A stretch of DNA of 64,000 nucleotides. Origin: Candidatus Sericytochromatia bacterium (GTDB lineage Bacteria > Cyanobacteriota > Sericytochromatia > S15B-MN24 > JAQBPE01). Both the position numbers and the translations under genes were made by a program. Of this stretch, positions 1 to 64,000 are shown piece after piece. The DNA is taken from NCBI GenBank assembly GCA_035285325.1, contig JAYKJB010000016.1, forward strand, positions 1 to 64,000. Reading direction: 5' to 3'. Each line of letters opens with the position of its first letter. Positions within the stretch are counted from its first letter, which is position 1. The notes below the pieces were generated by a model. It searched no databases. It was not told where the DNA came from and saw only the letters and a list, made by a program, of their open reading frames with translations.

Positions 1-1
1 C

Positions 2-319
2 AAGCGCCCGATGATGGGGGAGGTGGCGGCGCGTTTGGCGGATGAGGCCATCGTGACCTCGGACAATCCGCGTTCGGAAGATGCCGAAGCCATCGCGCAG
101 GAAATTCTGCTCGGAATGAAACAGGCCTCGCCGCGGGTTCAAGTAGACCGTGCTGCGGCCATCACCGATGCAATCCGGCGAGCTGGGGCAGGTGACCTGG
201 TGGTGATTGCCGGCAAGGGCCACGAAACGACTCAAATTTTCAGCGACCGAACCGTTCACTTCGATGACCGGGAAGTGGCTCGCGCCGCCTTGGCGGAGCT
301 GTCTGCCGCGGGCGTTTGA
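2..319 (+). CDS. murE: UDP-N-acetylmuramoyl-tripeptide synthetase MurE, C-terminal fragment
   Basis: This is the last ~105 codons of a Mur ligase; the 5' part lies outside the window. MurE adds the third amino acid (usually meso-diaminopimelate or lysine) to UDP-MurNAc-L-Ala-D-Glu in the cytoplasm, an ATP-dependent step of peptidoglycan synthesis. The fragment opens with KRP-MMGEVA and holds TSDNPRSED, the family motif that positions the incoming amino acid, and the closing GKGHE motif, followed by a short tail. All three are hallmarks of the Mur ligase C-terminal domain. DNPR is the form usual in meso-DAP-adding enzymes, so DAP is likely (inference). The next gene is about 130 bp downstream on the same strand and is not a Mur gene, so this is either the end of a cell-wall operon or an isolated murE. 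Confidence 0.93.
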   Translation, partial: KRPMMGEVAARLADEAIVTSDNPRSEDAEAIAQEILLGMKQASPRVQVDRAAAITDAIRRAGAGDLVVIAGKGHETTQIFSDRTVHFDDREVARAALAELSAAGV

Positions 320-445
320 GCGTCCGGCCCCCGCGCCGCCGATTCCATTTGCCGCCTCGGACCTCTCGGACCGGTGGGGGGCATCACCGAATTTTGTGGC
401 ATAACGCTGGTAATCTTGTGACGGTTAACGCGTATCGGAGCTGCC

Positions 446-1243
446 ATGAGCAACGACCGCCTATCGACGCCAGAGGCATCGAAGGCCCTCGGCATCCCCG
501 TTCACGTCATCTCCTACTGGCTCGGACAAATTCCCTACCCGGCGGAGCAGGACGAGAATGGTGAATGGCGCCTCACCCCTGAGGCGCTATCGGTGCTGCA
601 AACCGTCAAGGAACTCAAAGAGCAAAACCATTCGATGGAGACCATCCGTCGAATGGTGCGGGAACTCGTTGATACGCCCCCGCCCCCTCCGCCCTCGCCC
701 GAGCGGCCATCTTCACGCCATTCGGCCTCGTCCCCGGCGCCACGCCTTGAGAAGCCCGCTGCTCGCTCGGCGCCACTCGAGTCACCGTTGCCTCGAGTGG
801 AATCCCCATCGGGGGGGGCGCCTACCACCCAGGCTCCCGCGGCGCAGGCCGAGTCCACCGCTTCGGCCGCTGCCTCCCGGAAGCCGGCGGCCCCGCGACA
901 GCAGACGGCTGCCGTGCCGCAGAAATCGCCCGCTCCCCTGGCGCCTCCCACCATCCCTGCGGGGGATGCCGGAGCGATCGCCTCTTACGTGGCCCGCGCC
1001 GTGGCGGAGGCCGTACGCCAGGAGACGGTGCTTTCCCATCGCTACGCGCACGCCGCTCACCAGATCGGCAAGCTTGAAGCGGAGAACGAGCACCTACGGA
1101 CGATGCTCAACAATGCCCAGCGCCGCCATCAACGGGAGATGGAGGATGCGCGTCAGCGCATCGCCGACCTGCAGGACCGCCAGCCCGAGCGAAAAGGCTG
1201 GGGGGCGTGGTGGACCTGGCTGGCGGCGATCGCCCTGCTCTGA
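446..1243 (+). CDS. MerR-like HTH protein with coiled coil and Trp-rich hydrophobic tail
   Basis: A 265-residue protein of four parts. Residues about 5-75 form a MerR-type winged helix (LSTPEASKALGIPVHVISYW, then a WRLTPEAL wing and a following helix). Residues about 76-165 are a Pro/Ala/Ser linker. Residues about 185-250 are a predicted coiled coil with heptad-like KLEAENEHLR. The last ~15 residues are GWGAWWTWLAAIALL, a short aromatic hydrophobic tail that could insert in or dock on the membrane. Classical MerR regulators end in a ligand-binding domain; here there is none. The layout recalls Bacillus RacA (HTH plus coiled coil) and suggests a DNA-to-membrane tether rather than a metal or drug sensor, but that is inference. 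The start has GGAG six bases upstream. Function not established. Confidence 0.75.
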   Translation: MSNDRLSTPEASKALGIPVHVISYWLGQIPYPAEQDENGEWRLTPEALSVLQTVKELKEQNHSMETIRRMVRELVDTPPPPPPSPERPSSRHSASSPAPRLEKPAARSAPLESPLPRVESPSGGAPTTQAPAAQAESTASAAASRKPAAPRQQTAAVPQKSPAPLAPPTIPAGDAGAIASYVARAVAEAVRQETVLSHRYAHAAHQIGKLEAENEHLRTMLNNAQRRHQREMEDARQRIADLQDRQPERKGWGAWWTWLAAIALL

Positions 1244-1310
1244 AGCCGACAGGCGACGCGGCGGGCCCAGGGCCAGCACGGCTGGTCTTGCCAGGCGGCT
1301 GACCCTCCTG

Positions 1311-3086
1311 TCAGGGGCGGTTCTTGACGGTGATACGACCGATCTCAGGCGTCACGGTGCCCTTGGCACGAATGTGGTCGATCAGGGCGTCCCGTTGCAG
1401 CACGGTGGTGTTTTGCCGCGGGCATCCCGGCAACATGGTGAAGCCGCTGCTTCCATCGGCCATGTAGTCGTTCACGGCCACCCAGTACTTGGCATTCGGG
1501 TCGATGGGCTGACCTCCGATGCGGGCATCCTCAATGGGGCCGGCGTTGCGCAGCAACGTATAGCTCGCGTTGGCGATCGCGTGGCGCTTGTGGTCGGTGG
1601 GGCGGCGCTGGATGGTCAGCATGTCGATGGCTTGCTTGCCCGTGACCTGCATCAGCACAATCCGGTTGTCGAACGGCAGGGCGTAGAAACAATCCTCGAC
1701 TTTCAAGCGGCCTTGTGGCAGCGGGTTGCGCGGGGTGCCGCTGCTCATCACCGCGAACGCAGTCTCGGCCTTGAGCTTGCGAGCGGCTGCAAGGCAAGCG
1801 TCGGCAATCAGGTTGTTGAGGCTGCTCTCGACATCATTGGTCCCATAACGCTTGAAGACGCCAGTGGCCTCCCCGATTTCCTGCCCGATCGAGCGGTTCA
1901 CCACCTCCCGGTAAGGCGTGATGATTCGCTCCACGTCCGGTGCCGCCGGCACATTGCCGGTGAGTGGCAACATGGCGTTGACGAGACGGGTGACGCGGCC
2001 ACGTTCGAGGGTGAGCGTGGCCTGGCCCAGATATCCGCCGCCCATGCCGGACGAGATGATATGCGTGGCGCCTCCCCCGGGCTGGCGAACCACCAGGGGG
2101 CGTTTGATCATCACGTGGGTATGTCCCGAGATGATCACATCGATGCCGGGCACGCGCTTGGCGAGCACCTCATCGGTGATTTGCTCAGGTTCCACTTCGT
2201 GGTCATGAGCCAGTTCCGTCTCGGGTGCTCGCGTGTCTGATTCGCTCCACGGCGGGGTTGACCCCATGTGCGAGAGCAGAACCACCGCATCGGCTTCCTT
2301 GCGCAGTTTGGCGACTGCGGCCGCGGCGGTCTTGACCGGGTCGTAGTAGCGTGCCCCCTGGAAGTTGGGAGCGGAGACCAGGCCGTTCACCTCCGTGATC
2401 AGGGCGAACATCCCCACGCGCACCGCGCCGACTTTCTTGACGGCATAGCGGATACCGAGTTCCCGATCGAACGTCATGTTGGTGGTGATCAGTGCCCCCT
2501 TGTAGTGCGGCAGCACCGCTTGCAACTGGGTGACGCCGTTGTCGAATTCGTGGTTTCCAATCGTGATGGCATCGAAGCCGGCCGCGTCCATCAGGCGCAT
2601 TTCGGCTTCTCCCTTGAAAAAATTGAAATAAGGAGTGCCTTGGAGGTAGTCTCCGGAGTCGACGGCCAGCGTGTTGGGAAACCGACTCTTGAAGTCGCGG
2701 ATGGCGGTCGTCAGACGCCCGAAACCACCCTTCCCGGCATAAAAACTGTAATAAAAGTTTTGCGGAAAAGGGTCGATGCGGGAGTGGATGTCGTTGGTGT
2801 ACAGCAGGTTGAACTGGACGGTGCCATCCAGCGCCGGGTCACGCGGCAAAACGGCCTGTTGGCCAAGCTCGGGCACGCCCGGCGTGAGCGGAATCTCGCG
2901 TTTCTCCGCTTGCTTGGCCCCCCAGGCAGCTGGAACTCGTCCTGCTCCCAGGATGGGGCCCGAAGTCCGGCCACATCCCACGCCCACCAGCGTGAAAGCG
3001 GTGGTCATCGCCACGCTGAGAGCCAGGCTCACGCGGCGAACCAGGACCGTCTTGCGCCCCGGTTGCGTGTTCGAATCGGCCGCCAT
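1311..3086 (-). CDS. Exported 5'-nucleotidase / UDP-sugar hydrolase family protein (UshA-like)
   Basis: A secreted metallophosphoesterase that would hydrolyse extracellular nucleotides for phosphate or nucleoside salvage. It has a basic N-terminus and hydrophobic stretch ending in VGVGC, an imperfect lipobox, so it may be a lipoprotein. The catalytic domain shows every metal-binding block: NDIHSR, GDYLQG, GNHEFDNG, LLSHMG and SGHTHV. The C-terminal half matches the 5'-nucleotidase substrate domain (SGTPRNPLPQG; PFDNRIVLMQVTG; YMADGSSGF). The length of 591 aa is normal for the family. I chose the ATG at 3086 because GGAAGG lies a suitable distance upstream; an in-frame ATG at 3113 has only a G/C-rich leader. 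It is divergent from tilS, with a 12-bp palindrome between them. Substrate is not decided by sequence. Confidence 0.88.
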   Translation of the reverse strand: MAADSNTQPGRKTVLVRRVSLALSVAMTTAFTLVGVGCGRTSGPILGAGRVPAAWGAKQAEKREIPLTPGVPELGQQAVLPRDPALDGTVQFNLLYTNDIHSRIDPFPQNFYYSFYAGKGGFGRLTTAIRDFKSRFPNTLAVDSGDYLQGTPYFNFFKGEAEMRLMDAAGFDAITIGNHEFDNGVTQLQAVLPHYKGALITTNMTFDRELGIRYAVKKVGAVRVGMFALITEVNGLVSAPNFQGARYYDPVKTAAAAVAKLRKEADAVVLLSHMGSTPPWSESDTRAPETELAHDHEVEPEQITDEVLAKRVPGIDVIISGHTHVMIKRPLVVRQPGGGATHIISSGMGGGYLGQATLTLERGRVTRLVNAMLPLTGNVPAAPDVERIITPYREVVNRSIGQEIGEATGVFKRYGTNDVESSLNNLIADACLAAARKLKAETAFAVMSSGTPRNPLPQGRLKVEDCFYALPFDNRIVLMQVTGKQAIDMLTIQRRPTDHKRHAIANASYTLLRNAGPIEDARIGGQPIDPNAKYWVAVNDYMADGSSGFTMLPGCPRQNTTVLQRDALIDHIRAKGTVTPEIGRITVKNRP

Positions 3087-3137
3087 ACCCACACACCTTC
3101 CCACTGAAGACATGGCCCCACCCGGGGCCCTTGATAT

Positions 3138-3149
3138 TATCTATAGATA
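3138..3149. repeat. Perfect 12-bp palindrome between divergent genes
   Basis: TATCTATAGATA is a perfect inverted repeat in an AT-rich island between the divergent nucleotidase (minus) and tilS (plus). Its position is suitable for an operator or overlapping promoters. A TTCACA hexamer lies 17 bp upstream of TATCTA on the minus strand. No regulator is implied by the sequence. Confidence 0.4.
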
Positions 3150-3208
3150 GCCCCGTGTTAATCTTGTGTGAAATTGGCAATCTCGAGGACAATTTTGGTT
3201 TAAGCCCT

Positions 3209-4585
3209 GTGCAACGATCTGGTGATGATGAGGGAGGCCTGGCGGAGGCCCTGCGCAATCTCCTTGAAACCATCGGGGTCCGGCCTTCTGGTGGCCCGAT
3301 TCTGGTGGGATTGAGTGGCGGTTCCGATTCGATGGCGCTGACGTTGGCACTGCGGGAGGCGGGATATTCGCTCCAGGCGGCGCATCTGGATCACGGCTGT
3401 GCTCCTTCGTCGGCGCGGGATGCCGACTGGGTTGAGGACTGGTGTCAGCAGCAGAACATCCGTTTGTTTCGCGCACGGATGGCGTTCGACCCGGGGGTCG
3501 GCTTCGAGACGCGAGCGCGAGAAGCACGTTTGGCCTGGCTTGCAAATTGCGCCCGGATGCACGGATGTCCGTGGGTGGCGCTCGGCCACCAGCGTGAGGA
3601 CCAGGCCGAAACCCTGATCTTCCGCCTGGCGCGGGGCACGGGCCCGGAGGGGCTGCGGGGCATCCTCCCCGTGCGGCCGCTCGCGGAGGGCGTTCAGCTC
3701 TTGCATCCGCTGCTCGGATTTTCTCGCGATCGCCTGCAGCATTATTTATCCGCGGCCGGTCACACCTGGTTGTCCGACCCCAGCAATGACTGGCGCGAAC
3801 GCAGCCGGAATCGGATCCGCCATGAGGTGTTACCGGCGTTGAGGCAGATTCATCCCGAGGCCGTTGCGAAGGTGGCCGAACTGGCCGCCTTGGTGCGGGA
3901 GGAGGAGGCAGAGGCCGCTGGACGGACGGCGCGCTGGCTCTCGTACTGTGTCGAGCCACTTGATTCGGAGACCTTTCTGCTGGATCGACTGGCTTGGCTG
4001 AGGCTATCGCCCCTCGAGCGTGCCCGAGCCTTGCGGTTCCTCTCCGCCCGCGCCGCGGGGCGCGTGTTGGGTCGCGAGGCGCTGCGGCGCGCGGAATGGG
4101 CTTTTCAGCAGGGGCTCCGAGCAGACCTCGGTGGTGGCTGGTCGCTGTCGGCGTGTCGAGAGGGCTTGCTCCTGGCCAGGCAGTCAGGTGATTCCCTCTC
4201 GATACCTTTCTCCCCGGAGGTTGAATGGCAGCCGACGGAGCGATGGGGCTGGCGGGTGCGTCGCATCCTAGAGCCGTCCGCGGCGTCCACAGGGCTTGGC
4301 CTGCGCTTGGCAGCGACCACCGCCAGCGGGGCTGAATTGGCGTGGCGGAGTGCTCGCCCGGATGAAGACCAGTTCTGTCCGGGTCAGGGGCGGCGCCTGC
4401 GTCGTCTGAAGCACTGGTTGACCCGACGGGGGATTCCGCGCTACCGGCAGGCACACTTGCTGGTGCTGGCCGAAGGGAGTCGGGTGCTGTGGGTGGTCGG
4501 GTATGCCGTTGCCTGGTCGGAAGGCTCCCCGGCAGCGGCTGCGGATTGCTTTGAAATGCAGGCGACACCCTGTTTTCAGGTTTGA
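3209..4585 (+). CDS. tilS: tRNA(Ile)-lysidine synthase TilS
   Basis: TilS uses ATP and lysine to convert C34 of tRNA-Ile(CAU) to lysidine, changing its specificity from Met to Ile; it is essential in most bacteria. The PP-loop motif SGGSDS is at residues 36-41 with this start, followed by HLDHG and the HQREDQAET block characteristic of TilS. The C-terminal region (RLRRLKHWLTRRGIPRY) is the second substrate-binding domain, so this is the long E. coli-like form. The open frame extends to a TTG at 3131, but that extension crosses a palindromic AT-rich island and gives an unlikely N-terminus. I prefer GTG 3209, although no start has a good ribosome site. The stop overlaps the -35 box of the ftsH promoter. 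Confidence 0.9.
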   Translation: MQRSGDDEGGLAEALRNLLETIGVRPSGGPILVGLSGGSDSMALTLALREAGYSLQAAHLDHGCAPSSARDADWVEDWCQQQNIRLFRARMAFDPGVGFETRAREARLAWLANCARMHGCPWVALGHQREDQAETLIFRLARGTGPEGLRGILPVRPLAEGVQLLHPLLGFSRDRLQHYLSAAGHTWLSDPSNDWRERSRNRIRHEVLPALRQIHPEAVAKVAELAALVREEEAEAAGRTARWLSYCVEPLDSETFLLDRLAWLRLSPLERARALRFLSARAAGRVLGREALRRAEWAFQQGLRADLGGGWSLSACREGLLLARQSGDSLSIPFSPEVEWQPTERWGWRVRRILEPSAASTGLGLRLAATTASGAELAWRSARPDEDQFCPGQGRRLRRLKHWLTRRGIPRYRQAHLLVLAEGSRVLWVVGYAVAWSEGSPAAAADCFEMQATPCFQV

Positions 4586-4610
4586 CATTCACCTGGGGGT
4601 TGGCTAAGAT
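4582..4610 (+). promoter_or_regulatory. Sigma-70-type promoter of ftsH
   Basis: TTGACA (4582-4587), a 17-bp spacer, then TAAGAT (4605-4610). The -35 box overlaps the tilS stop codon. Transcription would begin near 4617, inside the longest possible ftsH frame (TTG at 4582), so the real start codon must be further downstream. Confidence 0.8.
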
Positions 4611-4665
4611 TCTGAGGCGATCGCCGGCGTTTGCGCCGGCGTGCGGTGTTCTGAGGAGAGGCCTG

Positions 4666-6489
4666 TTGAGCAAAATTTTTAAAAACGCTGGGGTGTATTT
4701 TCTATTCATCCTGCTCGGGGCTTCTTTCCTCCTCTCGGTTTTCTTCAACAAGCCGGAAGAGACGACCAAGCCCGACTATAGCTCCTTCCTTCGTCAGGTG
4801 GAGGCGCGCGAGGTTCTCAGTGTCGAGCTCTCGAGCACGTCGAATCAGGTGCGCTACAAGACCAAGGATGGGGAACGCAGCGTCTTCGTGCCGGAAGACC
4901 CCCAACTCATCCCGACCTTGAAGGCCCGCAACATTCCGATCGTGGTCAAGGCCCCGGACCAATCGAGCTGGTGGGCCTCGGTCATCTCCAGCATCCTGCT
5001 GCCCGTGCTCATCATCGTGGGCTTGTGGATCTTCATGCTGCGTCAGGCCCAGTCCGGCTCCAGTCAGGCCATGAGCTTCGGCAAGAGCCGCGCCAAGATG
5101 ATGGTGGAGAACAAGACCAGGGTCACCTTTGCCGACGTGGCCGGTGTGGAGGAAGCGAAGGTCGAATTGGCGGAAATTGTCGACTTCCTGAAGGCGCCTG
5201 AGAAGTATCAGGCCCTCGGTGCGCACATCCCCAAGGGCGTGCTGCTGGTGGGACCGCCCGGAACGGGCAAGACCTTGCTGGCTCGGGCGGTGGCGGGCGA
5301 AGCTGGGGTGCCGTTTTTCAATATTTCGGGCTCTGACTTTGTCGAGATGTTCGTGGGCGTCGGCGCGAGCCGCGTGCGCGATCTGTTCGAGCAGGCGAAG
5401 AAGCATTCACCGTGCATCGTTTTCGTGGATGAAATCGATGCCGTGGGGCGTCAACGCGGCGCGGGCATGGGCGGCGGCCACGACGAACGTGAGCAGACCT
5501 TGAACCAGCTGCTGGTCGAGATGGATGGCTTTGAGGCCAATGTGAGCGTCGTGGTGATCGCCGCCACCAACCGTCCAGACATTCTCGACTCGGCCTTGCT
5601 GCGACCGGGTCGGTTTGACCGCCAGGTGGTCGTGGATGCGCCAGATGTGGCCGGACGGGAGCAGATCCTCAAGGTCCACACGAAGAACAAACCGCTCGGC
5701 AACGACGTGGACCTGAAGATTCTGGCGCGTCGTACGCCTGGTTTTACAGGCGCTGACCTCATGAACCTGTCCAACGAGGCGGCCTTGATTGCCGCGCGCC
5801 ACGACCGCAAGGAAGTCTCCATGTCGGACTGCGAAGCGGCGATCGACCGCGTTATTGCTGGTCCAGAGCGCAAGAGCCGACTGATCTCGGATCAGGAAAA
5901 GAAGGTGATTGCTTTCCACGAGGTGGGGCACGCGCTGATCGCCAAGCTGCTGCCGAACTGCGACCCCCTCCACAAGGTGACGATCGTGTCGCGTGGCATG
6001 GCGCTGGGCCTCACCATGACCCTTCCCACCGAAGACCGGGTGTTGACCAGCCGTTCCCAGATGATGGACCGCATCACCATGATGCTGGGAGGTCGGGTGG
6101 CGGAAGCCCTGGCGTTCAACGAGATCACCACGGGGGCCAGCAACGACCTCGAACGGGCCACCGGGTTGGCCCGGCGGATGGTCACGGAGTTTGGTATGAG
6201 TGATCAGGTGGGGCCCGTGACCTTTGGAAAGCGGCACGAGCACATCTTTCTGGGGCGAGATTTTGGCGAGGACCGAAACTTCTCCAATGAGATTGCCAGT
6301 CTGATCGATCACGAGATCAAGGCGATTGTGCAGGACTGCTACCAACGTGCGCAGACGCTGTTGACCCAGCATCGGGAGCAATTGGATCTGATTAGCTACG
6401 AACTGATGGCGCGGGAAACCTTGGACGCCGATGAATTCGACGACCTGTTCAACCGCGGTTCCGAGGCCGTTCAGGGCGTAGCCGTCTGA
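4666..6489 (+). CDS. ftsH: ATP-dependent zinc metalloprotease FtsH
   Basis: Membrane-bound AAA+ protease that extracts and degrades damaged or regulated membrane and cytosolic proteins, working as a hexamer. From the TTG at 4666 it is 607 aa. It has TM helices at about 8-28 and 108-128 around a small periplasmic domain, Walker A GPPGTGKT near 196, Walker B IVFVDEID near 252, the SRH segment [20 protein letters not shown], and the zinc site HEVGH at about 418. Most FtsH proteins have HEAGH, so the A-to-V change in the middle is a small oddity that keeps both His and the Glu. The TTG is supported by AGGAGAGG five bases upstream and by the promoter at 4582-4610. The tail is short, as in cyanobacterial and Firmicute FtsH. 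Confidence 0.96.
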
Positions 6490-6504
6490 CCGTATGCGCG
6501 TGAG

Positions 6505-6527
6505 AGGACGCCGGACAGGGGCGTCCT
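6505..6527. terminator. Hairpin between convergent ftsH and metallophosphoesterase genes
   Basis: AGGACGCC pairs with GGCGTCCT (8-bp stem, 7-nt loop). No T-run follows on either strand, so it is a candidate bidirectional or Rho-assisted terminator rather than a classic intrinsic one. Confidence 0.5.
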
Positions 6528-6562
6528 TGGATGCGAGCGACGCTGCGAATGACCGACGGGCC

Positions 6563-7618
6563 TTAGAGCGTCAGTCGCTCAGGCGTGATGGCGACTCGCC
6601 CGTTCTGGTCGACATCGACGCGGACCCAGTGGTGGAATCCACCGCGATGGGTTGGGAGGGAGGGGCGTGCGCCTCCTCCCCCGGTGGTCACCAGGCGAAT
6701 GCCCTTCCTCGTCTCGCTTCCGAAAAAGCGCAGATGGCCACCAAAGACGCTGTGGACGCGATGTTTCGCAAACAACGCCAGCAATCGGCGGACCTGGGTG
6801 CGGTCCTGCATCGCTAGGCTCTTGCCGGGGCGGATGTCCACCAGGGGCCGATTGGCAAACACAAAGATGTTGCGAGCTCCGCTCCGTCGACCTTCTGCCA
6901 GGGTCGTGGAAAGCCACTTTTCCTGGGAGGGTGACAGCACGCCTGACCCGTTTGCGATGGTCACGAAGCGGTCCGGTCCCACACGAAAACTGAACTGGGG
7001 CTCGCCGAAGTGTTGTGACCACGCCTTCAGCCCACCGTTTCGCTCCTCTGCTTCGCCCGGCAGGCAATAGGTCGGAAACTTGAAGGTGCTCAGATTTTGG
7101 CGAAACTCGGCCAATTTCGCCGCTTCTGGCTCGCGAACTCCATCGCCCAAGTGCATCAGAAACAGGGTATTGCGTGCGGCGATCCCTCGGGCCAGGCGAT
7201 TGAACACCGCTTCCCCTGGAAGGGGTGCGTAAGTGCTGGCGATCACCCCGAAACGATAGGCACCGGTGACATTTGGACGCGCTCCCCAGCTTTGGCGCTC
7301 GCCGGGTTGCAGGGTCACCGAAGCCGTGATCGGCGACCCGTCACGACTCGTGCCAATGACCACCCCTTCGGGTGTTGAAACGAAGGATCCTGCCAGGCAG
7401 TTTTCCCAGCGGAGGTGCCACGTGAAGAATCCGCGACTCTTGCCGTTGTCGATCGCCACGGACACTTCGGGGCTATTGGCCCAGATGCGCAGGCGGTCAT
7501 GGGCCAGTTGTTCGCTGCTGCCCTCCGCCGTGGAGATGGCAGCCGTCTCCGCGAAGACCTGTGTGGGAGACAGCCCGAACGCCAGGGCCACAAGCAGCAG
7601 GGTCGTGACGCGGACCAT
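6563..7618 (-). CDS. Secreted calcineurin-like metallophosphoesterase with eroded metal site
   Basis: 351 aa with a signal peptide (residues 1-23, ending TQVFA). Residues about 50-110 look like the beta domain that precedes purple-acid-phosphatase-type enzymes. The rest follows the metallophosphoesterase fold block by block, but most ligands are gone. Where D-x-H is expected there is STYAP (128-132), GNHD is replaced by PGEAE (187-191), the H-x-P block is FANRP (254-258), and GHxH is GGHLR (293-297). Only GD (158-159) and the first His of the last motif remain. It is probably non-catalytic or uses other chemistry (inference). The chosen ATG starts the signal peptide but lacks a good ribosome site. 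A TTG at 7717 with GAGAGGAAAG upstream is an alternative that adds a long n-region. Confidence 0.65.
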   Translation of the reverse strand: MVRVTTLLLVALAFGLSPTQVFAETAAISTAEGSSEQLAHDRLRIWANSPEVSVAIDNGKSRGFFTWHLRWENCLAGSFVSTPEGVVIGTSRDGSPITASVTLQPGERQSWGARPNVTGAYRFGVIASTYAPLPGEAVFNRLARGIAARNTLFLMHLGDGVREPEAAKLAEFRQNLSTFKFPTYCLPGEAEERNGGLKAWSQHFGEPQFSFRVGPDRFVTIANGSGVLSPSQEKWLSTTLAEGRRSGARNIFVFANRPLVDIRPGKSLAMQDRTQVRRLLALFAKHRVHSVFGGHLRFFGSETRKGIRLVTTGGGGARPSLPTHRGGFHHWVRVDVDQNGRVAITPERLTL

Positions 7619-7748
7619 GGACTTGGCCGGCGGGCGCACGGGGGACCTGGACCTCTCCGGTGATGGGGGCCGAACGGCTGAGTTCGGGGCGGACGTGGCG
7701 TGACAAGTGACGCGCAAGGGAAGGGCTTTCCTCTCCTGGAAGGCCCCC

Positions 7749-7757
7749 ATTCTATCA
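7749..7757 (-). promoter_or_regulatory. Putative extended -10 promoter, metallophosphoesterase gene
   Basis: On the minus strand TGA precedes TAGAAT, an extended -10 arrangement. Transcription would begin near 7742, giving a leader of about 125 nt to ATG 7618 or 25 nt to TTG 7717. No convincing -35. Confidence 0.4.
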
Positions 7758-7803
7758 CCACTCCGATGAGTCAGCCGGTGATCTGATCCATGGCCCTGCC
7801 CGA

Positions 7804-9111
<1,308 letters not shown>

Positions 9112-9395
9112 CCTCCTTTCCAGGGACTTGGGGGCAGACCGACCTGGTCAGGCCACCACTGACTCAAGCTGGTTATAGGGAGCTCCGCTTCAAAGTTGAG
9201 GTAAGGTTGGTTTAAACCCTGGTGTTGAACTTCGATGGTAGTGAAAACACTTATGGAGAGTTAAATCGAAATTAAGCCAGGTCGGGAAGGCCTGTCCGTG
9301 GCCTATAAAGGGAAGAGGAACTTGGAGCACCGCACCGCGGTTCAAGTTGCTGGCCGAGGCGTTCGGCCTTCTCCCGCGCACTGGAGCATCGGTTC
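9112..9395. other. Divergent intergenic region, protease / GGDEF gene
   Basis: 284 bp with an AT-richer centre (about 9175-9275). It contains the palindrome GGTTTAAACC and a TTGAAC hexamer on the plus strand at about 9223, but no fully convincing promoter pair. GGAG stands nine bases before the GGDEF gene start. No RNA gene recognised. Confidence 0.35.
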
Positions 9396-11084
9396 ATGCG
9401 TGTCAGGATGAAGATCGCACACAAGTTGGGGGGCACCTTTGCCGCGTTGACCCTTGTCATCGTGGCCTTGGTGACGGTGATCGTGTCCGTGGTGGTGGCC
9501 AACAAGCTCAAGGCCGAAGCGTTCAAGCGCCTGAACAACGACCTGGACGTCACCCTCCACACGTTCGCTTACTTTTCAAACGATGCCTTGAAGACCGCCA
9601 GCATGCTGGCTGAGAATCCAACCCTGGTCACCGACCTCTCGCAGCGCGAGTCCGCGCGGGTGGCGCTGGTGTCTCATCATTTGCATGGCCTCGCCCAGGA
9701 CTCCATCGTCAGCGTTTACGACCGGGAGGGGCGCGTGCTCTATGACGGCGGAGACGTCGCCACGCTGCATAACCCCCGGCGGCATCCGGCCGCGCTGGGG
9801 CTGGCGCTGGCAGGTGAACCCTCCAAAGGGGTCTGCGTGCTACCGACCGGGGCGCTGGCCATCGAGGCCACGGTTCCTGTCGTGCGCGGTCAGACGATCG
9901 TTGGCGCTGTCCGGGTCGGAACCAAACTGGACAACCGCTTCGTCGACCAGCTGAAGGGCATCACTGGGATCGAAGTCGGTATCGCAGAGGGCGTGGAGGT
10001 CGGCATCGCCGAAGGGAACTCCCTCAAGGCGCGCTGGCTGGCGCAGACCATCGAACTATCGCCGGGACAGCGAGTCCAGGGCGAGGTTCCCACCGACCTG
10101 GTTCGTGAGGCACGCCAGCAGGCTGAACCCGTCAGGCGCACCGTCGTGATCGGGGGTAAGGAATTTTTGGCCGCGATGGCGCCGCTCTATGGTCCCCTGG
10201 GCGACTTCGTCGGGACTCTGTTCGTGGCTGAGCCCAGCACGCCCTTGCTGCAGGCAGTCCAGGACACGGTCGGAATGATCGTGGCAACCGCCCTGAGTCT
10301 TGGCCTGCTGGGGGCCTTGGCGGTCAAGTCTCTGGCGAAGGCCATCACGGAACCGATCCGGCAGCTCGCGCAGCAGAGTCATGACATCGCCAAAGGCCAC
10401 CTGGACCGGCGGGTCGAGATCAGCAGCGGGGATGAACTGGAGCAACTTTCTCACAGCTTCAACAAGATGTGTGATGCCTTGGTCGAGATGCAGTTCCGCG
10501 ACCAGAACGCCAATCCGCTGACCAAATTGCCCGGCAATCTCATGATCGAGTCGGAGGTCAACCGGCGTATCGGGGCCGGGGAAGGCCTGGCCGTGCTGTA
10601 CCTTGACCTGGATCATTTCAAGGCTTTCAACGATAAATATGGATTCGAGCAGGGCGACCGCGTGCTGCGCTTGACGGCAGACATCCTCAAGAGCATTTGT
10701 GGCGAGAACGCCCCTCACAATGCGACCTTCACCGGACACATCGGCGGCGACGACTTCATTGTGGTGTGTCGCCTCGAGCGGGCCGAGGAACTTTGCCAGC
10801 TGGTGTGCTCGGAGTTCGATCGCCGCATCAAGGAGCTGTATCCGACCGAGGATCGCGACCGTGGTTACATCGTGAGCGTGGACCGGCAAGGCAAACGTCA
10901 GCAATTTCCGCTGTGCTCCGTCTCGATCGCCTGGGTGGACAACGAGGCCCGCGCGATCGCCGACTTCCTGGAGCTCTCAAGCCTGGCGGCTGACGTGAAG
11001 AAGTATGCCAAGAGCCTCGCTGGCAGTTCCTACGCGCGCGATCGCCGTGGGGACCGCGACGCCGCCTTCTTGAAGGACTGGTAA
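9396..11084 (+). CDS. Membrane sensor diguanylate cyclase: Cache-HAMP-GGDEF
   Basis: 562 aa. It has TM helix 1 at about 12-35, an extracytoplasmic single-Cache-type sensor (36-285) with YDREGRVLYDGG and VPVVRGQTIVGAVRVG, TM helix 2 (about 290-312), a HAMP segment (about 315-368, with ITEPIRQLAQQSHDIAKGHLDRRV), and a GGDEF domain (about 385-540). The signature is GGDDF, which still keeps the two acidic metal ligands; LYLDLDHFKAFND is normal. The upstream inhibitory RxxD is absent, so product inhibition is not expected. Likely role: making c-di-GMP in response to an external ligand. In the sensor the heptapeptide EVGIAEG is tandemly duplicated (about 9970-10017). The gene is monocistronic, divergent from the protease. 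Confidence 0.88.
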   Translation: MRVRMKIAHKLGGTFAALTLVIVALVTVIVSVVVANKLKAEAFKRLNNDLDVTLHTFAYFSNDALKTASMLAENPTLVTDLSQRESARVALVSHHLHGLAQDSIVSVYDREGRVLYDGGDVATLHNPRRHPAALGLALAGEPSKGVCVLPTGALAIEATVPVVRGQTIVGAVRVGTKLDNRFVDQLKGITGIEVGIAEGVEVGIAEGNSLKARWLAQTIELSPGQRVQGEVPTDLVREARQQAEPVRRTVVIGGKEFLAAMAPLYGPLGDFVGTLFVAEPSTPLLQAVQDTVGMIVATALSLGLLGALAVKSLAKAITEPIRQLAQQSHDIAKGHLDRRVEISSGDELEQLSHSFNKMCDALVEMQFRDQNANPLTKLPGNLMIESEVNRRIGAGEGLAVLYLDLDHFKAFNDKYGFEQGDRVLRLTADILKSICGENAPHNATFTGHIGGDDFIVVCRLERAEELCQLVCSEFDRRIKELYPTEDRDRGYIVSVDRQGKRQQFPLCSVSIAWVDNEARAIADFLELSSLAADVKKYAKSLAGSSYARDRRGDRDAAFLKDW

Positions 11085-11112
11085 CGCCGTCAGAGGGCGA
11101 GCCTCGGGCGGG

Positions 11113-11454
11113 TCAGGCCTGGTCCCGTGCGTGCAGGTGCGCGGGGGGATGGGTCGCTTCCACGGCGCTGAAGTTTTCCAGAATCCGATAGCGATGCAGG
11201 GCCCCGCGCGGCACCACCCAGGAATCGCCTGGCGAAAGGTGCAGGTGCTGGCCCTCCACCTCGAGTTCGGCCTCTCCCGCCAGCACATAGCCGACCGTCT
11301 CGTAGTCACGTCGGCTGTATGGCTTCTCGAAGCCTGCTTGCTCCTGTTCCCACAGTCGCATCGCGATCCCGACTCCTGAAGCCAGATATTTCTGACCGTG
11401 TTCGCCGCGAGGCGAATAGGCGGCACAGACTTTGGTCACGCTGGTGTCTGCCAT
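11113..11454 (-). CDS. Small cupin-domain protein
   Basis: 113 aa with a single cupin barrel. The core reads YETVGYVLAGEAELEVEGQ then LSPGDSWVVPRGALHRYRI, i.e. cupin motifs 1 and 2. The first metal-binding His of motif 1 is replaced (YETVGYVL), while motif 2 keeps its His; the tail HPPAHLHARD adds three more His. Metal binding is therefore uncertain. Such single cupins can be isomerases, epimerases or sensors. The start ATG 11454 is preceded by AGAAGGAG eight bases upstream; the frame extends further upstream without a ribosome site. It is convergent with the GGDEF gene, and no functional partner is adjacent. Confidence 0.8.
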   Translation of the reverse strand: MADTSVTKVCAAYSPRGEHGQKYLASGVGIAMRLWEQEQAGFEKPYSRRDYETVGYVLAGEAELEVEGQHLHLSPGDSWVVPRGALHRYRILENFSAVEATHPPAHLHARDQA

Positions 11455-11564
11455 GGGGCGTCTCCTTCTCCCGACACCTCTCATCGTGGGGAACGGCACG
11501 ACGTGACACAAGCATCGAGCCTCCGTTTGGGCACATCGTTTCCCCGGATGGGTACAAAAAATAG

Positions 11565-12734
11565 GTGACGCGGCGTTCCGTTTTTACCAGAGGGGCGTTC
11601 TGGAAGCTGGTATTACCTGGCCTCCTGCTGTGCGGCTTGGCGGCGTGCGCAGCCTCTCGGCAGACCGCCTCTTCGCAGGCCGAATCGCTGGGCGGTGTCC
11701 TGCCAGGCTTGGATGAGGTCAGGCAGGCCCGTTTTGCGATGGGCAAGACCAAGTTTGCCAGGCCATTCAGCCCGCAAACGGGTCTGGGCCCTTTGTTCAA
11801 CGACAATTCGTGCCTGGCCTGTCACGGGGATGGCGCCTCTGGGGGCCACTCCGAGCGCACGGTGTTGTTGGCGGGCGCCATGCTGAATGGTGGACCGAGC
11901 CTGCTCGAGCACGTCGGTGGTCCGATGATCCAGGACAAGGTCCTCACCGGCTTCGCGCCCGAACGGGTGCCGGCCGAGGCGACGGCTCTGACCCGACGCA
12001 TCTCACCACCCGTCTGGGGGCTCGGCCTGATCGAAGCCATTCCGAAGGAGGCCATCCTCGCTCAGATGCGGCCCGACGAAACCAAGCGGGCGTTGGGCAT
12101 TCGCGGGCTGGCCAACTGGGAAAAGGGGGAGTTGGGGCGGTTCGGCTGGAAGGCCCAGAAGTCCAGTGTGGTGACCTTCACCGAGCAGGCCTTCAGTTGG
12201 GAACTGGGGATCTCCACGCCGGGGCGCTTGGAGGAACCGGTGCCCAACGCGCCGCCCCGACAGGTCGCCAAGCCTGATATCTCCCGCGCCGAATTCGAAG
12301 ATGTGGTGGCCTACCAGCGGTACCTCGGAGCGCCGCCCCGGGGAGAGGTCTCCTGGAAGGCCCAGCGTGGTGAGACGCTGTTTTCCGGGGTCGGGTGCGT
12401 CCATTGCCACGTTCCCAGCCACACCACGGGGCCCAATGCCTGGGGCATTCCCACGGGGCTGACGGTCGAACTGTATTCTGACCTGCTGTTACATCAGATG
12501 GATGAAGCCTTGGCCGATCACATGGTCCAGGGGGCCGCGACCGGTCAGATGTTTCGCACCCCACCGCTCTGGGGCCTGCGCCTGCGGAAGCGCTTTCTTC
12601 ACGATGGTCGGACGACGGACCTGGCCGAGGCGGTTGCGCTCCACGGCGGCGAGGCGGCGCAGGTGGTGGCTAACTGGCGTCGCTTGTCGGATGACGAAAA
12701 ACGAAGTTTGGAGACTTTCCTGCGGACGCTGTAG
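11565..12734 (+). CDS. Di-heme thiol oxidoreductase-like lipoprotein (DUF1111 / DHOR)
   Basis: 389 aa. Lipobox GLAAC (Cys28) predicts a lipid-anchored extracytoplasmic protein. Two c-type heme motifs, CLACH (83-87) and CVHCH (278-282), flank a region with LWGLGLIEAIP and LANWEKGELGRFGWKA, the signature of the DUF1111 'di-heme oxidoreductase' family, distantly related to MauG and cytochrome c peroxidases. The C-terminal part has TPPLWGLRLRKRFLHDGRTTDLAEAV, also diagnostic. Probable role: periplasmic redox enzyme or electron carrier; the substrate is unknown. Start GTG 11565 has only a weak upstream purine stretch. A clear terminator follows. Cytochrome c maturation genes are not in the window. 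Confidence 0.88.
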   Translation: MTRRSVFTRGAFWKLVLPGLLLCGLAACAASRQTASSQAESLGGVLPGLDEVRQARFAMGKTKFARPFSPQTGLGPLFNDNSCLACHGDGASGGHSERTVLLAGAMLNGGPSLLEHVGGPMIQDKVLTGFAPERVPAEATALTRRISPPVWGLGLIEAIPKEAILAQMRPDETKRALGIRGLANWEKGELGRFGWKAQKSSVVTFTEQAFSWELGISTPGRLEEPVPNAPPRQVAKPDISRAEFEDVVAYQRYLGAPPRGEVSWKAQRGETLFSGVGCVHCHVPSHTTGPNAWGIPTGLTVELYSDLLLHQMDEALADHMVQGAATGQMFRTPPLWGLRLRKRFLHDGRTTDLAEAVALHGGEAAQVVANWRRLSDDEKRSLETFLRTL

Positions 12735-12736
12735 CA

Positions 12737-12764
12737 GGCGCTCTTCGGTGAGAGCGCCGTTTTT
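12737..12764 (+). terminator. Intrinsic terminator of the di-heme lipoprotein gene
   Basis: GGCGCTCT pairs with AGAGCGCC (loop TCGGTG), followed by G and five T. It lies three bases after the stop codon and also separates the convergent cutA. Confidence 0.88.
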
Positions 12765-12785
12765 GGGGACATGCCAGCACCACGC

Positions 12786-13100
12786 TCAAGCGAGTGGCGT
12801 GCGCGTTTCCTTCAGCACCCAGTTGGCGTAAGCGGCAGACACGTGGGTAGGCTCGACCACGAGCAATTCCGGGACCTCGTAGGGATGCGCCTCCTGCAGA
12901 TGGGTCAGCAAGGCGTCGAGCCGATCATCCGCCGACTTGAACAGCAGCAAGCATTCCTCATCGCTGATCAGTTCGCCCTGCCACCAGTAGGTGCTGGTCA
13001 CCGGTAGGCGGCTGCAGCAGGCAGCCAAGCGACGTTCCAGTGCTCCACGCGCCAAGTCATCTGCGACGGAACCAGGGCAAGTCGTCAGCAAGACCTTCAC
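12786..13100 (-). CDS. cutA: CutA1-family divalent-cation tolerance protein
   Basis: 104 aa, the full length of the CutA1 family, a small trimeric ferredoxin-like protein linked to copper tolerance in E. coli though its biochemical role is unsettled. Recognised from LERRLAACCSRLPVTSTYWWQGEL, EECLLLFKS and HPYEVPELLVV. It has no export signal, so it is cytoplasmic. Its start lies only 34 bp downstream of the RpaB-like regulator on the same strand, so it is probably the last gene of that transcription unit. The terminator at 12737-12764, although oriented for the opposite gene, may also serve here. Confidence 0.93.
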   Translation of the reverse strand: MKVLLTTCPGSVADDLARGALERRLAACCSRLPVTSTYWWQGELISDEECLLLFKSADDRLDALLTHLQEAHPYEVPELLVVEPTHVSAAYANWVLKETRTPLA

Positions 13101-13134
13101 GGCGCCTCCCCAGTGAACCAGGTCCGGCTATTCG

Positions 13135-13854
13135 TCAGACCGTCGCGGAGGCGCCAGCCAGCGCGTAATTCTGAAAGACATAACCCGTGCCGCGGGCCGT
13201 CAGGATGAGTTCCGGCGACGAGGGGTCGTCCTCCAATTTGCTGCGCAAGCGGGAAATGTGCACGTCGACGACGCGTGTGTCGCTGTACTGACTGAGTCGA
13301 TATCCCCACACCTGATGCAAAATTTCGCTGCGGCTGTAAGCGCGGCCCGGATTGGTCGCCAGTAACTCCAACAGATTGAATTCCATCTCGGTGAGTTTGA
13401 CCTTCTCGCCGGCTTTGAACACCTGCCGCTTGCCGGTGTCGATGGTCAGGCGTTCCACCTGAATCAGCGTTTGCTTGGCCTGGTCCGTCTGGGTCCGACG
13501 CAGCACGGCCTTGATCCGGGCTTCCAGTTCCCGCGGACTGAAAGGCTTCACCACGTAATCATCGGCTCCCAGTTCGAGGGCGGCGATGCGGTCGGTGATG
13601 TCTCCCTTGGCCGTCAACATGATGATGGGCGTGGTCATGTTTTTGCGGAGTTCGCGGCAGACCTCGAATCCATCCATCTTGGGCATCATCACATCCAGCA
13701 CAATCAAGCTGGGGTTGTGGGTCGCCGCCTGTTCCAGGGCCTCGACGCCGTCCGCCGCAGTCAGCACCTCGTAACCCGCCAGTTTCAGGCGCGTTTCCAC
13801 GATCTGACGAATGCTGGCTTCATCGTCGATGACGAGAATTTTTTGCCTGTCCAT
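13135..13854 (-). CDS. OmpR-family response regulator, RpaB/Ycf27-like
   Basis: 239 aa. Receiver domain with acidic pocket Asp10/Asp11 and phospho-acceptor Asp54 (LIVLDVMMPKMDG), then a winged-helix DNA-binding domain. The wording throughout the C-terminal half, e.g. ELGADDYVVKPFSP, FSRSE-like YSRSEILHQVWGY, DTRVVDVHISRLRSKLEDD, ELILTARGTGYVFQ, follows cyanobacterial RpaB/Ycf27 closely, a regulator of stress and light-response promoters. Start ATG 13854 has AAAGGTG upstream. No histidine kinase is adjacent. It is the fifth gene of a minus-strand run (glpX, permease, lipoprotein, secreted protein, this one) with gaps of about 20 bp or overlaps. Targets in this organism are unknown. Orthology to RpaB is inferred from remembered sequences. 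Confidence 0.9.
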   Translation of the reverse strand: MDRQKILVIDDEASIRQIVETRLKLAGYEVLTAADGVEALEQAATHNPSLIVLDVMMPKMDGFEVCRELRKNMTTPIIMLTAKGDITDRIAALELGADDYVVKPFSPRELEARIKAVLRRTQTDQAKQTLIQVERLTIDTGKRQVFKAGEKVKLTEMEFNLLELLATNPGRAYSRSEILHQVWGYRLSQYSDTRVVDVHISRLRSKLEDDPSSPELILTARGTGYVFQNYALAGASATV

Positions 13855-13871
13855 GTCACACCTTTGGTGGG

Positions 13872-14441
13872 TTAAAAACCAGCTTCCACACCCAATTCCG
13901 GCCCGGCTGAGCGGATGGTGGAATTGCCCTCCCAGCCTCGCCACCGGAGGGCGACGGCCGTGAACGGGATCAAGCTTATCTTGGCCCCGACCGAATAGGG
14001 AAGCGCCAAGCTGTTGTTGATCCAGGCTGCGCCCGCTTGAGCCTCGAACGCGAACGGCAGCAGGAAGGGGGCAAAGCGACCTGTCACGGACGCCATGGGG
14101 CCCAGGGCCGTCTGAGTGGGGCCGCCGAGCCCAGCAACGCCGACTCCGGGCATGATGGATATCATCGGAATGGGAGACACATTTTTGCGGACTTGCAACG
14201 CCAACCAGTGGTCCGGCGTGGTGCTGAGACGCCGCCAGAAATGGCCCGCGACGCCCCAGCCGAACGCGTCTGCCGAGCCCCAGAGCGACCCTGCCAGGCC
14301 GTCTGAGGGCGCATGGATGCCGGCCCCAGCCGCGACCGTGACCCCCATCAGGGCATGGGCCGGTTTAACCGGCAGGAGCAGGCTTCCTGCCAGAACCAGG
14401 GCGAAGAGACTGGTTCGGGAGGCGCGGCGCGAGCAGATCAT
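13872..14441 (-). CDS. Small secreted, probably outer-membrane beta-barrel-like protein
   Basis: 189 aa with a clear signal peptide (residues 1-30, ending VKPAHA). The mature part is Gly/Ala-rich with alternating hydrophobic residues and turns (VTVAAGAGIHAP, WGVAGHFWRRLS, WLALQVRKNV, VALRWRGWEG), compatible with a small beta-barrel. It ends GVEAGF with a terminal Phe, as in many outer-membrane proteins. Family not recognised. Start ATG 14441 has a textbook AAAGGAG seven bases upstream, although it lies inside the end of the preceding lipoprotein gene (77-bp overlap). The overlap and strong ribosome site argue for coupled expression. Confidence 0.7.
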   Translation of the reverse strand: MICSRRASRTSLFALVLAGSLLLPVKPAHALMGVTVAAGAGIHAPSDGLAGSLWGSADAFGWGVAGHFWRRLSTTPDHWLALQVRKNVSPIPMISIMPGVGVAGLGGPTQTALGPMASVTGRFAPFLLPFAFEAQAGAAWINNSLALPYSVGAKISLIPFTAVALRWRGWEGNSTIRSAGPELGVEAGF

Positions 14442-14991
14442 CGAGGAACTCCTTTGCGGCAAGGGCCGTGGCAGCTTGGTCTTGTTGGTCGACCGCGAGC
14501 GCGGGACCGGTTCGTCCATCGGCAGTCCGGGACCATATGATAGACCCTCGATTTGCGTCCAGCAAGCGCAGGGCCACGACCAGCTCACAGCCGACGACCG
14601 GGTCCGCCCGTCGAAAGGCCAGAACCTGTCCCGTGAGCAGGGCATCCACGTGGTGTTGCGCCCCCAGGCGTCTGGCCTGGTGGATGCCGAGGAGCCCCAC
14701 ATCGGGGCCTTGGCCGGCGATCGCCACGACCGCGAAGGGACCGAACGCCTGTCGCAGTTCATCGGCAAACCCCGCGGCCACCCGGGCACCCATCCCCTGA
14801 AAGGTGGCATCGGCAAAGTCCACCACGGCCAGTCGGTTCAGCCCCCATTGACTCACGCGCGTGTTGGCGTGGGGGTGAAAGGGCAGGACGCGCAGCCACC
14901 AGCAGCCGCTCAAGAGCAGTGGCAGCGCCACTGCGCAGGCGGCCCGAAAGCCCGTGCGACCCAGGAACCCAGAGCCTCGTGAGGTGATCAT
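14365..14991 (-). CDS. CsgG-like envelope lipoprotein
   Basis: 208 aa. Signal peptide with lipobox LLLSGC (Cys about 30). The mature protein begins with a LAVVDFADATFQGMGARVAAGFADELRQAF pattern: a beta strand LAVVDF followed by a helix ending in a regulatory loop. This resembles the CsgG/FlgO/YajG-type alpha-beta fold of outer-membrane lipoproteins. Later segments (VDALLTGQVLAFR, CELVVALRLLDANRG) fit the same fold. Likely located at the outer membrane as part of an assembly or transport apparatus. It sits 16 bp downstream of a LolC-type permease and overlaps the next gene, so all three probably act together in the envelope. Exact family assignment is uncertain. Confidence 0.7.
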   Translation of the reverse strand: MITSRGSGFLGRTGFRAACAVALPLLLSGCWWLRVLPFHPHANTRVSQWGLNRLAVVDFADATFQGMGARVAAGFADELRQAFGPFAVVAIAGQGPDVGLLGIHQARRLGAQHHVDALLTGQVLAFRRADPVVGCELVVALRLLDANRGSIIWSRTADGRTGPALAVDQQDQAATALAAKEFLDDLLAPRLPNQSLRPGSGRKPAPAG

Positions 14992-15007
14992 CCTCGCCCT
15001 CTTCCCG

Positions 15008-16174
15008 TCACGTGCGCCGGATCACCTCGATCGGATCAAGGCGTATCGCTCGCCAGGCCGGCATGAGGCTGGCCACCGGACTGAGCGCCAGCGTGGCGAG
15101 GCCGACCAGCAGAAAGTCTCGCGGCTGCATATCGACCGGCAGGCGGGAGAGAAAATAAACTTCCCCCGCCAATTTGAGGGGAAACCAGTGAAGCAGGGTG
15201 GAAAGCAGCACGCCTCCCAACGAACCGAGCATGACGCCCGTGGCGCTGATCAGGGTGCCGAGCAGCACAAACAGGCGCCCCGTGTCCCTGGCAGGGGTGC
15301 CTAGCGCTCTCAGCAGGGCGATTTCCCGGTTTTTTTCGATCACCCACATGGCCATCGTACTGCCGATTCCCATCATGGCGACGAGCACGATGAACAGGAT
15401 CACGATAAAGATCACCACCCGCTCCAGGAACATGGCATCCAGCAGGGGGCGATTCTGGTCCATCCAGGGGCTCGCTGCCAGTTGGGTTTTCCGGGTCACA
15501 TCAGACGCCACGGCTTTCGCGGCGAACGCGTCGTCCAGGGTCAGGCCGAGGCCCGAGACGGTTGGTCCAAAGCCCAGGGCCCGACGCGCGACGTCGAGTT
15601 TCAGGAAGGCGATGTGGGCGTCGAACTCATACAGGCCACTCTCGAAGAGACCCACCACGGTCAGGGGATGTCGTTTCCCCACGCCGGTGAGCAGGTCAAC
15701 CCGGTCCCCCAGGGTCAAGCCCAGCTTGCGCGCCACCGCGGTGCCCAGCACCACCCCCGGTCCCATCGTCTGGATGCCCAGGTCACCCTGGACCATGTAG
15801 CGACGCCAGGCTGGGTGGCGGGCCTCCTGAACCGGGTCGACCCCGCGCACCAGAACGCCCACCGTGCGATGGGCCTCGGTCGTCATCAATCCCTGCCCCT
15901 GCACGAAAGGGGACACGGCCCGCACGCCGGGGATCGCGCGCAGGCGCTCGGCTTCCTTCTCGTAGGCAGGCAGCCGTCCCCCCAGTGGCTCATACACCGA
16001 GACGTGCGGGGCTGTGCCCAGCAGGCGTTCGACCAGGTCCTTTTCAAAACCGTTGGTCAGGGACAGGGCGGTCGTGAGAATGGCGACACCCAGGCTGACC
16101 GAAGCCACCAGCAAGGTGCTTTGCCAGGGACGGGAGCGCAGTTGGCGAAGCGCCAGAAACAGGAGGTAGCCCAC
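15008..16174 (-). CDS. ABC transporter permease, LolC/FtsX/MacB type
   Basis: 388 aa. Topology of the MacB/LolC superfamily: TM1 at about 18-40, a large extracytoplasmic domain (about 45-255), then three TM helices (about 265-290, 310-335, 355-375). The N-terminal LALRQLRSRPWQS and the ending LMPAWRAIRLDPIEVIR are standard. It should pair with an ATPase to pull or release envelope substrates, e.g. lipoproteins, but no ATPase gene is adjacent. Start GTG 16174 has GAGGGAC upstream. It lies between glpX (20-bp gap) and a lipoprotein gene (16-bp gap), and the lipoprotein is a plausible partner or cargo. Confidence 0.88.
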   Translation of the reverse strand: MGYLLFLALRQLRSRPWQSTLLVASVSLGVAILTTALSLTNGFEKDLVERLLGTAPHVSVYEPLGGRLPAYEKEAERLRAIPGVRAVSPFVQGQGLMTTEAHRTVGVLVRGVDPVQEARHPAWRRYMVQGDLGIQTMGPGVVLGTAVARKLGLTLGDRVDLLTGVGKRHPLTVVGLFESGLYEFDAHIAFLKLDVARRALGFGPTVSGLGLTLDDAFAAKAVASDVTRKTQLAASPWMDQNRPLLDAMFLERVVIFIVILFIVLVAMMGIGSTMAMWVIEKNREIALLRALGTPARDTGRLFVLLGTLISATGVMLGSLGGVLLSTLLHWFPLKLAGEVYFLSRLPVDMQPRDFLLVGLATLALSPVASLMPAWRAIRLDPIEVIRRT

Positions 16175-16194
16175 GCGATGACCGTCCCTCGGAA

Positions 16195-17226
16195 TCAGTA
16201 GCGTTCCAGGCGAATCGGCAGTTTGCGGGCCGGGTCTCCCATGTGAACGGTGTCAATGAAGCGCACGAAGCGGGTCGAGGCGCCCATCACGATCGAGTAG
16301 GTCCGGGCACCGGCCCCGAAGAAGCGCACGCCTTTGAGGATCTCGCCATCGGTGATGCCGGTGGCGGCAAACAGAATTTCCTGACCCGGCGCCAGGTCTT
16401 GGGTGGTGTAGACCTTGTCCAGGTCGATGCCCATCGCCCGCGCCCGTTCCGCCTCGTGTTCGTTGCGCGGCCGGATGATGGCCTGGATCTCCCCCCCCAG
16501 GCAGCGCATGGCTGCGGCGGTCAACACGCCCTCCGGGGCTCCTCCGATGCCCATGACGGCGTGAACACCCGAGCCGGCGATCGCCGCAGCCAGGCCACCC
16601 GTCACATCACCATCGCCGATCAACCGGATGCGCGCGCCGGCGTCCCTCACCTGCGACATCAACTCGGCGTGCCGTGGCCGATCCAGAATGACCACCGTGA
16701 GGTCGGAAATTTCCCGGTTGAGGGACATCGCGATGATGGCCAGATTCGATTTCACAGGCGCCGTGATGTCCACCTTGCCGGCCGCCGAGGGGCCGACGAT
16801 CAGCTTCTCCATGTACGTGTCAGGGGCGTGCAGCAGGCCCCCCGCCTCCGCCATGGCCATCACGGCGATGGAGTTGTTGGCACCGGTGGCCACCAGGTTG
16901 GTGCCTTCCAGCGGATCCACCGCGATGTCGACCTTGAAGGCGCCTTCGCCCGCACGGCCCACCTTTTCGCCGATGTACAGCATCGGGGCCTCGTCGCGTT
17001 CGCCTTCGCCAATCACGATGGTGCCGTCGATGTCGAGGTTGTTGAAGGCCAGCCGCATGGCCTCGACGGCCTCATGGTCCGCACCGTCGCGGTCGCCGCG
17101 GCCCATCAGGCGGCTGGCTCCGAGAGCCGCTGCCTCCACCACCTGCACCACGTCCAGGGCCAGGGCACGCTCCATGCCCACGTTGACCGTGCTTTGTTTG
17201 TTGCTCGACACAGAAGGGTTGGGCAT
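16195..17226 (-). CDS. glpX: Class II fructose-1,6-bisphosphatase GlpX
   Basis: 343 aa. Hydrolyses fructose-1,6-bisphosphate for gluconeogenesis; in cyanobacteria the same family also acts on sedoheptulose-1,7-bisphosphate. Visible motifs: [15 protein letters not shown] and DPLEGTN (metal and phosphate site), [20 protein letters not shown], and [13 protein letters not shown] near the C-terminus. Start ATG has AAGGAG ten bases upstream. With pyk, eno, pfkB-type kinases and glycogen enzymes elsewhere in the window, it fits a cell that cycles carbon between glycogen and glycolysis. Whether it also has SBPase activity cannot be told from sequence. First gene of the likely glpX-to-cutA run. Confidence 0.95.
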
Positions 17227-17337
17227 CGCGTTTCGGCTCCTTGACCGTGCATCAGCCGCGCCATTGCGGCAGAGGGATCCACCTGACAGGCGCGAGAGGG
17301 GGCTGGCCGTTCACGCGGGGGCGTTTGCACGCACGAT

Positions 17338-18876
17338 TCAGGGTATCGGACGGAGGTCCAGGCCTGCAGGGGGTTCGGGTGACGCCTGGCCCAGCAGCAC
17401 GGGGATGCGTTCGATCACGTCTGTCGCCAACAAGCTTACCATGCCCGCGTCTCGGGCGAGGTCGGCTGCTCGCCCGTGCATCCAGGCGGCGGTGGCGGCG
17501 GCCTCGAACGGCTCCAGCCCGCGGCCCAGCAGGCCTCCGAGCAGGCCTGCCAACACATCGCCGCTGCCCGCCGTGGCCAGCAGGGGAGAGCCGGTGGCGT
17601 TGATGCTGTAACTACCGTCCGGACGGGCAATGACCGTGCGCGCGCCTTTGAGCAGCACCACTGCGCGCTGCCGACGGGCGGTCTCCAGGGCCAGGCGCAG
17701 CCGGTTTTTCTGGACCTCGTCGGCGCGGGCGCCCGCCATGCGGGCCAGCTCGCCGGGGTGAGGGGTCAGCACCACCGGGGCCTGGCGATGCGGCAGGACC
17801 TCCTCACCTCGCGGCAGGGCGTCTGCGTCCAGCACCACGGGACCCTCATATTCACGCAGCAGCGTATGTACCAGTTCCTTGACCCGGTTGGACTGGCCCA
17901 GCCCGGGCCCGATCACCACCGCCCGACAGCGCTTGAGCTGGGGCTCCAGGACGGCCACGGCTTCAGGCCCCAGGCTGGCGTCCAGTTCCGGCAGGGGCAG
18001 GACGATCGCCTCGGGCAACCCGGTGGCCACGGCATCGCGCTGGCCGGCCGGAACCCCCACGTAGGCCAGGCCAATGCCCGCCCTGGCGGCCGCTTTGGCG
18101 GCCAGCACGGCGGCCCCCGTCATCGTCTTGGAACCAGCGATGACCAGCACGGTGCCCATGTTGCCCTTGTGCGCATCCGGATCCGGTCGTGGCAAGGGCA
18201 CGGGCAGGTTCAGGCGTCCAGGAATCTGCTCCGCCATGGTGGGCGGAAAGCCGATGTCCGCCAGCCACAGCTGGCCGATGCGCAGCAGGGCCTGGTCGGT
18301 CATCAGCCCGGTTTTCAGCAAGCCCAGGGTGATCGTGTGGGTCGCCCGAACGCAAGCCCCCAGGGTCTCCCCGCTGTCGGCATTCAAGCCACTGGGAACG
18401 TCCACGGAAATCACGGCTCGCCAGGGGCTGCGGTTGATCCAGTCGATCGCCAGGGTGGCGTCACTTTTGAGCGTGCGGTTCAGGCCGATGCCGAAAAGGG
18501 CATCCACCAGGACCCATTCCGGCCCGAACGTTTCGGCCCCGGCAAAGGAGCGCGCCTGCAAGCCTCGACGCGCCAGCCAGGCCATCTGGCGGGTCGCCAG
18601 CTCGCCGAGGGAACTGCCCACGGTCATGACCCGCACCTGGCGACCACGGTCGAGCAGCACGCGGGCCACCGCGAGCCCGTCCGCGCCATTGTTGCCCGTT
18701 CCTGCGAGCACCAGCACGGGCGAGTGGGGGAATTGGCGATCGATGAAATTGGCGATGCTCAGCGCGGCGCGCTCCATCAACGCCAGGGCTGGGAATCCCC
18801 ACTCGTCGATGAGTTTGCGCTCCAGAGTTTGAATCTGTTCAACCGTGCCAATGGCGGGCACGAGCTCGGATGCCAT
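17338..18876 (-). CDS. nnrD: Bifunctional NAD(P)H-hydrate repair enzyme (epimerase + dehydratase)
   Basis: 512 aa, the usual fused YjeF form. The N-terminal half (about 1-215) is the NAD(P)HX epimerase with AGTGNNGADGLAVARVL and VDALFGIGLNR. The C-terminal half (about 225-505) is the ADP/ATP-dependent NAD(P)HX dehydratase with a ribokinase-like fold: VVIGPGLGQSN, LDADAL, LTPHPGELARM and the catalytic-loop signature ATAGSGDVLAGLLG. It repairs hydrated NADH/NADPH in the cytoplasm. It is about 110 bp upstream of glpX and appears to have its own promoter at 18909-18917. Confidence 0.95.
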   Translation of the reverse strand: MASELVPAIGTVEQIQTLERKLIDEWGFPALALMERAALSIANFIDRQFPHSPVLVLAGTGNNGADGLAVARVLLDRGRQVRVMTVGSSLGELATRQMAWLARRGLQARSFAGAETFGPEWVLVDALFGIGLNRTLKSDATLAIDWINRSPWRAVISVDVPSGLNADSGETLGACVRATHTITLGLLKTGLMTDQALLRIGQLWLADIGFPPTMAEQIPGRLNLPVPLPRPDPDAHKGNMGTVLVIAGSKTMTGAAVLAAKAAARAGIGLAYVGVPAGQRDAVATGLPEAIVLPLPELDASLGPEAVAVLEPQLKRCRAVVIGPGLGQSNRVKELVHTLLREYEGPVVLDADALPRGEEVLPHRQAPVVLTPHPGELARMAGARADEVQKNRLRLALETARRQRAVVLLKGARTVIARPDGSYSINATGSPLLATAGSGDVLAGLLGGLLGRGLEPFEAAATAAWMHGRAADLARDAGMVSLLATDVIERIPVLLGQASPEPPAGLDLRPIP

Positions 18877-18908
18877 GGTCGAAGCCCCTGAGGGAACGGG
18901 TCATGACC

Positions 18909-18917
18909 GGTATAGCA
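18909..18917 (-). promoter_or_regulatory. Putative extended -10 promoter of the NAD(P)HX repair gene
   Basis: On the minus strand TGC precedes TATACC. A start near 18902 leaves a leader of about 25 nt to ATG 18876. No good -35. Confidence 0.4.
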
Positions 18918-19049
18918 CGCTGAGAAGCGCCCCGCCGTGCTAGATGCCACGGCGGAGCCGGCTAGCCGAGATCGAACGTCCCGGCCTGGCCCGTCAGTTC
19001 GTGGGAGCAGGTCCTCCCGCGGCAGAGCCTGTTCCGGAGACGCTGGAGC

Positions 19050-20882
19050 TCAGGAACCTTTGCGCCGGCGGGTCAGACGCCAGCCGACAAACCCAGCGCC
19101 GAACAGCGCAAAGGCCAGGCCGTCGTCGCTGCTGCCCTGGCTGCTCCGCACCGGGTTCCCGAAACAGCCAAATCCGCCCGAACCGGACGATTTGGCCGAG
19201 CCAGCGGGTCTGGCGGGCCCCAGCGTGCCCATGCCCACACCGGGCGCCCCGATGTCGCTGCCGGCGGCTGCCGCGTCCGCGCGGATGGCCGCGTTCATCT
19301 TTCCGAGGATCGATTGCACCTGGGGCATCACGTTGCTGATCAGCGCGGCCGCCCCGACGGTCGAGAATTGCTCCACGCGCAAGGCCGCCGGCATGGGCGC
19401 GGGCGAGGACAGGGGCGTGTTGCCGCGCAAGAAGCCGCCCTGCACGATGAACTTGAGCCCATTTTTCAAGGTCAGTTCGACGGGGGCCGTCATTGGATTG
19501 TATGCCTTGCTGCAAAGACGCGTGCCCGTGGCCACATGCTGGTTGGAGACGTCGCCCGCATCCGGGTTCAGCACGAAGGTCGGGTCCTGGGTCATTTCCT
19601 CCGGGGACATCGTGGTGTACAGGCGGGTCAGGTAGGGATGTGCTTTCAGCATGGCCTGAATGTCGCGTGCCGGAGCCACCACGGTGTCTTCAAGTTCTTT
19701 GAGGACCTTGGGACCATTGATGCTCAGTTGGGCCTTCTGGATGACCGCCCGATGATCCTCGATCTGATAATAAAATTCGTCATCCGTCAGGTTTGTCAGC
19801 GCCGGAGGTTTGGGCAGGTGTCGACGCAAGAAGGCCATCTGCTGGTCCCGATCGCCGCCAAAGGATGGGGCGGGGGCGATGCCAATCGTGGGGCGTTGCT
19901 TCAGAAAGTACTGGCCATTGCCCAGCACCTTGCGGGTGAATTCCACCGGGTCGGTGGTTTCCGAAAGTTCCCTGGCGAAGGTCGCCAGCGGGGCCGGGTC
20001 GAAACGACTGGCCTCGACGATGCTGCTCTTGCCGGCATAGTCCGTCACGAAGGCCTGCCCACCCGCTTCGTTCATGGCCTCGGTCACGACCTCGGAATAG
20101 TTGCCGCCGCCGCTGGTCCAGTCGATGCGCGCCTCGTTGATCTCCGCGTGTTTGAAGTTGTCGGGCACGGCACGATGCTGAGCGAACAGCCAGACATAGA
20201 CGCCCATGTCGGGCGTGGCCGCCACCCCTGTCAGGCGGATCGGAATGCCGGGCTTGGTGGCGGCGTAGGTGAAGGCGATCGGCTGCATGTCGCCCACCTC
20301 GCGGTCCTTGCGCAGCTTCAGGGCGATGAAGTAGTACTTGCCGGCCACGTAGGGGTCGAGCAAGGGGTCGATTTTCTCCGGCAGCACGTAGCCGTTGTCC
20401 GTCAGCCACGACTTGAGGGCGGAGGAGTCATTCGCCTGCAGCACCGCCGTGTCGAAGGGGCCCACCGGGGCTTCCGAGACGACGTTCACGGGGGCGGCCG
20501 GGGCAGGTGCACGTGCTGCGACAGCCCCCCGGGTCATCATCATGGTCTCGTCACATTCGCCCAGGGTTTTGGTGATGTTGACCTGGAAGCGCGGTTGGGT
20601 CGCATCGCGAAGCATCTGAAATAGCTGCTCGGAGCCGACCCGCAGGGTGGGTTTGGTGGGCGTCGGCACGATCCAGGAGAAGTCCTTTGCTGCGCCCTGA
20701 TACTGGATCTGCACGTGGGTGGTGACTTGCTGGCCGTCGAAGGCAAAGATGATTCGCTCGCCAGCCTGCTCGACCGGTATCCGCTGACAAAACAGCCCGC
20801 CGCAGGCGTGGGCGGGCGGGACGGAGATGGCGAGGGGCAGCACGGACAGGCAGGCCGCAGCCAGGCAGGTCTGAAAACGCAC
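19050..20882 (-). CDS. DUF2330 family exported protein with C-terminal sorting-like tail
   Basis: 610 aa. Signal peptide ends VPPAHA and the mature protein starts CGGLFCQR, the Cys-containing N-terminus typical of DUF2330 proteins. Other family-like segments are GERIIFAFDGQQVTTHVQIQYQG and FSWIVPTP. The C-terminus has a Gly/Ser-rich spacer, then GFGCFGNP, a hydrophobic helix (LAFALFGAGFVGW) and RLTRRRKGS. This Cys + helix + Arg cluster layout resembles MYXO-CTERM-type protein-sorting tails. Function unknown; the family is exported and found in several Gram-negative lineages. It is separated from the rqcP-eno-pyk run by a terminator, so it is transcribed independently. Confidence 0.85.
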   Translation of the reverse strand: MRFQTCLAAACLSVLPLAISVPPAHACGGLFCQRIPVEQAGERIIFAFDGQQVTTHVQIQYQGAAKDFSWIVPTPTKPTLRVGSEQLFQMLRDATQPRFQVNITKTLGECDETMMMTRGAVAARAPAPAAPVNVVSEAPVGPFDTAVLQANDSSALKSWLTDNGYVLPEKIDPLLDPYVAGKYYFIALKLRKDREVGDMQPIAFTYAATKPGIPIRLTGVAATPDMGVYVWLFAQHRAVPDNFKHAEINEARIDWTSGGGNYSEVVTEAMNEAGGQAFVTDYAGKSSIVEASRFDPAPLATFARELSETTDPVEFTRKVLGNGQYFLKQRPTIGIAPAPSFGGDRDQQMAFLRRHLPKPPALTNLTDDEFYYQIEDHRAVIQKAQLSINGPKVLKELEDTVVAPARDIQAMLKAHPYLTRLYTTMSPEEMTQDPTFVLNPDAGDVSNQHVATGTRLCSKAYNPMTAPVELTLKNGLKFIVQGGFLRGNTPLSSPAPMPAALRVEQFSTVGAAALISNVMPQVQSILGKMNAAIRADAAAAGSDIGAPGVGMGTLGPARPAGSAKSSGSGGFGCFGNPVRSSQGSSDDGLAFALFGAGFVGWRLTRRRKGS

Positions 20883-20961
20883 GTTCGTTTCTCCTTAGAA
20901 TGCTTCTCTGTTGCTTCTTACCTCAGCCGGCCTTTGCTAACCGGTTTTTTGGCATCATCTA

Positions 20962-20993
20962 CAAAAAAAGACACGCGCCGAAGCGCGTGTCTG
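20962..20993 (-). terminator. Intrinsic terminator of the rqcP-eno-pyk run
   Basis: On the minus strand a perfect 10-bp stem, AGACACGCGC with GCGCGTGTCT around a TTCG tetraloop, is followed by a run of T. It lies about 20 bp after the pyk stop. Confidence 0.93.
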
Positions 20994-21012
20994 TTATGCG
21001 GGGGGCGTCTTT

Positions 21013-24217
<3,205 letters not shown>

Positions 24218-24496
24218 TCAGCGCTCATCTTCCACGTCTTGCAGGCGCACTTCACCCAGCGGGCGATAAAGCTCCTGAGCCATCTTGGCGCTCACCGCCC
24301 CTGGGGGAACCATCAGCACCTCCAAGGTCACCAGGCGCTGGCCGAAACGCAGTTCGAGGCGATCGCCCGGTTTGACCTCCACGCTGGCGCGAGCGGGCCG
24401 ACCATTGATGGTGACCCGCCCCTGGTCGCAGATTTCATTGGCGACCGGGCGCCGTTTGATCACCCGCGATACTTTCAACCATTTGTCGAGTCTCAC
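24218..24496 (-). CDS. rqcP: S4-domain protein RqcP (Hsp15/YabO family)
   Basis: 92 aa from a GTG start. RqcP binds obstructed 50S subunits together with RqcH and helps drive C-terminal alanine tailing of stalled nascent chains. The N-terminal S4 RNA-binding domain reads VRLDKWLKVSRVIKRRPVAN then DQGRVTINGRPARASVEVKPGD, which is close to Bacillus subtilis YabO/RqcP over its whole length. GGAGGGAGGG lies just before the GTG; no ATG is available in frame nearby. It shares the strand with eno and pyk. An Hsp15 name would also be acceptable, but the length and C-terminus fit RqcP better. Confidence 0.88.
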   Translation of the reverse strand: MRLDKWLKVSRVIKRRPVANEICDQGRVTINGRPARASVEVKPGDRLELRFGQRLVTLEVLMVPPGAVSAKMAQELYRPLGEVRLQDVEDER

Positions 24497-24529
24497 AAGG
24501 CCCTCCCTCCGACGTCCCGAACGGGCGGG

Positions 24530-24538
24530 ATCATAGCA
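24530..24538 (-). promoter_or_regulatory. Putative extended -10 promoter of rqcP-eno-pyk
   Basis: TGC precedes TATGAT on the minus strand, giving a predicted start near 24523 and a leader of about 27 nt. The -35 region is poor. Confidence 0.45.
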
Positions 24539-24718
24539 CGGCCAAAAGGGGGTCTTCGCCGCGGCGACGCCGGTTCTCCTTGCAAGGGCGCTGGAACGAC
24601 TGGTCCGTCTCGCCGACCTCCCTGCCCAAGGCCGCCTCCCATCCGCCCCCTGCCTTCCGGCAGCGGGCGCTCGAGGTTCCGTGCAGTCATTTCTTCGGCA
24701 TGGCAGACTATTCCGGTC

Positions 24719-25879
24719 ATGATGATCTATCTGGACCACGCCGCGTCGTCTCCCCTGCGCCCAGCCGCGCGGGTCGCCTGGAACGAAGCGGTTGACCTGC
24801 CCGGCAATGCGGCAAGTCCCCATGCCTTCGGGCGTCGGGCCGCCCAACGCGTTGCTGAGGCTCGCCAGGCCGTGGCCCAGTTGGTGGCCCGAGATGCCCA
24901 GGAAGTCTACTTCACGGCGAGTGGCACCGAGGCCAACAATCTGGCCATTCTGGGGCTGGCCGCGGCTGTGGAGCGCAACGGGGGGATCCGTCGCGCCGCC
25001 CACAGCGCCCTGGAACACAGCTGCGTGCGGGGGCCGATGGCCAGCCTGGCCGCCCGGGGATGGGACATCGAAGTTCTGCCGGTTTCGCCGGATGGGCAGC
25101 TGCTCATCCCCCCCCTCCAGGCGGCCTTGGCGCGGGGCCTGGCCTGGGTGTCGGTCATGGCGGTCAGCAATGAGGTGGGCGCGCTGCAGCGCTTTTCGGA
25201 GTGGCGCGACGACGTCCGCCGCGCCGGGAGCTTGTTGCACGTCGATGCGGTGCAGGGGGTGGGCTTGCTCGACCCGCGCCCCTGGGACGCGGATTTGCTG
25301 AGCGTGTCCGCCCACAAACTGGGCGGTGGCCAGGGGGTGGGGGCCCTGGTCCTGCGGGAGGGGGTGAGGCTCGAGCCCGTCCTGCGTGGGGGACCGCACG
25401 AGCGGGGGGTGCGCCCTGGCACGCTGGCGGTGGCGGCGATCGCCGCCTTCGGAGCGGCGGCTTCTGAGGCTTTTGCCCTGCGGGATACCGAAGCGCAGCG
25501 TCTGACTGAGTGGCGAGAGCGCCTCGAGCGCCAGTTGCTGGTCGCTGTGCCGGGACTGCGGGTGCTGGGGGCGGGCGGGCCTCGGGCGCCACACATCTTA
25601 TCGCTGACGCTGCCGGGGGCCACCGGACGTCATCTGGTTGAACAGTTGGACCTGGTCGGCGTGGCTGTCTCGACGGGGGCAGCCTGCACCAGTTTGAAGC
25701 AGACGCCGAATCCCACCCTGCAGGCGCTCGGCTTGACCGAGGCCGAAGCCCAGGGGAGCTTGCGAATCAGCCTGGGCTGGACGACCACCGCAGACGAACT
25801 GGAACGAGCGGGCGACGCGATCGCCTCAACCCTCCGGGCCATGACGGCGACAAAACCCATGCGTGTTGACCACGATTGA
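24719..25879 (+). CDS. Cysteine desulfurase, IscS/NifS family
   Basis: 386 aa. PLP enzyme that takes sulfur from cysteine for Fe-S clusters or tRNA thiolation. Starts MMIYLDHAASSPLRP; contains TASGTEANNLAILG, EHSCV-type substrate segment, VDAVQG, the PLP-lysine motif SAHKLGGGQGVGALV, a PGTLAVAAI block and the catalytic-loop cysteine in VSTGAACTS. The ATG pair at 24719/24722 is used because the frame upstream runs antisense through rqcP. The ribosome site is weak. No iscU, thiI or mnmA is adjacent, so the sulfur acceptor is not indicated. Divergent from rqcP across about 220 bp in which I see only the rqcP promoter. Confidence 0.92.
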   Translation: MMIYLDHAASSPLRPAARVAWNEAVDLPGNAASPHAFGRRAAQRVAEARQAVAQLVARDAQEVYFTASGTEANNLAILGLAAAVERNGGIRRAAHSALEHSCVRGPMASLAARGWDIEVLPVSPDGQLLIPPLQAALARGLAWVSVMAVSNEVGALQRFSEWRDDVRRAGSLLHVDAVQGVGLLDPRPWDADLLSVSAHKLGGGQGVGALVLREGVRLEPVLRGGPHERGVRPGTLAVAAIAAFGAAASEAFALRDTEAQRLTEWRERLERQLLVAVPGLRVLGAGGPRAPHILSLTLPGATGRHLVEQLDLVGVAVSTGAACTSLKQTPNPTLQALGLTEAEAQGSLRISLGWTTTADELERAGDAIASTLRAMTATKPMRVDHD

Positions 25880-25931
25880 GTCGCTTCGCCACGCGTTGCC
25901 AGCGCTGTCGCTCCAACCGAGGGGCGTTGCC

Positions 25932-26882
25932 TCAGCGGGCCCCGCCAGAGCTGGCCGCAAGCGGGATGGCCACCATGCCTGAACGAGCCTCTTCGTATTC
26001 CCTCACGATTTCCTGCACGATGGTGGCACAGGGCTTGACCGCCTCGATCAGGCCCACCGTTTGCCCGGCGCTCCAGACGTCTCGCCAGCGCTTGAGGTCT
26101 GATTCTCCCGCCGCTTGGCTCTCGCGCCATTGCAGCAGACTGTCCCGTAAAAAGTTGGCCGGGTGCCCCGTGACCTCGGGCGTGTATTCGATGTCCTCCG
26201 GGGAGGCGGCGCAGATGGCTTGCTTGAAGGCGGCTTCCACGGGCGCCTCCTCGCTGGCAATGAAGCGAGTCCCGAAATAGCCTGCATCAGCGCCAAGGGC
26301 CAGGGCGCCCGCCAGACTCACGCCATCCGCCAGCCCACCCGCGGCGATCACTGGCAGCTGCGTTTCGCGCTTCAACCAGGGAATCAGCACGAACGGCGTG
26401 ATGACGCCGGCATGCCCTCCCGCCCCCGCAGATACAGCCACCAGGGCGTCCGCACCGGCGGCCTTGGCCTTCTGCGCGTGCCGGACGTTCACCACATCAC
26501 AGAAGACGTGAATGCCGTGACGGTGAGCTTCCTGGATCAAGCGCGAAGGGTCCCCCAAACTGGTGATCAGAACGGGGACTTTTTCCTCCAGGCAGATGCG
26601 CATGTCGTCTTCCAGGCGCGGGTTGTTGAGCAGGATCAGGTTGACCCCGAAGGGCGCGTTGGTTCGCTGTTTGATGGCACGCACCATCTCTCGGAACATG
26701 TCGGAGTTTCGCGCGTTCAAGGCCGGGAACGTGCCAAGCCCACCGGCTTCGCTGACGGCCACCACCATCTCCACGTTGGACACCAGAAACATCGGCGCCG
26801 CGATGATGGGGTAACGAATACCGAGCAACTGCGTGATGGTCGTCTGTCCCAAGTCTGGGTCCTGTTCAGATGTGACCGTCAC
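25932..26882 (-). CDS. Nitronate monooxygenase / FabK-like flavoprotein
   Basis: 316 aa. TIM-barrel FMN oxidoreductase of the NPD family: ITQLLGIRYPIIAAPM at the N-terminus, SEAGGLGTFPAL, the flavin phosphate site (VSAGAGGHAG, VIAAGGLADG, ALGADAGYFGTRFIASEEAP). These oxidise alkyl nitronates or act as enoyl-ACP reductases (FabK); the sequence alone does not choose. I place the start at GTG 26882 because the gene then overlaps the end of the preceding YtxH gene by 17 bp; the longer frame has a low-complexity N-terminus that is antisense-like. It ends about 50 bp from the convergent desulfurase gene. Confidence 0.85.
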   Translation of the reverse strand: MTVTSEQDPDLGQTTITQLLGIRYPIIAAPMFLVSNVEMVVAVSEAGGLGTFPALNARNSDMFREMVRAIKQRTNAPFGVNLILLNNPRLEDDMRICLEEKVPVLITSLGDPSRLIQEAHRHGIHVFCDVVNVRHAQKAKAAGADALVAVSAGAGGHAGVITPFVLIPWLKRETQLPVIAAGGLADGVSLAGALALGADAGYFGTRFIASEEAPVEAAFKQAICAASPEDIEYTPEVTGHPANFLRDSLLQWRESQAAGESDLKRWRDVWSAGQTVGLIEAVKPCATIVQEIVREYEEARSGMVAIPLAASSGGAR

Positions 26883-27231
26883 GGTCGGACGGTGTGGGGG
26901 GGAGAGTGGGTTCTGGCGTCTCGTTTTCGGGGTGGAGGAGGGGAGGGCCAGCACGCCTGGTGGCAAGCCAATCACGCACCCCCTGCGTCAAACGGGGGGA
27001 GAGCTTGACCAGGCGTTCCTGGAGCTCACTTCGGGCAGCCTTGGCCTCCGACACGCCCGGCAACCGTTGCAGTCCTTGGGGAATGCGCCGGCCCGCCTCG
27101 GAGGCACGTCGTCGCAGCAGCCCGCGCACTTCCCTGCCGGCCATCGGGGCGGCCAGCAGGCCGATGACCGTCCCAATCGCGGTCCCCAACAAGACGGAGC
27201 CCGCCAGGTAGGATGCCGGTTTCTTCGACAC
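26866..27231 (-). CDS. YtxH-domain protein (first of two)
   Basis: 121 aa. N-terminal YtxH domain: a Gly-rich TM helix (SYLAGSVLLGTAIGTVIGLLAAP) followed by an amphipathic Arg-rich segment (REVRGLLRRR), then a helical cytoplasmic tail ending Pro-rich. YtxH proteins are general-stress-associated small membrane proteins of unknown function. Start GTG 27231 with GGGAGGG upstream. The stop overlaps the GTG of the nitronate monooxygenase gene, and another YtxH gene lies 29 bp upstream, so the three form one transcription unit. Confidence 0.85.
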   Translation of the reverse strand: MSKKPASYLAGSVLLGTAIGTVIGLLAAPMAGREVRGLLRRRASEAGRRIPQGLQRLPGVSEAKAARSELQERLVKLSPRLTQGVRDWLATRRAGPPLLHPENETPEPTLPPTPSDRDGHI

Positions 27232-27260
27232 GATTCCCTCCCGCCCCGGGGGCCAACCGC

Positions 27261-27596
27261 TCAGGGGGTTTCCTGCTCGATCAATTCCGCGCGCTTGTAC
27301 TCCGCCGCTTTCTTGCCCGCTTCAACGGCTTCGTTGAGCAAGTTGATCCGCTCCTCGATGGCGATGCGGGTTTGATTCAGCAGGGCTTCCGTGTTGCCAC
27401 GCAGGTTTTCCAGCACGTCGCGGGTCCGGTCGCGCACGTCGGTCAGGGTATCGGCCACGCCGTCCGGCGCGGTGTCGCGTGTCCGCGGCGAAAGCATGAC
27501 ACCGAGCAAGAATCCTCCCAGTGCTCCCACTGCAAGGCCACCGAGGACGTCCCAGCCGCTGCTTCCCTGCGGTGCGTCGCGTTCATCCCGAGCCAT
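27261..27596 (-). CDS. YtxH-domain protein (second of two)
   Basis: 111 aa. After a short polar N-terminus (MARDERDAPQGSSG) comes the Gly-rich TM helix LGGLAVGALGGFLLGVMLSP followed by RTRDTAP and a long amphipathic helix (DVRDRTRDVLENLRGNTEALLNQ). This is the classic YtxH layout and is paralogous to its downstream neighbour. Start ATG 27596 has GAGGGGG seven bases upstream; the frame is open further up without a ribosome site. It is first in a likely operon with the other YtxH gene and the flavoprotein, driven by the promoter at 27707-27715. Confidence 0.83.
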   Translation of the reverse strand: MARDERDAPQGSSGWDVLGGLAVGALGGFLLGVMLSPRTRDTAPDGVADTLTDVRDRTRDVLENLRGNTEALLNQTRIAIEERINLLNEAVEAGKKAAEYKRAELIEQETP

Positions 27597-28084
27597 CTGG
27601 AACCCCCTCGTGCAGGGCACGTTGCCGGATCTGTTGAGCCACTGCGACCGGGCTCGCGCCGAGCTTTCGTCGCGCCATGACCGTCGCATTGTGACACGTC
27701 CATGACATTATACCACTGAAGCCATTCGGATACAGCGTCCGACCCCCTCGCGGGACGGCGAGGCCTGTCGTCACTGCTTCCTTCGGATGGCGCGCTGAAC
27801 GGCCTCCCTTGCCTCGTGGTACAATCCCCGGGCGGGGGCTCGTCCCTCGAAAATCGTTTTTTGCCTCGCCAGACCGTGCGACGCGACCTGACCTCGACTT
27901 GCTTTGCTGCCAAGCGCTGTTGACCCCGCGATGTTCAGACGGAATCTTTACTCCCGTCCACTCGGAGTGGTCCTGATGGCGGTATTCAATGGGAGGTGCA
28001 CGCGGTGGTGCGCCCGGCCGGCCTGGCCATCCCGACCCGGCCACGCGTTAGCTGATTGCGCAGGGGTCGAAAGGACCGACCGAA
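27597..28084. other. Divergent intergenic region between YtxH operon and DEAD-box-like gene
   Basis: 488 bp without a confident gene. It contains the extended -10 promoter for the YtxH operon, a 31-codon minus-strand frame (27583-27678, starting MARRKLGASPVAVAQQ) that overlaps the YtxH start, an inverted-repeat-rich stretch at about 27755-27820, a T-run at about 27856-27862 on the plus strand, and a TTGACC at 27920 with only a weak -10 for the plus-strand gene. Confidence 0.4.
27707..27715 (-). promoter_or_regulatory. Extended -10 promoter of the YtxH-YtxH-flavoprotein operon
   Basis: TGG followed by a perfect TATAAT on the minus strand; start near 27700, leader of about 100 nt to ATG 27596. 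The -35 region (CTGTAT) is poor, as expected for an extended -10 promoter. Confidence 0.65.
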
Positions 28085-29713
28085 TTGACGCAGAATTTTG
28101 AAGACTTCGCCCTGCACCCGGCTTTGCTGGCGCGCCTCACCGAACGGGAGATGCCCGCGCCCACTGAAGTCCAGGCCCAGGTGATTCCAACCATGTTGGA
28201 GGGGCGAGACCTGCTGGTTCACGCGGGCCCTCACTCGGGCGAGACCCTGGCCTACGGTCTTCCCTTGCTTTCGATGTACGACCCTCAAGCGCGAGTTCAA
28301 GCGCTGGTGCTGGTGCCGTCGGCCGAACGGGCACAGCGCGTGTATCAGCGCCTGGCTCCGCTGGCGCAGGGGATTCTTAAAATCGCTGCGCTCTATGAGA
28401 CTGGCGGCCAGCAGGAACAGGCCATCCGGCGGGGCGTCGACATCCTGGTCGGCACGCCCTTTCTGATCAAGGATTTGTTTGCGATCAAGCAGCTCGACCT
28501 GAACACGGTGCGTACCCTGGTGCTTGATGGGGCGGACCGCTTGATGACGACCATTCAGCGTCGTGACGTGGAGTACTTGATGGACCGCCTGCCTCGCCTG
28601 GACCAGACGGCCCTCTTTTTCTGGAACATCACGGAAGGGGTGGAGGCCATGGCGCCCCAACTGAGAAATCCGGTCCGCATCCGTGTCGCCGAGCGGCCGG
28701 CCCCGAATGCTCTGCCCGAGCCATCCGCCCCCGCGCCCGCGGCACCATCTGCAGTTGCGCCGGCCCGGACGTCCCGCCGGGGGGCGCCGGAGGTCTCCAC
28801 CAGGCTACCCGAGAAGGCGCCACCCGCTGAGACGACGGCGGAGCCGGTCACGCTGTCCCATCGTTACGCGCGCATCACCACGGAGCAGAGAACCGACTTT
28901 CTGCTTCAGGCGATCGAGCACGACGCACCGGCGAGGGCCCTGATCCTCGCCCGCAACAAGCACGAGGCACGGCGCCTGGTGCAGCGCTTGGAACGCTGGG
29001 GACGGGCGAACGTTGATTCCTTCAATGCCGATACCTCCGCCGCTCAGCGGCAAGCCGCGCTCAAGCGCTTCCTCGCTGGAGAGCTGAAGTTCCTCGTCGT
29101 TCCGGAACCGGCCACGGAAGGCGTCGACCTGGGGGCGCCACCCGCCCTCTACCTCACCGGTGTGGCAGCCAATGTGGCGCTTTACCGCCGATATGCAGAG
29201 GCGGCGGAGGCAGCCAAGCTGAACTTCCAGAGCCTTTCCCTGGTGACCCCGGAAGCGCAAACGGTGTTCAGCGAAAACCAGAAGTCCTTGCCCTTCAGTC
29301 GCCATCCGCTCGACCCGGGACCCGACGAACAGACCATTCCGGCTGTCGCCACGGCCACCGAGGAGGCGACAGGTGCCCCTGGCAAGCGCACCCGGGGCCG
29401 GACCGGCGCGACCAAGCAGCCCAAGGGCGCGGCGACCCTGCTCAATGAATCGATGCGTGAATCCAGGGCCGCCACGGGGCCCCTGGCTCCGTTGCCCCGG
29501 ATGATGACGATGTGGCAGACCTTCAAGGTGGCCCTGCCTTCAGGCCAGCGCCCTACGCGCGACGCTTTTCACGGCTGGCTTTCCACCACCACGGGGATTG
29601 CGCGGAGCGCCTTGCGGTCGATTCAGTTCCATCGCGACCACGCCACCGTCGATGTGGATGAGCGGCAAGTCACGCGCTTCCAGGAAACCCTGAAGGGCCA
29701 TCTGTTGGGCTGA
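28085..29713 (+). CDS. DEAD-box helicase-like protein lacking catalytic motifs
   Basis: 542 aa. Both RecA-like domains and a C-terminal DbpA-type RNA-binding domain (about 475-540, from TFKVALPSGQRPTRDAF) are recognisable, and the Q-motif remains (FALHPALL...MPAPTEVQAQVIP). However, motif I is AGPHSGET instead of AxTGSGKT (Lys lost), motif Ia is VPSAERA for PTREL, motif II is DGAD for DEAD, SAT is replaced by NIT, motif V reads PEPATEGVDL for TDxAARGLD, and HRxGRxGR is missing (RRYAEAAEA). ATP hydrolysis is very unlikely, so this is probably an RNA-binding pseudohelicase, e.g. a ribosome-assembly or RNA-stability factor (inference). A Pro/Ala/Thr insert (about 205-260) joins the domains. Start is TTG 28085; no better start is visible. 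Confidence 0.85.
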   Translation: MTQNFEDFALHPALLARLTEREMPAPTEVQAQVIPTMLEGRDLLVHAGPHSGETLAYGLPLLSMYDPQARVQALVLVPSAERAQRVYQRLAPLAQGILKIAALYETGGQQEQAIRRGVDILVGTPFLIKDLFAIKQLDLNTVRTLVLDGADRLMTTIQRRDVEYLMDRLPRLDQTALFFWNITEGVEAMAPQLRNPVRIRVAERPAPNALPEPSAPAPAAPSAVAPARTSRRGAPEVSTRLPEKAPPAETTAEPVTLSHRYARITTEQRTDFLLQAIEHDAPARALILARNKHEARRLVQRLERWGRANVDSFNADTSAAQRQAALKRFLAGELKFLVVPEPATEGVDLGAPPALYLTGVAANVALYRRYAEAAEAAKLNFQSLSLVTPEAQTVFSENQKSLPFSRHPLDPGPDEQTIPAVATATEEATGAPGKRTRGRTGATKQPKGAATLLNESMRESRAATGPLAPLPRMMTMWQTFKVALPSGQRPTRDAFHGWLSTTTGIARSALRSIQFHRDHATVDVDERQVTRFQETLKGHLLG

Positions 29714-29741
29714 CGTGCTCCCCTCCGCGCTCAAGCGGCGA

Positions 29742-29772
29742 GGCCCCGGTCCCTGCGCGAGAGACCGGGGCC
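29742..29772. terminator. GC-rich hairpin between convergent genes
   Basis: GGCCCCGGTC pairs with GACCGGGGCC (10 bp, 11-nt loop), 28 bp after the pseudohelicase stop. No T-run on either strand; likely a bidirectional transcription stop. Confidence 0.6.
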
Positions 29773-29806
29773 GTTCAGTCCCGGAGCAAGCCCCGGACCG
29801 CGAAGG

Positions 29807-30112
29807 TCAGGCGACCGGGACGCCCGCTTCGGGAGCAGCTCCCTCAGCGGCTTCCGGGTACAGCGCTCCCTTGTAACGGTCAAGCAGCGCCTTGGCAGCG
29901 GCGATGCCGTTACCTTCTTTCTCGAAGGGCGTCAGACGGACCTCAAGCCACTCGACCTGTTCGACCCGACTCTCGGGGAAGCTCATCATGATCAGGTCTT
30001 CCTGGGCCTGCGGATACGTGATGAGATGAACCCATCCCGGCGTGTGCAGCGAGACGACCCCGCGGCTCCAGCTGTTCTCATTGGCATACTTGACTTGGGC
30101 CACGCCCCACAT
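29807..30112 (-). CDS. Conserved-looking hypothetical protein
   Basis: 101 aa, family not recognised. The first ~60 residues are mixed alpha/beta with several aromatic residues (MWGVAQVKYANENSWSRG, GWVHLITYPQ, WLEVRLTPFEKEG), then a helix (GIAAAKALLDRYKGALY) and an acidic Ala/Pro tail. No signal peptide or TM segment. The start is well supported: GAGGAGG stands eight bases before ATG 30112. Monocistronic, convergent with the pseudohelicase and divergent from trmB. Confidence 0.7.
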   Translation of the reverse strand: MWGVAQVKYANENSWSRGVVSLHTPGWVHLITYPQAQEDLIMMSFPESRVEQVEWLEVRLTPFEKEGNGIAAAKALLDRYKGALYPEAAEGAAPEAGVPVA

Positions 30113-30268
30113 AAGTTTATCCTCCTCATCCTCGCCGGCACATTGCGCGCTTCTCGGGCGCGCGAGTCCCGCGATTCGCGTTCCAGAATACCCGTTCGTC
30201 CTCCAAGGGGCAACGTGAGGCGCGCTCAGGAGACCCGCCATAGGTCTTGAGCATTGTAAAATGGGGGA

Positions 30269-30880
30269 ATGGGAAAAAAGCAGCTCGCCCACGAGTATTT
30301 TCAGGCGCCTCCCTACGACGTCCTGCTGGACCCACGTCGTTTTGCGGAACGTTGGGAACGAACTTTTGGTCGGGTGGCGCCCCTGCACGTTGAAATAGGC
30401 ATGGGGCTCGGACATCATTTGCTGGCGTTCGCGGCGGCCAATCCTGAGATGAACCACCTCGGACTTGAAATCAAGATGCACCGAATTTATTCGGCGCGAC
30501 AGGCGTCTTTACGGGCCGGGATTACGAATCTCAGATTCATCCCCGGAGACGCCCGACGAACGCTGGAAGCCTTGGCGCCTCGTTCCGTCAGCCGTCTCAC
30601 CCTGCTATTTCCTGACCCCTGGCCTCGTCATCCAGACCGCCGCTTGACCTCGCCGGACTACCTGGCGCTGTATGCCGATGTACTCGCCCCTCAGGGGGTG
30701 ATGCATTTTCGGACCGATGACCCTGCCTTGTTCGAATATTCCCTCGCGCAGTTCAGGTCGGCCCGTTTTCTGTTGACCGTGGCCGTGCCCCGAGAACGAG
30801 TCCTGACTGCCTTCGAACGGCGCTGGTTGGGCGAAGGAAAGGCCATTTTCGGGGTGGATGCCCGCCTGCCTTCGATCTGA
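30269..30880 (+). CDS. trmB: tRNA (guanine-N7-)-methyltransferase TrmB
   Basis: 203 aa. SAM-dependent enzyme that makes m7G46 in the tRNA variable loop. The SAM site is HVEIGMGLGHHLLAFA; the family signature is LLFPDPWPRHPDRRL, the segment that binds tRNA and catalyses transfer, followed by FRTDDPALFEYSL. Length is standard for the short bacterial form. A TAAAAT-like -10 lies about 15 bp before the start codon. Transcribed alone. Confidence 0.95.
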   Translation: MGKKQLAHEYFQAPPYDVLLDPRRFAERWERTFGRVAPLHVEIGMGLGHHLLAFAAANPEMNHLGLEIKMHRIYSARQASLRAGITNLRFIPGDARRTLEALAPRSVSRLTLLFPDPWPRHPDRRLTSPDYLALYADVLAPQGVMHFRTDDPALFEYSLAQFRSARFLLTVAVPRERVLTAFERRWLGEGKAIFGVDARLPSI

Positions 30881-31014
30881 AGGGGCCGGGCCAGCTTCCC
30901 GCTGTAATCCATGACCGCCGTCACAGGCAGCAGTTGGCGGGCTGATTATGATGTCGAGATAGCAGCCTGATGTATCAGATTCGCTGCGCACACCCGTCAG
31001 ACCGGGGAGACGTG

Positions 31015-32346
31015 ATGCAGTCCGCGAAAAAACGCGAGAAACAGCCGGAGCATGCCCTGAGGGGACGCCCACAGCGTCCCGAATCAGCGCTCCTGCCTGC
31101 GCCGATTTCCTCGATCACGCTGGAGCCGCCTCACCCCAAGGAGGTTCGCTACAAGCTCCAGTTCGTATCGGCTCAGTCTTACAAGAAGGCCGTGACCTTG
31201 GCCGACCGCTACTACTGGCAGGCTCAGATGGCGGTGGAGCGGCGGGAAGCCAGCCTCGCGAAGTTCGACAAGCAGGCGCAACTCGACCAAGCTGAAACCC
31301 AGGCCACTTATCACCGCCAGGTGGCAGCTGCTCAGCAGCGATACCGCGCCTTCATCGAGCAGGCGCATGCACGCCAACGTCAGGCCCTGCACCAGGCGCG
31401 TCAGCGGGCCCGGCAGGCTGAGGATGTCTACAAGGCTGTGCTGGAAAATGTTCCAGGTTATGGAGAGTTGCAGTTGAAGGCGCTTGCGCTGGCGGATGCC
31501 CGTGCTCTCACGTCTTCGTTCATTCAGAGTTATCGCAGCTCGCTCGGTCCGGATGGACTGGGAGACCTCTTCTCCTTCCTGCGCGCTTTCGATCGGGTGC
31601 TCGACCACGCCCGCGACCGTCAGATGGTGGTGCCGGTTCAGTTTGCCGAAGCCGTTTTGAAGGGGATTCTGCAGCGTCAGTTGCGGCATCTCATCTCGAA
31701 CTCCGGCAAGGAAGTGGATGCGCGCTCCGAGGGCGAGCGGCTCAAGCAGGCGACTCAGACTCGCCTGTCAGCCATTTCGGAGTTTCTGAGCGAAGACACA
31801 CGGGATGCGACGCCACCTTCCATTCGGGCGATTTTCTTTGCCGTGGGTGACTGGTTGGCCAAATCGCCTGGAACACCTTTTGACCTGGCGCTGGACCGCT
31901 TGAAACTTGACGTGGAAGCCACGGCGCGGCGGGAGCAACGGAGCCTGGAAGACCAGATGAAGGTTGCCATTCAGACGTGTCCCCAAGCTCAACAGATTCG
32001 TCCCGCCGCCGAGGCCTACCAGGCCGCCCAGCGCATCATGTCCAGTTCCGAACAGGCCGCCCGCAACGTGTTGCAGAGCGAACTCGTGCGGATTGAAAGC
32101 GCCCTTGAACGGGAACTTCAGATGGCCGAGGCGATGGTGCTGGGTATGTCTCAGAAGCAGACGACCCGCATCGAGCAGGCCAAACGCGACATCGCCAAGG
32201 CCAAAAAGCTGGTTCGTCGCTGGCACCTGGAAATGACCCGGATGCAGGAAGTTGGGACCTTTCAGCGGTTGCGCTGGCGCTTCCTCGAGGGATTCCATCT
32301 CGAAGAATTCTGGGACGAACTCCAGCATCGTCAAGGCTCGCGCTGA
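31015..32346 (+). CDS. Unknown highly helical, basic coiled-coil protein
   Basis: 443 aa, no family recognised. A basic, Pro-rich N-terminus (residues 1-40) is followed by a long charged helix rich in Gln, Arg and Ala (about 60-150, e.g. RQALHQARQRARQAED), a more globular middle (about 155-300) and another long helical stretch (about 310-430, with IEQAKRDIAKAKKLVRRWHLEM). No signal peptide or TM segment, so cytoplasmic. It could be a structural or nucleic-acid-associated protein. Start ATG 31015 has GGGGAG five bases upstream; a -10-like TATGAT is at 30947-30952. Monocistronic. Confidence 0.75.
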   Translation: MQSAKKREKQPEHALRGRPQRPESALLPAPISSITLEPPHPKEVRYKLQFVSAQSYKKAVTLADRYYWQAQMAVERREASLAKFDKQAQLDQAETQATYHRQVAAAQQRYRAFIEQAHARQRQALHQARQRARQAEDVYKAVLENVPGYGELQLKALALADARALTSSFIQSYRSSLGPDGLGDLFSFLRAFDRVLDHARDRQMVVPVQFAEAVLKGILQRQLRHLISNSGKEVDARSEGERLKQATQTRLSAISEFLSEDTRDATPPSIRAIFFAVGDWLAKSPGTPFDLALDRLKLDVEATARREQRSLEDQMKVAIQTCPQAQQIRPAAEAYQAAQRIMSSSEQAARNVLQSELVRIESALERELQMAEAMVLGMSQKQTTRIEQAKRDIAKAKKLVRRWHLEMTRMQEVGTFQRLRWRFLEGFHLEEFWDELQHRQGSR

Positions 32347-32782
32347 GGCTGCCCGCGCATCTTCGCGCGCCGGCGTGGCCTTGACTCGTGCTCTCGCCTG
32401 CCACCGTTGGGTCTTCCGGTAAACCCCAGCATTGCTGCGACGCGGGCGTGGAGGTCAGGACTGGTATCGTCGTCTCCCCGAGTGGAACGAAGCCCGGGGA
32501 GGCGGCCGATCGGCCATCGCGCGGCTGCAGCCTGGCTCGCTGGACGCCGGTTCCCTGGCTTGCGGTCCCGCTGCTGAGAGGAGGGGCGGCGTGGGACTGG
32601 CGGCCAGCGGGCGGCGCTTGGCACCGCCTGAGTTAAGACCACGATAAGAGCAACTCGCCAACCCTGGCTCTGCCCCCGTGCCTGTCTGAGAGTCTTCACT
32701 CCCTGGAACGGTTTTCAGGCATGTCTTCAATAAAGTTTACAAAAGTCGGTCGTTTATCGTTAATTTTATCTTAACCATATGC
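32347..32782. other. Intergenic region, GC-rich then AT-rich
   Basis: About 435 bp. The first 300 bp are very GC-rich with open frames on both strands, none of which has a ribosome site or recognisable protein; an RNA gene cannot be excluded, but I find no rnpB, 6S or SRP motif. The last ~70 bp (32725 onward) are strikingly AT-rich and form the promoter region of the HAD gene. Confidence 0.4.
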
Positions 32783-32788
32783 TATGAT
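32780..32788 (+). promoter_or_regulatory. Extended -10 promoter of the HAD-family gene
   Basis: TGC precedes TATGAT, the same nine bases as at the rqcP promoter. Start near 32796, so the ATG codons inside the -10 (32784) cannot be used and translation should begin at 32856. Confidence 0.5.
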
Positions 32789-32855
32789 GAAACGGTCAAC
32801 CGGTGGCCCGCGGGTCAGGTCGACAAGTGCGTGTGGAGTTCCAGGCAGCATTCCG

Positions 32856-33695
32856 ATGATGAACACATCTCACCCTGATACGGTCCTTGAAAGGCTTTGT
32901 CCGTTGGCCTTGCTGGAGCGGGACTCCGAGCGATTGATTGCTCGGGGGGAACGCGTCCAGGTCATATTCGACCTGGATGACACGCTCTTCCTGGTGCGCT
33001 CACGGAAGCGGAAGATCTTTCAAGAGATGGCGGTGGAGCAGGCCGCACTTCCGGAGGTGGCCGCCTCCCTTTCTCGGTTGGCAAGCGCTTCGATTCCCTT
33101 TGATGTGGGCCAGGCACTGGACAGTGTCGGCATTGCCCGGATGCATCACGGCCGTCTCATCTCCGAATTTTTCAACCGGTTCTTTGATGGGGCCTACCTG
33201 GTTCACGACACCTTGAATCTGGGGGCGGCTGACTTCGTGGCTCGCCTGGGGGACCTGGGGGTCGGGATTGTTTACCTGTCCGGCCGCCCCGCCAATATGC
33301 TGCCTCAGACCGCGCAGATTTTAGCGGATGCTGGTTTCCCGGTTCATGCTGCCCGGACCAAATTTTTGCTCAAGGGGCAGGCCGAGGCGCACCTCGGCGA
33401 CGTGGAGTTCAAGGCCCGGAAGGCCGAGGAACTGGTGGAGGCCGGACGTTGCGTGGGCGTCTTCGATAACGAGCCGGCCAATCTGAACGCCGTTCATCAG
33501 GTCTTCCCCGGTGCCCACTATTATTTGCTGGAAACCGATTGCGCCCCGGCCCCGCCGCCGTTGGCCATGACAGCTCACCGGCTGGTTGATTTTACCCGCG
33601 GCCGCGCCCGCCTGAGTGCGGCGGTTGGTCCCTCCATCAGCCGTCCCGACCACCGCTGGGAAATCACGGTACAGGATGGTCCAGCGGTCAGCTAA
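32856..33695 (+). CDS. HAD-superfamily phosphatase-like protein
   Basis: 279 aa. Complete HAD core: motif I DLDDTLF (nucleophile Asp and general acid), motif II LSGR (Ser), a Lys in motif III (about the FLLKGQ/KARKAEE region) and motif IV DNEPAN. A helical cap (about 60-135) sits between motifs I and II. Probably a small-molecule phosphatase; the substrate is unknown. The annotated start is the ATG at 32856, because the in-frame ATG at 32784 overlaps the -10 element; a ribosome site is weak (AGG ten bases upstream). It ends 29 bp from the convergent DUF1997-like gene. Confidence 0.82.
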   Translation: MMNTSHPDTVLERLCPLALLERDSERLIARGERVQVIFDLDDTLFLVRSRKRKIFQEMAVEQAALPEVAASLSRLASASIPFDVGQALDSVGIARMHHGRLISEFFNRFFDGAYLVHDTLNLGAADFVARLGDLGVGIVYLSGRPANMLPQTAQILADAGFPVHAARTKFLLKGQAEAHLGDVEFKARKAEELVEAGRCVGVFDNEPANLNAVHQVFPGAHYYLLETDCAPAPPPLAMTAHRLVDFTRGRARLSAAVGPSISRPDHRWEITVQDGPAVS

Positions 33696-33724
33696 GGCCC
33701 TGCACCTGTTGGTCCGCGGTCTGC

Positions 33725-34249
33725 TCACGCGCTGAGTCGAAAGTCTTCAACCACCTTCTGGTACAGGTTCTCCACCAGCACGCCCAGCTTCAGCCGAAGC
33801 AGGCTGTCGGCAGTGGATTGAATCACGGGCCGAGGGACCAGGACCAGCGGGCCCTGAACCGTGAAGTCGAAGGAGATGTCGAAGAAGAAATCCAGCGCGG
33901 TACGTCCGCTGGCGATTTCTCGCGCCTCCAATGCCCCGTCGATAAAGCCTTTCAGAAGCTGATGCTCACTGCTCAGCTTGGTCTCGTCGAAGTCCAAGCC
34001 CGTCAGCCGCAGACCGCTGGGCGTGGGCTCGGCCTGAACCGCCGTGACCACCGTGACGTAGTAATTCAGGGCTCCGATGGGATGATGGCTCATCAGGTAG
34101 GCCTTGGGCAGTGCGAGATCGCGCACCTCCTTGACGTCCTCGATTTTCTGTATGAAGGCTTTGACGTCGCTGAAGTAGGCCAGTGCGTCTGCCAGCCCGA
34201 CCGGGATTTCGCCCTGGCGCGCTGCCCGGCCCTTGAAGGTCATTTTCAT
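33725..34249 (-). CDS. DUF1997-like protein (cyanobacterial/plastid family)
   Basis: 174 aa, no signal or TM segment. The overall pattern, with a beta-rich centre (GALNYYVTVVTAVQAEPTPSG) and the C-terminal PLVLVPRPVIQSTADSLLRLKL followed by a final helix ending DFRLSA, resembles DUF1997, a START-like family known mainly from cyanobacteria and plants. Function unknown. If right, it supports a cyanobacterial-phylum origin. Confidence rests on remembered family consensus, so a profile search is needed. Its leader contains an 8-bp inverted repeat (34262-34269 with 34284-34291). Confidence 0.65.
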   Translation of the reverse strand: MKMTFKGRAARQGEIPVGLADALAYFSDVKAFIQKIEDVKEVRDLALPKAYLMSHHPIGALNYYVTVVTAVQAEPTPSGLRLTGLDFDETKLSSEHQLLKGFIDGALEAREIASGRTALDFFFDISFDFTVQGPLVLVPRPVIQSTADSLLRLKLGVLVENLYQKVVEDFRLSA

Positions 34250-34377
34250 TGGGGTTTCTCGCTTCGTGGTTCACGCAGGCCCGCCACGAAGTGGGGGCCC
34301 GTTTTGTTCTACCCTGCGGGTGTCAGCACACCACCCCGAATGCATTTCTGAAAGGGGCTCGCCAAGCGCTTGTCTGG

Positions 34378-34406
34378 TTGACAGCAGGGCGAAAAATCCC
34401 TATGGT
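34378..34406 (+). promoter_or_regulatory. Sigma-70-type promoter of the tmRNA gene
   Basis: TTGACA (34378-34383), 17-bp spacer, TATGGT (34401-34406). Predicted start near 34413, a few bases before the mature 5' end. Confidence 0.8.
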
Positions 34407-34419
34407 GAGAGCACACCAC

Positions 34420-34816
34420 GGGGATGTCACGGTTTCGACCGGGAGTCGACGGTGGTGGTTGCGTGTCGTGGATGCCGACGTTACACGTTAAACCAGCGGC
34501 AAACCAACAAGTGCCAAGAAGCCTACCTTCTTGACCGCTGTTACCCCCAAGTCCACCCGGGCCGCCGCAATCGCGGCCTAGGTTTGACCTCAGGATAACA
34601 GACTCTGATAAGGCCGCACCGGCCGGCCTTATCGGCAAATCAGTCGGTTGCTCCCGTCAGATGCGTCTGCTGTCTGCGGGCTAAGATTCAGGAGACTCGC
34701 GTCAGCTTCCTTGCGCCGAGGAGAGGTGGCTGGCGTTAACCAATTCCCAGGCTACACACGTAGACGCTGCCATGGTTTGCTTTCGGGACGCGAGTTCAAT
34801 TCTCGCCATCTCCACC
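34420..34816 (+). ncRNA. ssrA: Transfer-messenger RNA (tmRNA, SsrA)
   Basis: Rescues stalled ribosomes and tags the nascent chain for proteolysis. The 5' end GGGGATG pairs with CATCTCC (34807-34813) as the acceptor stem, followed by discriminator A and CC; the final A of CCA is not encoded. GTTTCGAC-like D-arm region and a GAGTTCAATTCTC T-arm are typical. By comparison with the Bacillus gene (GGCAAA after a TAAA-rich stretch) the resume codon is GGC at 34498. The tag frame runs 27 codons to TAG 34579-34581: it begins GKPTSAKKPTF and ends RAAAIAA, so it is long, with Ile in the usual ALAA end. Pseudoknot-like inverted repeats follow the tag (34610-34632). Confidence 0.92.
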
Positions 34817-34839
34817 TGAAAGGCTCAGGCCCGTGAAAA

Positions 34840-34867
34840 CCGCCCGCTCCAATTGCGGGCGGTTTTT
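34840..34867 (+). terminator. Intrinsic terminator of the tmRNA gene
   Basis: CCGCCCGC pairs with GCGGGCGG (7-nt loop), followed by five T, about 25 bp after the tmRNA 3' end. Confidence 0.93.
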
Positions 34868-35005
34868 CTTCGTTGCCGGGTCCAATCTGATCGCACCACG
34901 TGACAGCTTCTCGTCGCCTGGGCATATTGGAGGCGGTTCGATGGCGCTGCGCGGCAGCGTTCAGCAGTCAGGCGAGTGAGCCTTTGTCCAGTTTGAGGAG
35001 AACCG

Positions 35006-35962
35006 ATGAGCACCACGGCGCGAATTCAAATTCCCGTTTTGAATATGCAGCACTACACCCAGGGCGATGCCAACCAGAAGGCAGAGTTCGTCAGAACCTG
35101 GGGCGAGGGCCTGCGTGAACTCGGCTTTGTGGCCATCGAGAATCACCAGGTGGACCCTGCCTTGATTCGACAGACTTACCAGCTGTTCGAATCGTTTTTT
35201 CAATTGCCCAAGGAAGCCAAGGAACGCTATGCAGGCGTGGGGGGGCAACGGGGCTTCACCGGCTTCATGAAGGAGCACGCCAAGGACAATGCCGTGGGGG
35301 ATCTCAAGGAGTTCTGGCACGTGGGGCGGGAACTGCAGCCGGGGCATCCGATGCAAGGCCAGTATCCCGACAACGTCTGGCCTGACGAGTTGCCGGCGCT
35401 ACGCTCCGTCACCTTGACCCTGTTTGAACAGCTCGAGGCCAATGCCCGCATTCTTCTGCGCGCCTTGGGGGATTACTTCGAATTGGCTGACCGTGATTAC
35501 TTTGTGGGCGCCATTGAAAATGGCAACCACATCTTACGGGCGATTCATTACCCGCCGCTCCAGCCTGGTATGCCCCCCAACGCGGTCCGGGCGGCCGCTC
35601 ACGAAGACATCAACATGATCACCATTCTGTGCGAGTCGACGGCTGCCGGCCTGGAAATCTTGACACGCGACAACGAGTGGGTCGCCATCGATGCGCTTGC
35701 CGGCCAATTGGTGGTGGATGCGGGCGATATGTTGAGCCGCTTGACCAACGGCGTGATACCCGCCACCACCCACCGCGTCGTCAACCCGGCCGGTGAGAAC
35801 ACCGTGCGCTATTCGTTGCCCTACTTCGTTCATCCTTACAGCGAGTTCAACATCGAATGCCTGCCCTGTTGTGACACCGCCGACAATCCCAGCCGCTTTC
35901 CTGCCATCACGGCCGGCGCTTTCTTGAACCAGCGGTTGCGCGAGATCGGCCTGTTGAAGTAG
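35006..35962 (+). CDS. 2-oxoglutarate/Fe(II)-dependent oxygenase, isopenicillin-N-synthase family
   Basis: 318 aa. N-terminal DIOX_N segment (LRELGFVAIENHQVD, FFQLPKEAKERY) and a C-terminal double-stranded beta-helix with the iron triad: His and Asp in AHEDINMITIL, the second His in TTHRVV, and the co-substrate Arg in RYSLPYF. Cofactor use is therefore intact. Members include ethylene-forming and small-molecule hydroxylases; the substrate cannot be named. Start ATG has GAGGAG six bases upstream. It stands alone downstream of tmRNA with no biosynthetic cluster around it. Confidence 0.9.
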   Translation: MSTTARIQIPVLNMQHYTQGDANQKAEFVRTWGEGLRELGFVAIENHQVDPALIRQTYQLFESFFQLPKEAKERYAGVGGQRGFTGFMKEHAKDNAVGDLKEFWHVGRELQPGHPMQGQYPDNVWPDELPALRSVTLTLFEQLEANARILLRALGDYFELADRDYFVGAIENGNHILRAIHYPPLQPGMPPNAVRAAAHEDINMITILCESTAAGLEILTRDNEWVAIDALAGQLVVDAGDMLSRLTNGVIPATTHRVVNPAGENTVRYSLPYFVHPYSEFNIECLPCCDTADNPSRFPAITAGAFLNQRLREIGLLK

Positions 35963-36276
35963 CCTTCGGGGCCGGGGGGGGGCGGGCGAGGCGCTCGTCG
36001 CGTTCCGACTCGCCGTGGCGGCCTGCTTGTGACGTTAGTCACAAGTTAACCGTCGTCAGCTTGCTTCTTTGAACCCCACACCAAGGCCCCTCGCGATTTT
36101 GCGCCGACGTGATCGCTTCCATTAATTTCTCAACAAATATTCGTATAAACCCATTTTAAACTCGCAAGTTTTCATGACCGGGCCCGATACACCATCATGT
36201 GAACCGCGCCCATCGGCCTCAGTGGACGGCTGGAAGCGCCTGCGGTGAAACGGGAAGTAGCACAGAGGGACAAACC
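35963..36276. other. Intergenic region with CRP-type site and AT-rich leader
   Basis: 314 bp. Contains the CRP-type palindrome at 36026-36045 and, from about 36120 to 36175, an AT-rich stretch with TATAAA (36144-36149) that could be a -10. No frame with a ribosome site before 36277. Confidence 0.45.
36026..36045. promoter_or_regulatory. Perfect CRP/FNR-family operator-like palindrome
   Basis: CTTGTGAC-GTTA-GTCACAAG, which contains TGTGA-N6-TCACA exactly, the binding consensus of CRP and of cyanobacterial SYCRP1. It is about 230 bp upstream of the small-gene cluster and 64 bp after the oxygenase stop. No crp-like gene is in the window. Confidence 0.6.
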
Positions 36277-36573
36277 ATGACCATGATCAATTCCAACAGC
36301 GGAACGCACGTCAACGGCCTGACCAAGCGCGTGGCTGCCGGCGCTGCCCCCGACAGTTCCAAGGACGCGGCCCGCTCCGGCTCTGCCAGTGCGGCATTCT
36401 CAAGCGATTCTCTGGTTCGCTCTACGGCCACGTCGGCCACCAATGCGTCAGTCGCGGCTGCTTCGACTGCGGCGCTGGATCGTCTGGCTGCAGCCTACCA
36501 CGATGATCCTGCCGTCTTTGCGCGCAACCTCGCCGTGCAATCGCTCAACGATGTGGTTTCGCTGGTCGGTTGA
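36277..36573 (+). CDS. Small unknown protein, Ser/Ala-rich with helical C-terminus
   Basis: 98 aa. The first ~65 residues are low-complexity Ser/Ala/Thr/Asn (SNSGTHVNG, SGSASAAFSSDS, TSATNASVAAAS); the last ~35 form a helix-friendly segment AALDRLAAAYHDDPAVFARN ending VVSLVG. No signal peptide. Start ATG 36277 has GAGGGA eight bases upstream; the open frame further upstream lacks one. No homologue recognised. First of three closely spaced small genes. Confidence 0.6.
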   Translation: MTMINSNSGTHVNGLTKRVAAGAAPDSSKDAARSGSASAAFSSDSLVRSTATSATNASVAAASTAALDRLAAAYHDDPAVFARNLAVQSLNDVVSLVG

Positions 36574-36578
36574 AGACC

Positions 36579-36758
36579 ATGACCGACCCATCCAAGGGGA
36601 ATGCTTCGAAATCAACCCGGCAACTCTCCGACTCGCCGGCGACCGAAAGGCACGTTGAGGGCTTGGCGAAGCGCATCATGGAAGATCCATCGTTTGCACT
36701 TCTGCACGAGACGGCACGGAAGGCTCGCGCCAGGAAAGATCGTCAGAAGGACACTTGA
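36579..36758 (+). CDS. Small unknown charged protein
   Basis: 59 aa. A polar N-terminus then a helical, very basic C-terminus (AKRIMEDPSFALLHETARKA, RARKDRQKDT). ATG 36579 is five bases after the previous stop. A TTG at 36570 that overlaps that stop (TTGA) is an alternative, and would imply coupling. No family recognised. The 'DPSFALLHE' and the neighbour's 'DDPAVFARN' share a D-P-x-F/A-like rhythm, possibly coincidental. Confidence 0.5.
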   Translation: MTDPSKGNASKSTRQLSDSPATERHVEGLAKRIMEDPSFALLHETARKARARKDRQKDT

Positions 36759-36770
36759 GAGGAGGGTGGC

Positions 36771-37061
36771 GTGCTTGAACGGGCGAATGAAACCAGTCCA
36801 CGCAATTACTCCAGGGATGACGAATCGGCCAGGCGCCTCTGGTTGACGCAACGTCTGCGCGCCAATCCCTGGGAGGGGCGCAAGAGCAAGGATGAGGACG
36901 ACCTGGCGCGCGCGCGGGGGGAGGTCGGACCGGCGGAGGGCCGCCCTGTGGCAGCCGTCATCGCGCAAGGGGACAAGTTGTCTCTCGACGCCAAGGGCGA
37001 GTCGACCAGCGATCCTTTTTTCGCTCTGATTGAACGCCGTCTGCTGACTGATCACGAATAA
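36771..37061 (+). CDS. Small unknown charged protein
   Basis: 96 aa from a GTG with AGGAGG six bases upstream, the strongest ribosome site of the cluster. Highly charged (SRDDESARRLWL, KSKDEDDLARARGEV), then a more hydrophobic C-terminus (VAAVIAQGDKLSL, DPFFALIERRLL). No signal or TM segment. No family recognised. It lies 12 bp after the preceding small gene, so the three are probably one operon. Confidence 0.6.
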   Translation: MLERANETSPRNYSRDDESARRLWLTQRLRANPWEGRKSKDEDDLARARGEVGPAEGRPVAAVIAQGDKLSLDAKGESTSDPFFALIERRLLTDHE

Positions 37062-37084
37062 AAACCAGGCCCGCGGGGCCTGGT
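37060..37084 (-). terminator. Terminator of the Cys-rich small-protein gene
   Basis: ACCAGGCCC pairs with GGGCCTGGT (9 bp, 3-nt loop); on the minus strand it is followed by a T-run. It may also end the convergent small-gene operon. Confidence 0.75.
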
Positions 37085-37131
37085 CATGCGGATGGACTCT
37101 TCAGCGCTGCCTTCCAGCAGCGCTGTTCCTT

Positions 37132-37305
37132 TTAGAATTTGACCTTGATGTCGTTCAGGGTCATGACGAGGTCCTGGATGCTGTCCTGCACCCGGTGCCC
37201 CAGGGCCAGGAAGCCGCACGCGTCCTCACGCTTGTCCCACATGGCGCATTGCTCGCGGGCACACGGAACCTGATTGGCAGCGTAACTCATCAACGGGCAG
37301 ATCAT
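37132..37305 (-). CDS. Cys-rich mini-protein, possibly metal- or Fe-S-binding
   Basis: 57 aa. Starts MICPLMSYAANQVPCAREQC and continues AMWDKREDACGF, giving Cys spacing C-x11-C-x4-C-x9-C, then a helix. Four conserved-looking Cys with CP-x-M-S and C-AxW contexts resemble small Cys-rich proteins of unknown function seen in anaerobes; metal or Fe-S binding is inferred only from the Cys pattern. Start ATG 37305 has AAGGAA six bases upstream; the longer frame lacks a ribosome site. Divergent from aroE. Confidence 0.65.
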   Translation of the reverse strand: MICPLMSYAANQVPCAREQCAMWDKREDACGFLALGHRVQDSIQDLVMTLNDIKVKF

Positions 37306-37441
37306 GAAGGTTCCTTGCTGCAGGGGGCGGGGAATCGATGACGCCACGACATCGGGTCTGGCGCCCTTCACGTACCCTTGCAAGCCGGCTCTGTAACCGG
37401 TGCTTTCCAGCCCACCCGCTTTCGATTACGCTGGTGACATC

Positions 37442-38326
37442 ATGCCTTCTCGCTCCCATCCTGTTCCCGTCTATGTGCTGATTGGTGACCCGGTGGCCCA
37501 CAGCCTTTCCCCAGTGCTTCACCACGCCGCGCTTGCCCAGGCTTCACTTCCTGGACGCTATGAGGCGGTCACCCTCTCCACCGAACATTTTGCGGAGGGA
37601 TTGCGCGCCATGCGGGCTTTCCGTCCGCAAGGCGTGAATGTCACGATCCCGCACAAGGTGGCCGTGATGGCCCACCTCGATGGGCTCACGGAGGTGGCTC
37701 GCCAAATCGGTGCGGTCAACACGATTTTTTGGGAAGGCGATCGCTGGATCGGGGATAACACAGACTACCTGGGTTTTCTCAGGACCCTGCCGGAGTCGCT
37801 GGGAAATGGCTCCACCGCCTTGATCCTGGGGGCTGGTGGTGCAGCGCGGGCGGTGGCCTTGGCCCTGCGAGAACGGGGGGTGACCACCATTCACGTGGCG
37901 GCTCGCAACGAGGACGCTGCCGCCGGGTTCCGCCGACAGATTCTGCCTGACCGCCTGGGTGAAGCCCAGAGCCTGACTGACCTTCCGACGGCTGGGGCCC
38001 TCCTGTCAGGCTGTGATCTGGTGGTCAATGCGACCCCGCTGGGCACGCGGGGAGAGGGGTGTCCGCTGACCGTCGAGGCGGTCGCGGCTCTCCCTGACCA
38101 CGCCATCGTCTATGACCTGGTCTACCGACCTCGCGTCACTCCCCTGATTCGGCGCGCCCGCCATCGGGGCTTGCTAGCGCTGGATGGCTTGGACATGTTG
38201 ATCGAACAGGCTGCCCTTTCCTTCGAACGCTGGACCGGGCATTCTCCGTCGCGGCAAGCCATGCGGGACGCGGTGCTGCCTCACGCGTTGCTGACGGAGG
38301 TGGCGGTGTCGGAGTCCAGACCGTGA
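37442..38326 (+). CDS. aroE: Shikimate dehydrogenase AroE
   Basis: 294 aa. NADPH-dependent reduction of 3-dehydroshikimate to shikimate. Substrate site SLSPVLHHAAL and NVTIPHK (catalytic Lys), then IGAVNTI and DNTD; NADP site GAGGAARAVALAL; C-terminal GLDMLIEQAALSFERWTG. All catalytic residues are present. First gene of the shikimate operon. Its stop overlaps the aroC start as GTGA. The ATG at 37442 starts the conserved region; the frame upstream has an unrelated extension. Confidence 0.96.
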   Translation: MPSRSHPVPVYVLIGDPVAHSLSPVLHHAALAQASLPGRYEAVTLSTEHFAEGLRAMRAFRPQGVNVTIPHKVAVMAHLDGLTEVARQIGAVNTIFWEGDRWIGDNTDYLGFLRTLPESLGNGSTALILGAGGAARAVALALRERGVTTIHVAARNEDAAAGFRRQILPDRLGEAQSLTDLPTAGALLSGCDLVVNATPLGTRGEGCPLTVEAVAALPDHAIVYDLVYRPRVTPLIRRARHRGLLALDGLDMLIEQAALSFERWTGHSPSRQAMRDAVLPHALLTEVAVSESRP

Positions 38327-39546
38327 CGCGCCTGCGGATGCTGACGGCGGGTGAGTCTCACGGTCCCGCGCTGACGGTGATCGTGGAAGGTCTGCCGGCC
38401 GGTCTGTGCCTGGAAGCGGAGGTGCTCAATCGCGCGCTGCGACGTCGCCAGGCCGGTTACGGCCGTGGGGGCCGCATGAAAATTGAGTCCGACGCGGTCG
38501 AGTTCACGGGGGGAGTGCGCCTGGGCTTGACGTCAGGGGCCCCGGTGGCTTTGCAGATTCAGAATCGTGACCACGCCAACTGGCTGGGCGCCATGAGCGC
38601 ATTGCCACGTGACCCTGAGGATGCCGAGCGGGAGGCCCAGCTGGCTTTGCGCCGGGTCACGCGGGTGCGACCCGGTCATGCCGACTTTGCGGGGGCCTTG
38701 AAGTATGGGGTGGACGATGTGAGGGACGTGCTGGAGCGGGCCAGCGCGCGCGAGACGGCGGCGCGGGTGGCCGCGGGGGCGATCGCCGCCCGCTTGCTGG
38801 CCTCGCTGGGGGTCGAGGTGGTGGGCCATGTGGTGCAGATAGGCGACGTCAAGGCGACGGTTGAAGAGGGCTTCTGGAGCGATTGGCCGGCTGCCTGCGC
38901 CGCCCTGGAGGCCTCCCCTGTCCGCTGCGGCGACGGCGAGGCGAGTGTCGCCATGGTGGCCGCGATTGATGAGGCCAAACGTCAGGGTACCTCGCTGGGG
39001 GGCGTGATCGCGGTTCGCACGACTCCCTTGCCGGTGGGTCTGGGCTCCCACGTGCAGTGGGATCGTCGGCTGGACGGGAGATTGGCACAGGCGGTCATGA
39101 GCATTCCTGCCATCAAAGGGGTCGCGATCGGCGATGCCTTCGAACTGGCGTCACGCACCGGTCACCAGGCCCACGACGGCTTTGCGCAAGGCTACGCGCG
39201 TGGGTCGAATCGCGCCGGCGGGCTGGAGGGGGGCATGACCAATGGCCAACCGCTGGTGCTCCTGGCGGCCAAAAAGCCCATTTCGACCTTGCCGCGGCCG
39301 TTGCCCGCTGTGGACCTCTCGTCGGGCGAACCGGCGCCGGCCCATTTCGAACGCACGGATGCCTGTGCCGTGCCGGCGGCCAGTGTGGTGGCCGAGGCCA
39401 TGGTCGCTTGGGTGCTGGCCGAAGCGTGCCTCGAGAAGTTCGGAGGCGATTCGCTCGCGGAGTTCATGGCTCACTTCGAGGTGGGCCAGGACCTTCAATC
39501 CCGGCGATTGGGGCCGCGCGGCGTCGAGGAGAGGGGTTCCACGTGA
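38323..39546 (+). CDS. aroC: Chorismate synthase AroC
   Basis: 407 aa. FMN-dependent conversion of EPSP to chorismate, the last common step to aromatic amino acids. Recognised from the N-terminal TAGESHGPALTVIVEGLPAGL, the RRQAGYGRGGRM segment, ASARETAARVAAGAIA and GGLEGGMTNGQPLVL. Start is GTG overlapping the aroE stop; its own stop overlaps the aroQ start the same way. Note that aroA (EPSP synthase), whose product it uses, is not in the window. Confidence 0.97.
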   Translation: MTRLRMLTAGESHGPALTVIVEGLPAGLCLEAEVLNRALRRRQAGYGRGGRMKIESDAVEFTGGVRLGLTSGAPVALQIQNRDHANWLGAMSALPRDPEDAEREAQLALRRVTRVRPGHADFAGALKYGVDDVRDVLERASARETAARVAAGAIAARLLASLGVEVVGHVVQIGDVKATVEEGFWSDWPAACAALEASPVRCGDGEASVAMVAAIDEAKRQGTSLGGVIAVRTTPLPVGLGSHVQWDRRLDGRLAQAVMSIPAIKGVAIGDAFELASRTGHQAHDGFAQGYARGSNRAGGLEGGMTNGQPLVLLAAKKPISTLPRPLPAVDLSSGEPAPAHFERTDACAVPAASVVAEAMVAWVLAEACLEKFGGDSLAEFMAHFEVGQDLQSRRLGPRGVEERGST

Positions 39547-40004
39547 TTTCCTTGTGGGTGCTGCACGGTCCCAACCTCAATATGCTCGGCGTGCGAGAAC
39601 CGGACGTCTACGGGACGACGAGTCTGGTGGACCTCGATGCGATGCTGCACAGTCGGGGTGCCGCGATGGGGGCGGAGGTCACCTGCCTGCAATCGAATCA
39701 CGAAGGGGCGCTGGTTGAATGGGTCCACGGGGCGGTGGCCCAGGGGGTGTCGGCCATCGTGATCAATCCGGCGGGGCTGACCCACACGTCCGTCTCCCTT
39801 CGCGATGCGCTGGCGATTTTTCAAGGGGTCAAGATCGAGGTTCATCTCTCGAACATCTGGCAGCGAGAGGACTTTCGTGCCCGTTCCCTGGTGGCTCCGG
39901 TGGTGGACGGCGTGGTGGCAGGGCTGGGCACGGAGAGCTACACGCTGGGCTTGCAAGCGGCCGTCAAATTGGTGCGTCGTCGAGATGGAGGCCACGCCAC
40001 GTGA
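39543..40004 (+). CDS. aroQ: 3-dehydroquinate dehydratase, type II
   Basis: 153 aa. Dehydrates 3-dehydroquinate to 3-dehydroshikimate. N-terminal LHGPNLNMLGVREPDVYG, QSNHEG with the substrate-binding residues, VINPAGLTHTSVSLRDAL and the C-terminal EVHLSNIWQREDFR are the type II signature (catalytic His and Asn present). The starting GTG overlaps the aroC stop; the stop overlaps the aroKB start. Confidence 0.97.
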   Translation: MISLWVLHGPNLNMLGVREPDVYGTTSLVDLDAMLHSRGAAMGAEVTCLQSNHEGALVEWVHGAVAQGVSAIVINPAGLTHTSVSLRDALAIFQGVKIEVHLSNIWQREDFRARSLVAPVVDGVVAGLGTESYTLGLQAAVKLVRRRDGGHAT

Positions 40005-41569
40005 TCCTGGGCATCGTTCTCACCGGCTACATGGGGTCCGGCAAGACCAGCGTGGGCCGTGCCCTGGCAGCGCAACTGGGCTGGGATTTCGTCGATACCG
40101 ACGATCTGGTGGAGCAGATGGCGGGCCGTACCGTCAGTGACCTGTTCGCCGAGGGGGAGAACCTGTTTCGCCTGTGGGAGCGTCAGGCGATCGCCACCCT
40201 CGTACCGCGAACCCGCCTGGTGGTAGCGACAGGAGCCGGCGCCATGATCGAGGAGGAGACCCGCGCGCTGCTGGCTGGGCTGGGCACCGTCGTTTGCCTG
40301 GACGCCCCCTTGGAGGTTCTGTGGGAGCGGGTCCAGCGCAGTCAGGAGCGTCCGCTCGCGAGAGACCGGGAGCTGTTCGCCGCCAGGCTCGCGGTCAGAC
40401 GTCTTCAGTACGATCGCTTTGCGCTCGCCTATGACACCAGTGCGGGAGATCCCGCCGCGCTGGCGGCGCACATCGTGCAGGACCTCTTCGGGCACGAGCA
40501 GGCGATTCCGGTGGCGCTGGGGGATCGTCAGTATCAGGTGACGGTCGCACCGGGCGAATTGGTGCGCCTCCCCGCCTATTTGCCCGGTGCCCCAGGGCCT
40601 TGCCTGCTGGTCTCGGATGACGGCGTCCCCTCCTGGTACCTGGAATTGGCGCTGGCGACGTTGACCCTGGCGGGCTGGCGACCGGCCTTGCGCGTGGTGC
40701 CCGCGGGGGAAGCGAGCAAATCCTGGGAAGTGTCCCAACAACTGGTGGATGCCGCCTTACGGGCCGGCCTGCATCGCGAAAGCCCGATCATCAGTCTCGG
40801 GGGCGGAATGGTGGGCGATCTGGCCGGCTTCGTGGCGGCCACCTACATGCGGGGGATCCCGTTCATGCAAGTCCCGACCACCTTGCTGGCCCAGGTGGAT
40901 GCCTCCGTCGGGGGAAAGGTGGCCATCAATCACCGTCATCTGAAAAACCTCGTGGGCGCTTTCCACCAGCCTGCTGCGGTGCTGGTTGATCCCGCCACCT
41001 TGCTGACCCTGCCCGCTCGCGAGTTCACTGCCGGACTGGGAGAGGTGGTCAAGTATGCCCTCCTGACAAACGATGGTTTGCTGGAGTTTCTGGAAGCAGA
41101 GGCGGTGGCGATCGCCGCGCGTTCCCTGCCGGTGTTGACTACCTTGGTGGCTCGCTGTATCGCGATCAAGGCGCGAATCGTGGCGGAAGATGAACGGGAG
41201 CGGCCCGATGGTCCGCGCGCTGGCCTTAATCTGGGCCACACCCTGGCGCACGCCATCGAAAGCGTGCAGGCCTTCGGGGGACTGCTGCACGGAGAGGCCG
41301 TCGGCCTGGGGCTCTTGCTCGAGGCCCGTCTGGCCGTCGCCAGAGGGGAATACGAGGCCCGCCTGTGCGAACGTCTGGAAGCCCTCTTGCAGCGTTTCGC
41401 GCTACCGACCCAGTGTCCGCCGGTTGATGGGCAAGCGCTGATCGAGGCCATGGGCCATGACAAGAAGAATCGCGGCGAGGGCATCCGAATGGCGTTGCCG
41501 CGCGCGGGCGGCGGGGCTTCGCTTGCGATTGTGTCCGAGGCGGAGGTGTGGGCCACCCTGCGGGCCTGA
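40001..41569 (+). CDS. aroKB: Fused shikimate kinase / 3-dehydroquinate synthase (AroKB)
   Basis: 522 aa, one open frame. Residues about 1-165 are shikimate kinase: Walker A GYMGSGKTS, DTDDLVE and the GAGAMIEEE and RPLA substrate residues. Residues about 170-522 are dehydroquinate synthase (AroB): SLGGGMVGDLAGFVAATYMRG, TTLLAQVDASVGGK, GLGEVVKYALL and the zinc site around NLGHTLAHAIE and GEAVGLGL. The order kinase-synthase matches AroKB fusions known in a few bacteria such as Thermotoga. The fusion joins steps 2 and 6 of the pathway with no linker of note. Start GTG overlaps the aroQ stop. Confidence 0.95.
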   Translation: MILGIVLTGYMGSGKTSVGRALAAQLGWDFVDTDDLVEQMAGRTVSDLFAEGENLFRLWERQAIATLVPRTRLVVATGAGAMIEEETRALLAGLGTVVCLDAPLEVLWERVQRSQERPLARDRELFAARLAVRRLQYDRFALAYDTSAGDPAALAAHIVQDLFGHEQAIPVALGDRQYQVTVAPGELVRLPAYLPGAPGPCLLVSDDGVPSWYLELALATLTLAGWRPALRVVPAGEASKSWEVSQQLVDAALRAGLHRESPIISLGGGMVGDLAGFVAATYMRGIPFMQVPTTLLAQVDASVGGKVAINHRHLKNLVGAFHQPAAVLVDPATLLTLPAREFTAGLGEVVKYALLTNDGLLEFLEAEAVAIAARSLPVLTTLVARCIAIKARIVAEDERERPDGPRAGLNLGHTLAHAIESVQAFGGLLHGEAVGLGLLLEARLAVARGEYEARLCERLEALLQRFALPTQCPPVDGQALIEAMGHDKKNRGEGIRMALPRAGGGASLAIVSEAEVWATLRA

Positions 41570-41588
41570 CTCGGGACGGTCACCCGTC

Positions 41589-41625
41589 GTATAGCCGGCC
41601 TGAGTCAGGTTCAGGCCGGCTATAC
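41589..41625. terminator. Long perfect hairpin between convergent aroKB and glgB
   Basis: Perfect 15-bp stem (GTATAGCCGGCCTGA with its reverse complement), 7-nt loop, in the 70-bp gap between convergent operons. No T-run on either side; probably a bidirectional terminator. Confidence 0.75.
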
Positions 41626-41641
41626 CTCTAGGACCTCTGTG

Positions 41642-43783
41642 TCAGGTCTCGTCCTTCTTGGCTCGCGTCGTGGCCCGTCGCGGGGCGCTTCGACGCGGTG
41701 TCGCCGCAGTCCCCTCCGGCTGCGCCTTGGACTTTTTCCCGGCCTTGGGGGGAACTTTCTGCGGCCCGTCGGACGGTTCCGTCGAGGAGGCTGCGCTGGG
41801 CTCCAGCGTCGGCTCCGGCAATTCGGGTCGTGGACGCGGCGGCGCCTTGAATACCACGGTGGACAAAGGCGGGAGCATCACGTTCAGGCTGTGGGAGTGG
41901 CCGTGCCAGGCAATGTCCTCGGCCTGAACCTGCCCCATGTTCCCCAGCCCACTGCCACCATAGACCTGCGCATCCGAATTGAGCACCTCGGTCCAGGGCC
42001 CCTCCCAGGGCACGCCCAGGCGATAGGCCGAACGGGGCACCGGGGTGAAGTTGGAGACAAACAGCAAGGCCTGTTCTGGGTCTTCCTGGTCATAACGGAG
42101 AAAACTCACGATGCTGTGGTCGGCGTCGTGACAATCGACCCACTTGAAGCCCCAGGGATGATAGTCTCCCGCTGAGAGGGCCTTTTCTGCCGTGAGCAGC
42201 CGGTTCAGGTCGCGTGACCAGTTGGAGAGCCCCAGGTGGGCGGGTTCTTGCAGCAGGTGCCAGGCCAGGGAGGTGTCGTGGTTCCATTCCCACCACTGGC
42301 CGAATTCCTGTCCCATGAAGAGCAGCTTTTTGCCGGGGTGGCCCGTCATATAACCAAGTAACAGGCGTAGATTGGCGAGCTTTTGCCAGTCGTCGCCCGG
42401 CATCTTGCCAGACATCGAGCGTTTCAGGTGGACGACCTCGTCGTGCGAGAAGGACAGCACGTACCGCTCCGAGTAGGCGTACATCATCGAGAAGGTCAGC
42501 CGGTTGTGGTGGTAGCGACGGTAGACCGGGTCGGTGGCCATGTAGTCGAGCATGTCGTGCATCCAGCCCATGTTCCACTTGAAGGTGAAGCCCAGTCCGC
42601 CTTCGGCCGGTGAACCCGTCACGCGCGGCCAGGCCGTGCTTTCTTCGGCGATGGTGATCGCTCCGGGACATTGCTGCGCGATGACCTCGTTGAAATGTCT
42701 CAGGAAGCCAATCGCATCCAGGTTCTCGCGTCCCCCGAAGGCGTTCGGCACCCAATCTCCCTCGGAGCGGCCGTAATCCAGGTACAGCATCGAAGCCACC
42801 GCATCGACCCGCAACCCATCGATGTGATACTCACGGAGCCAGAACATGGCGCTGGCGATCAGGAAATTCGCGACCTCGCGACGCCCGTAGTTGAAGATGA
42901 ACGTATTCCAGTGCGCGTGGAGCCCTTGGCGGGGATCCTGGTGCTCGTAAAGGTGGGTCCCGTCGAAATAGGCCAGACCGTGCTCGTCCCGAGGGAAATG
43001 GGCGGGCACCCAGTCGAGGATGACCCCCACGCCGGCTTGATGCAGCGTGTCGATCAGGTACTTGAGATCGTGAGGGCTTCCAAAGCGGGCCGTGGGGGCA
43101 AAGTAGGCCGTGGTTTGGTAGCCCCACGACCCGTAGAAGGGATGTTCCGTGATGGGCAAGAGTTCGACGTGGGTGTAGCCCATCTCGGCCGCGTAAGCGG
43201 CCAATTGGGGGGCCATATCTCGATAGCTCAGCCAATTGCCATCGGCGCCACGTCGCCACGAACCCAGATGAACCTCGTAGATGGAGATGGGGGCCTCGGG
43301 GGCCTGTCTGGCGGCTCGTCCCTCCATCCAGGCGCCATCGCCCCAGGCATAGCCTGCCAGGTCCGTGAGCACGGAGGCGGTTCCCGGAGGTTGCTCGGTG
43401 GCGAAAGCGTAAGGGTCGGCCTTGGCCACATAGTGGTTGCTGGCGCCTGAGATGATGGAGAATTTGTAGCGGGCTCCAGCGCTTGGAGCCGTGAAGAAGC
43501 CACTCCAGATGCCAGCCGCCGGATCGAAGCTCAGCGCGTGCTGGCCGTGCTGCCAGAGGTTCCAATCGCCGATCACCGAAACTTCCCGCGCATTGGGGGC
43601 CCACACGGCGAAGTACCACCCGCGCTCCCCGTCCCGTTCCATCGGGTGGGCGCCCATCTTCTCGTAGGCGAGATAGTGGCAGCCCTGGTTCAACAGGTAG
43701 AGATCGAATGGGGTCAGTTCCGGGCTCACCGGAACGACGGATTCAGCAGGCTTGGGGGTCTTCTTGCGGGACTTGGTGGTCAT
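41642..43783 (-). CDS. glgB: 1,4-alpha-glucan branching enzyme GlgB
   Basis: 713 aa. GH13 enzyme that makes alpha-1,6 branches in glycogen. N-terminal CBM48 (about 45-140: WYFAVWAPNAREVSVIGDWNLW); catalytic domain with DGLRVDAVASMLYLDY (nucleophile Asp), TIAEESTAWP (acid/base Glu) and SHDEVVH. After the usual C-terminal beta domain there is an unusual tail of about 60 residues rich in Pro, Ala, Lys and Arg (e.g. PPKAGKKSKAQ, RRSAPRRATTRAKKDET), which resembles a histone-like or RNA/polyanion-binding tail. The start overlaps the glgX stop by 4 bp (ATGA). Confidence 0.96.
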   Translation of the reverse strand: MTTKSRKKTPKPAESVVPVSPELTPFDLYLLNQGCHYLAYEKMGAHPMERDGERGWYFAVWAPNAREVSVIGDWNLWQHGQHALSFDPAAGIWSGFFTAPSAGARYKFSIISGASNHYVAKADPYAFATEQPPGTASVLTDLAGYAWGDGAWMEGRAARQAPEAPISIYEVHLGSWRRGADGNWLSYRDMAPQLAAYAAEMGYTHVELLPITEHPFYGSWGYQTTAYFAPTARFGSPHDLKYLIDTLHQAGVGVILDWVPAHFPRDEHGLAYFDGTHLYEHQDPRQGLHAHWNTFIFNYGRREVANFLIASAMFWLREYHIDGLRVDAVASMLYLDYGRSEGDWVPNAFGGRENLDAIGFLRHFNEVIAQQCPGAITIAEESTAWPRVTGSPAEGGLGFTFKWNMGWMHDMLDYMATDPVYRRYHHNRLTFSMMYAYSERYVLSFSHDEVVHLKRSMSGKMPGDDWQKLANLRLLLGYMTGHPGKKLLFMGQEFGQWWEWNHDTSLAWHLLQEPAHLGLSNWSRDLNRLLTAEKALSAGDYHPWGFKWVDCHDADHSIVSFLRYDQEDPEQALLFVSNFTPVPRSAYRLGVPWEGPWTEVLNSDAQVYGGSGLGNMGQVQAEDIAWHGHSHSLNVMLPPLSTVVFKAPPRPRPELPEPTLEPSAASSTEPSDGPQKVPPKAGKKSKAQPEGTAATPRRSAPRRATTRAKKDET

Positions 43784-45921
43784 GGTTGGTTATCCTCGGC
43801 GGCGCGACGGGCATTGAGCAGCACCAGAGACCGTTCTGACAGATCGTAACGGTCTCCAGGCCTTCTCAGCAATGGAGCAGGAGACTCGACGGCGGTGTCG
43901 AGCAACACCTCCCAGGCGCCATAGCCGGGAGCGACGGGCAAAGCGAAGGGAATCGCATCGTGGTGAGCGTTCAGCATCAGGAAAAGCGAATCTCCGCGGA
44001 TGGGACGACCTTCGGGGTCCGTTTCTGAGATGGCATCCCCCATGAGGCGCAACCCCAGGCAGCGGACGAAATCTTGTTTCCAACTGGAGGTGGTCATTTC
44101 GCGGCCGGACGGCTCGAACCAGGTCATATCCTTGACGTTCGAGCCAGGGATGACCCGACCCTTCCAGAAACGCCGACGGCGCAAAACCGGGTGCTCGCGA
44201 CGCAAGGCGAGACAGCGACAGACGAAGTCGAAGAAGCGGCGCTGCTCATCTGAAACCAGCCAGGGCTGCCAGGCCAGTTCATTGTCCTGGCAATAGGCGT
44301 TGTTGTTCCCGCGCTGGGAGCGTGCATACTCGTCGCCCCCGCTGATCATGGGAACCCCCTGGGAGAGCAGCAGACTGGCCATCAGGTTACGCATCTGTTG
44401 GCCGCGCAGCGCCAGGATCGCTTCTTCCAGCGTTTCGCCTTCTACCCCGCAATTCCAGCTATTGTTGTGGTTTTCACCGTCGCGATTGTCTTCCCGGTTG
44501 GCGGCATTGTGCTTGTGGTTGTAGGTCACCAGGTCGCGCATGGTGAAACCGTCGTGGCAGGTGATGAAGTTGATGCTGGCGTGGGGCGCCCGGCCGTCGT
44601 CCTGGTAGAGGTCCGGGCTGCCGGCCAATCGCAAGGCCAACTGCGGCGCCAGACCGCCGTCCCCTTTCCAGAACCGTCGAAGGGTGTCGCGATACTGCCC
44701 GTTCCATTCCGTCCAGCCGACCGGAAAGTTGCCCACCATGTATCCGCCCTCTCCGAGATCCCACGGTTCTGCGATCAGCTTGACCTGCGAGAGCACCGGG
44801 TCCTGGTGAATGATGTCGAAGAAGGACGACAGACGGTCGACGGCAAAGAGTTCTCGCGCCAACGCACTGGCCAGGTCGAAGCGGAATCCGTCGACATGCA
44901 TCTCCTGCACCCAGTAGCGCAACGAGTCCATGATGAGTTGCAACACGCGAGGGTGTTGCATGTTCAGCGTGTTGCCACAGCCCGTAAAGTCCTGGTAGTA
45001 GCGGCGATTCCCGTCTACCAGGCGGTAATAGCACGCGTTGTCGATGCCGCGCAGCGAAAGCGTCGGGCCCAGTTCGCTGCCTTCGCAGGTGTGGTTGTAG
45101 ACGACGTCCAAGATCACTTCGATGTTCGCGGCGTGCAGCCGTTTGACCATGGCTTTGAATTCGTTCACCGCGTCCTGCGGCGTTGCGCCGCTGGCGTAGC
45201 GCACATCTGGAGCGAAGTAGCCCAGCGTGTTGTAGCCCCAGTAATTGCTCAGGCCATGTTTGACCAGATGTCCATCGATGGCATGCTGATGCACCGGAAG
45301 CAATTCCACGGCCGTCACGCCAAGCTGCTTCAGGTGGGCGATCGCCGCATCAGAGGCCACCCCGAGGTAGGTTCCTCGCTCGGCCACAGGCACCTGCGGG
45401 TTCAGGCGGGTGAACCCGCGCACGTGGGTTTCATAGATGACGGTGTCGTGCCAGGGCACCTGGGGAGGGCGATCGCCCTCCCAGTCGAAGTGGGGATCGA
45501 CCACCACCGCCAGCGGCGCAAACGGGGCGTTGTCCCGTTTGTCGAAGGCCAGATCGACCTCGGCGTGGCCGAGCGGATAAGAGAAGATTTCATCGGACCA
45601 GCACAACGATCTCCCAACAGCCCGCGCGTAGGGGTCGATCATCACCTTGTTGGCATTGAAGCGGTGCCCCTGCTTGGGCTTGAAGGGGCCGTGGACGCGG
45701 TAACCGTATAGTTGCCCCGGCCGGACGTCCGGCAGGTAGGCGTGCCAGACCATATCCGTGCGTTCGGTCAGCGGGATGCGGCTCGTCTCACGCAGGGCCT
45801 GAGGGCTGTCAAACAGGCAGAGGTCAACGCCCGTAGCATATTCCGAGAAGATGGCGAAATTGGTGCCTCGCCCATCCCAGGTGGCCCCCAGGGGATATGA
45901 TTTACCGGGCCAAACGCGCAC
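43780..45921 (-). CDS. glgX: Glycogen debranching enzyme GlgX
   Basis: 713 aa from GTG 45921. GH13 isoamylase-type enzyme that hydrolyses alpha-1,6 branches of limit dextrins. CBM48-like N-terminus (YPLGATWDGRGTNFAIFSEYATGVDLCLFD); catalytic DGFRFDLASALAR (nucleophile), KLIAEPWDLG (acid/base), FITCHDGFTMRDLV; also ISGGDEYARSQRGNNNAYCQD, typical of GlgX/TreX. GGGGAGA stands seven bases before the GTG; the frame upstream to 46008 has no ribosome site. It forms an operon with glgB, pairing debranching and branching enzymes. Confidence 0.96.
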   Translation of the reverse strand: MRVWPGKSYPLGATWDGRGTNFAIFSEYATGVDLCLFDSPQALRETSRIPLTERTDMVWHAYLPDVRPGQLYGYRVHGPFKPKQGHRFNANKVMIDPYARAVGRSLCWSDEIFSYPLGHAEVDLAFDKRDNAPFAPLAVVVDPHFDWEGDRPPQVPWHDTVIYETHVRGFTRLNPQVPVAERGTYLGVASDAAIAHLKQLGVTAVELLPVHQHAIDGHLVKHGLSNYWGYNTLGYFAPDVRYASGATPQDAVNEFKAMVKRLHAANIEVILDVVYNHTCEGSELGPTLSLRGIDNACYYRLVDGNRRYYQDFTGCGNTLNMQHPRVLQLIMDSLRYWVQEMHVDGFRFDLASALARELFAVDRLSSFFDIIHQDPVLSQVKLIAEPWDLGEGGYMVGNFPVGWTEWNGQYRDTLRRFWKGDGGLAPQLALRLAGSPDLYQDDGRAPHASINFITCHDGFTMRDLVTYNHKHNAANREDNRDGENHNNSWNCGVEGETLEEAILALRGQQMRNLMASLLLSQGVPMISGGDEYARSQRGNNNAYCQDNELAWQPWLVSDEQRRFFDFVCRCLALRREHPVLRRRRFWKGRVIPGSNVKDMTWFEPSGREMTTSSWKQDFVRCLGLRLMGDAISETDPEGRPIRGDSLFLMLNAHHDAIPFALPVAPGYGAWEVLLDTAVESPAPLLRRPGDRYDLSERSLVLLNARRAAEDNQP

Positions 45922-45979
45922 GCAGGAGTCTCCCCGCCAGAGGCCGGCACGGTCCCCACCTGCGCCAGCCGGGCGTTCA

Positions 45980-45988
45980 TGTATACCA
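45980..45988 (-). promoter_or_regulatory. Putative extended -10 promoter of glgX-glgB
   Basis: TGG precedes TATACA on the minus strand, start near 45973, leader of about 52 nt to GTG 45921. No good -35. Confidence 0.45.
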
Positions 45989-46013
45989 CGACGCCCGGCC
46001 ACCCGCATGCGGA

Positions 46014-46727
46014 CTAAAACGGAAGCGCCGATTCCGGACGGGCGTCACGCGCGCGTGGGCGCGGCAGGTAGCTGAATTCTCGCAGGGTCAGTTCGATGCC
46101 TTGGCGCATCACGGGGCTGCCGTCCGCCAAACTCAGGTCACGCAGCGCGTAACTGTGGGTCGTCGGGATCGCGTGTTCCAGCAAGAATCGCTCGCCTTTC
46201 TCCAGATTGGCGAGGCTCTCGGCCGTTCCACCGAACGCCACCAGGTCATAGAAGTCGGCTTGCGCTTCGCTTTCGTGGGGACGCTTGAAATGGTTGTAGG
46301 CCACTCTGACCCGGAGGTACGGGAGGCCGGCGGCACTCTGGCGCAGGCCTTCGCGCGTGTCCACCACGCTCACCAGGCCGTGGGCGTAAAGGAGGTCGCC
46401 CTCATCGTGCCACTCCACCCGGCGAGCCTCACGAACTTCCAGGGACAGTTGGGGTTGGGTCACTTCCTTGCCCTGGCTTCCTGTGACCGGCGCCCGGGTG
46501 GCGGGATCGAGCAGCGGCACTTGCTGCAGGCGGAGCAGGCCCGTCAGGAGCAAGTGTGTGCCTTTGGTGTGGCGGGAAGCAAAGGCGGTGAAGGCCTCTG
46601 GCGAATGGAAGCGCAGTTGCACCGAGTCGCTTTGTGGCGCGTCTTTGCCACGACGACGGACCGTCAGGGTGGCCGTTTGCCGTTTGGTGTTGAGCGTGTC
46701 GAGCATCCCGGAGAGCACAATCTTCAT
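46014..46727 (-). CDS. Tandem OB-fold, SSB-like protein
   Basis: 237 aa. Two halves each read like a single-stranded-DNA-binding OB fold. First half: MKIVLSGMLDTLNTKRQTAT ... EAFTAFASRHTKGTHLLLTG. Second half: LLYAHGLVSVVDTREGLRQS, LPYLRVRVAYNHFKRP, FYDLVAFGGTAESLANLEKG, the last matching the 'fiDvvaFGk-AE' segment of SSB. No acidic SSB-type tail; it ends Pro-rich (LPRPRARDARPESALPF). Probably binds ssDNA or RNA, but it is not the replicative SSB. Monocistronic, downstream of meaB with its own 240-bp upstream region. Confidence 0.6.
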   Translation of the reverse strand: MKIVLSGMLDTLNTKRQTATLTVRRRGKDAPQSDSVQLRFHSPEAFTAFASRHTKGTHLLLTGLLRLQQVPLLDPATRAPVTGSQGKEVTQPQLSLEVREARRVEWHDEGDLLYAHGLVSVVDTREGLRQSAAGLPYLRVRVAYNHFKRPHESEAQADFYDLVAFGGTAESLANLEKGERFLLEHAIPTTHSYALRDLSLADGSPVMRQGIELTLREFSYLPRPRARDARPESALPF

Positions 46728-46967
46728 GGTCTATCCCTTCGGAGCGTCCCAGTGGCGAACAGAGTCACCAGACCTGGGGGAGGATCACGCATTCAGAGAT
46801 AGAACGGATGTTTGATTGGCTTGCGCGGGTCAAAAAGCGACCGAAAACTGGTGAAACCCTGACACCGACAGGTTTTTTTCGACTTGGGGCTGGTTGCGTG
46901 TCAAGGTAGCGTTACGCGGCCCATGGGCCGCGAGCAGAGCGGTCTGCCGCGATGGGGGGCGCAAGTT
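46728..46967. other. Intergenic region between meaB and the SSB-like gene
   Basis: 240 bp. Contains a 16-bp perfect palindrome (GCGGCCCATGGGCCGC, 46916-46931) close to the meaB stop, which could end meaB transcription, and CCTG/CAGG with seven T on the plus strand (46857-46879). No convincing promoter for the SSB-like gene. Confidence 0.35.
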
Positions 46968-47927
46968 TCAAACGGGCCAAACGGAGGCGATCAGTTGACG
47001 GGCGGCCACTTCCGGGGTCAGGCGGCGGGAGAGAATGTCATCGAGGAGCGATTCCTCGCCAGACTTGCTCACCCGGGCGCGCAACTGCGCTTGGAGCAGG
47101 CGATCGGCCTCGCGCCAAAGTGATCGCCTGGCCCGGACTTGCCGGGCGGTCGCCAGACGGGCGTCCTGCTGGAGCCATTCCCGATGACGCAGCATCGCCG
47201 CACAGGCCTCGTCAACGCCCAGTGCTTCGGCCGAGGTTGCGCTGACCAGCACCACCGGCGGGCGCCAGGTTTGGGCGCTCCAAGAGACCAGATCGAGATA
47301 ACCCTCGATTTCCGCCGCCGCCTGCCGGGCACCCGGCAGATCAGCCTTGTTCAAGAGAAAGACCTGCGGCACCTCCATGATGCCGGCCTTCACGGCCTGA
47401 ATGCCGTCCCCGAGGTGGGGTGGTTGAACGAGCACGGTGGTGTCCGCGAGTTCCGCGATCTCGATCTCAGATTGGCCCACCCCGACCGTCTCGATCACGA
47501 TCACGTCGAAGCCCGCCGCATCAAGCACGTGGATGGCCGATTCCGTGGCCGTCGCGACCCCACCGAGGTGCCCCCGATTGCTCATCGAGCGCACATACAC
47601 GCCGGGGTCAGCGGCCAACCCCGCCATGCGGATGCGATCCCCCAGAATCGCCCCTCCGCTGAAGGGGCTGGCGGGATCGACGGCGACCACAGCAAGGGTG
47701 AAGCCGCGCTGGCGTATGGCCTCTGCCAAGCGATCCACCAGGGTGCTCTTGCCAGCGCCTGGAGGTCCCGTGATCCCGATCGTCCAGGCCTTGCCCGTGT
47801 GAGGGAAGAGCAGGGCCAGCAGTTCACCAGCCTGAGGATGGCCATCCTCCAAGTAAGAGATGGCGCGGGCGATCGCACGCGGTCGGGCGGCGAGCACCGC
47901 CGTTGCGATCGCCCCCAGGTCTGTCAT
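46968..47927 (-). CDS. meaB: MeaB/ArgK-family G3E GTPase
   Basis: 319 aa. Cytoplasmic GTPase that loads and protects B12-dependent acyl-CoA mutases such as methylmalonyl-CoA mutase. Walker A GPPGAGKST, VVAVDPASPFSGGAILGDRIRM (family signature), SRGHLGGVA, ETVGVGQSE (switch II) and NKAD. Start overlaps the stop of the fused acyl-CoA dehydrogenase gene (ATGA), so the two are co-translated. No mutase gene is in the window, so the client enzyme is unknown; linkage suggests odd-chain or branched acyl-CoA use. Confidence 0.93.
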   Translation of the reverse strand: MTDLGAIATAVLAARPRAIARAISYLEDGHPQAGELLALLFPHTGKAWTIGITGPPGAGKSTLVDRLAEAIRQRGFTLAVVAVDPASPFSGGAILGDRIRMAGLAADPGVYVRSMSNRGHLGGVATATESAIHVLDAAGFDVIVIETVGVGQSEIEIAELADTTVLVQPPHLGDGIQAVKAGIMEVPQVFLLNKADLPGARQAAAEIEGYLDLVSWSAQTWRPPVVLVSATSAEALGVDEACAAMLRHREWLQQDARLATARQVRARRSLWREADRLLQAQLRARVSKSGEESLLDDILSRRLTPEVAARQLIASVWPV

Positions 47928-50236
47928 CGCACGCCCAGATAGTTCGACCCGATCACGAGCCGTTGGATTTCGCTGGTGCCTTCGTACAGTTCCGTGATCT
48001 TGGCATCGCGCATGTAGCGTTCGACCTCGTATTCCCGCACGAATCCGTAACCACCGTGCAACTGGACGGCGCGGTTGGCTGCCCAGGAGGCCACCTCCGA
48101 GGCAAGCAATTTGCCCATGGACGCCACCATGTTGAACTTCTCGCCGGCGTCTTTCAGCTCCGCGCCGTAGCGCACCAGCAAGCGGGCGGCTTCGATCTCG
48201 GTGGCCATTTCGGCCAGCATGAACTGGACGCCTTGGAAGTCGGCGATTTTCTGCTTGAACTGCTCTCGTTCCTGCGTGTACTTCAAGGCCTTGATGAAGG
48301 CGCCGTGCGCGATCCCGATGGCCTGTGCGCCAATGCCGATGCGGCCGCCGTCAAGGGTGGCGAGGGCAACCTTGAAGCCCTGACCCTCTTCACCCAGCCG
48401 GTTGGCGGCCGGCACGCGGAGGTTTTCGAAGAACAGGGCCCGCGTGTCAGAGGCGCGAATGCCCATCTTTTCTTCCTTCTTGCCGACCACGAAGCCGGGA
48501 GAGGCGGTGTCGACAATAAAAGCACTGATGCCCTTGTTGCCCTTGGACAGATCGGTGGAGGCAAAGACGATCGCGACCTTGGAGAAGGAACCGTTCGTGA
48601 TGAAGACCTTGCCGCCATTCAGGATGTAGTCATCGCCGTCGCGGACCGCCGTGGTGCGCAAGGAGCCGGCATCCGACCCGCTGTTGGGTTCGGTCAGGGC
48701 GAAGCAACCGAGCCATTCCCCGGTCGCCATCCGAGGCAGCCAGGCCTGCTTTTGCGCTTCCGTCCCGAACAGGGCGATCGGCTTCATCGCCAGCGAGATG
48801 TGGGCGTCCATGATCACGCTGGTGGTGGCACAGGTTTCGGCGAACACCTCGCTCATGATGGCGAACGAGACGTAATCGGAGCCGCCCCCGCCGTAGGCTT
48901 CCTCGATGGGAAGGCCGAGCACACCAGCGTCGCGCATCGCCTGGATGTTGTCCCAGGGGATCTCCTCGGTATGGTCGATCTCCATGGCCCGGCCGGCAAA
49001 CTGTCCGTAGGCCAGCTCCGCCATCATGTCGCGGGCCATGCGCTGTTCTTCATTGAGGTAGCTGTCGGCCAGTTTTTCAAAGTGGTCCGTCATCGACTGA
49101 ATGTTGCGCCAGATGACCAGCTTCTGGATTTCACTGGTGCCCTCGTAAATCTCGGTGATCTTGGCGTCCCGGTAATGGCGTTCGACGGGGAATTCATCCG
49201 TGTATCCGTAGCCCCCGTGGATCTGCACCGCCTCGTTGCAGATCTCCCGGCAGGTCTTGGAGGCATACAGCTTGGCCATGGAGCCCGCCAGGGTGTGAGG
49301 CCGGCCGTCATTGCGCAGCTGGGCGGCCTTTTGAACCAGCAATCGGGCGGCCTGAAGACGGGTGGCCCCATCCGCGAACTTCCACTGGATGGCCTGGAAC
49401 TTGGCGATCGACTGGCCGAATGACTCCCGCTCCAGCGCAAACCGCTTGGCCGCCTCCAGCGCGGCGGTGGCAATGCCGACGGCCTGGGCCGCGATGCCGA
49501 TCCGGCCGGAATCCAGCGCCCGCATCGCGATGGTGAACCCACCTCCCAGGCTCCCGAGGATCTGGGCGTCTGTCACCCGCACCTGATTCAGGACCAGGTC
49601 ACGCGTGTCACTGCTGCGCACACCCATCTTGTGCGTGACGCGACCCACCTCGAGCCCCGGCGTGCCGGCTTCCACGATGAAGCACGTGATGCCCTTGGGG
49701 CCAGGCTCGTCGGCGTTGGTTCGGGCAAACACCAGGAAGGCCTGGGCATAGCCTGCGTTGGTGATCCACTGCTTGGTGCCGCTCAAGACCCATCCATCCC
49801 CGTCACGGACCGCTTTGGCTTGCAGATGGCCCGCATCCGAACCATGACCGGGTTCCGTCAGCGCGTAGGCGCCGATCCACTCGCCGGTGGCCATCTTGGG
49901 GAGGTAACGGGCTTTTTGCTCCTCGCTGCCGAAGGCTGCGATCGTCATGGCCACGGCGGAGACGTGCACGGAATAGGCACAGCCGACCCCCGCGTCTGCC
50001 TTGGCAATTTCCTCGACCGCCAGGATGTAGTCCTGAACCGACCCGCCGCCCCCGCCGTACTGTTCGGGCAGAGGAATTCCGAGCAGTCCCAGCCGACCCA
50101 TTTCCCGGAAAGTGTCCACCGGGAAGACGGCTTCGCGGTCCCAGCGGGCGGCATGAGGGGCCAGTTCGCGTTCTGCGAACGAGCGAACCATTTCAATCAA
50201 AGCGTTCGAGTGACTTTCAACAGCGGTGGCGCACAT
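47924..50236 (-). CDS. Double acyl-CoA dehydrogenase (two complete domains in one chain)
   Basis: 770 aa, about twice the family length, with no stop or frameshift. Each half is a full acyl-CoA dehydrogenase. Half 1 (1-383): YALTEPGHGSDAG, WITNAG, KMGVRSSDTRDL, QIHGGYGYTDEFPVERHYRD, IYEGTSEIQ. Half 2 (about 415-770): FALTEPNSGSDAG, FITNGS, KMGIRASDTRAL, QLHGGYGFVREYEVERYMRD, LYEGTSEIQ. The second half lacks the first ~25 residues of the standard N-terminal helix bundle, provided by linker residues 384-415. Both catalytic Glu residues are present. FAD enzymes introducing the first double bond in beta-oxidation normally form homotetramers, so a fused chain could form a two-chain assembly (inference). 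Ribosome site GAGGT precedes ATG. Confidence 0.93.
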   Translation of the reverse strand: MCATAVESHSNALIEMVRSFAERELAPHAARWDREAVFPVDTFREMGRLGLLGIPLPEQYGGGGGSVQDYILAVEEIAKADAGVGCAYSVHVSAVAMTIAAFGSEEQKARYLPKMATGEWIGAYALTEPGHGSDAGHLQAKAVRDGDGWVLSGTKQWITNAGYAQAFLVFARTNADEPGPKGITCFIVEAGTPGLEVGRVTHKMGVRSSDTRDLVLNQVRVTDAQILGSLGGGFTIAMRALDSGRIGIAAQAVGIATAALEAAKRFALERESFGQSIAKFQAIQWKFADGATRLQAARLLVQKAAQLRNDGRPHTLAGSMAKLYASKTCREICNEAVQIHGGYGYTDEFPVERHYRDAKITEIYEGTSEIQKLVIWRNIQSMTDHFEKLADSYLNEEQRMARDMMAELAYGQFAGRAMEIDHTEEIPWDNIQAMRDAGVLGLPIEEAYGGGGSDYVSFAIMSEVFAETCATTSVIMDAHISLAMKPIALFGTEAQKQAWLPRMATGEWLGCFALTEPNSGSDAGSLRTTAVRDGDDYILNGGKVFITNGSFSKVAIVFASTDLSKGNKGISAFIVDTASPGFVVGKKEEKMGIRASDTRALFFENLRVPAANRLGEEGQGFKVALATLDGGRIGIGAQAIGIAHGAFIKALKYTQEREQFKQKIADFQGVQFMLAEMATEIEAARLLVRYGAELKDAGEKFNMVASMGKLLASEVASWAANRAVQLHGGYGFVREYEVERYMRDAKITELYEGTSEIQRLVIGSNYLGVR

Positions 50237-50558
50237 CGGCTAGACCTCGCGATCGTGAGACGTCCGCTTCGTTGCGGCGTGTCTCCCCAAGGGGAATGCG
50301 GGGGCGACGCCTGAACCCGAAGACCAGGCACCGCCGACGCGCCAGGTAAGCCACAGGGGGCTGGACCCGGAAAGTAGCGTCCAACTGCATTATACCGCAG
50401 TCTGCCGGTGTTCGGACGGCGACCCGGCCAGCACTTTCTCGCGCTGGACGGGAAAAAGAATCGGCCGAAGGGGTAGGCTTCGGGTGCTTGGGGTAAGAAC
50501 ATGAAAACGGCGCTTGATTGGGATCGCAGGCGGTCGTCGCCACGTGGCTTGAAGAAGC
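50237..50558. other. Divergent intergenic region with TATAAT-type promoter
   Basis: 322 bp. A minus-strand TATAAT at 50389-50394 predicts a start near 50382 and a ~145-nt leader for the acyl-CoA dehydrogenase-meaB operon. I see no riboswitch. The plus-strand side has no clear promoter; the GAF-GGDEF start is a weakly supported GTG at 50559. Confidence 0.45.
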
Positions 50559-52226
50559 GTGGCCAAGGGCCGTGTCCGGAGGCACTTCCGCTTGGTGCAG
50601 CATACGGGGCCTGGCACACAGATCGAGGAGATCCGCTCCCTGCTGAAGCAGCTCGAGGGGCATCTGGATCGGCTTGACCCCGTGGCGTCGGAATTTGCGT
50701 CGAGCGGCGCCCCCTCAGCGGAAGACCGCGTGGCTCAGGTGACCGAGTTTGCCGCGTCTGTGGGCGGGGCCTTGGACATCTCGCAGGTGCTGGATCGGGC
50801 CTTGACGGCCTTGCTGCCGATCGCGGGGGCGGAGCGGGCTTTCTTGACACTGCGGGACTCCGACAAGACCTTTGTCGACCGTCTGCGCGCCAGCAACCAG
50901 GCTGACGGCAACGCCTGGATCTATCAAAAGATTGCGCGCTTGGTCGTGGACCGGGTGTTTGAGCATGGCCAGATGGTCCTGCTCGACGACGTGTCGCAGC
51001 AGGCCGACATTGCCGAGGAGGCTGCGGCCTACGATGTTCCCCTGTCGAGTCTGCTGGCCCTGCCCCTGAGGGAAGGCGATCGCCTCGATGGCGTGCTGTA
51101 CTTCGACCGCTCGGACGGGGTTCCCTTTCCTCGGCGCGACCTCAAGCTCTTTCAGGCGCTGGGGCAGATCATCACGCGGGCCGGGCAAGCCGTGCGCAGC
51201 ATGGCCGAACAGACGGCCAGGCGCCAGAACCTGGAATTGCTGAACAAACTCTACCAGGCCATTTCCCGCACGCTGGAACTGGACCAGTTGTTGGATCAGG
51301 TGGCCGCCATCACGATGGACGTCACGCAGTCTGAGCGTGCCTTCATTCTGCTGATGAACAACGGTCAGCTGCGCTTCGGGGCAGGACGCGATCATGGGGG
51401 GCCGTTGAACGCTCAGGCCAGCCGCGAGATCTCCCGCAGCGTCTGCCAGAAGGTACTTCAGACCCAAGAAGGCGTCTATGTCCTGGATACCGCCTCTGAT
51501 GAGGAGTTCTCCAGCAAGTTGTCGGTGGTCAGCTTGAAGCTGAACTCGGTGGTGGCCGTGCCGTTGAAGGGCCAGCAGGGACTGTCCGGCATTCTCTACA
51601 TCGACGCCAAGTCCACCGCCATGCAATCCCTTGAAAAGGAGATGGCGATTCTCACCAACATCGCCAATGTGGCCAGCCTCGCCATCGACAATGCGAGGCT
51701 TTATCGCCAGGCCACCACGGATGGCCTGACCTCCTTGTACGTGCGCTCCTTCTTCATGGTCCGGATGGAGGAGGAGGCCAACCGTTCCGCTCGGTACGGG
51801 CGGATGTTTTCGCTGCTGGTGCTCGATATCGACCATTTCAAGCGGTTCAACGACACCTACGGGCATCAGACGGGCGATGAGGTGATCAAGCTGGTGGCCC
51901 ACATCATCAAGCGAGCGATCCGACAGGGGCTCGACATCCCAGGCCGCTACGGTGGGGAGGAATTGGTGTTGATGTTGCCGGAAACCAATGCCGACGGCGC
52001 GATGATCGTGGCAGAACGGATTCGGCAAAATATTGAAAACACGCCATTGCCCGGCCCCAACGGCGAGAGCTTGCGCGTGACCGTGTCGGTCGGTGTGGGG
52101 GTCTTCCCGGTCCACGGGGGCACGGCCACCCAACTGTTCGAGCGCGCCGACCAGGCGCTTTATCACAGCAAGCAGAACGGCCGCAATCGTTGTTCGCTTG
52201 CGGCCGTTCCTCCTCCCACCGCCTGA
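50559..52226 (+). CDS. Cytoplasmic diguanylate cyclase: GAF-GAF-GGDEF
   Basis: 555 aa. A coiled-coil-like N-terminus (about 20-50), GAF 1 (about 65-210, SQVLDRALTALLPIAGAERAF ... PLREGDRLDGVLYFDR), GAF 2 (about 235-380, LELDQLLDQVAAITMDV ... VAVPLKGQQGLSGILYID) and GGDEF (about 390-550, TDGLTSLYVRSFF, DIDHFKRFNDTYGHQTGD, RYGGEEL). The active-site GGEEL is intact. The product-inhibition site is not a clean RxxD (RQGLD upstream of GRYGGEEL), so feedback may be absent. Soluble sensor that would convert an intracellular signal into c-di-GMP. A perfect 10-bp inverted repeat near the 3' end (52177-52207) may serve as terminator against the convergent hbd operon. Confidence 0.88.
   Translation: MAKGRVRRHFRLVQHTGPGTQIEEIRSLLKQLEGHLDRLDPVASEFASSGAPSAEDRVAQVTEFAASVGGALDISQVLDRALTALLPIAGAERAFLTLRDSDKTFVDRLRASNQADGNAWIYQKIARLVVDRVFEHGQMVLLDDVSQQADIAEEAAAYDVPLSSLLALPLREGDRLDGVLYFDRSDGVPFPRRDLKLFQALGQIITRAGQAVRSMAEQTARRQNLELLNKLYQAISRTLELDQLLDQVAAITMDVTQSERAFILLMNNGQLRFGAGRDHGGPLNAQASREISRSVCQKVLQTQEGVYVLDTASDEEFSSKLSVVSLKLNSVVAVPLKGQQGLSGILYIDAKSTAMQSLEKEMAILTNIANVASLAIDNARLYRQATTDGLTSLYVRSFFMVRMEEEANRSARYGRMFSLLVLDIDHFKRFNDTYGHQTGDEVIKLVAHIIKRAIRQGLDIPGRYGGEELVLMLPETNADGAMIVAERIRQNIENTPLPGPNGESLRVTVSVGVGVFPVHGGTATQLFERADQALYHSKQNGRNRCSLAAVPPPTA
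52177..52207. terminator. Hairpin at the end of the GAF-GGDEF gene
   Basis: ACGGCCGCAA pairs with TTGCGGCCGT (10 bp, 11-nt loop). It lies within the last coding codons, in a spot where two convergent genes are only 14 bp apart. No T-run. Confidence 0.5.
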
Positions 52227-52240
52227 CGGCGGCCCGTGTC

Positions 52241-53116
52241 TCAGCGCCCGGCTGCTACCGGGGCCGCGTCGTAGCGGAACACACCTTCGCCGGTTTTGCG
52301 ACCAAACAGGCCTGCTCGCACGTATTTGCGCAGCAACGGGCAGGGGCGATATTTGTCATCGCCCAGTTCCGCGTGTAGCACCTCCATGATCGACAGGCAG
52401 GTGTCGAGGCCGATAAAGTCCGCCAGGGTGAGCGGGCCCATCGGGTGGTTCATGCCCAACTTCATCACCGTGTCGATGTCCTCGGCATTCGCCACCCCTT
52501 CGTGAAGGGCGAAAAACGCCTCATTGATCATCGGCAGCAAGACCCGGTTGCTGACGAACCCCGCGGCGTCGTTGACCGTCACCGGGGTTTTTCCGAGTTC
52601 CCTTGCCAGCCTCATCACCGTGGCATGCACCTCGTCAGAGGTTTTGAGGCCCCGGATGACTTCCACCAGCTGCATCAGGGGCACCGGGTTCATGAAGTGC
52701 ATGCCGATGAAGCGACTCGGATGGGCCACGACCGCGGCCATTTGGGTGATCGGGAGTGAGCTGGTATTGGACGCCAGAATGGCGTCGGGCCGGACCAGGT
52801 CGCTGAGTTCCCGGAATAAGGCCAGTTTCACGTCCAGATTCTCGACGATGGCTTCCACGACCAGATCGCAGCTGGCCAGAGCGCTGAGGTCCTGGCTGTA
52901 GCTCAACCGCGCAATCGCCGCGTCCCGTTGTTCCGGAGCCAGCTTTCCCTTATCGACGAATTTGCCCAGGCTTCCGGCGATGCCCTTGGCTGCGCGTTCC
53001 AGCTGTCCCGCGTGCGCGTCGTAGACGGTGACACGGAAACCGCTGGTCGCGAAGACCTGGGCGATCCCTGAACCCATTTGCCCGGCCCCGATGAGGCCCA
53101 CGTGGTCGATCGTCAT
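52241..53116 (-). CDS. 3-hydroxybutyryl-CoA dehydrogenase
   Basis: 291 aa. NAD(P)-dependent oxidation of 3-hydroxyacyl-CoA, or the reverse reduction in butanoate synthesis. Rossmann motif [42 protein letters not shown] with the catalytic His; [12 protein letters not shown]; and [16 protein letters not shown]. Length is standard for Hbd/PaaH. Start ATG 53116 has AGGAG upstream. Third gene of the ech-thiolase-hbd operon, 13 bp after the thiolase stop. Confidence 0.95.
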
Positions 53117-53129
53117 GTTGCACGTACTC

Positions 53130-54317
53130 CTAGCGTTGAAGGTTTTCGAGGATGACCGCGTCGCCTTGCGCGGCCCCGGAACAGATGGCGGCCGCCCCGT
53201 AGCGGCCCTTGCTGGCAATCAACTGGTGGGTCAGGGTGGCCACGATGCGGGCGCCACTGGCTCCGATGGGGTGCCCCATGGCCACGGCCCCGCCGTTCAC
53301 ATTGACGCGTTCGGGGTCTGCTCCGAGCAACTTGGTGCTGGTCAGGGCGACGGCCGCGAAGGCCTCATTGATCTCGATCCGGTCGAGGGCGTCCAGGCCC
53401 AGACCGGCCTTGGACAGCGCCTTCTGAATGGCCAGGGCCGGCACCGTGTGGAGGTAGGGCGCTTCCTGGCCGACCATGGCGTGGGCGACGATCGCCGCCA
53501 GCGGGGTGAGCCCGCGCCGAGCGGCTTCCTCTTCGGACATGAGAACCAACGCGCCGGCGCCGTCATTCACGCCCGGGGCGTTGCCCGCCGTGATCGTCCC
53601 ATCGGCGCCGAAGGCCGGCTTGAGCTTGGCCAGTTTCTCGGCGGTTGTGTCGGCCCGGATGCTCTCATCTCGTGTGAACGCCACCGTTTCACCCTTGCCG
53701 GCGGGCACGGCCACCGAGATGACCTCGTTGGCAAATGCACCCGCCTCCCACGCCGCGTGAGCCCGCTGATGTGAGCGAGCGGCCCAGGCGTCCTGGGCTT
53801 CGCGACTGATCTCGTATTCTCGCGCCACCGTGGAGCCGTGTACCCCCATGTGAACGTCGTGGAAAGCGCACCAGAGCCCATCGCTGATCATCGAATCAAG
53901 CAACTCGCCGTGACCCATGCGGTAACCGCCCCGAGCCTTCTTCAGCAGGTAGGGGGCGTGGGTCATGGATTCCATCCCACCGGCGACCATGACGCGGCCT
54001 TCATCGGCTCTCAGGAGGGTGTCCGCCAGCGTGACAGCGCGCAGACCGCTGGCGCACACCTTGTTGATGGTCAAGGCTGACGCGGTGACCGGGATGCCCG
54101 CCTTGATGGCGGCCTGGCGGGCGGGAATTTGGCCCACGCCGGCCTGCAGCACGGTACCCATCAGGACGTTGTCGACATCCGCGGGGGCGACGCCGGCACG
54201 CCGAAGGGCTTCCTGGATGACCATCGAACCGAGGTCCACGGCGGTCAAAGGGGACAACGCGCCCGATAATTTGGCGAAGGGGGTGCGGATGGCACTGACG
54301 ATGACGGTACGGCCCAT
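53130..54317 (-). CDS. Acetyl-CoA C-acetyltransferase (thiolase)
   Basis: 395 aa. Condenses or cleaves acetoacetyl-CoA. Active-site Cys in [12 protein letters not shown], His in [20 protein letters not shown] and the C-terminal Cys in [11 protein letters not shown] are all present, the catalytic triad of biosynthetic-type thiolases. Start ATG 54317 has AGGAG seven bases upstream. Lies between ech and hbd, consistent with a beta-oxidation or acetoacetyl-CoA module. Confidence 0.95.
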
Positions 54318-54345
54318 GGTGTGCTCCTGGTCTGTGGCGTCGGGT

Positions 54346-55149
54346 TCAAGACTGGCTTCCGGCCGACGCCGAAGGGGACGTGGGGGGGGATGCGGTGGCG
54401 GCTCGCGAGAGGCGCAACCAGGTCTCGATCCGGGCCTGGGTGGCTCCGGATGCAAAGCAAGCGGCAAAGGCGCGCTGCTCCGCCTCGAAGTTGAAAGGGG
54501 CATGCGCGCGAATGGCCGCCTTGATCGCGCCCAGCGCCGTGACGTCCAGGCGAACCAGGCGCGCCAACCAATCGGTCAAGGCGGCGTCCAGCTCCGGTCC
54601 GGCGGCCACGCCGTGAGCCAGGCCCCATTCCGCCGCACGGATGGCGGGGACAGGCTCGCAGGCCATCATCATCCAGCTCGCCCGGCCTTCCCCGACCAAA
54701 CGGGGCAAGCGTTGTGTCCCACCCCAGCCGGGTAACAGACCCAGCTCAGCCGCGCGGTAGTGTAACTGGGCGCGCGTTTCCAGCAAGCGAAAATCGCAGG
54801 CCAAGGCCAGTTCCACGCCGCCGCCGAAGGCGGGGCCCGGCAGCACCGCGATCGTCGGGACCTCCAGCTGGGCCAGCGCGAGGGTGGTGGCCTGGCCGGC
54901 CTGGCTGAAGGCGATCGCCGCCTCCGGCTGCAAGCGGGCCAGTTCGCGGAGGTCGGCTCCCGCCGAGAAGGCGCGCGACCCCTCGGCCGTCAACACGACG
55001 GCCCGCAGCGCCGGTTGCCCCGCCAATTGTTGGAGCACCTCGCGCAGCTCAGCCATCGCTTGGAGCGACAGCACGTGGAGACCGTCCGAGCTGGACAGGG
55101 TCAAGAATGCCACGTCATCCCGGTGGCTGACCTTCGTACGCGTAGCCAT
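54346..55149 (-). CDS. Enoyl-CoA hydratase/isomerase family protein
   Basis: 267 aa. Crotonase fold with the oxyanion segment FSAGADLREL, PGPAFGGGVELALACDFR and AELGLLPGWGGTQRLPRLVG. Both catalytic glutamates (GGGVE and AAE) are present, so hydratase activity is expected. It would hydrate the enoyl-CoA made by an acyl-CoA dehydrogenase. First gene of the ech-thiolase-hbd operon; ribosome site AAAGG upstream and promoter at 55182-55190. Confidence 0.92.
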   Translation of the reverse strand: MATRTKVSHRDDVAFLTLSSSDGLHVLSLQAMAELREVLQQLAGQPALRAVVLTAEGSRAFSAGADLRELARLQPEAAIAFSQAGQATTLALAQLEVPTIAVLPGPAFGGGVELALACDFRLLETRAQLHYRAAELGLLPGWGGTQRLPRLVGEGRASWMMMACEPVPAIRAAEWGLAHGVAAGPELDAALTDWLARLVRLDVTALGAIKAAIRAHAPFNFEAEQRAFAACFASGATQARIETWLRLSRAATASPPTSPSASAGSQS

Positions 55150-55181
55150 GCTCTGCCTTTGAGCGGTGGGGCCGACGCCGA

Positions 55182-55190
55182 ATTATACCA
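55182..55190 (-). promoter_or_regulatory. Extended -10 promoter of the ech-thiolase-hbd operon
   Basis: TGG precedes a perfect TATAAT on the minus strand; predicted start near 55175, about 25 nt before ATG 55149. Identical nine bases to the YtxH-operon promoter. Confidence 0.65.
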
Positions 55191-55216
55191 GGTCGGAACG
55201 AAGGGCCGGGGAAGGG

Positions 55217-55690
55217 TCAGGGCTTGGGGGATGCCGGCAGCTCGGCGCCCCGCGTGGCCTTCAACCGGATGGCCTTGGCGTAGACCGTCACCGTGGTGGT
55301 GGTGAGGATACCGGGCGCGCCCCAGGTCTGCACCTCATAGCGCGGCGCGACCAGCGCATCTGCTCCCGCCGCGCTCTTGATGGCTTGAAAATGCGCCATG
55401 CGGTAGGCCGAGTTCAGGAACCAGTCCTTGAACCCCCAACCTCCTGGCAGGAATTCGCCTTCATATTGCGTCTGGTTGTTGAGTTCAAAAAACAGAAAGT
55501 AGGTGGCCTTCCCGGAGCCTTTGACGTCCCCGACGATTTCGTACTGGTCGGGCGTCAACGGGGCCAGCTGGAGGTGGCCGATCTGCGCCTCGCGCATGGC
55601 GCTGTAATTGAACGTGCAGCCGGCGCTGAACGCGACGGTGGTCAGCAGGGCGAACGCGCGAAGCTGGGAAAGGAAGGACACGACACTCAC
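55217..55690 (-). CDS. Small envelope lipoprotein of unknown function
   Basis: 157 aa. Signal segment ALLTTVAFSAGC gives a lipobox (SAGC). The mature part has a KGSGKATYFLFFELNNQT pattern, an aromatic segment (PGGWGFKDWFLNSAYRMAHFQA) and KSAAGADALVAPRYEVQT, similar in feel to lipoproteins that insert repeatedly in the outer membrane, but no family is recognised. Start GTG 55690 is chosen over the longer frame because it begins the signal peptide; GTG 55681 is possible. Divergent from the membrane-protein gene at 55854. Confidence 0.7.
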   Translation of the reverse strand: MSVVSFLSQLRAFALLTTVAFSAGCTFNYSAMREAQIGHLQLAPLTPDQYEIVGDVKGSGKATYFLFFELNNQTQYEGEFLPGGWGFKDWFLNSAYRMAHFQAIKSAAGADALVAPRYEVQTWGAPGILTTTTVTVYAKAIRLKATRGAELPASPKP

Positions 55691-55789
55691 CTCGTCACCC
55701 GAGCTGTCGGTGGGCGAAATTGCCGATGACGCCAGGCCGGGCCCCCGATCCTGGACAATCCTGCCACGTTCGTCAAGGTCGGCGCCTTT

Positions 55790-55798
55790 TGCTATCAT
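55790..55798 (+). promoter_or_regulatory. Extended -10 promoter of the 55854 gene
   Basis: TGC precedes TATCAT on the plus strand, start near 55806, leader of about 48 nt. No good -35. Confidence 0.45.
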
Positions 55799-55853
55799 AA
55801 GCGCGGTCTCGCCAGGCGCGGCGTCATCCCGCGCCATTGTTTGGAAGTTGCCG

Positions 55854-56357
55854 ATGGTGCTGCCCGATTCCTGCCTCAAAGGCGCGCTCGCGCTCTCGAT
55901 TTTCCTGGCCTCGCTGAGCGGGGTGTCAGAGGTGAGGGCGGAGACGGTCTACAAGAAGGACGGCACCCAGGTGCGCGGCAAGATCGTCAAGGAGGATGAC
56001 AGCACCTTGGTGGTCGATACGCCGGAGGGCAAGCGCAAGGTACTGAAAAAAGACATCGAGTTGCTGCCCCCCGTTTCACCGGAAATGGCCATGATGCTCG
56101 GGTTGCTATTGTCCGGCGGAGGGCACCTGTACCTCGGCACCAACGACAAGGCGCTGATGTACCTGGGATTGGGGGCGGTGGTCGGGGGATTGACCGCGGC
56201 CTCGATCCGGATGATTCGCCCGGTGACTTCCACCGGTCCACAACTGGCTGTTGGCGCCTTGATCGGCTATTCGATTCCGTGTCTGCTGGGCGCGTTCGAT
56301 GCCATGGGGGCGGCCCGCATCCGCCAGGACCAGCCGCGCTTTCACATCGACTATTGA
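55854..56357 (+). CDS. Exported membrane protein with SH3-like and TM segments
   Basis: 167 aa. Signal peptide (1-29, ending EVRAE), then a small beta domain (VYKKDGTQVRGKIVKEDD, TLVVDTPEGKRKVLKKDIELL) like those that bind by an SH3-like fold, then three hydrophobic segments (about 75-95, 98-115, 120-145) with GGGHLYLGTNDKALMYLG, reminiscent of TM2/DUF5683-type proteins. Function unknown. Start ATG has GGAAG seven bases upstream. Likely first of an operon with the two sugar kinases and hemW. Confidence 0.7.
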   Translation: MVLPDSCLKGALALSIFLASLSGVSEVRAETVYKKDGTQVRGKIVKEDDSTLVVDTPEGKRKVLKKDIELLPPVSPEMAMMLGLLLSGGGHLYLGTNDKALMYLGLGAVVGGLTAASIRMIRPVTSTGPQLAVGALIGYSIPCLLGAFDAMGAARIRQDQPRFHIDY

Positions 56358-56403
56358 CGCGCGGGCGGTCACGGACGCACTTCGGCAAGAAAGGCGTGCG
56401 CAG

Positions 56404-57369
56404 ATGTTTCTGACGGTCACCCTGAACGCAGCCATCGACAAGACGCTCACCTTATCGGCCCTGACGCCGGGTGGGTTGCATCGTCCCGTGTCGGCCGTTT
56501 CCCTGGCGGGCGGAAAAGGCATCAACGTGTCTCGTGCCCTGCGAACGCTGGGCGAAGCCACGCTCGCCACCGGGTTGGTGGCCGGCGTGACGGGGGAGGC
56601 GATCGTCACCCTGTTGTTGCGAGAAGGAATCCCGCAGGCCTTTCACGCCGTCAGTTCGGGCGAAAGCCGGACTTGCATTGCCCTGCTCCACCATCGCGAT
56701 GCGCATCCCTTCACCGAAATCAACGAGGTGGGCCCACCGGTCGCGGAAGCCGACTATGAGGCCTTCGTGCAGTATCTGGCCCCGCTTGTTCGCAACTGTG
56801 AATGGCTGGTGTTGAGTGGCAGCCTGCCTCCCGGCCTGGGCCCAGAGGCTTACACGCGCCTGATCCGGGCGGCCAAGGCCGGCGGCAAGCGGGTTTCGTT
56901 GGACACCAGCGGACCGGAACTGCCAGCGCTGCTCACGTCCGAGCTGGACGTCTTGAAACCCAATCAGGCCGAGGCGGAGGGCATCGTGGGCCGTTCGTTC
57001 GACCTGGCGGAGGTCCCCGGCGTGGTCGCCGAACTGCTCGACCGTGGTCCTCGCCTGGTGGCGCTGACCATGGGGGCCGCGGGCGCTGCCTTTGCCACCC
57101 ACGACGAGGCCTGGTGGCTGCCGGCGCCGGCCGTCGAGGTGGTCAACCCGATCGGCTCTGGGGATGCGTGTCTGGCGGCACTGCTGTCGCGCTTGCAGCG
57201 TGGCGAGGCACTGGCAGAGGCGGCCCGTTGGGGGGTGGCGGCTGGTTCCGCCAATGCGATGGTGTCCGGTGCCGCCGCCTGCTACCTGTCCGACGTGGAG
57301 GCCTTGCTGCCCCGGATCCGACCCGTTCCCCTGGATGCGCTGGTGCTTCCAACGGGAGCGCGCGCTTGA
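56404..57369 (+). CDS. PfkB-family sugar-phosphate kinase (1-phosphofructokinase-like), copy 1
   Basis: 321 aa. MFLTVTLNAAIDKTLTL start, GGKGINVSRALRTLG (substrate Gly-rich motif), the GSLPPGLGPEAY block, LKPNQAEAEGIVG and the catalytic IGSGDACLAALL (anion-hole GSGD). This layout fits 1-phosphofructokinase (FruK) or LacC-type kinases, which phosphorylate fructose-1-P or tagatose-6-P. No PTS gene is near, so the substrate is undecided. It is a paralogue of the next gene and lies 46 bp downstream of the membrane-protein gene. Confidence 0.88.
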   Translation: MFLTVTLNAAIDKTLTLSALTPGGLHRPVSAVSLAGGKGINVSRALRTLGEATLATGLVAGVTGEAIVTLLLREGIPQAFHAVSSGESRTCIALLHHRDAHPFTEINEVGPPVAEADYEAFVQYLAPLVRNCEWLVLSGSLPPGLGPEAYTRLIRAAKAGGKRVSLDTSGPELPALLTSELDVLKPNQAEAEGIVGRSFDLAEVPGVVAELLDRGPRLVALTMGAAGAAFATHDEAWWLPAPAVEVVNPIGSGDACLAALLSRLQRGEALAEAARWGVAAGSANAMVSGAAACYLSDVEALLPRIRPVPLDALVLPTGARA

Positions 57370-57462
57370 AGGCCGTGATCAGATTCGGTGGTCCTGCCCT
57401 TGGTGCGACCCCGCAGCGTGCGACGCGGTGAGGCCGAGAGTGGCCCTTGAGAGGAGGCGGAG

Positions 57463-58413
57463 ATGCTCGCGACGGTGACTTTGAACCCCAGTCTGGACAA
57501 GACCATTTATGTGGACGAACTCGGACTGGACGACACCAATCGGGCCCTGGGTTTTCGCCTAGACCCCGGCGGTAAAGGCCTGAACGTTTCGCGAGTCCTT
57601 TGGGAATTGGGACAGTCCTCGTTGCTGTTCGGCTTTCTCGGCGGAGACACGGGACGACGCTTGGAGAAGTTTCTGCAGGACGAGGGCTTACGCTGCGACT
57701 TCAACTGGACGGTGGGCGAGACCCGAGAGAACCTGATTCTGCAACGAACCGGGCAGCATCTGCAGACCAAGATCTCGATGCCCGGTCCGAGCATCCGCGA
57801 GGATGAGTTCCATCGACTCAAACGCAAGATTGCCGGCCGCTCAGACGATTACAGCTGGATCGTGTTCAGTGGCTCGATTCCGCCGGGGCTGAACAAGGGG
57901 GCTTACAAGGAGCTGGCCGAAGAGGCGACCTTGCGGCACGACCACGTGGTGCTCGATGCAGATGGCGAAGCCCTGCGGTACGGCCTGGAAGCCAAGCCCT
58001 TCATGATCAAACCCAACCTTCACGAGTTGCAGCGCATGGTCGGGCGGGAGCTCTCGGGAGAGGCGGCGATTCACGCTGCGCTCGATGAGATTCTCGCGGG
58101 GGGCCGGGTCGAGCTGATCCTCCTGAGCAACGGACCCAAGCAGGTCATCGCGGCCACGCGCAAGGAACGCTGGTTGGCCACGCCCCCGCCTGTGCAGGTC
58201 CGCAGCACGGTCGGGGCGGGCGATTCGATGGTGGCGGGTTTTCTGCACAAGTTCGTGCACGGCGAGACCTTGCCGGAAAGCCTGCGCTGGGCCGTGGCCT
58301 CCGGCACGGCCTGCGTGGCCGCCGAGGGGACCGAACTCGCGCATTACCGGGACGTGCTGCAGTTTTTGCCGCAGGTGGTTGTGACGCCTTGTGCCGGGCG
58401 AGCGGGGGCGTGA
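57463..58413 (+). CDS. PfkB-family sugar-phosphate kinase, copy 2
   Basis: 316 aa. MLATVTLNPSLDKTIYV, DPGGKGLNVSRVLWELG, SGSIPPGLNKGAY, IKPNLHELQRMVG and VGAGDSMVAGFLHKF (catalytic GAGD). Of the two copies this is closer to the 1-phosphofructokinase / 6-phosphofructokinase-2 group (inference). Start has a strong GGAGGCGGAG upstream. Neither copy has an allosteric domain. Because no classic pfkA is seen, these could supply the phosphofructokinase step (inference). Confidence 0.88.
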   Translation: MLATVTLNPSLDKTIYVDELGLDDTNRALGFRLDPGGKGLNVSRVLWELGQSSLLFGFLGGDTGRRLEKFLQDEGLRCDFNWTVGETRENLILQRTGQHLQTKISMPGPSIREDEFHRLKRKIAGRSDDYSWIVFSGSIPPGLNKGAYKELAEEATLRHDHVVLDADGEALRYGLEAKPFMIKPNLHELQRMVGRELSGEAAIHAALDEILAGGRVELILLSNGPKQVIAATRKERWLATPPPVQVRSTVGAGDSMVAGFLHKFVHGETLPESLRWAVASGTACVAAEGTELAHYRDVLQFLPQVVVTPCAGRAGA

Positions 58414-58462
58414 TGGCGCGCGATGGGCGACGGGCGGCCGAACGCTCGGGGGAGCAATCATC

Positions 58463-59632
58463 GTGACGATCCAGCTGCCGGACCACCGGCAACTCTTCCC
58501 CGCGGTCGGGCTTTACCTGCATTTCCCGTTCTGTGCGCGCAAATGCCTGTATTGTGACTTTCCCTCGTTTGCCGGCCAGGATCACCAGATGGAGGCCTAC
58601 GTGGCGGCTCTCTGCGCCGAGATCGCGGGGGCGCCGGCCGTGTCGTTGCGCAGCCTGTTTCTCGGCGGAGGAACACCCTCATACTTGCCGCTGGACGGCA
58701 TGCAACGGGTGCTCGACGCCGTGCGGTCGCGCTTCGATTGGTCTGACCAGGTCGAGGCCACCATGGAGGCCAATCCGGGTAATGAGCGTCTCACCGACGC
58801 CTCTGCCGTCGATACCTGGCAGCGCTACCGGGCCATGGGCATCAATCGGGTCTCCCTGGGGGTGCAGAGTTTCGATGCCGAGATGCTTCAGGCGCTTGGT
58901 CGGATTCACGCCCCGGAGGATGCCGAGGCAGCGGTTCGGGCGCTTCGGCAGGCGGGCTTCGACAACATCAGCATCGACCTGATGTACGGCCTGCCTGGAC
59001 AGACACTGGCGATCTGGCGTCGAACGCTCGAACGGGCGATCGCCCTGGAGTTGCCTCACCTGTCCGCTTACAGCCTGATCGTTGAGCCCCATACGCCGTT
59101 CGAGACGGCCGCCCGTCAAGGGCGCTTGAACTTGCCGAGCGAAGGGGTCGAGCGAGAGATGGCCGATCTGGCCGAGGCCCTATTGGGACGGGCGGGTTAT
59201 CGGCAGTACGAGGTCTCGAACTGGGCGCAACCGGGCCGAGAGAGTGTCCACAACCGCGTGTACTGGCACAACGAGAGCTGGTTGGGCCTCGGTTCAGGCG
59301 CCCACTCCTATTTTGAACGGCGACGCTGGGCCAACCCCGCGGCGATCGCCACCTATCTCGCCCAGGGGCCAGCGACGCCGCCAGAGGAACCCCAGACCCT
59401 GCAGGAAGAACTGGAAGACACGATGTTCATGGGCTTGCGCCTGACCCAGGAGGGGGTTTCCGAGGCCCGATTCTCGGCGCGCTTCGGCGTCTCGCTGGCG
59501 TCTCGCTACGGTCCTCTGCTGAACGATCTGGTGGCGCGGGACCTGGTGAGCTGGGACGGCCAGATCCTCAGGCTGACGCGGACGGGCTTGCCGCTGGCGA
59601 ACGAGGTGTTCGCGGCCTTTCTGGGCGCGTGA
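58463..59632 (+). CDS. hemW: HemW, radical-SAM heme chaperone-like protein
   Basis: 389 aa from GTG. Radical SAM cluster motif CARKCLYC (C-x3-C-x2-C), GGGTPS, ANPGNE and the HN-x2-YW signature of HemW (HNRVYWHNESWLGLGSGAHSY). The extra N-terminal Cys found in true HemN is absent. HemW delivers heme to respiratory enzymes rather than decarboxylating coproporphyrinogen. GGGGGAG precedes the GTG. It ends nine bases from the convergent phospholipase D-like gene. Confidence 0.93.
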   Translation: MTIQLPDHRQLFPAVGLYLHFPFCARKCLYCDFPSFAGQDHQMEAYVAALCAEIAGAPAVSLRSLFLGGGTPSYLPLDGMQRVLDAVRSRFDWSDQVEATMEANPGNERLTDASAVDTWQRYRAMGINRVSLGVQSFDAEMLQALGRIHAPEDAEAAVRALRQAGFDNISIDLMYGLPGQTLAIWRRTLERAIALELPHLSAYSLIVEPHTPFETAARQGRLNLPSEGVEREMADLAEALLGRAGYRQYEVSNWAQPGRESVHNRVYWHNESWLGLGSGAHSYFERRRWANPAAIATYLAQGPATPPEEPQTLQEELEDTMFMGLRLTQEGVSEARFSARFGVSLASRYGPLLNDLVARDLVSWDGQILRLTRTGLPLANEVFAAFLGA

Positions 59633-59641
59633 ACCTCGCCA

Positions 59642-61369
59642 TCAGGAATCAGCGATCGCCTGGATGCGCTGAAACTCTTCGCGATAGCGGGCCACCAGGT
59701 CCGGGGCGTTGCGGAAAATCAGCATGTTCTCGGCGTTGTCGGACTGAGCCGAATCCGAGAAGTTGAAGGAGCCCATCACGAGGGTGCTGTCATCGATCAG
59801 GATGACCTTGTGGTGCATGAGCGAGGGGTTGGTGTCGAGGCGGACATCCAGACGCCCAGCAAGCTCGCTTTCGCGCGGATTCATGCGCTGATATTCACTG
59901 TAACGCGAGGCCGCCTGCCCCTTCTCGAAGACCCCTTGGACCGTCACGCCGGCGGCTGCCCGGGCGAGCATCGCGTCCGCGATGGCATCGTCGGTGAAGC
60001 TGAAGGCCAGAAACTCGATGCGCTGGCGCGCCTGGGCCAGCTCATCCAGCAACGCCTGCCGGGCCCCGCCCTGGGTGGCCAGGTAAGGGGAGAAGAAGGG
60101 GATCACCTCGGCTTGCCCCAGCTGAATGCGGCGCGGTGCCGGGTGATCATCCCAGGGCGTCGCGTTATCGGGACGGTCAGGACCGAAATTGCGCCAATTG
60201 AACATTTTTTCGAATTCGTGGCTGTAGACGCTGGCCAGTTCGGGCGACTCGATGCGCATGGCGTTGTTGTTCTCGTGGTAAGAGCCACTTTCCGTCACGT
60301 TGTACGAGCCGGTCCAGACCGTGCTGCCGTTGGCCACCAGGAACTTGTTGTGCATCAAGGCTCCGCGATCATCGGGAACCACCTGGATGCCAGCCGCGAG
60401 GAGCCGGGCGATCGCCGGCCGCGGGGCGCCCAGGCGGTCCTGGTAATAGTCCTTCTCGGTCACCAGGCGCACGCGCACCCCCCGTTGGGCGGCGCGGATG
60501 AAGGCCGCCGTGACGTTCTCGACACCGATGGAGAAGAAGGCGCCATCCAGCGTGCCACCGGCCGGAACGGCATCGATCAGGGCGACCAGCCGTTGGTCCG
60601 GGTTGTCGGGATGAGCCCGCGCTGTGGCCTCATTGCGCTGCCTGACCTGCTCGTTGGTGAGCCCCTGTCGTGGGCTGGCATAGGTTTGGGTGAAGTGAAC
60701 GCTGACGCCAGGCGTGACCTGTCCGGGCGGCGCTGGGTTCGGGGGGACCGGGCCGGGGGATGGGGGCTGTGGGCCTGGCGTGGGGGGAGCTGGCTGGGGG
60801 GGCAGTGGCGTGGGGGGGCCAAAGATGCGCCGCAGCCACTCTCGAACACGCTGCCAGAGCGATTCCAGGGAGCCGACCTGGGGCTGACCAGCGGGGGCAG
60901 TGACAGGTCTCGGTGGCGTCACGGGCCAGGCTGCCCAAGTGCTGGGTGTGGTGGCTTGCGCCGGCCATCCCCCGGGGAGGGCCGGCCCTACCGGTTGCAT
61001 GGGCCAGGCCGCAGGGGGCTGAACGGCGGGGGGGGACGGCGGGGGCGCGATGGGCCAGCTCAGCGGGGGGGGGACGGGCGGCCAGGCGGGCGATGCGGGC
61101 GGAGTGGCCGGTGGGAGAGGCCAGGCCGCCGGCGGAGGGGGGGCCTGCCGCGCTGGCGGCAAGGAGGGGGGGGCGGGCTGGGCAGGCGCCTGGGACCAAA
61201 GGGTGGCTGGACCGGCGTACACGTCCGCGCGATAGACCGCTGGGGGAACGGGCGGCAGCGGGCGAGCGCCATCGCTGGCCGGTGAGGCCGGGCCCACGCG
61301 GGACGCGATCGACCGGTAATCGCCGATGCGGGCGACGCGAGCGGGAACACCTTGGGGGCCGGCGGACAT
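59642..61369 (-). CDS. Phospholipase D-like protein with Pro-rich N-terminus
   Basis: 575 aa. The first ~215 residues are dominated by Pro, Ala and Ser (PPSLPPARQAPPPP, PTPLPPQPAPPTPG) with a short helical insert (SLESLWQRVREWLRRIFG). Residues about 225-575 hold two PLD half-sites: HNKFLVANGSTVWTGSYN and HHKVILIDDSTLVMGSFN (His-x-Lys). It lacks a recognisable signal peptide. Probably a phosphodiesterase acting on lipids or nucleic acid; the N-terminus may mediate surface or protein contacts. Start ATG 61369 is the best-placed Met after a nonsensical upstream extension. Confidence 0.82.
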   Translation of the reverse strand: MSAGPQGVPARVARIGDYRSIASRVGPASPASDGARPLPPVPPAVYRADVYAGPATLWSQAPAQPAPPSLPPARQAPPPPAAWPLPPATPPASPAWPPVPPPLSWPIAPPPSPPAVQPPAAWPMQPVGPALPGGWPAQATTPSTWAAWPVTPPRPVTAPAGQPQVGSLESLWQRVREWLRRIFGPPTPLPPQPAPPTPGPQPPSPGPVPPNPAPPGQVTPGVSVHFTQTYASPRQGLTNEQVRQRNEATARAHPDNPDQRLVALIDAVPAGGTLDGAFFSIGVENVTAAFIRAAQRGVRVRLVTEKDYYQDRLGAPRPAIARLLAAGIQVVPDDRGALMHNKFLVANGSTVWTGSYNVTESGSYHENNNAMRIESPELASVYSHEFEKMFNWRNFGPDRPDNATPWDDHPAPRRIQLGQAEVIPFFSPYLATQGGARQALLDELAQARQRIEFLAFSFTDDAIADAMLARAAAGVTVQGVFEKGQAASRYSEYQRMNPRESELAGRLDVRLDTNPSLMHHKVILIDDSTLVMGSFNFSDSAQSDNAENMLIFRNAPDLVARYREEFQRIQAIADS

Positions 61370-61549
61370 GACGCACTCCAAGCGCAGACAGGGATGGGAC
61401 AGTTGTCGGTCGCCCGGGGCATCCTCTCGATAAAGCGCCCGTGAAGCCTTGGTTAAAAATGAGCAACCGGCTGTGGGCCGGCCTGCCTGTCCGCGCGGCG
61501 GGCAGACCAGCGTTGGCGGCGGCCGGGACAAACCTTAGGATGGCCAGGG

Positions 61550-63826
61550 GTGACAGAGGGGGCGATCGTCGTGGGCGCAGAATCCGAAGACGGCAGCCTG
61601 GACCTGGCGGGGGAGTCGTTTACCCCCGCCGCCGACCTTGACTGCCTGCTGCGTGATGGCATGCCGGCGGTGCTCGAAACCTGTCGACACCAGCGCCAGG
61701 TGATCTCTCAGACCGGAATGTTTCTCGTGTCGGATGAGGCCGGTGGCCTCTATGAGGGTTGTCGCTGCGGGACGGGTCTGTATTTTCAAGACACGCGATT
61801 TCTGAGTGGCTGGCGTTGGCAATTGGAGGGAACCATGCCGACCCTGCTCTCCTTCTCAGCCGACCGAAATTTTCAGGCCCGCATTGAACTGATGAATGGT
61901 CACCTCGTGCTGCCTGACGGGCGTCAGATTCCCCAGGAGAGCATCTACGTGTCGGTCAATCGTCTGATCCAGGAGGTCGTTCACGAGCGACTCGAGGTGG
62001 TGAATTTCAATCCCGATGCGGTGACCTTGCGGCTCAGCTGTACGTTCAGTGCCGATTTTTCGGACATGTTCGAGGTGCGGGGTGCCTTTCGGGGGGAGCG
62101 CGGCCGCTACTTCAAGCCCAAGATCGCGGGGGAGGAGGCCGTGCTCGCCTACCAGGGGGCGGACGGGGTCTTTCGCAGCACGCGGGTGCGCTTCAGCCAG
62201 GTTCCCCAGTCGCTGGAGCTGCCTGCTGGTCTGCGGGCGCCCGGCTTCATCGCCACCTTCGACCTGTCGATTCCTGGCCGCGGCGGCCATGCGTGTCTCG
62301 AAACCGTCATCGCTCCGCGTCTGGGGGGCCAGGAAAGTCCCGATCTGTCGGCCACGTTTCAGGATCGCCATCATCAGCTGAGTGAGGCCCAAAGAGAGCG
62401 ACTGGCCCGCCACACGCACCTTTCCAGCGACCACGAAATTTACGACCTGGTCCTCCGGCGCAGCGTGCTCGACCTCGAGACCTTGACCAGTGCGCAGCCG
62501 CTGAGTGGCCCCCTGATCGCGGCCGGTATCCCCTGGTTCGCCTGTCCCTTTGGTCGCGACGCCTTGATCGCGGCCTATCAGACGCTCCTGCTCGGGCCTG
62601 AACTGGCTCAGGGAACGCTACGTTTCCTGGCCCGCCACCAGGGGCGCGAGGTCAATGACTTTCGGGATGAAGAGCCCGGCAAGATCTTGCATGAGTTGCG
62701 ACACGGGGAACTGACCAACCTGGCCCAGGTGCCTCACGCGCCCTATTTCGGGGCGATCGATTCGACCCCGCTGTTTCTGATCCTGCTGTCGGAAACCTAC
62801 CGCTGGACCGGGGACCTCGATTTCGTGCGGGAGCTCTGGGAGCCGGTCGAGCAGGCGCTGATGTGGATTGATGCTTACGGTGATCTCGATGGGGATGGCT
62901 TCCTGGAATACGCCACGCGCTCACGCCTGGGTCTGTACAACCAGAACTGGAAGGACTCCTCCAACAGCAACATTACGCCCGATTTTCGGATTGCCACGCT
63001 GCCGATTGCGGTGGCGGAGGTGCAGGGCTACGTGTATGACGCCAAGCGGCGCATTGCCGAACTCTGCTACGCCCTGGAACTGCGCGTGATGGGCGATCGC
63101 CTCGTGCGAGAGGCGGAGGAACTGAAACAGGCCTTCAATCACGCCTTCTGGCTGGAAGCCGATGATTTCTATGCGCTGGCCCTTGATGGGGCCAAGCGCC
63201 CGGTGCGCACCCTGACCTCCAATGTCGCCCACGGGGTGTGGAGCGGCATCATTGATGAGGAGCGCCTCCCGGACATGGTGCGACGGCTTTTTTCCCCGGA
63301 CATGTTCAGCGGCTGGGGGATTCGCACGATGAGTAGCGCGATGCCGCCCTACAATCCGTTGAGTTACCACAACGGCTCGGTCTGGCCTCACGACAACAGC
63401 CTGATCGCGAAAGGTCTGGCGGATCACGGCTTCAAGCGGGAAGCCCTCTGCCTGATGGAATCCCTGTTCGACGCGGCGCAGAAATTCGAGTACTTTCGGC
63501 TGCCGGAGTTGTTTTGTGGGTTTCCCAAGCAGGGTGACCTGGACAAGCCGGTGCCGTATCCCGTGGCCTGTGCCCCCCAGGCGTGGGCGGCCGGGGCCAG
63601 TCTGCTGCTGTTGCAAGCCGTGCTGGGCTTGACCCCGGATGCAGGCCGTGGCCAGCTCTTGATCCGACGTCCCATCTTGCCGACCTGGCTGCAGGATGTG
63701 ACCCTGCGCGGGTTGCGGGTCGGTTCCACTCGCCTCGATCTGCAGTTTTTGCAGCAGCACGGCGTCACCACCACCCGCGTGCTGCGCAAAGAGGGGGGGG
63801 CCATGCGGATTCTGATCGAGGGGTGA
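61550..63826 (+). CDS. Glycogen debranching enzyme-like protein (GDE_N / amylo-alpha-1,6-glucosidase type)
   Basis: 758 aa. N-terminal beta domain (about 45-290: SDEAGGLYEGCRCGTGLYFQ, LYFQDTRFLSGWRWQLEG), then a (alpha/alpha)6 barrel with IPWFACPFGRDALIA, YWTGDLDF-like segment and NGSVWPHDNSLIAKGL. This is the bacterial GDE_N plus amylo-1,6-glucosidase arrangement, distinct from GH13 GlgX. It would hydrolyse alpha-1,6 stubs in glycogen or related glucans. Start is a GTG at 61550; GTG codons nearby are alternatives. Located about 16 kb from glgX-glgB, divergent from the PLD-like gene. Confidence 0.88.
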   Translation: MTEGAIVVGAESEDGSLDLAGESFTPAADLDCLLRDGMPAVLETCRHQRQVISQTGMFLVSDEAGGLYEGCRCGTGLYFQDTRFLSGWRWQLEGTMPTLLSFSADRNFQARIELMNGHLVLPDGRQIPQESIYVSVNRLIQEVVHERLEVVNFNPDAVTLRLSCTFSADFSDMFEVRGAFRGERGRYFKPKIAGEEAVLAYQGADGVFRSTRVRFSQVPQSLELPAGLRAPGFIATFDLSIPGRGGHACLETVIAPRLGGQESPDLSATFQDRHHQLSEAQRERLARHTHLSSDHEIYDLVLRRSVLDLETLTSAQPLSGPLIAAGIPWFACPFGRDALIAAYQTLLLGPELAQGTLRFLARHQGREVNDFRDEEPGKILHELRHGELTNLAQVPHAPYFGAIDSTPLFLILLSETYRWTGDLDFVRELWEPVEQALMWIDAYGDLDGDGFLEYATRSRLGLYNQNWKDSSNSNITPDFRIATLPIAVAEVQGYVYDAKRRIAELCYALELRVMGDRLVREAEELKQAFNHAFWLEADDFYALALDGAKRPVRTLTSNVAHGVWSGIIDEERLPDMVRRLFSPDMFSGWGIRTMSSAMPPYNPLSYHNGSVWPHDNSLIAKGLADHGFKREALCLMESLFDAAQKFEYFRLPELFCGFPKQGDLDKPVPYPVACAPQAWAAGASLLLLQAVLGLTPDAGRGQLLIRRPILPTWLQDVTLRGLRVGSTRLDLQFLQQHGVTTTRVLRKEGGAMRILIEG

Positions 63827-63860
63827 GCTGACGGTCGCTAGCAGTCGGCGCAGGGACGGG

Positions 63861-64000
63861 TCAGAGGTTGCCTGGCGGGAGTGCGGCGAACGTCCCCAGG
63901 CAACGTCGCATGCGTCGGTGCGGAACGCCGGCCTCGTCGAACTCGTCGCCCACCACGACAAAATCCAGCTTGGCATAAAAAGGGATCGCGCTGACCTGGC
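63861..64000 (-). CDS. GNAT-family N-acetyltransferase, C-terminal fragment
   Basis: The last 46 codons of a gene that continues beyond the window. On the minus strand it reads AIPFYAKLDFVVVGDEFDEAG then VPHRRMRR and ends PPGNL. The FYxKLxFxxxGxxFxEAGxPHRxM pattern is the closing segment of a common GNAT subgroup (ElaA-like), where it forms the acceptor side. The substrate is unknown. Confidence 0.8.
   Translation of the reverse strand, partial: QVSAIPFYAKLDFVVVGDEFDEAGVPHRRMRRCLGTFAALPPGNL

Follow-up and report, generated by a model that had tools for sequence, protein, structure and literature searches.

The locus and its surroundings

The stretch of DNA analysed here, referred to as the window, comprises 64,000 nucleotides. 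Its forward strand contains a gene for a DEAD-box-like protein of 542 residues (Table 1). The first-pass annotation had described the reading frame as intact, and indeed no internal stop codon was found. A TTG start behind an AGGA-type ribosome-binding site also occurs in most intact members of the clade to which the gene belongs. A tblastn extension 5' of this start runs across stop codons and was rejected as an alignment artefact. The encoded protein was recognized by the Pfam models DEAD (E = 1.9e-23) and Helicase_C (E = 2.4e-6). The top NCBIfam model was DbpA, far under its cut-off, and the sequence matches in the PDB were DEAD-box proteins throughout.

No Rfam elements were found in or around the gene. 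The locus contains no co-transcribed partner, and the neighbouring genes lie on the opposite strand. The hairpin that follows the gene was not flagged by a terminator scan; it is a possible transcript end.

Several other features of the window deserve mention. A tmRNA gene (34420-34816, +) encodes an unusually long predicted tag peptide of 22 residues, AKKPTFLTAVTPKSTRAAAIAA. A small S4-domain RNA-binding protein (24218-24583, -) resembles Hsp15/RqcP in length and domain, and a TrmB-like methyltransferase (30269-30880) is encoded in the same neighbourhood. The frame at 30970-32346 (+) codes for a Gln/Ala/Arg-rich protein of 458 residues, which has no Pfam match and is probably a coiled coil.

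Table 1. Features of the locus in window coordinates. Motif changes are given as canonical sequence -> sequence in the window protein.
Feature	Position	Strand	Evidence and remarks
Nitronate monooxygenase-like gene	25932..26975	-	Syntenic in G001, 67% identity
YtxH-like gene	26866..27231	-	Syntenic in G001; just under Pfam cut-off
Second YtxH-like gene	27261..27689	-	Syntenic in G001
Probable ribosome-binding site AAAGGA, 9 nt 5' of TTG	28070..28075	+	Sequence; same arrangement in relatives
Putative pseudohelicase gene, 542 aa, TTG start	28085..29713	+	Frame call, Pfam; start type common in relatives
RecA1-like domain, residues 4-204, Q motif kept	28094..28696	+	Pfam DEAD; AlphaFold2 pLDDT mostly about 85-96
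Motif I degenerate, AxTGSGKT -> AGPHSGET (Lys53 -> Glu)	28223..28246	+	Alignment
Motif Ia degenerate, PTRELA -> PSAERA	28316..28333	+	Alignment
Motif Ib degenerate, TPGR -> TPFL	28454..28465	+	Alignment
Motif II degenerate, DEAD -> DGAD	28526..28537	+	Alignment
Motif III lost, WNIT in SAT region (residues 179-183 FWNIT)	28622..28633	+	Alignment
Pro/Ala-rich inter-RecA linker, about 52 aa, predicted disordered	28697..28852	+	Alignment, AlphaFold2
RecA2-like domain, residues 257-410	28853..29314	+	Pfam Helicase_C; AlphaFold2 pLDDT about 82-94 for most
Motif V degenerate, ARGLD -> TEGVD	29114..29128	+	Alignment
Motif VI site, HRxGRTGR -> RRYAEAAE (YRRYAEAA at coordinates), both arginine-finger positions lost	29183..29206	+	Alignment
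TGPLAPLPRM linker motif	29474..29503	+	Protein and codon alignment
DbpA-type RNA-binding domain, beta-alpha-beta-beta-alpha, residues 477-536	29513..29692	+	Pfam, AlphaFold2, Foldseek
GC-rich hairpin directly 3' of the gene, without T run	29742..29772	+	z -1.6, weak
Family-private gene	29807..30481	-	No Pfam match; syntenic in G001, where it lies about 4 kb farther away

Loss of the catalytic and RNA-clamp motifs

The protein was aligned with 19-20 intact DEAD-box relatives from the same class. The losses claimed in the first-pass annotation, namely that of the Lys in motif I (GET), of DEAD in motif II, of SAT in motif III (NIT) and of motif VI, were all recovered in the alignment. A correction concerns motif II, in which the first Asp is still present. 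The earlier list was incomplete, since the RNA-clamp motifs Ia, Ib, IV and V are lost too; in motif IV, F(T) is replaced by L(A), which removes the Phe. The Q motif is retained as stated earlier (F5, P26, T27, Q30), and so are Thr54 and the motif II residues Asp148 and Asp151. As motifs I-VI including Ia and Ib are eroded, the sequence indicates that neither the ATP site nor the RNA clamp is still intact.

For comparison, a survey covered 82 DEAD-box frames, taken from members of the class and from cyanobacterial relatives. The Lys, the DE and both motif VI arginines were intact in 78 of them. Lys and Glu were both missing in only two, the window gene and its orthologue L037 described below. 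The motif losses are therefore not a matter of chance. We infer that the protein would have neither ATPase nor unwinding activity.

A degenerate orthologue at the same position

The only other genome of the same family that was compared with the genome of the window (G000) is G001. It contains L037 as a positional orthologue, with the same neighbours in the same order: an aminotransferase class V gene, a nitronate monooxygenase gene, two YtxH-like genes, the pseudohelicase gene and then the family-private gene. The latter occurs only in the two genomes of the family among 18 of the class, with 72% identity over about 96 residues; translation may actually begin at the internal Met of MWGVAQ. 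The region upstream of the pseudohelicase gene is not conserved as DNA in comparison with L037.

The motifs of L037 are likewise degenerate in I (GSGQT), Ia (TTNRDR), II (DNAE), III (TEA), IV and V (DAEIE). Motif VI is absent and not alignable, and the TPGR of motif Ib is kept. The replacements mostly differ between the two genes: the catalytic Lys became Glu in the window protein and Gln in L037, and motif II reads DGAD and DNAE, respectively. A comparison of orthologues had been proposed as a check of the first-pass annotation; because the replacements in L037 are different ones, there is no conserved alternative catalytic residue. Common to both proteins are Thr49Pro (motif I), Leu82Arg (Ia), Gln85Arg and Ala339Val. 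In total, the pair has 23 private residues that none of eight canonical clade members has; the number for other pairs is 0-17, typically about 4. These residues, among them Thr49Pro and Leu82Arg, point to a loss of catalysis before the split of the two genera.

Searches of genome and viral contig collections yielded no close relatives of the window protein; the sole match in a genome contig was a remote DEAD-box gene from Flavobacteriales. The pseudohelicase is carried by two genomes only, both of them metagenome-style drafts.

Domain architecture and predicted structure

An AlphaFold2 model was calculated from an alignment of 18 DEAD-box relatives, all of which are active. The mean pLDDT was 78.5 and the pTM 0.47, with values mostly between 82 and 96 for RecA1, RecA2 and the tail. 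Because the two linkers are disordered, the relative placement of the domains is not fixed by the model. The prediction may lean to the DEAD-box fold, given that the input contained active relatives only. The top solved structure found by Foldseek was E. coli DbpA (7pli, E = 4e-28), and the match extends over the entire length, tail included. The two RecA domains proposed earlier are thus supported by Pfam, AlphaFold2 and Foldseek alike, and structure prediction, which had been suggested as a check, yielded a confident fold of both domains and of the tail, with DbpA as the closest structure.

The claim of a DbpA-type tail needs some qualification: the tail is probably a divergent domain of this type, which the structural match to DbpA supports. 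The Pfam model PF03880 matched with E = 0.01 in the whole protein and E = 3.5e-4 in the isolated tail, and its 21 bits lie under the cut-off of 25.6. The tail is modelled as a beta-alpha-beta-beta-alpha unit, i.e. as a domain of the DbpA type that lacks the final RRM strand. PF03880 matches four of the five clade tails. A PDB sequence search with a profile of the tail gave no meaningful match.

The linkers distinguish the protein from its canonical relatives. The inter-RecA linker has about 52 residues compared to about 15 in these relatives, and the motif TGPLAPLPRM, which is identical in L037 at 10 of 10 positions, is missing from them. The RecA domains have lost their net positive charge; for RecA1 it is -3, compared to +2 to +3 in the canonical relatives. 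The tail of the window protein is basic (pI 10.7), that of L037 weakly basic (pI 7.9).

Phylogeny and constraint

In the phylogenetic tree, the window gene pairs with L037 (support 93/96). Both branches are long, with lengths of 1.8 and 1.0, whereas active orthologues of these two genomes have about 0.3, so that tree support alone would not suffice; the pairing is settled by synteny. G001 also possesses an intact relative from the clade, L038. In G000, whose assembly is 98.6% complete, no active copy of the clade was found. The three further intact DEAD-box helicases of this genome, among them a DeaD-type protein that carries a DbpA domain, all fall outside the clade. A simple model in which the protein helps its own paralogue therefore does not fit G000. 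Both genomes of family f3 contain a second, shorter canonical paralogue without an RNA-binding tail (L041:5091-6407 and L043:5046-6224). The clade has therefore undergone more than one duplication in this order. What looked like an isolated tail domain in G007 (L089) was rejected as such: it sits at the end of a contig and is probably a 3' fragment of the canonical gene L046.

The two pseudohelicases are 47% identical in the RNA-binding domain, 46% in RecA1 and 21% in RecA2. For the active DeaD pair from the same two genomes (L050, L056), the corresponding values are 44%, 60% and 78%. Judging from these identities, the tail evolves at a normal rate and the constraint on RecA2 is all but gone. 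Canonical clade pairs show stronger conservation of RecA2 than of the tail; the inverted pattern of the pseudohelicases has a z of 5.0-5.5 if residues are taken as independent. RecA2 may be mere ballast.

In both RecA1 and the tail, divergence at codon positions 1 and 2 is much lower than expected. In RecA1 these positions differ at 0.42 and 0.30, compared to about 0.70-0.74 for a shuffled pairing; position 3 is saturated. A simple neutral model at this protein divergence predicts about 3-7 stop codons per gene, whereas none was observed in either gene. Divergence at codon position 3 is 0.44 in the tail versus 0.65 in RecA1. The lower value gave a hint of constraint on the tail at the nucleotide level, but codon identity at shared residues was only mildly higher (17/34 versus 35/91).

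A protein probably retained without its motor

The most plausible explanation, to which we assign a probability of roughly 0.7, is a pseudohelicase derived from a DbpA-like enzyme that acts as an ATP-independent scaffold or adaptor bound to RNA or the ribosome. Sequence and model together make the identity as a pseudohelicase well supported, because conserved alternative catalytic residues are missing, the syntenic genes are intact, the tail is constrained and the predicted fold is confidently DbpA-like. Binding of RNA by the protein is likely. The gene looks like one that was kept and repurposed rather than broken, because a related bacterium has a matching dead copy at the corresponding position.

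Slow decay of an inactivated duplicate, which would drift towards a pseudogene and have no present function, is unlikely, even though the long branches, the fallen identity of RecA2 and the mostly unlike catalytic replacements in the two lineages are in its favour. It does not fit the complete lack of stop codons and frameshifts in both lineages, the normal rate of the tail, the conserved private linker motif, the confidently predicted fold or the retention of the start and the ribosome-binding site. An assembly or binning artefact, i.e. a chimeric or error-ridden contig, is hardly credible: both genomes are fragmented drafts of the metagenome-bin type, but locus, gene order and degenerate state are common to two separate assemblies, and the changes are missense without indels.

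Two further possibilities concern the activity of a functional protein. It could still be an NTPase with rearranged catalytic residues, and the presence of Asp148, Asp151, Thr54 and the Q motif would allow for this; the loss of Lys53, Glu149 and the motif VI arginines, together with the differing replacements in the orthologue, makes such an enzyme very improbable. The protein could also inhibit or dimerize with another DEAD-box helicase via its RecA body rather than bind RNA. Candidate partners exist among the three intact DEAD-box helicases of the genome, including the DeaD type with its DbpA domain, and the regulation of active enzymes by dead paralogues is a known principle (PMC5201418). 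However, it is the tail that is under normal constraint and the RecA body that is relaxed, and a co-transcribed partner is missing from a locus with neighbours on the other strand. We consider this role improbable, if less so than residual catalysis.

The scaffold or adaptor could have originated as follows. An order-specific DbpA-like gene would have been duplicated in an ancestor of the family, and both of the resulting genes are still present in G001. According to the alignment, one of them has lost motifs I, II and VI, needed to bind and hydrolyse ATP, as well as the RNA-clamp motifs Ia, Ib, IV and V. The dead copy would have been retained with a predicted foldable body of two RecA domains, a normally constrained tail and the new conserved motif TGPLAPLPRM. 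The tail may dock on structured RNA, most simply the region of hairpin 92 of 23S rRNA, and the inert RecA body and the linker would then act independently of ATP, as a placeholder or adaptor during maturation of the large subunit. Possibly, TGPLAPLPRM recruits another factor. Utp25 is a precedent for a role without catalysis, in the yeast SSU processome. A bolder proposal is that the pseudohelicase replaced the active DbpA-like helicase in its genome and now helps assembly, or holds a place, at the nascent peptidyl-transferase region of the large ribosomal subunit without using ATP, as a bacterial counterpart in kind to yeast Utp25. We regard this as a tentative and rather doubtful extension.

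DEAD-box proteins are viewed as machines driven by ATP. A dead motor linked to a normally evolving tail would be a natural experiment that parts DbpA-type targeting and scaffolding from the role of the motor. A dominant negative mutant of DbpA blocks 50S assembly in E. coli, according to a paper cited in PMC7973409. This raises the question of how a natural dead version avoids toxicity; loss of the RNA clamp is a ready hypothesis.

Comparison with known systems

The first-pass annotation called proteins of this kind sparsely documented for bacteria, which agrees with our literature search. Among open-licence papers, in which absence is no proof, one bacterial pseudohelicase was found, the DNA enzyme PriA, but none of the DEAD-box type from bacteria. 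The selection criteria of surveys can exclude such genes from the outset; a survey of cyanobacterial DEAD-box proteins, for example, retained only sequences with all 12 motifs (PMC8190605).

The closest relatives in sequence are the order-specific canonical helicases L038, L040, L042, L044 and L046, with about 40% identity in RecA1. L038, L042 and L044 have the same tail domain, and the TTG start is similar in the clade. In contrast to the window protein, all five have intact motifs, and they occupy a different locus in the loci compared.

DbpA from E. coli and YxiN from B. subtilis share the order RecA1-RecA2-DbpA-type domain. DbpA is the best fold match in the PDB over the full length, and the tails are probably related, the Pfam score lying under the cut-off. 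The RRM of DbpA recognises hairpin 92 of 23S rRNA (PMC7973409). Unlike these enzymes, the window protein lacks the Lys of motif I, the Glu of motif II, SAT, the motif VI arginines and the RNA-clamp motifs. It further differs by the long inter-RecA linker, by TGPLAPLPRM and by a tail modelled without the last strand.

PriA from D. radiodurans is likewise a bacterial helicase homologue with Walker motifs that are degenerate throughout the lineage; its ATPase activity is absent and DNA binding is kept (PMC4504706). However, it is a replication-restart helicase acting on DNA and not a DEAD-box RNA helicase.

Utp25 (Def) has a DEAD-box fold from which the catalytic motifs are gone, and this component of the yeast SSU processome was termed the first fully validated pseudohelicase (PMC9539457). 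The Pfam models for UTP25 and CMS1 did not match the window protein at E values up to 1. In contrast to the latter, Utp25 is eukaryotic, heavily diverged, equipped with an N-terminal accessory region and devoid of a DbpA-type tail (PMC9539457). The bacterial gene probably arose separately from Utp25.
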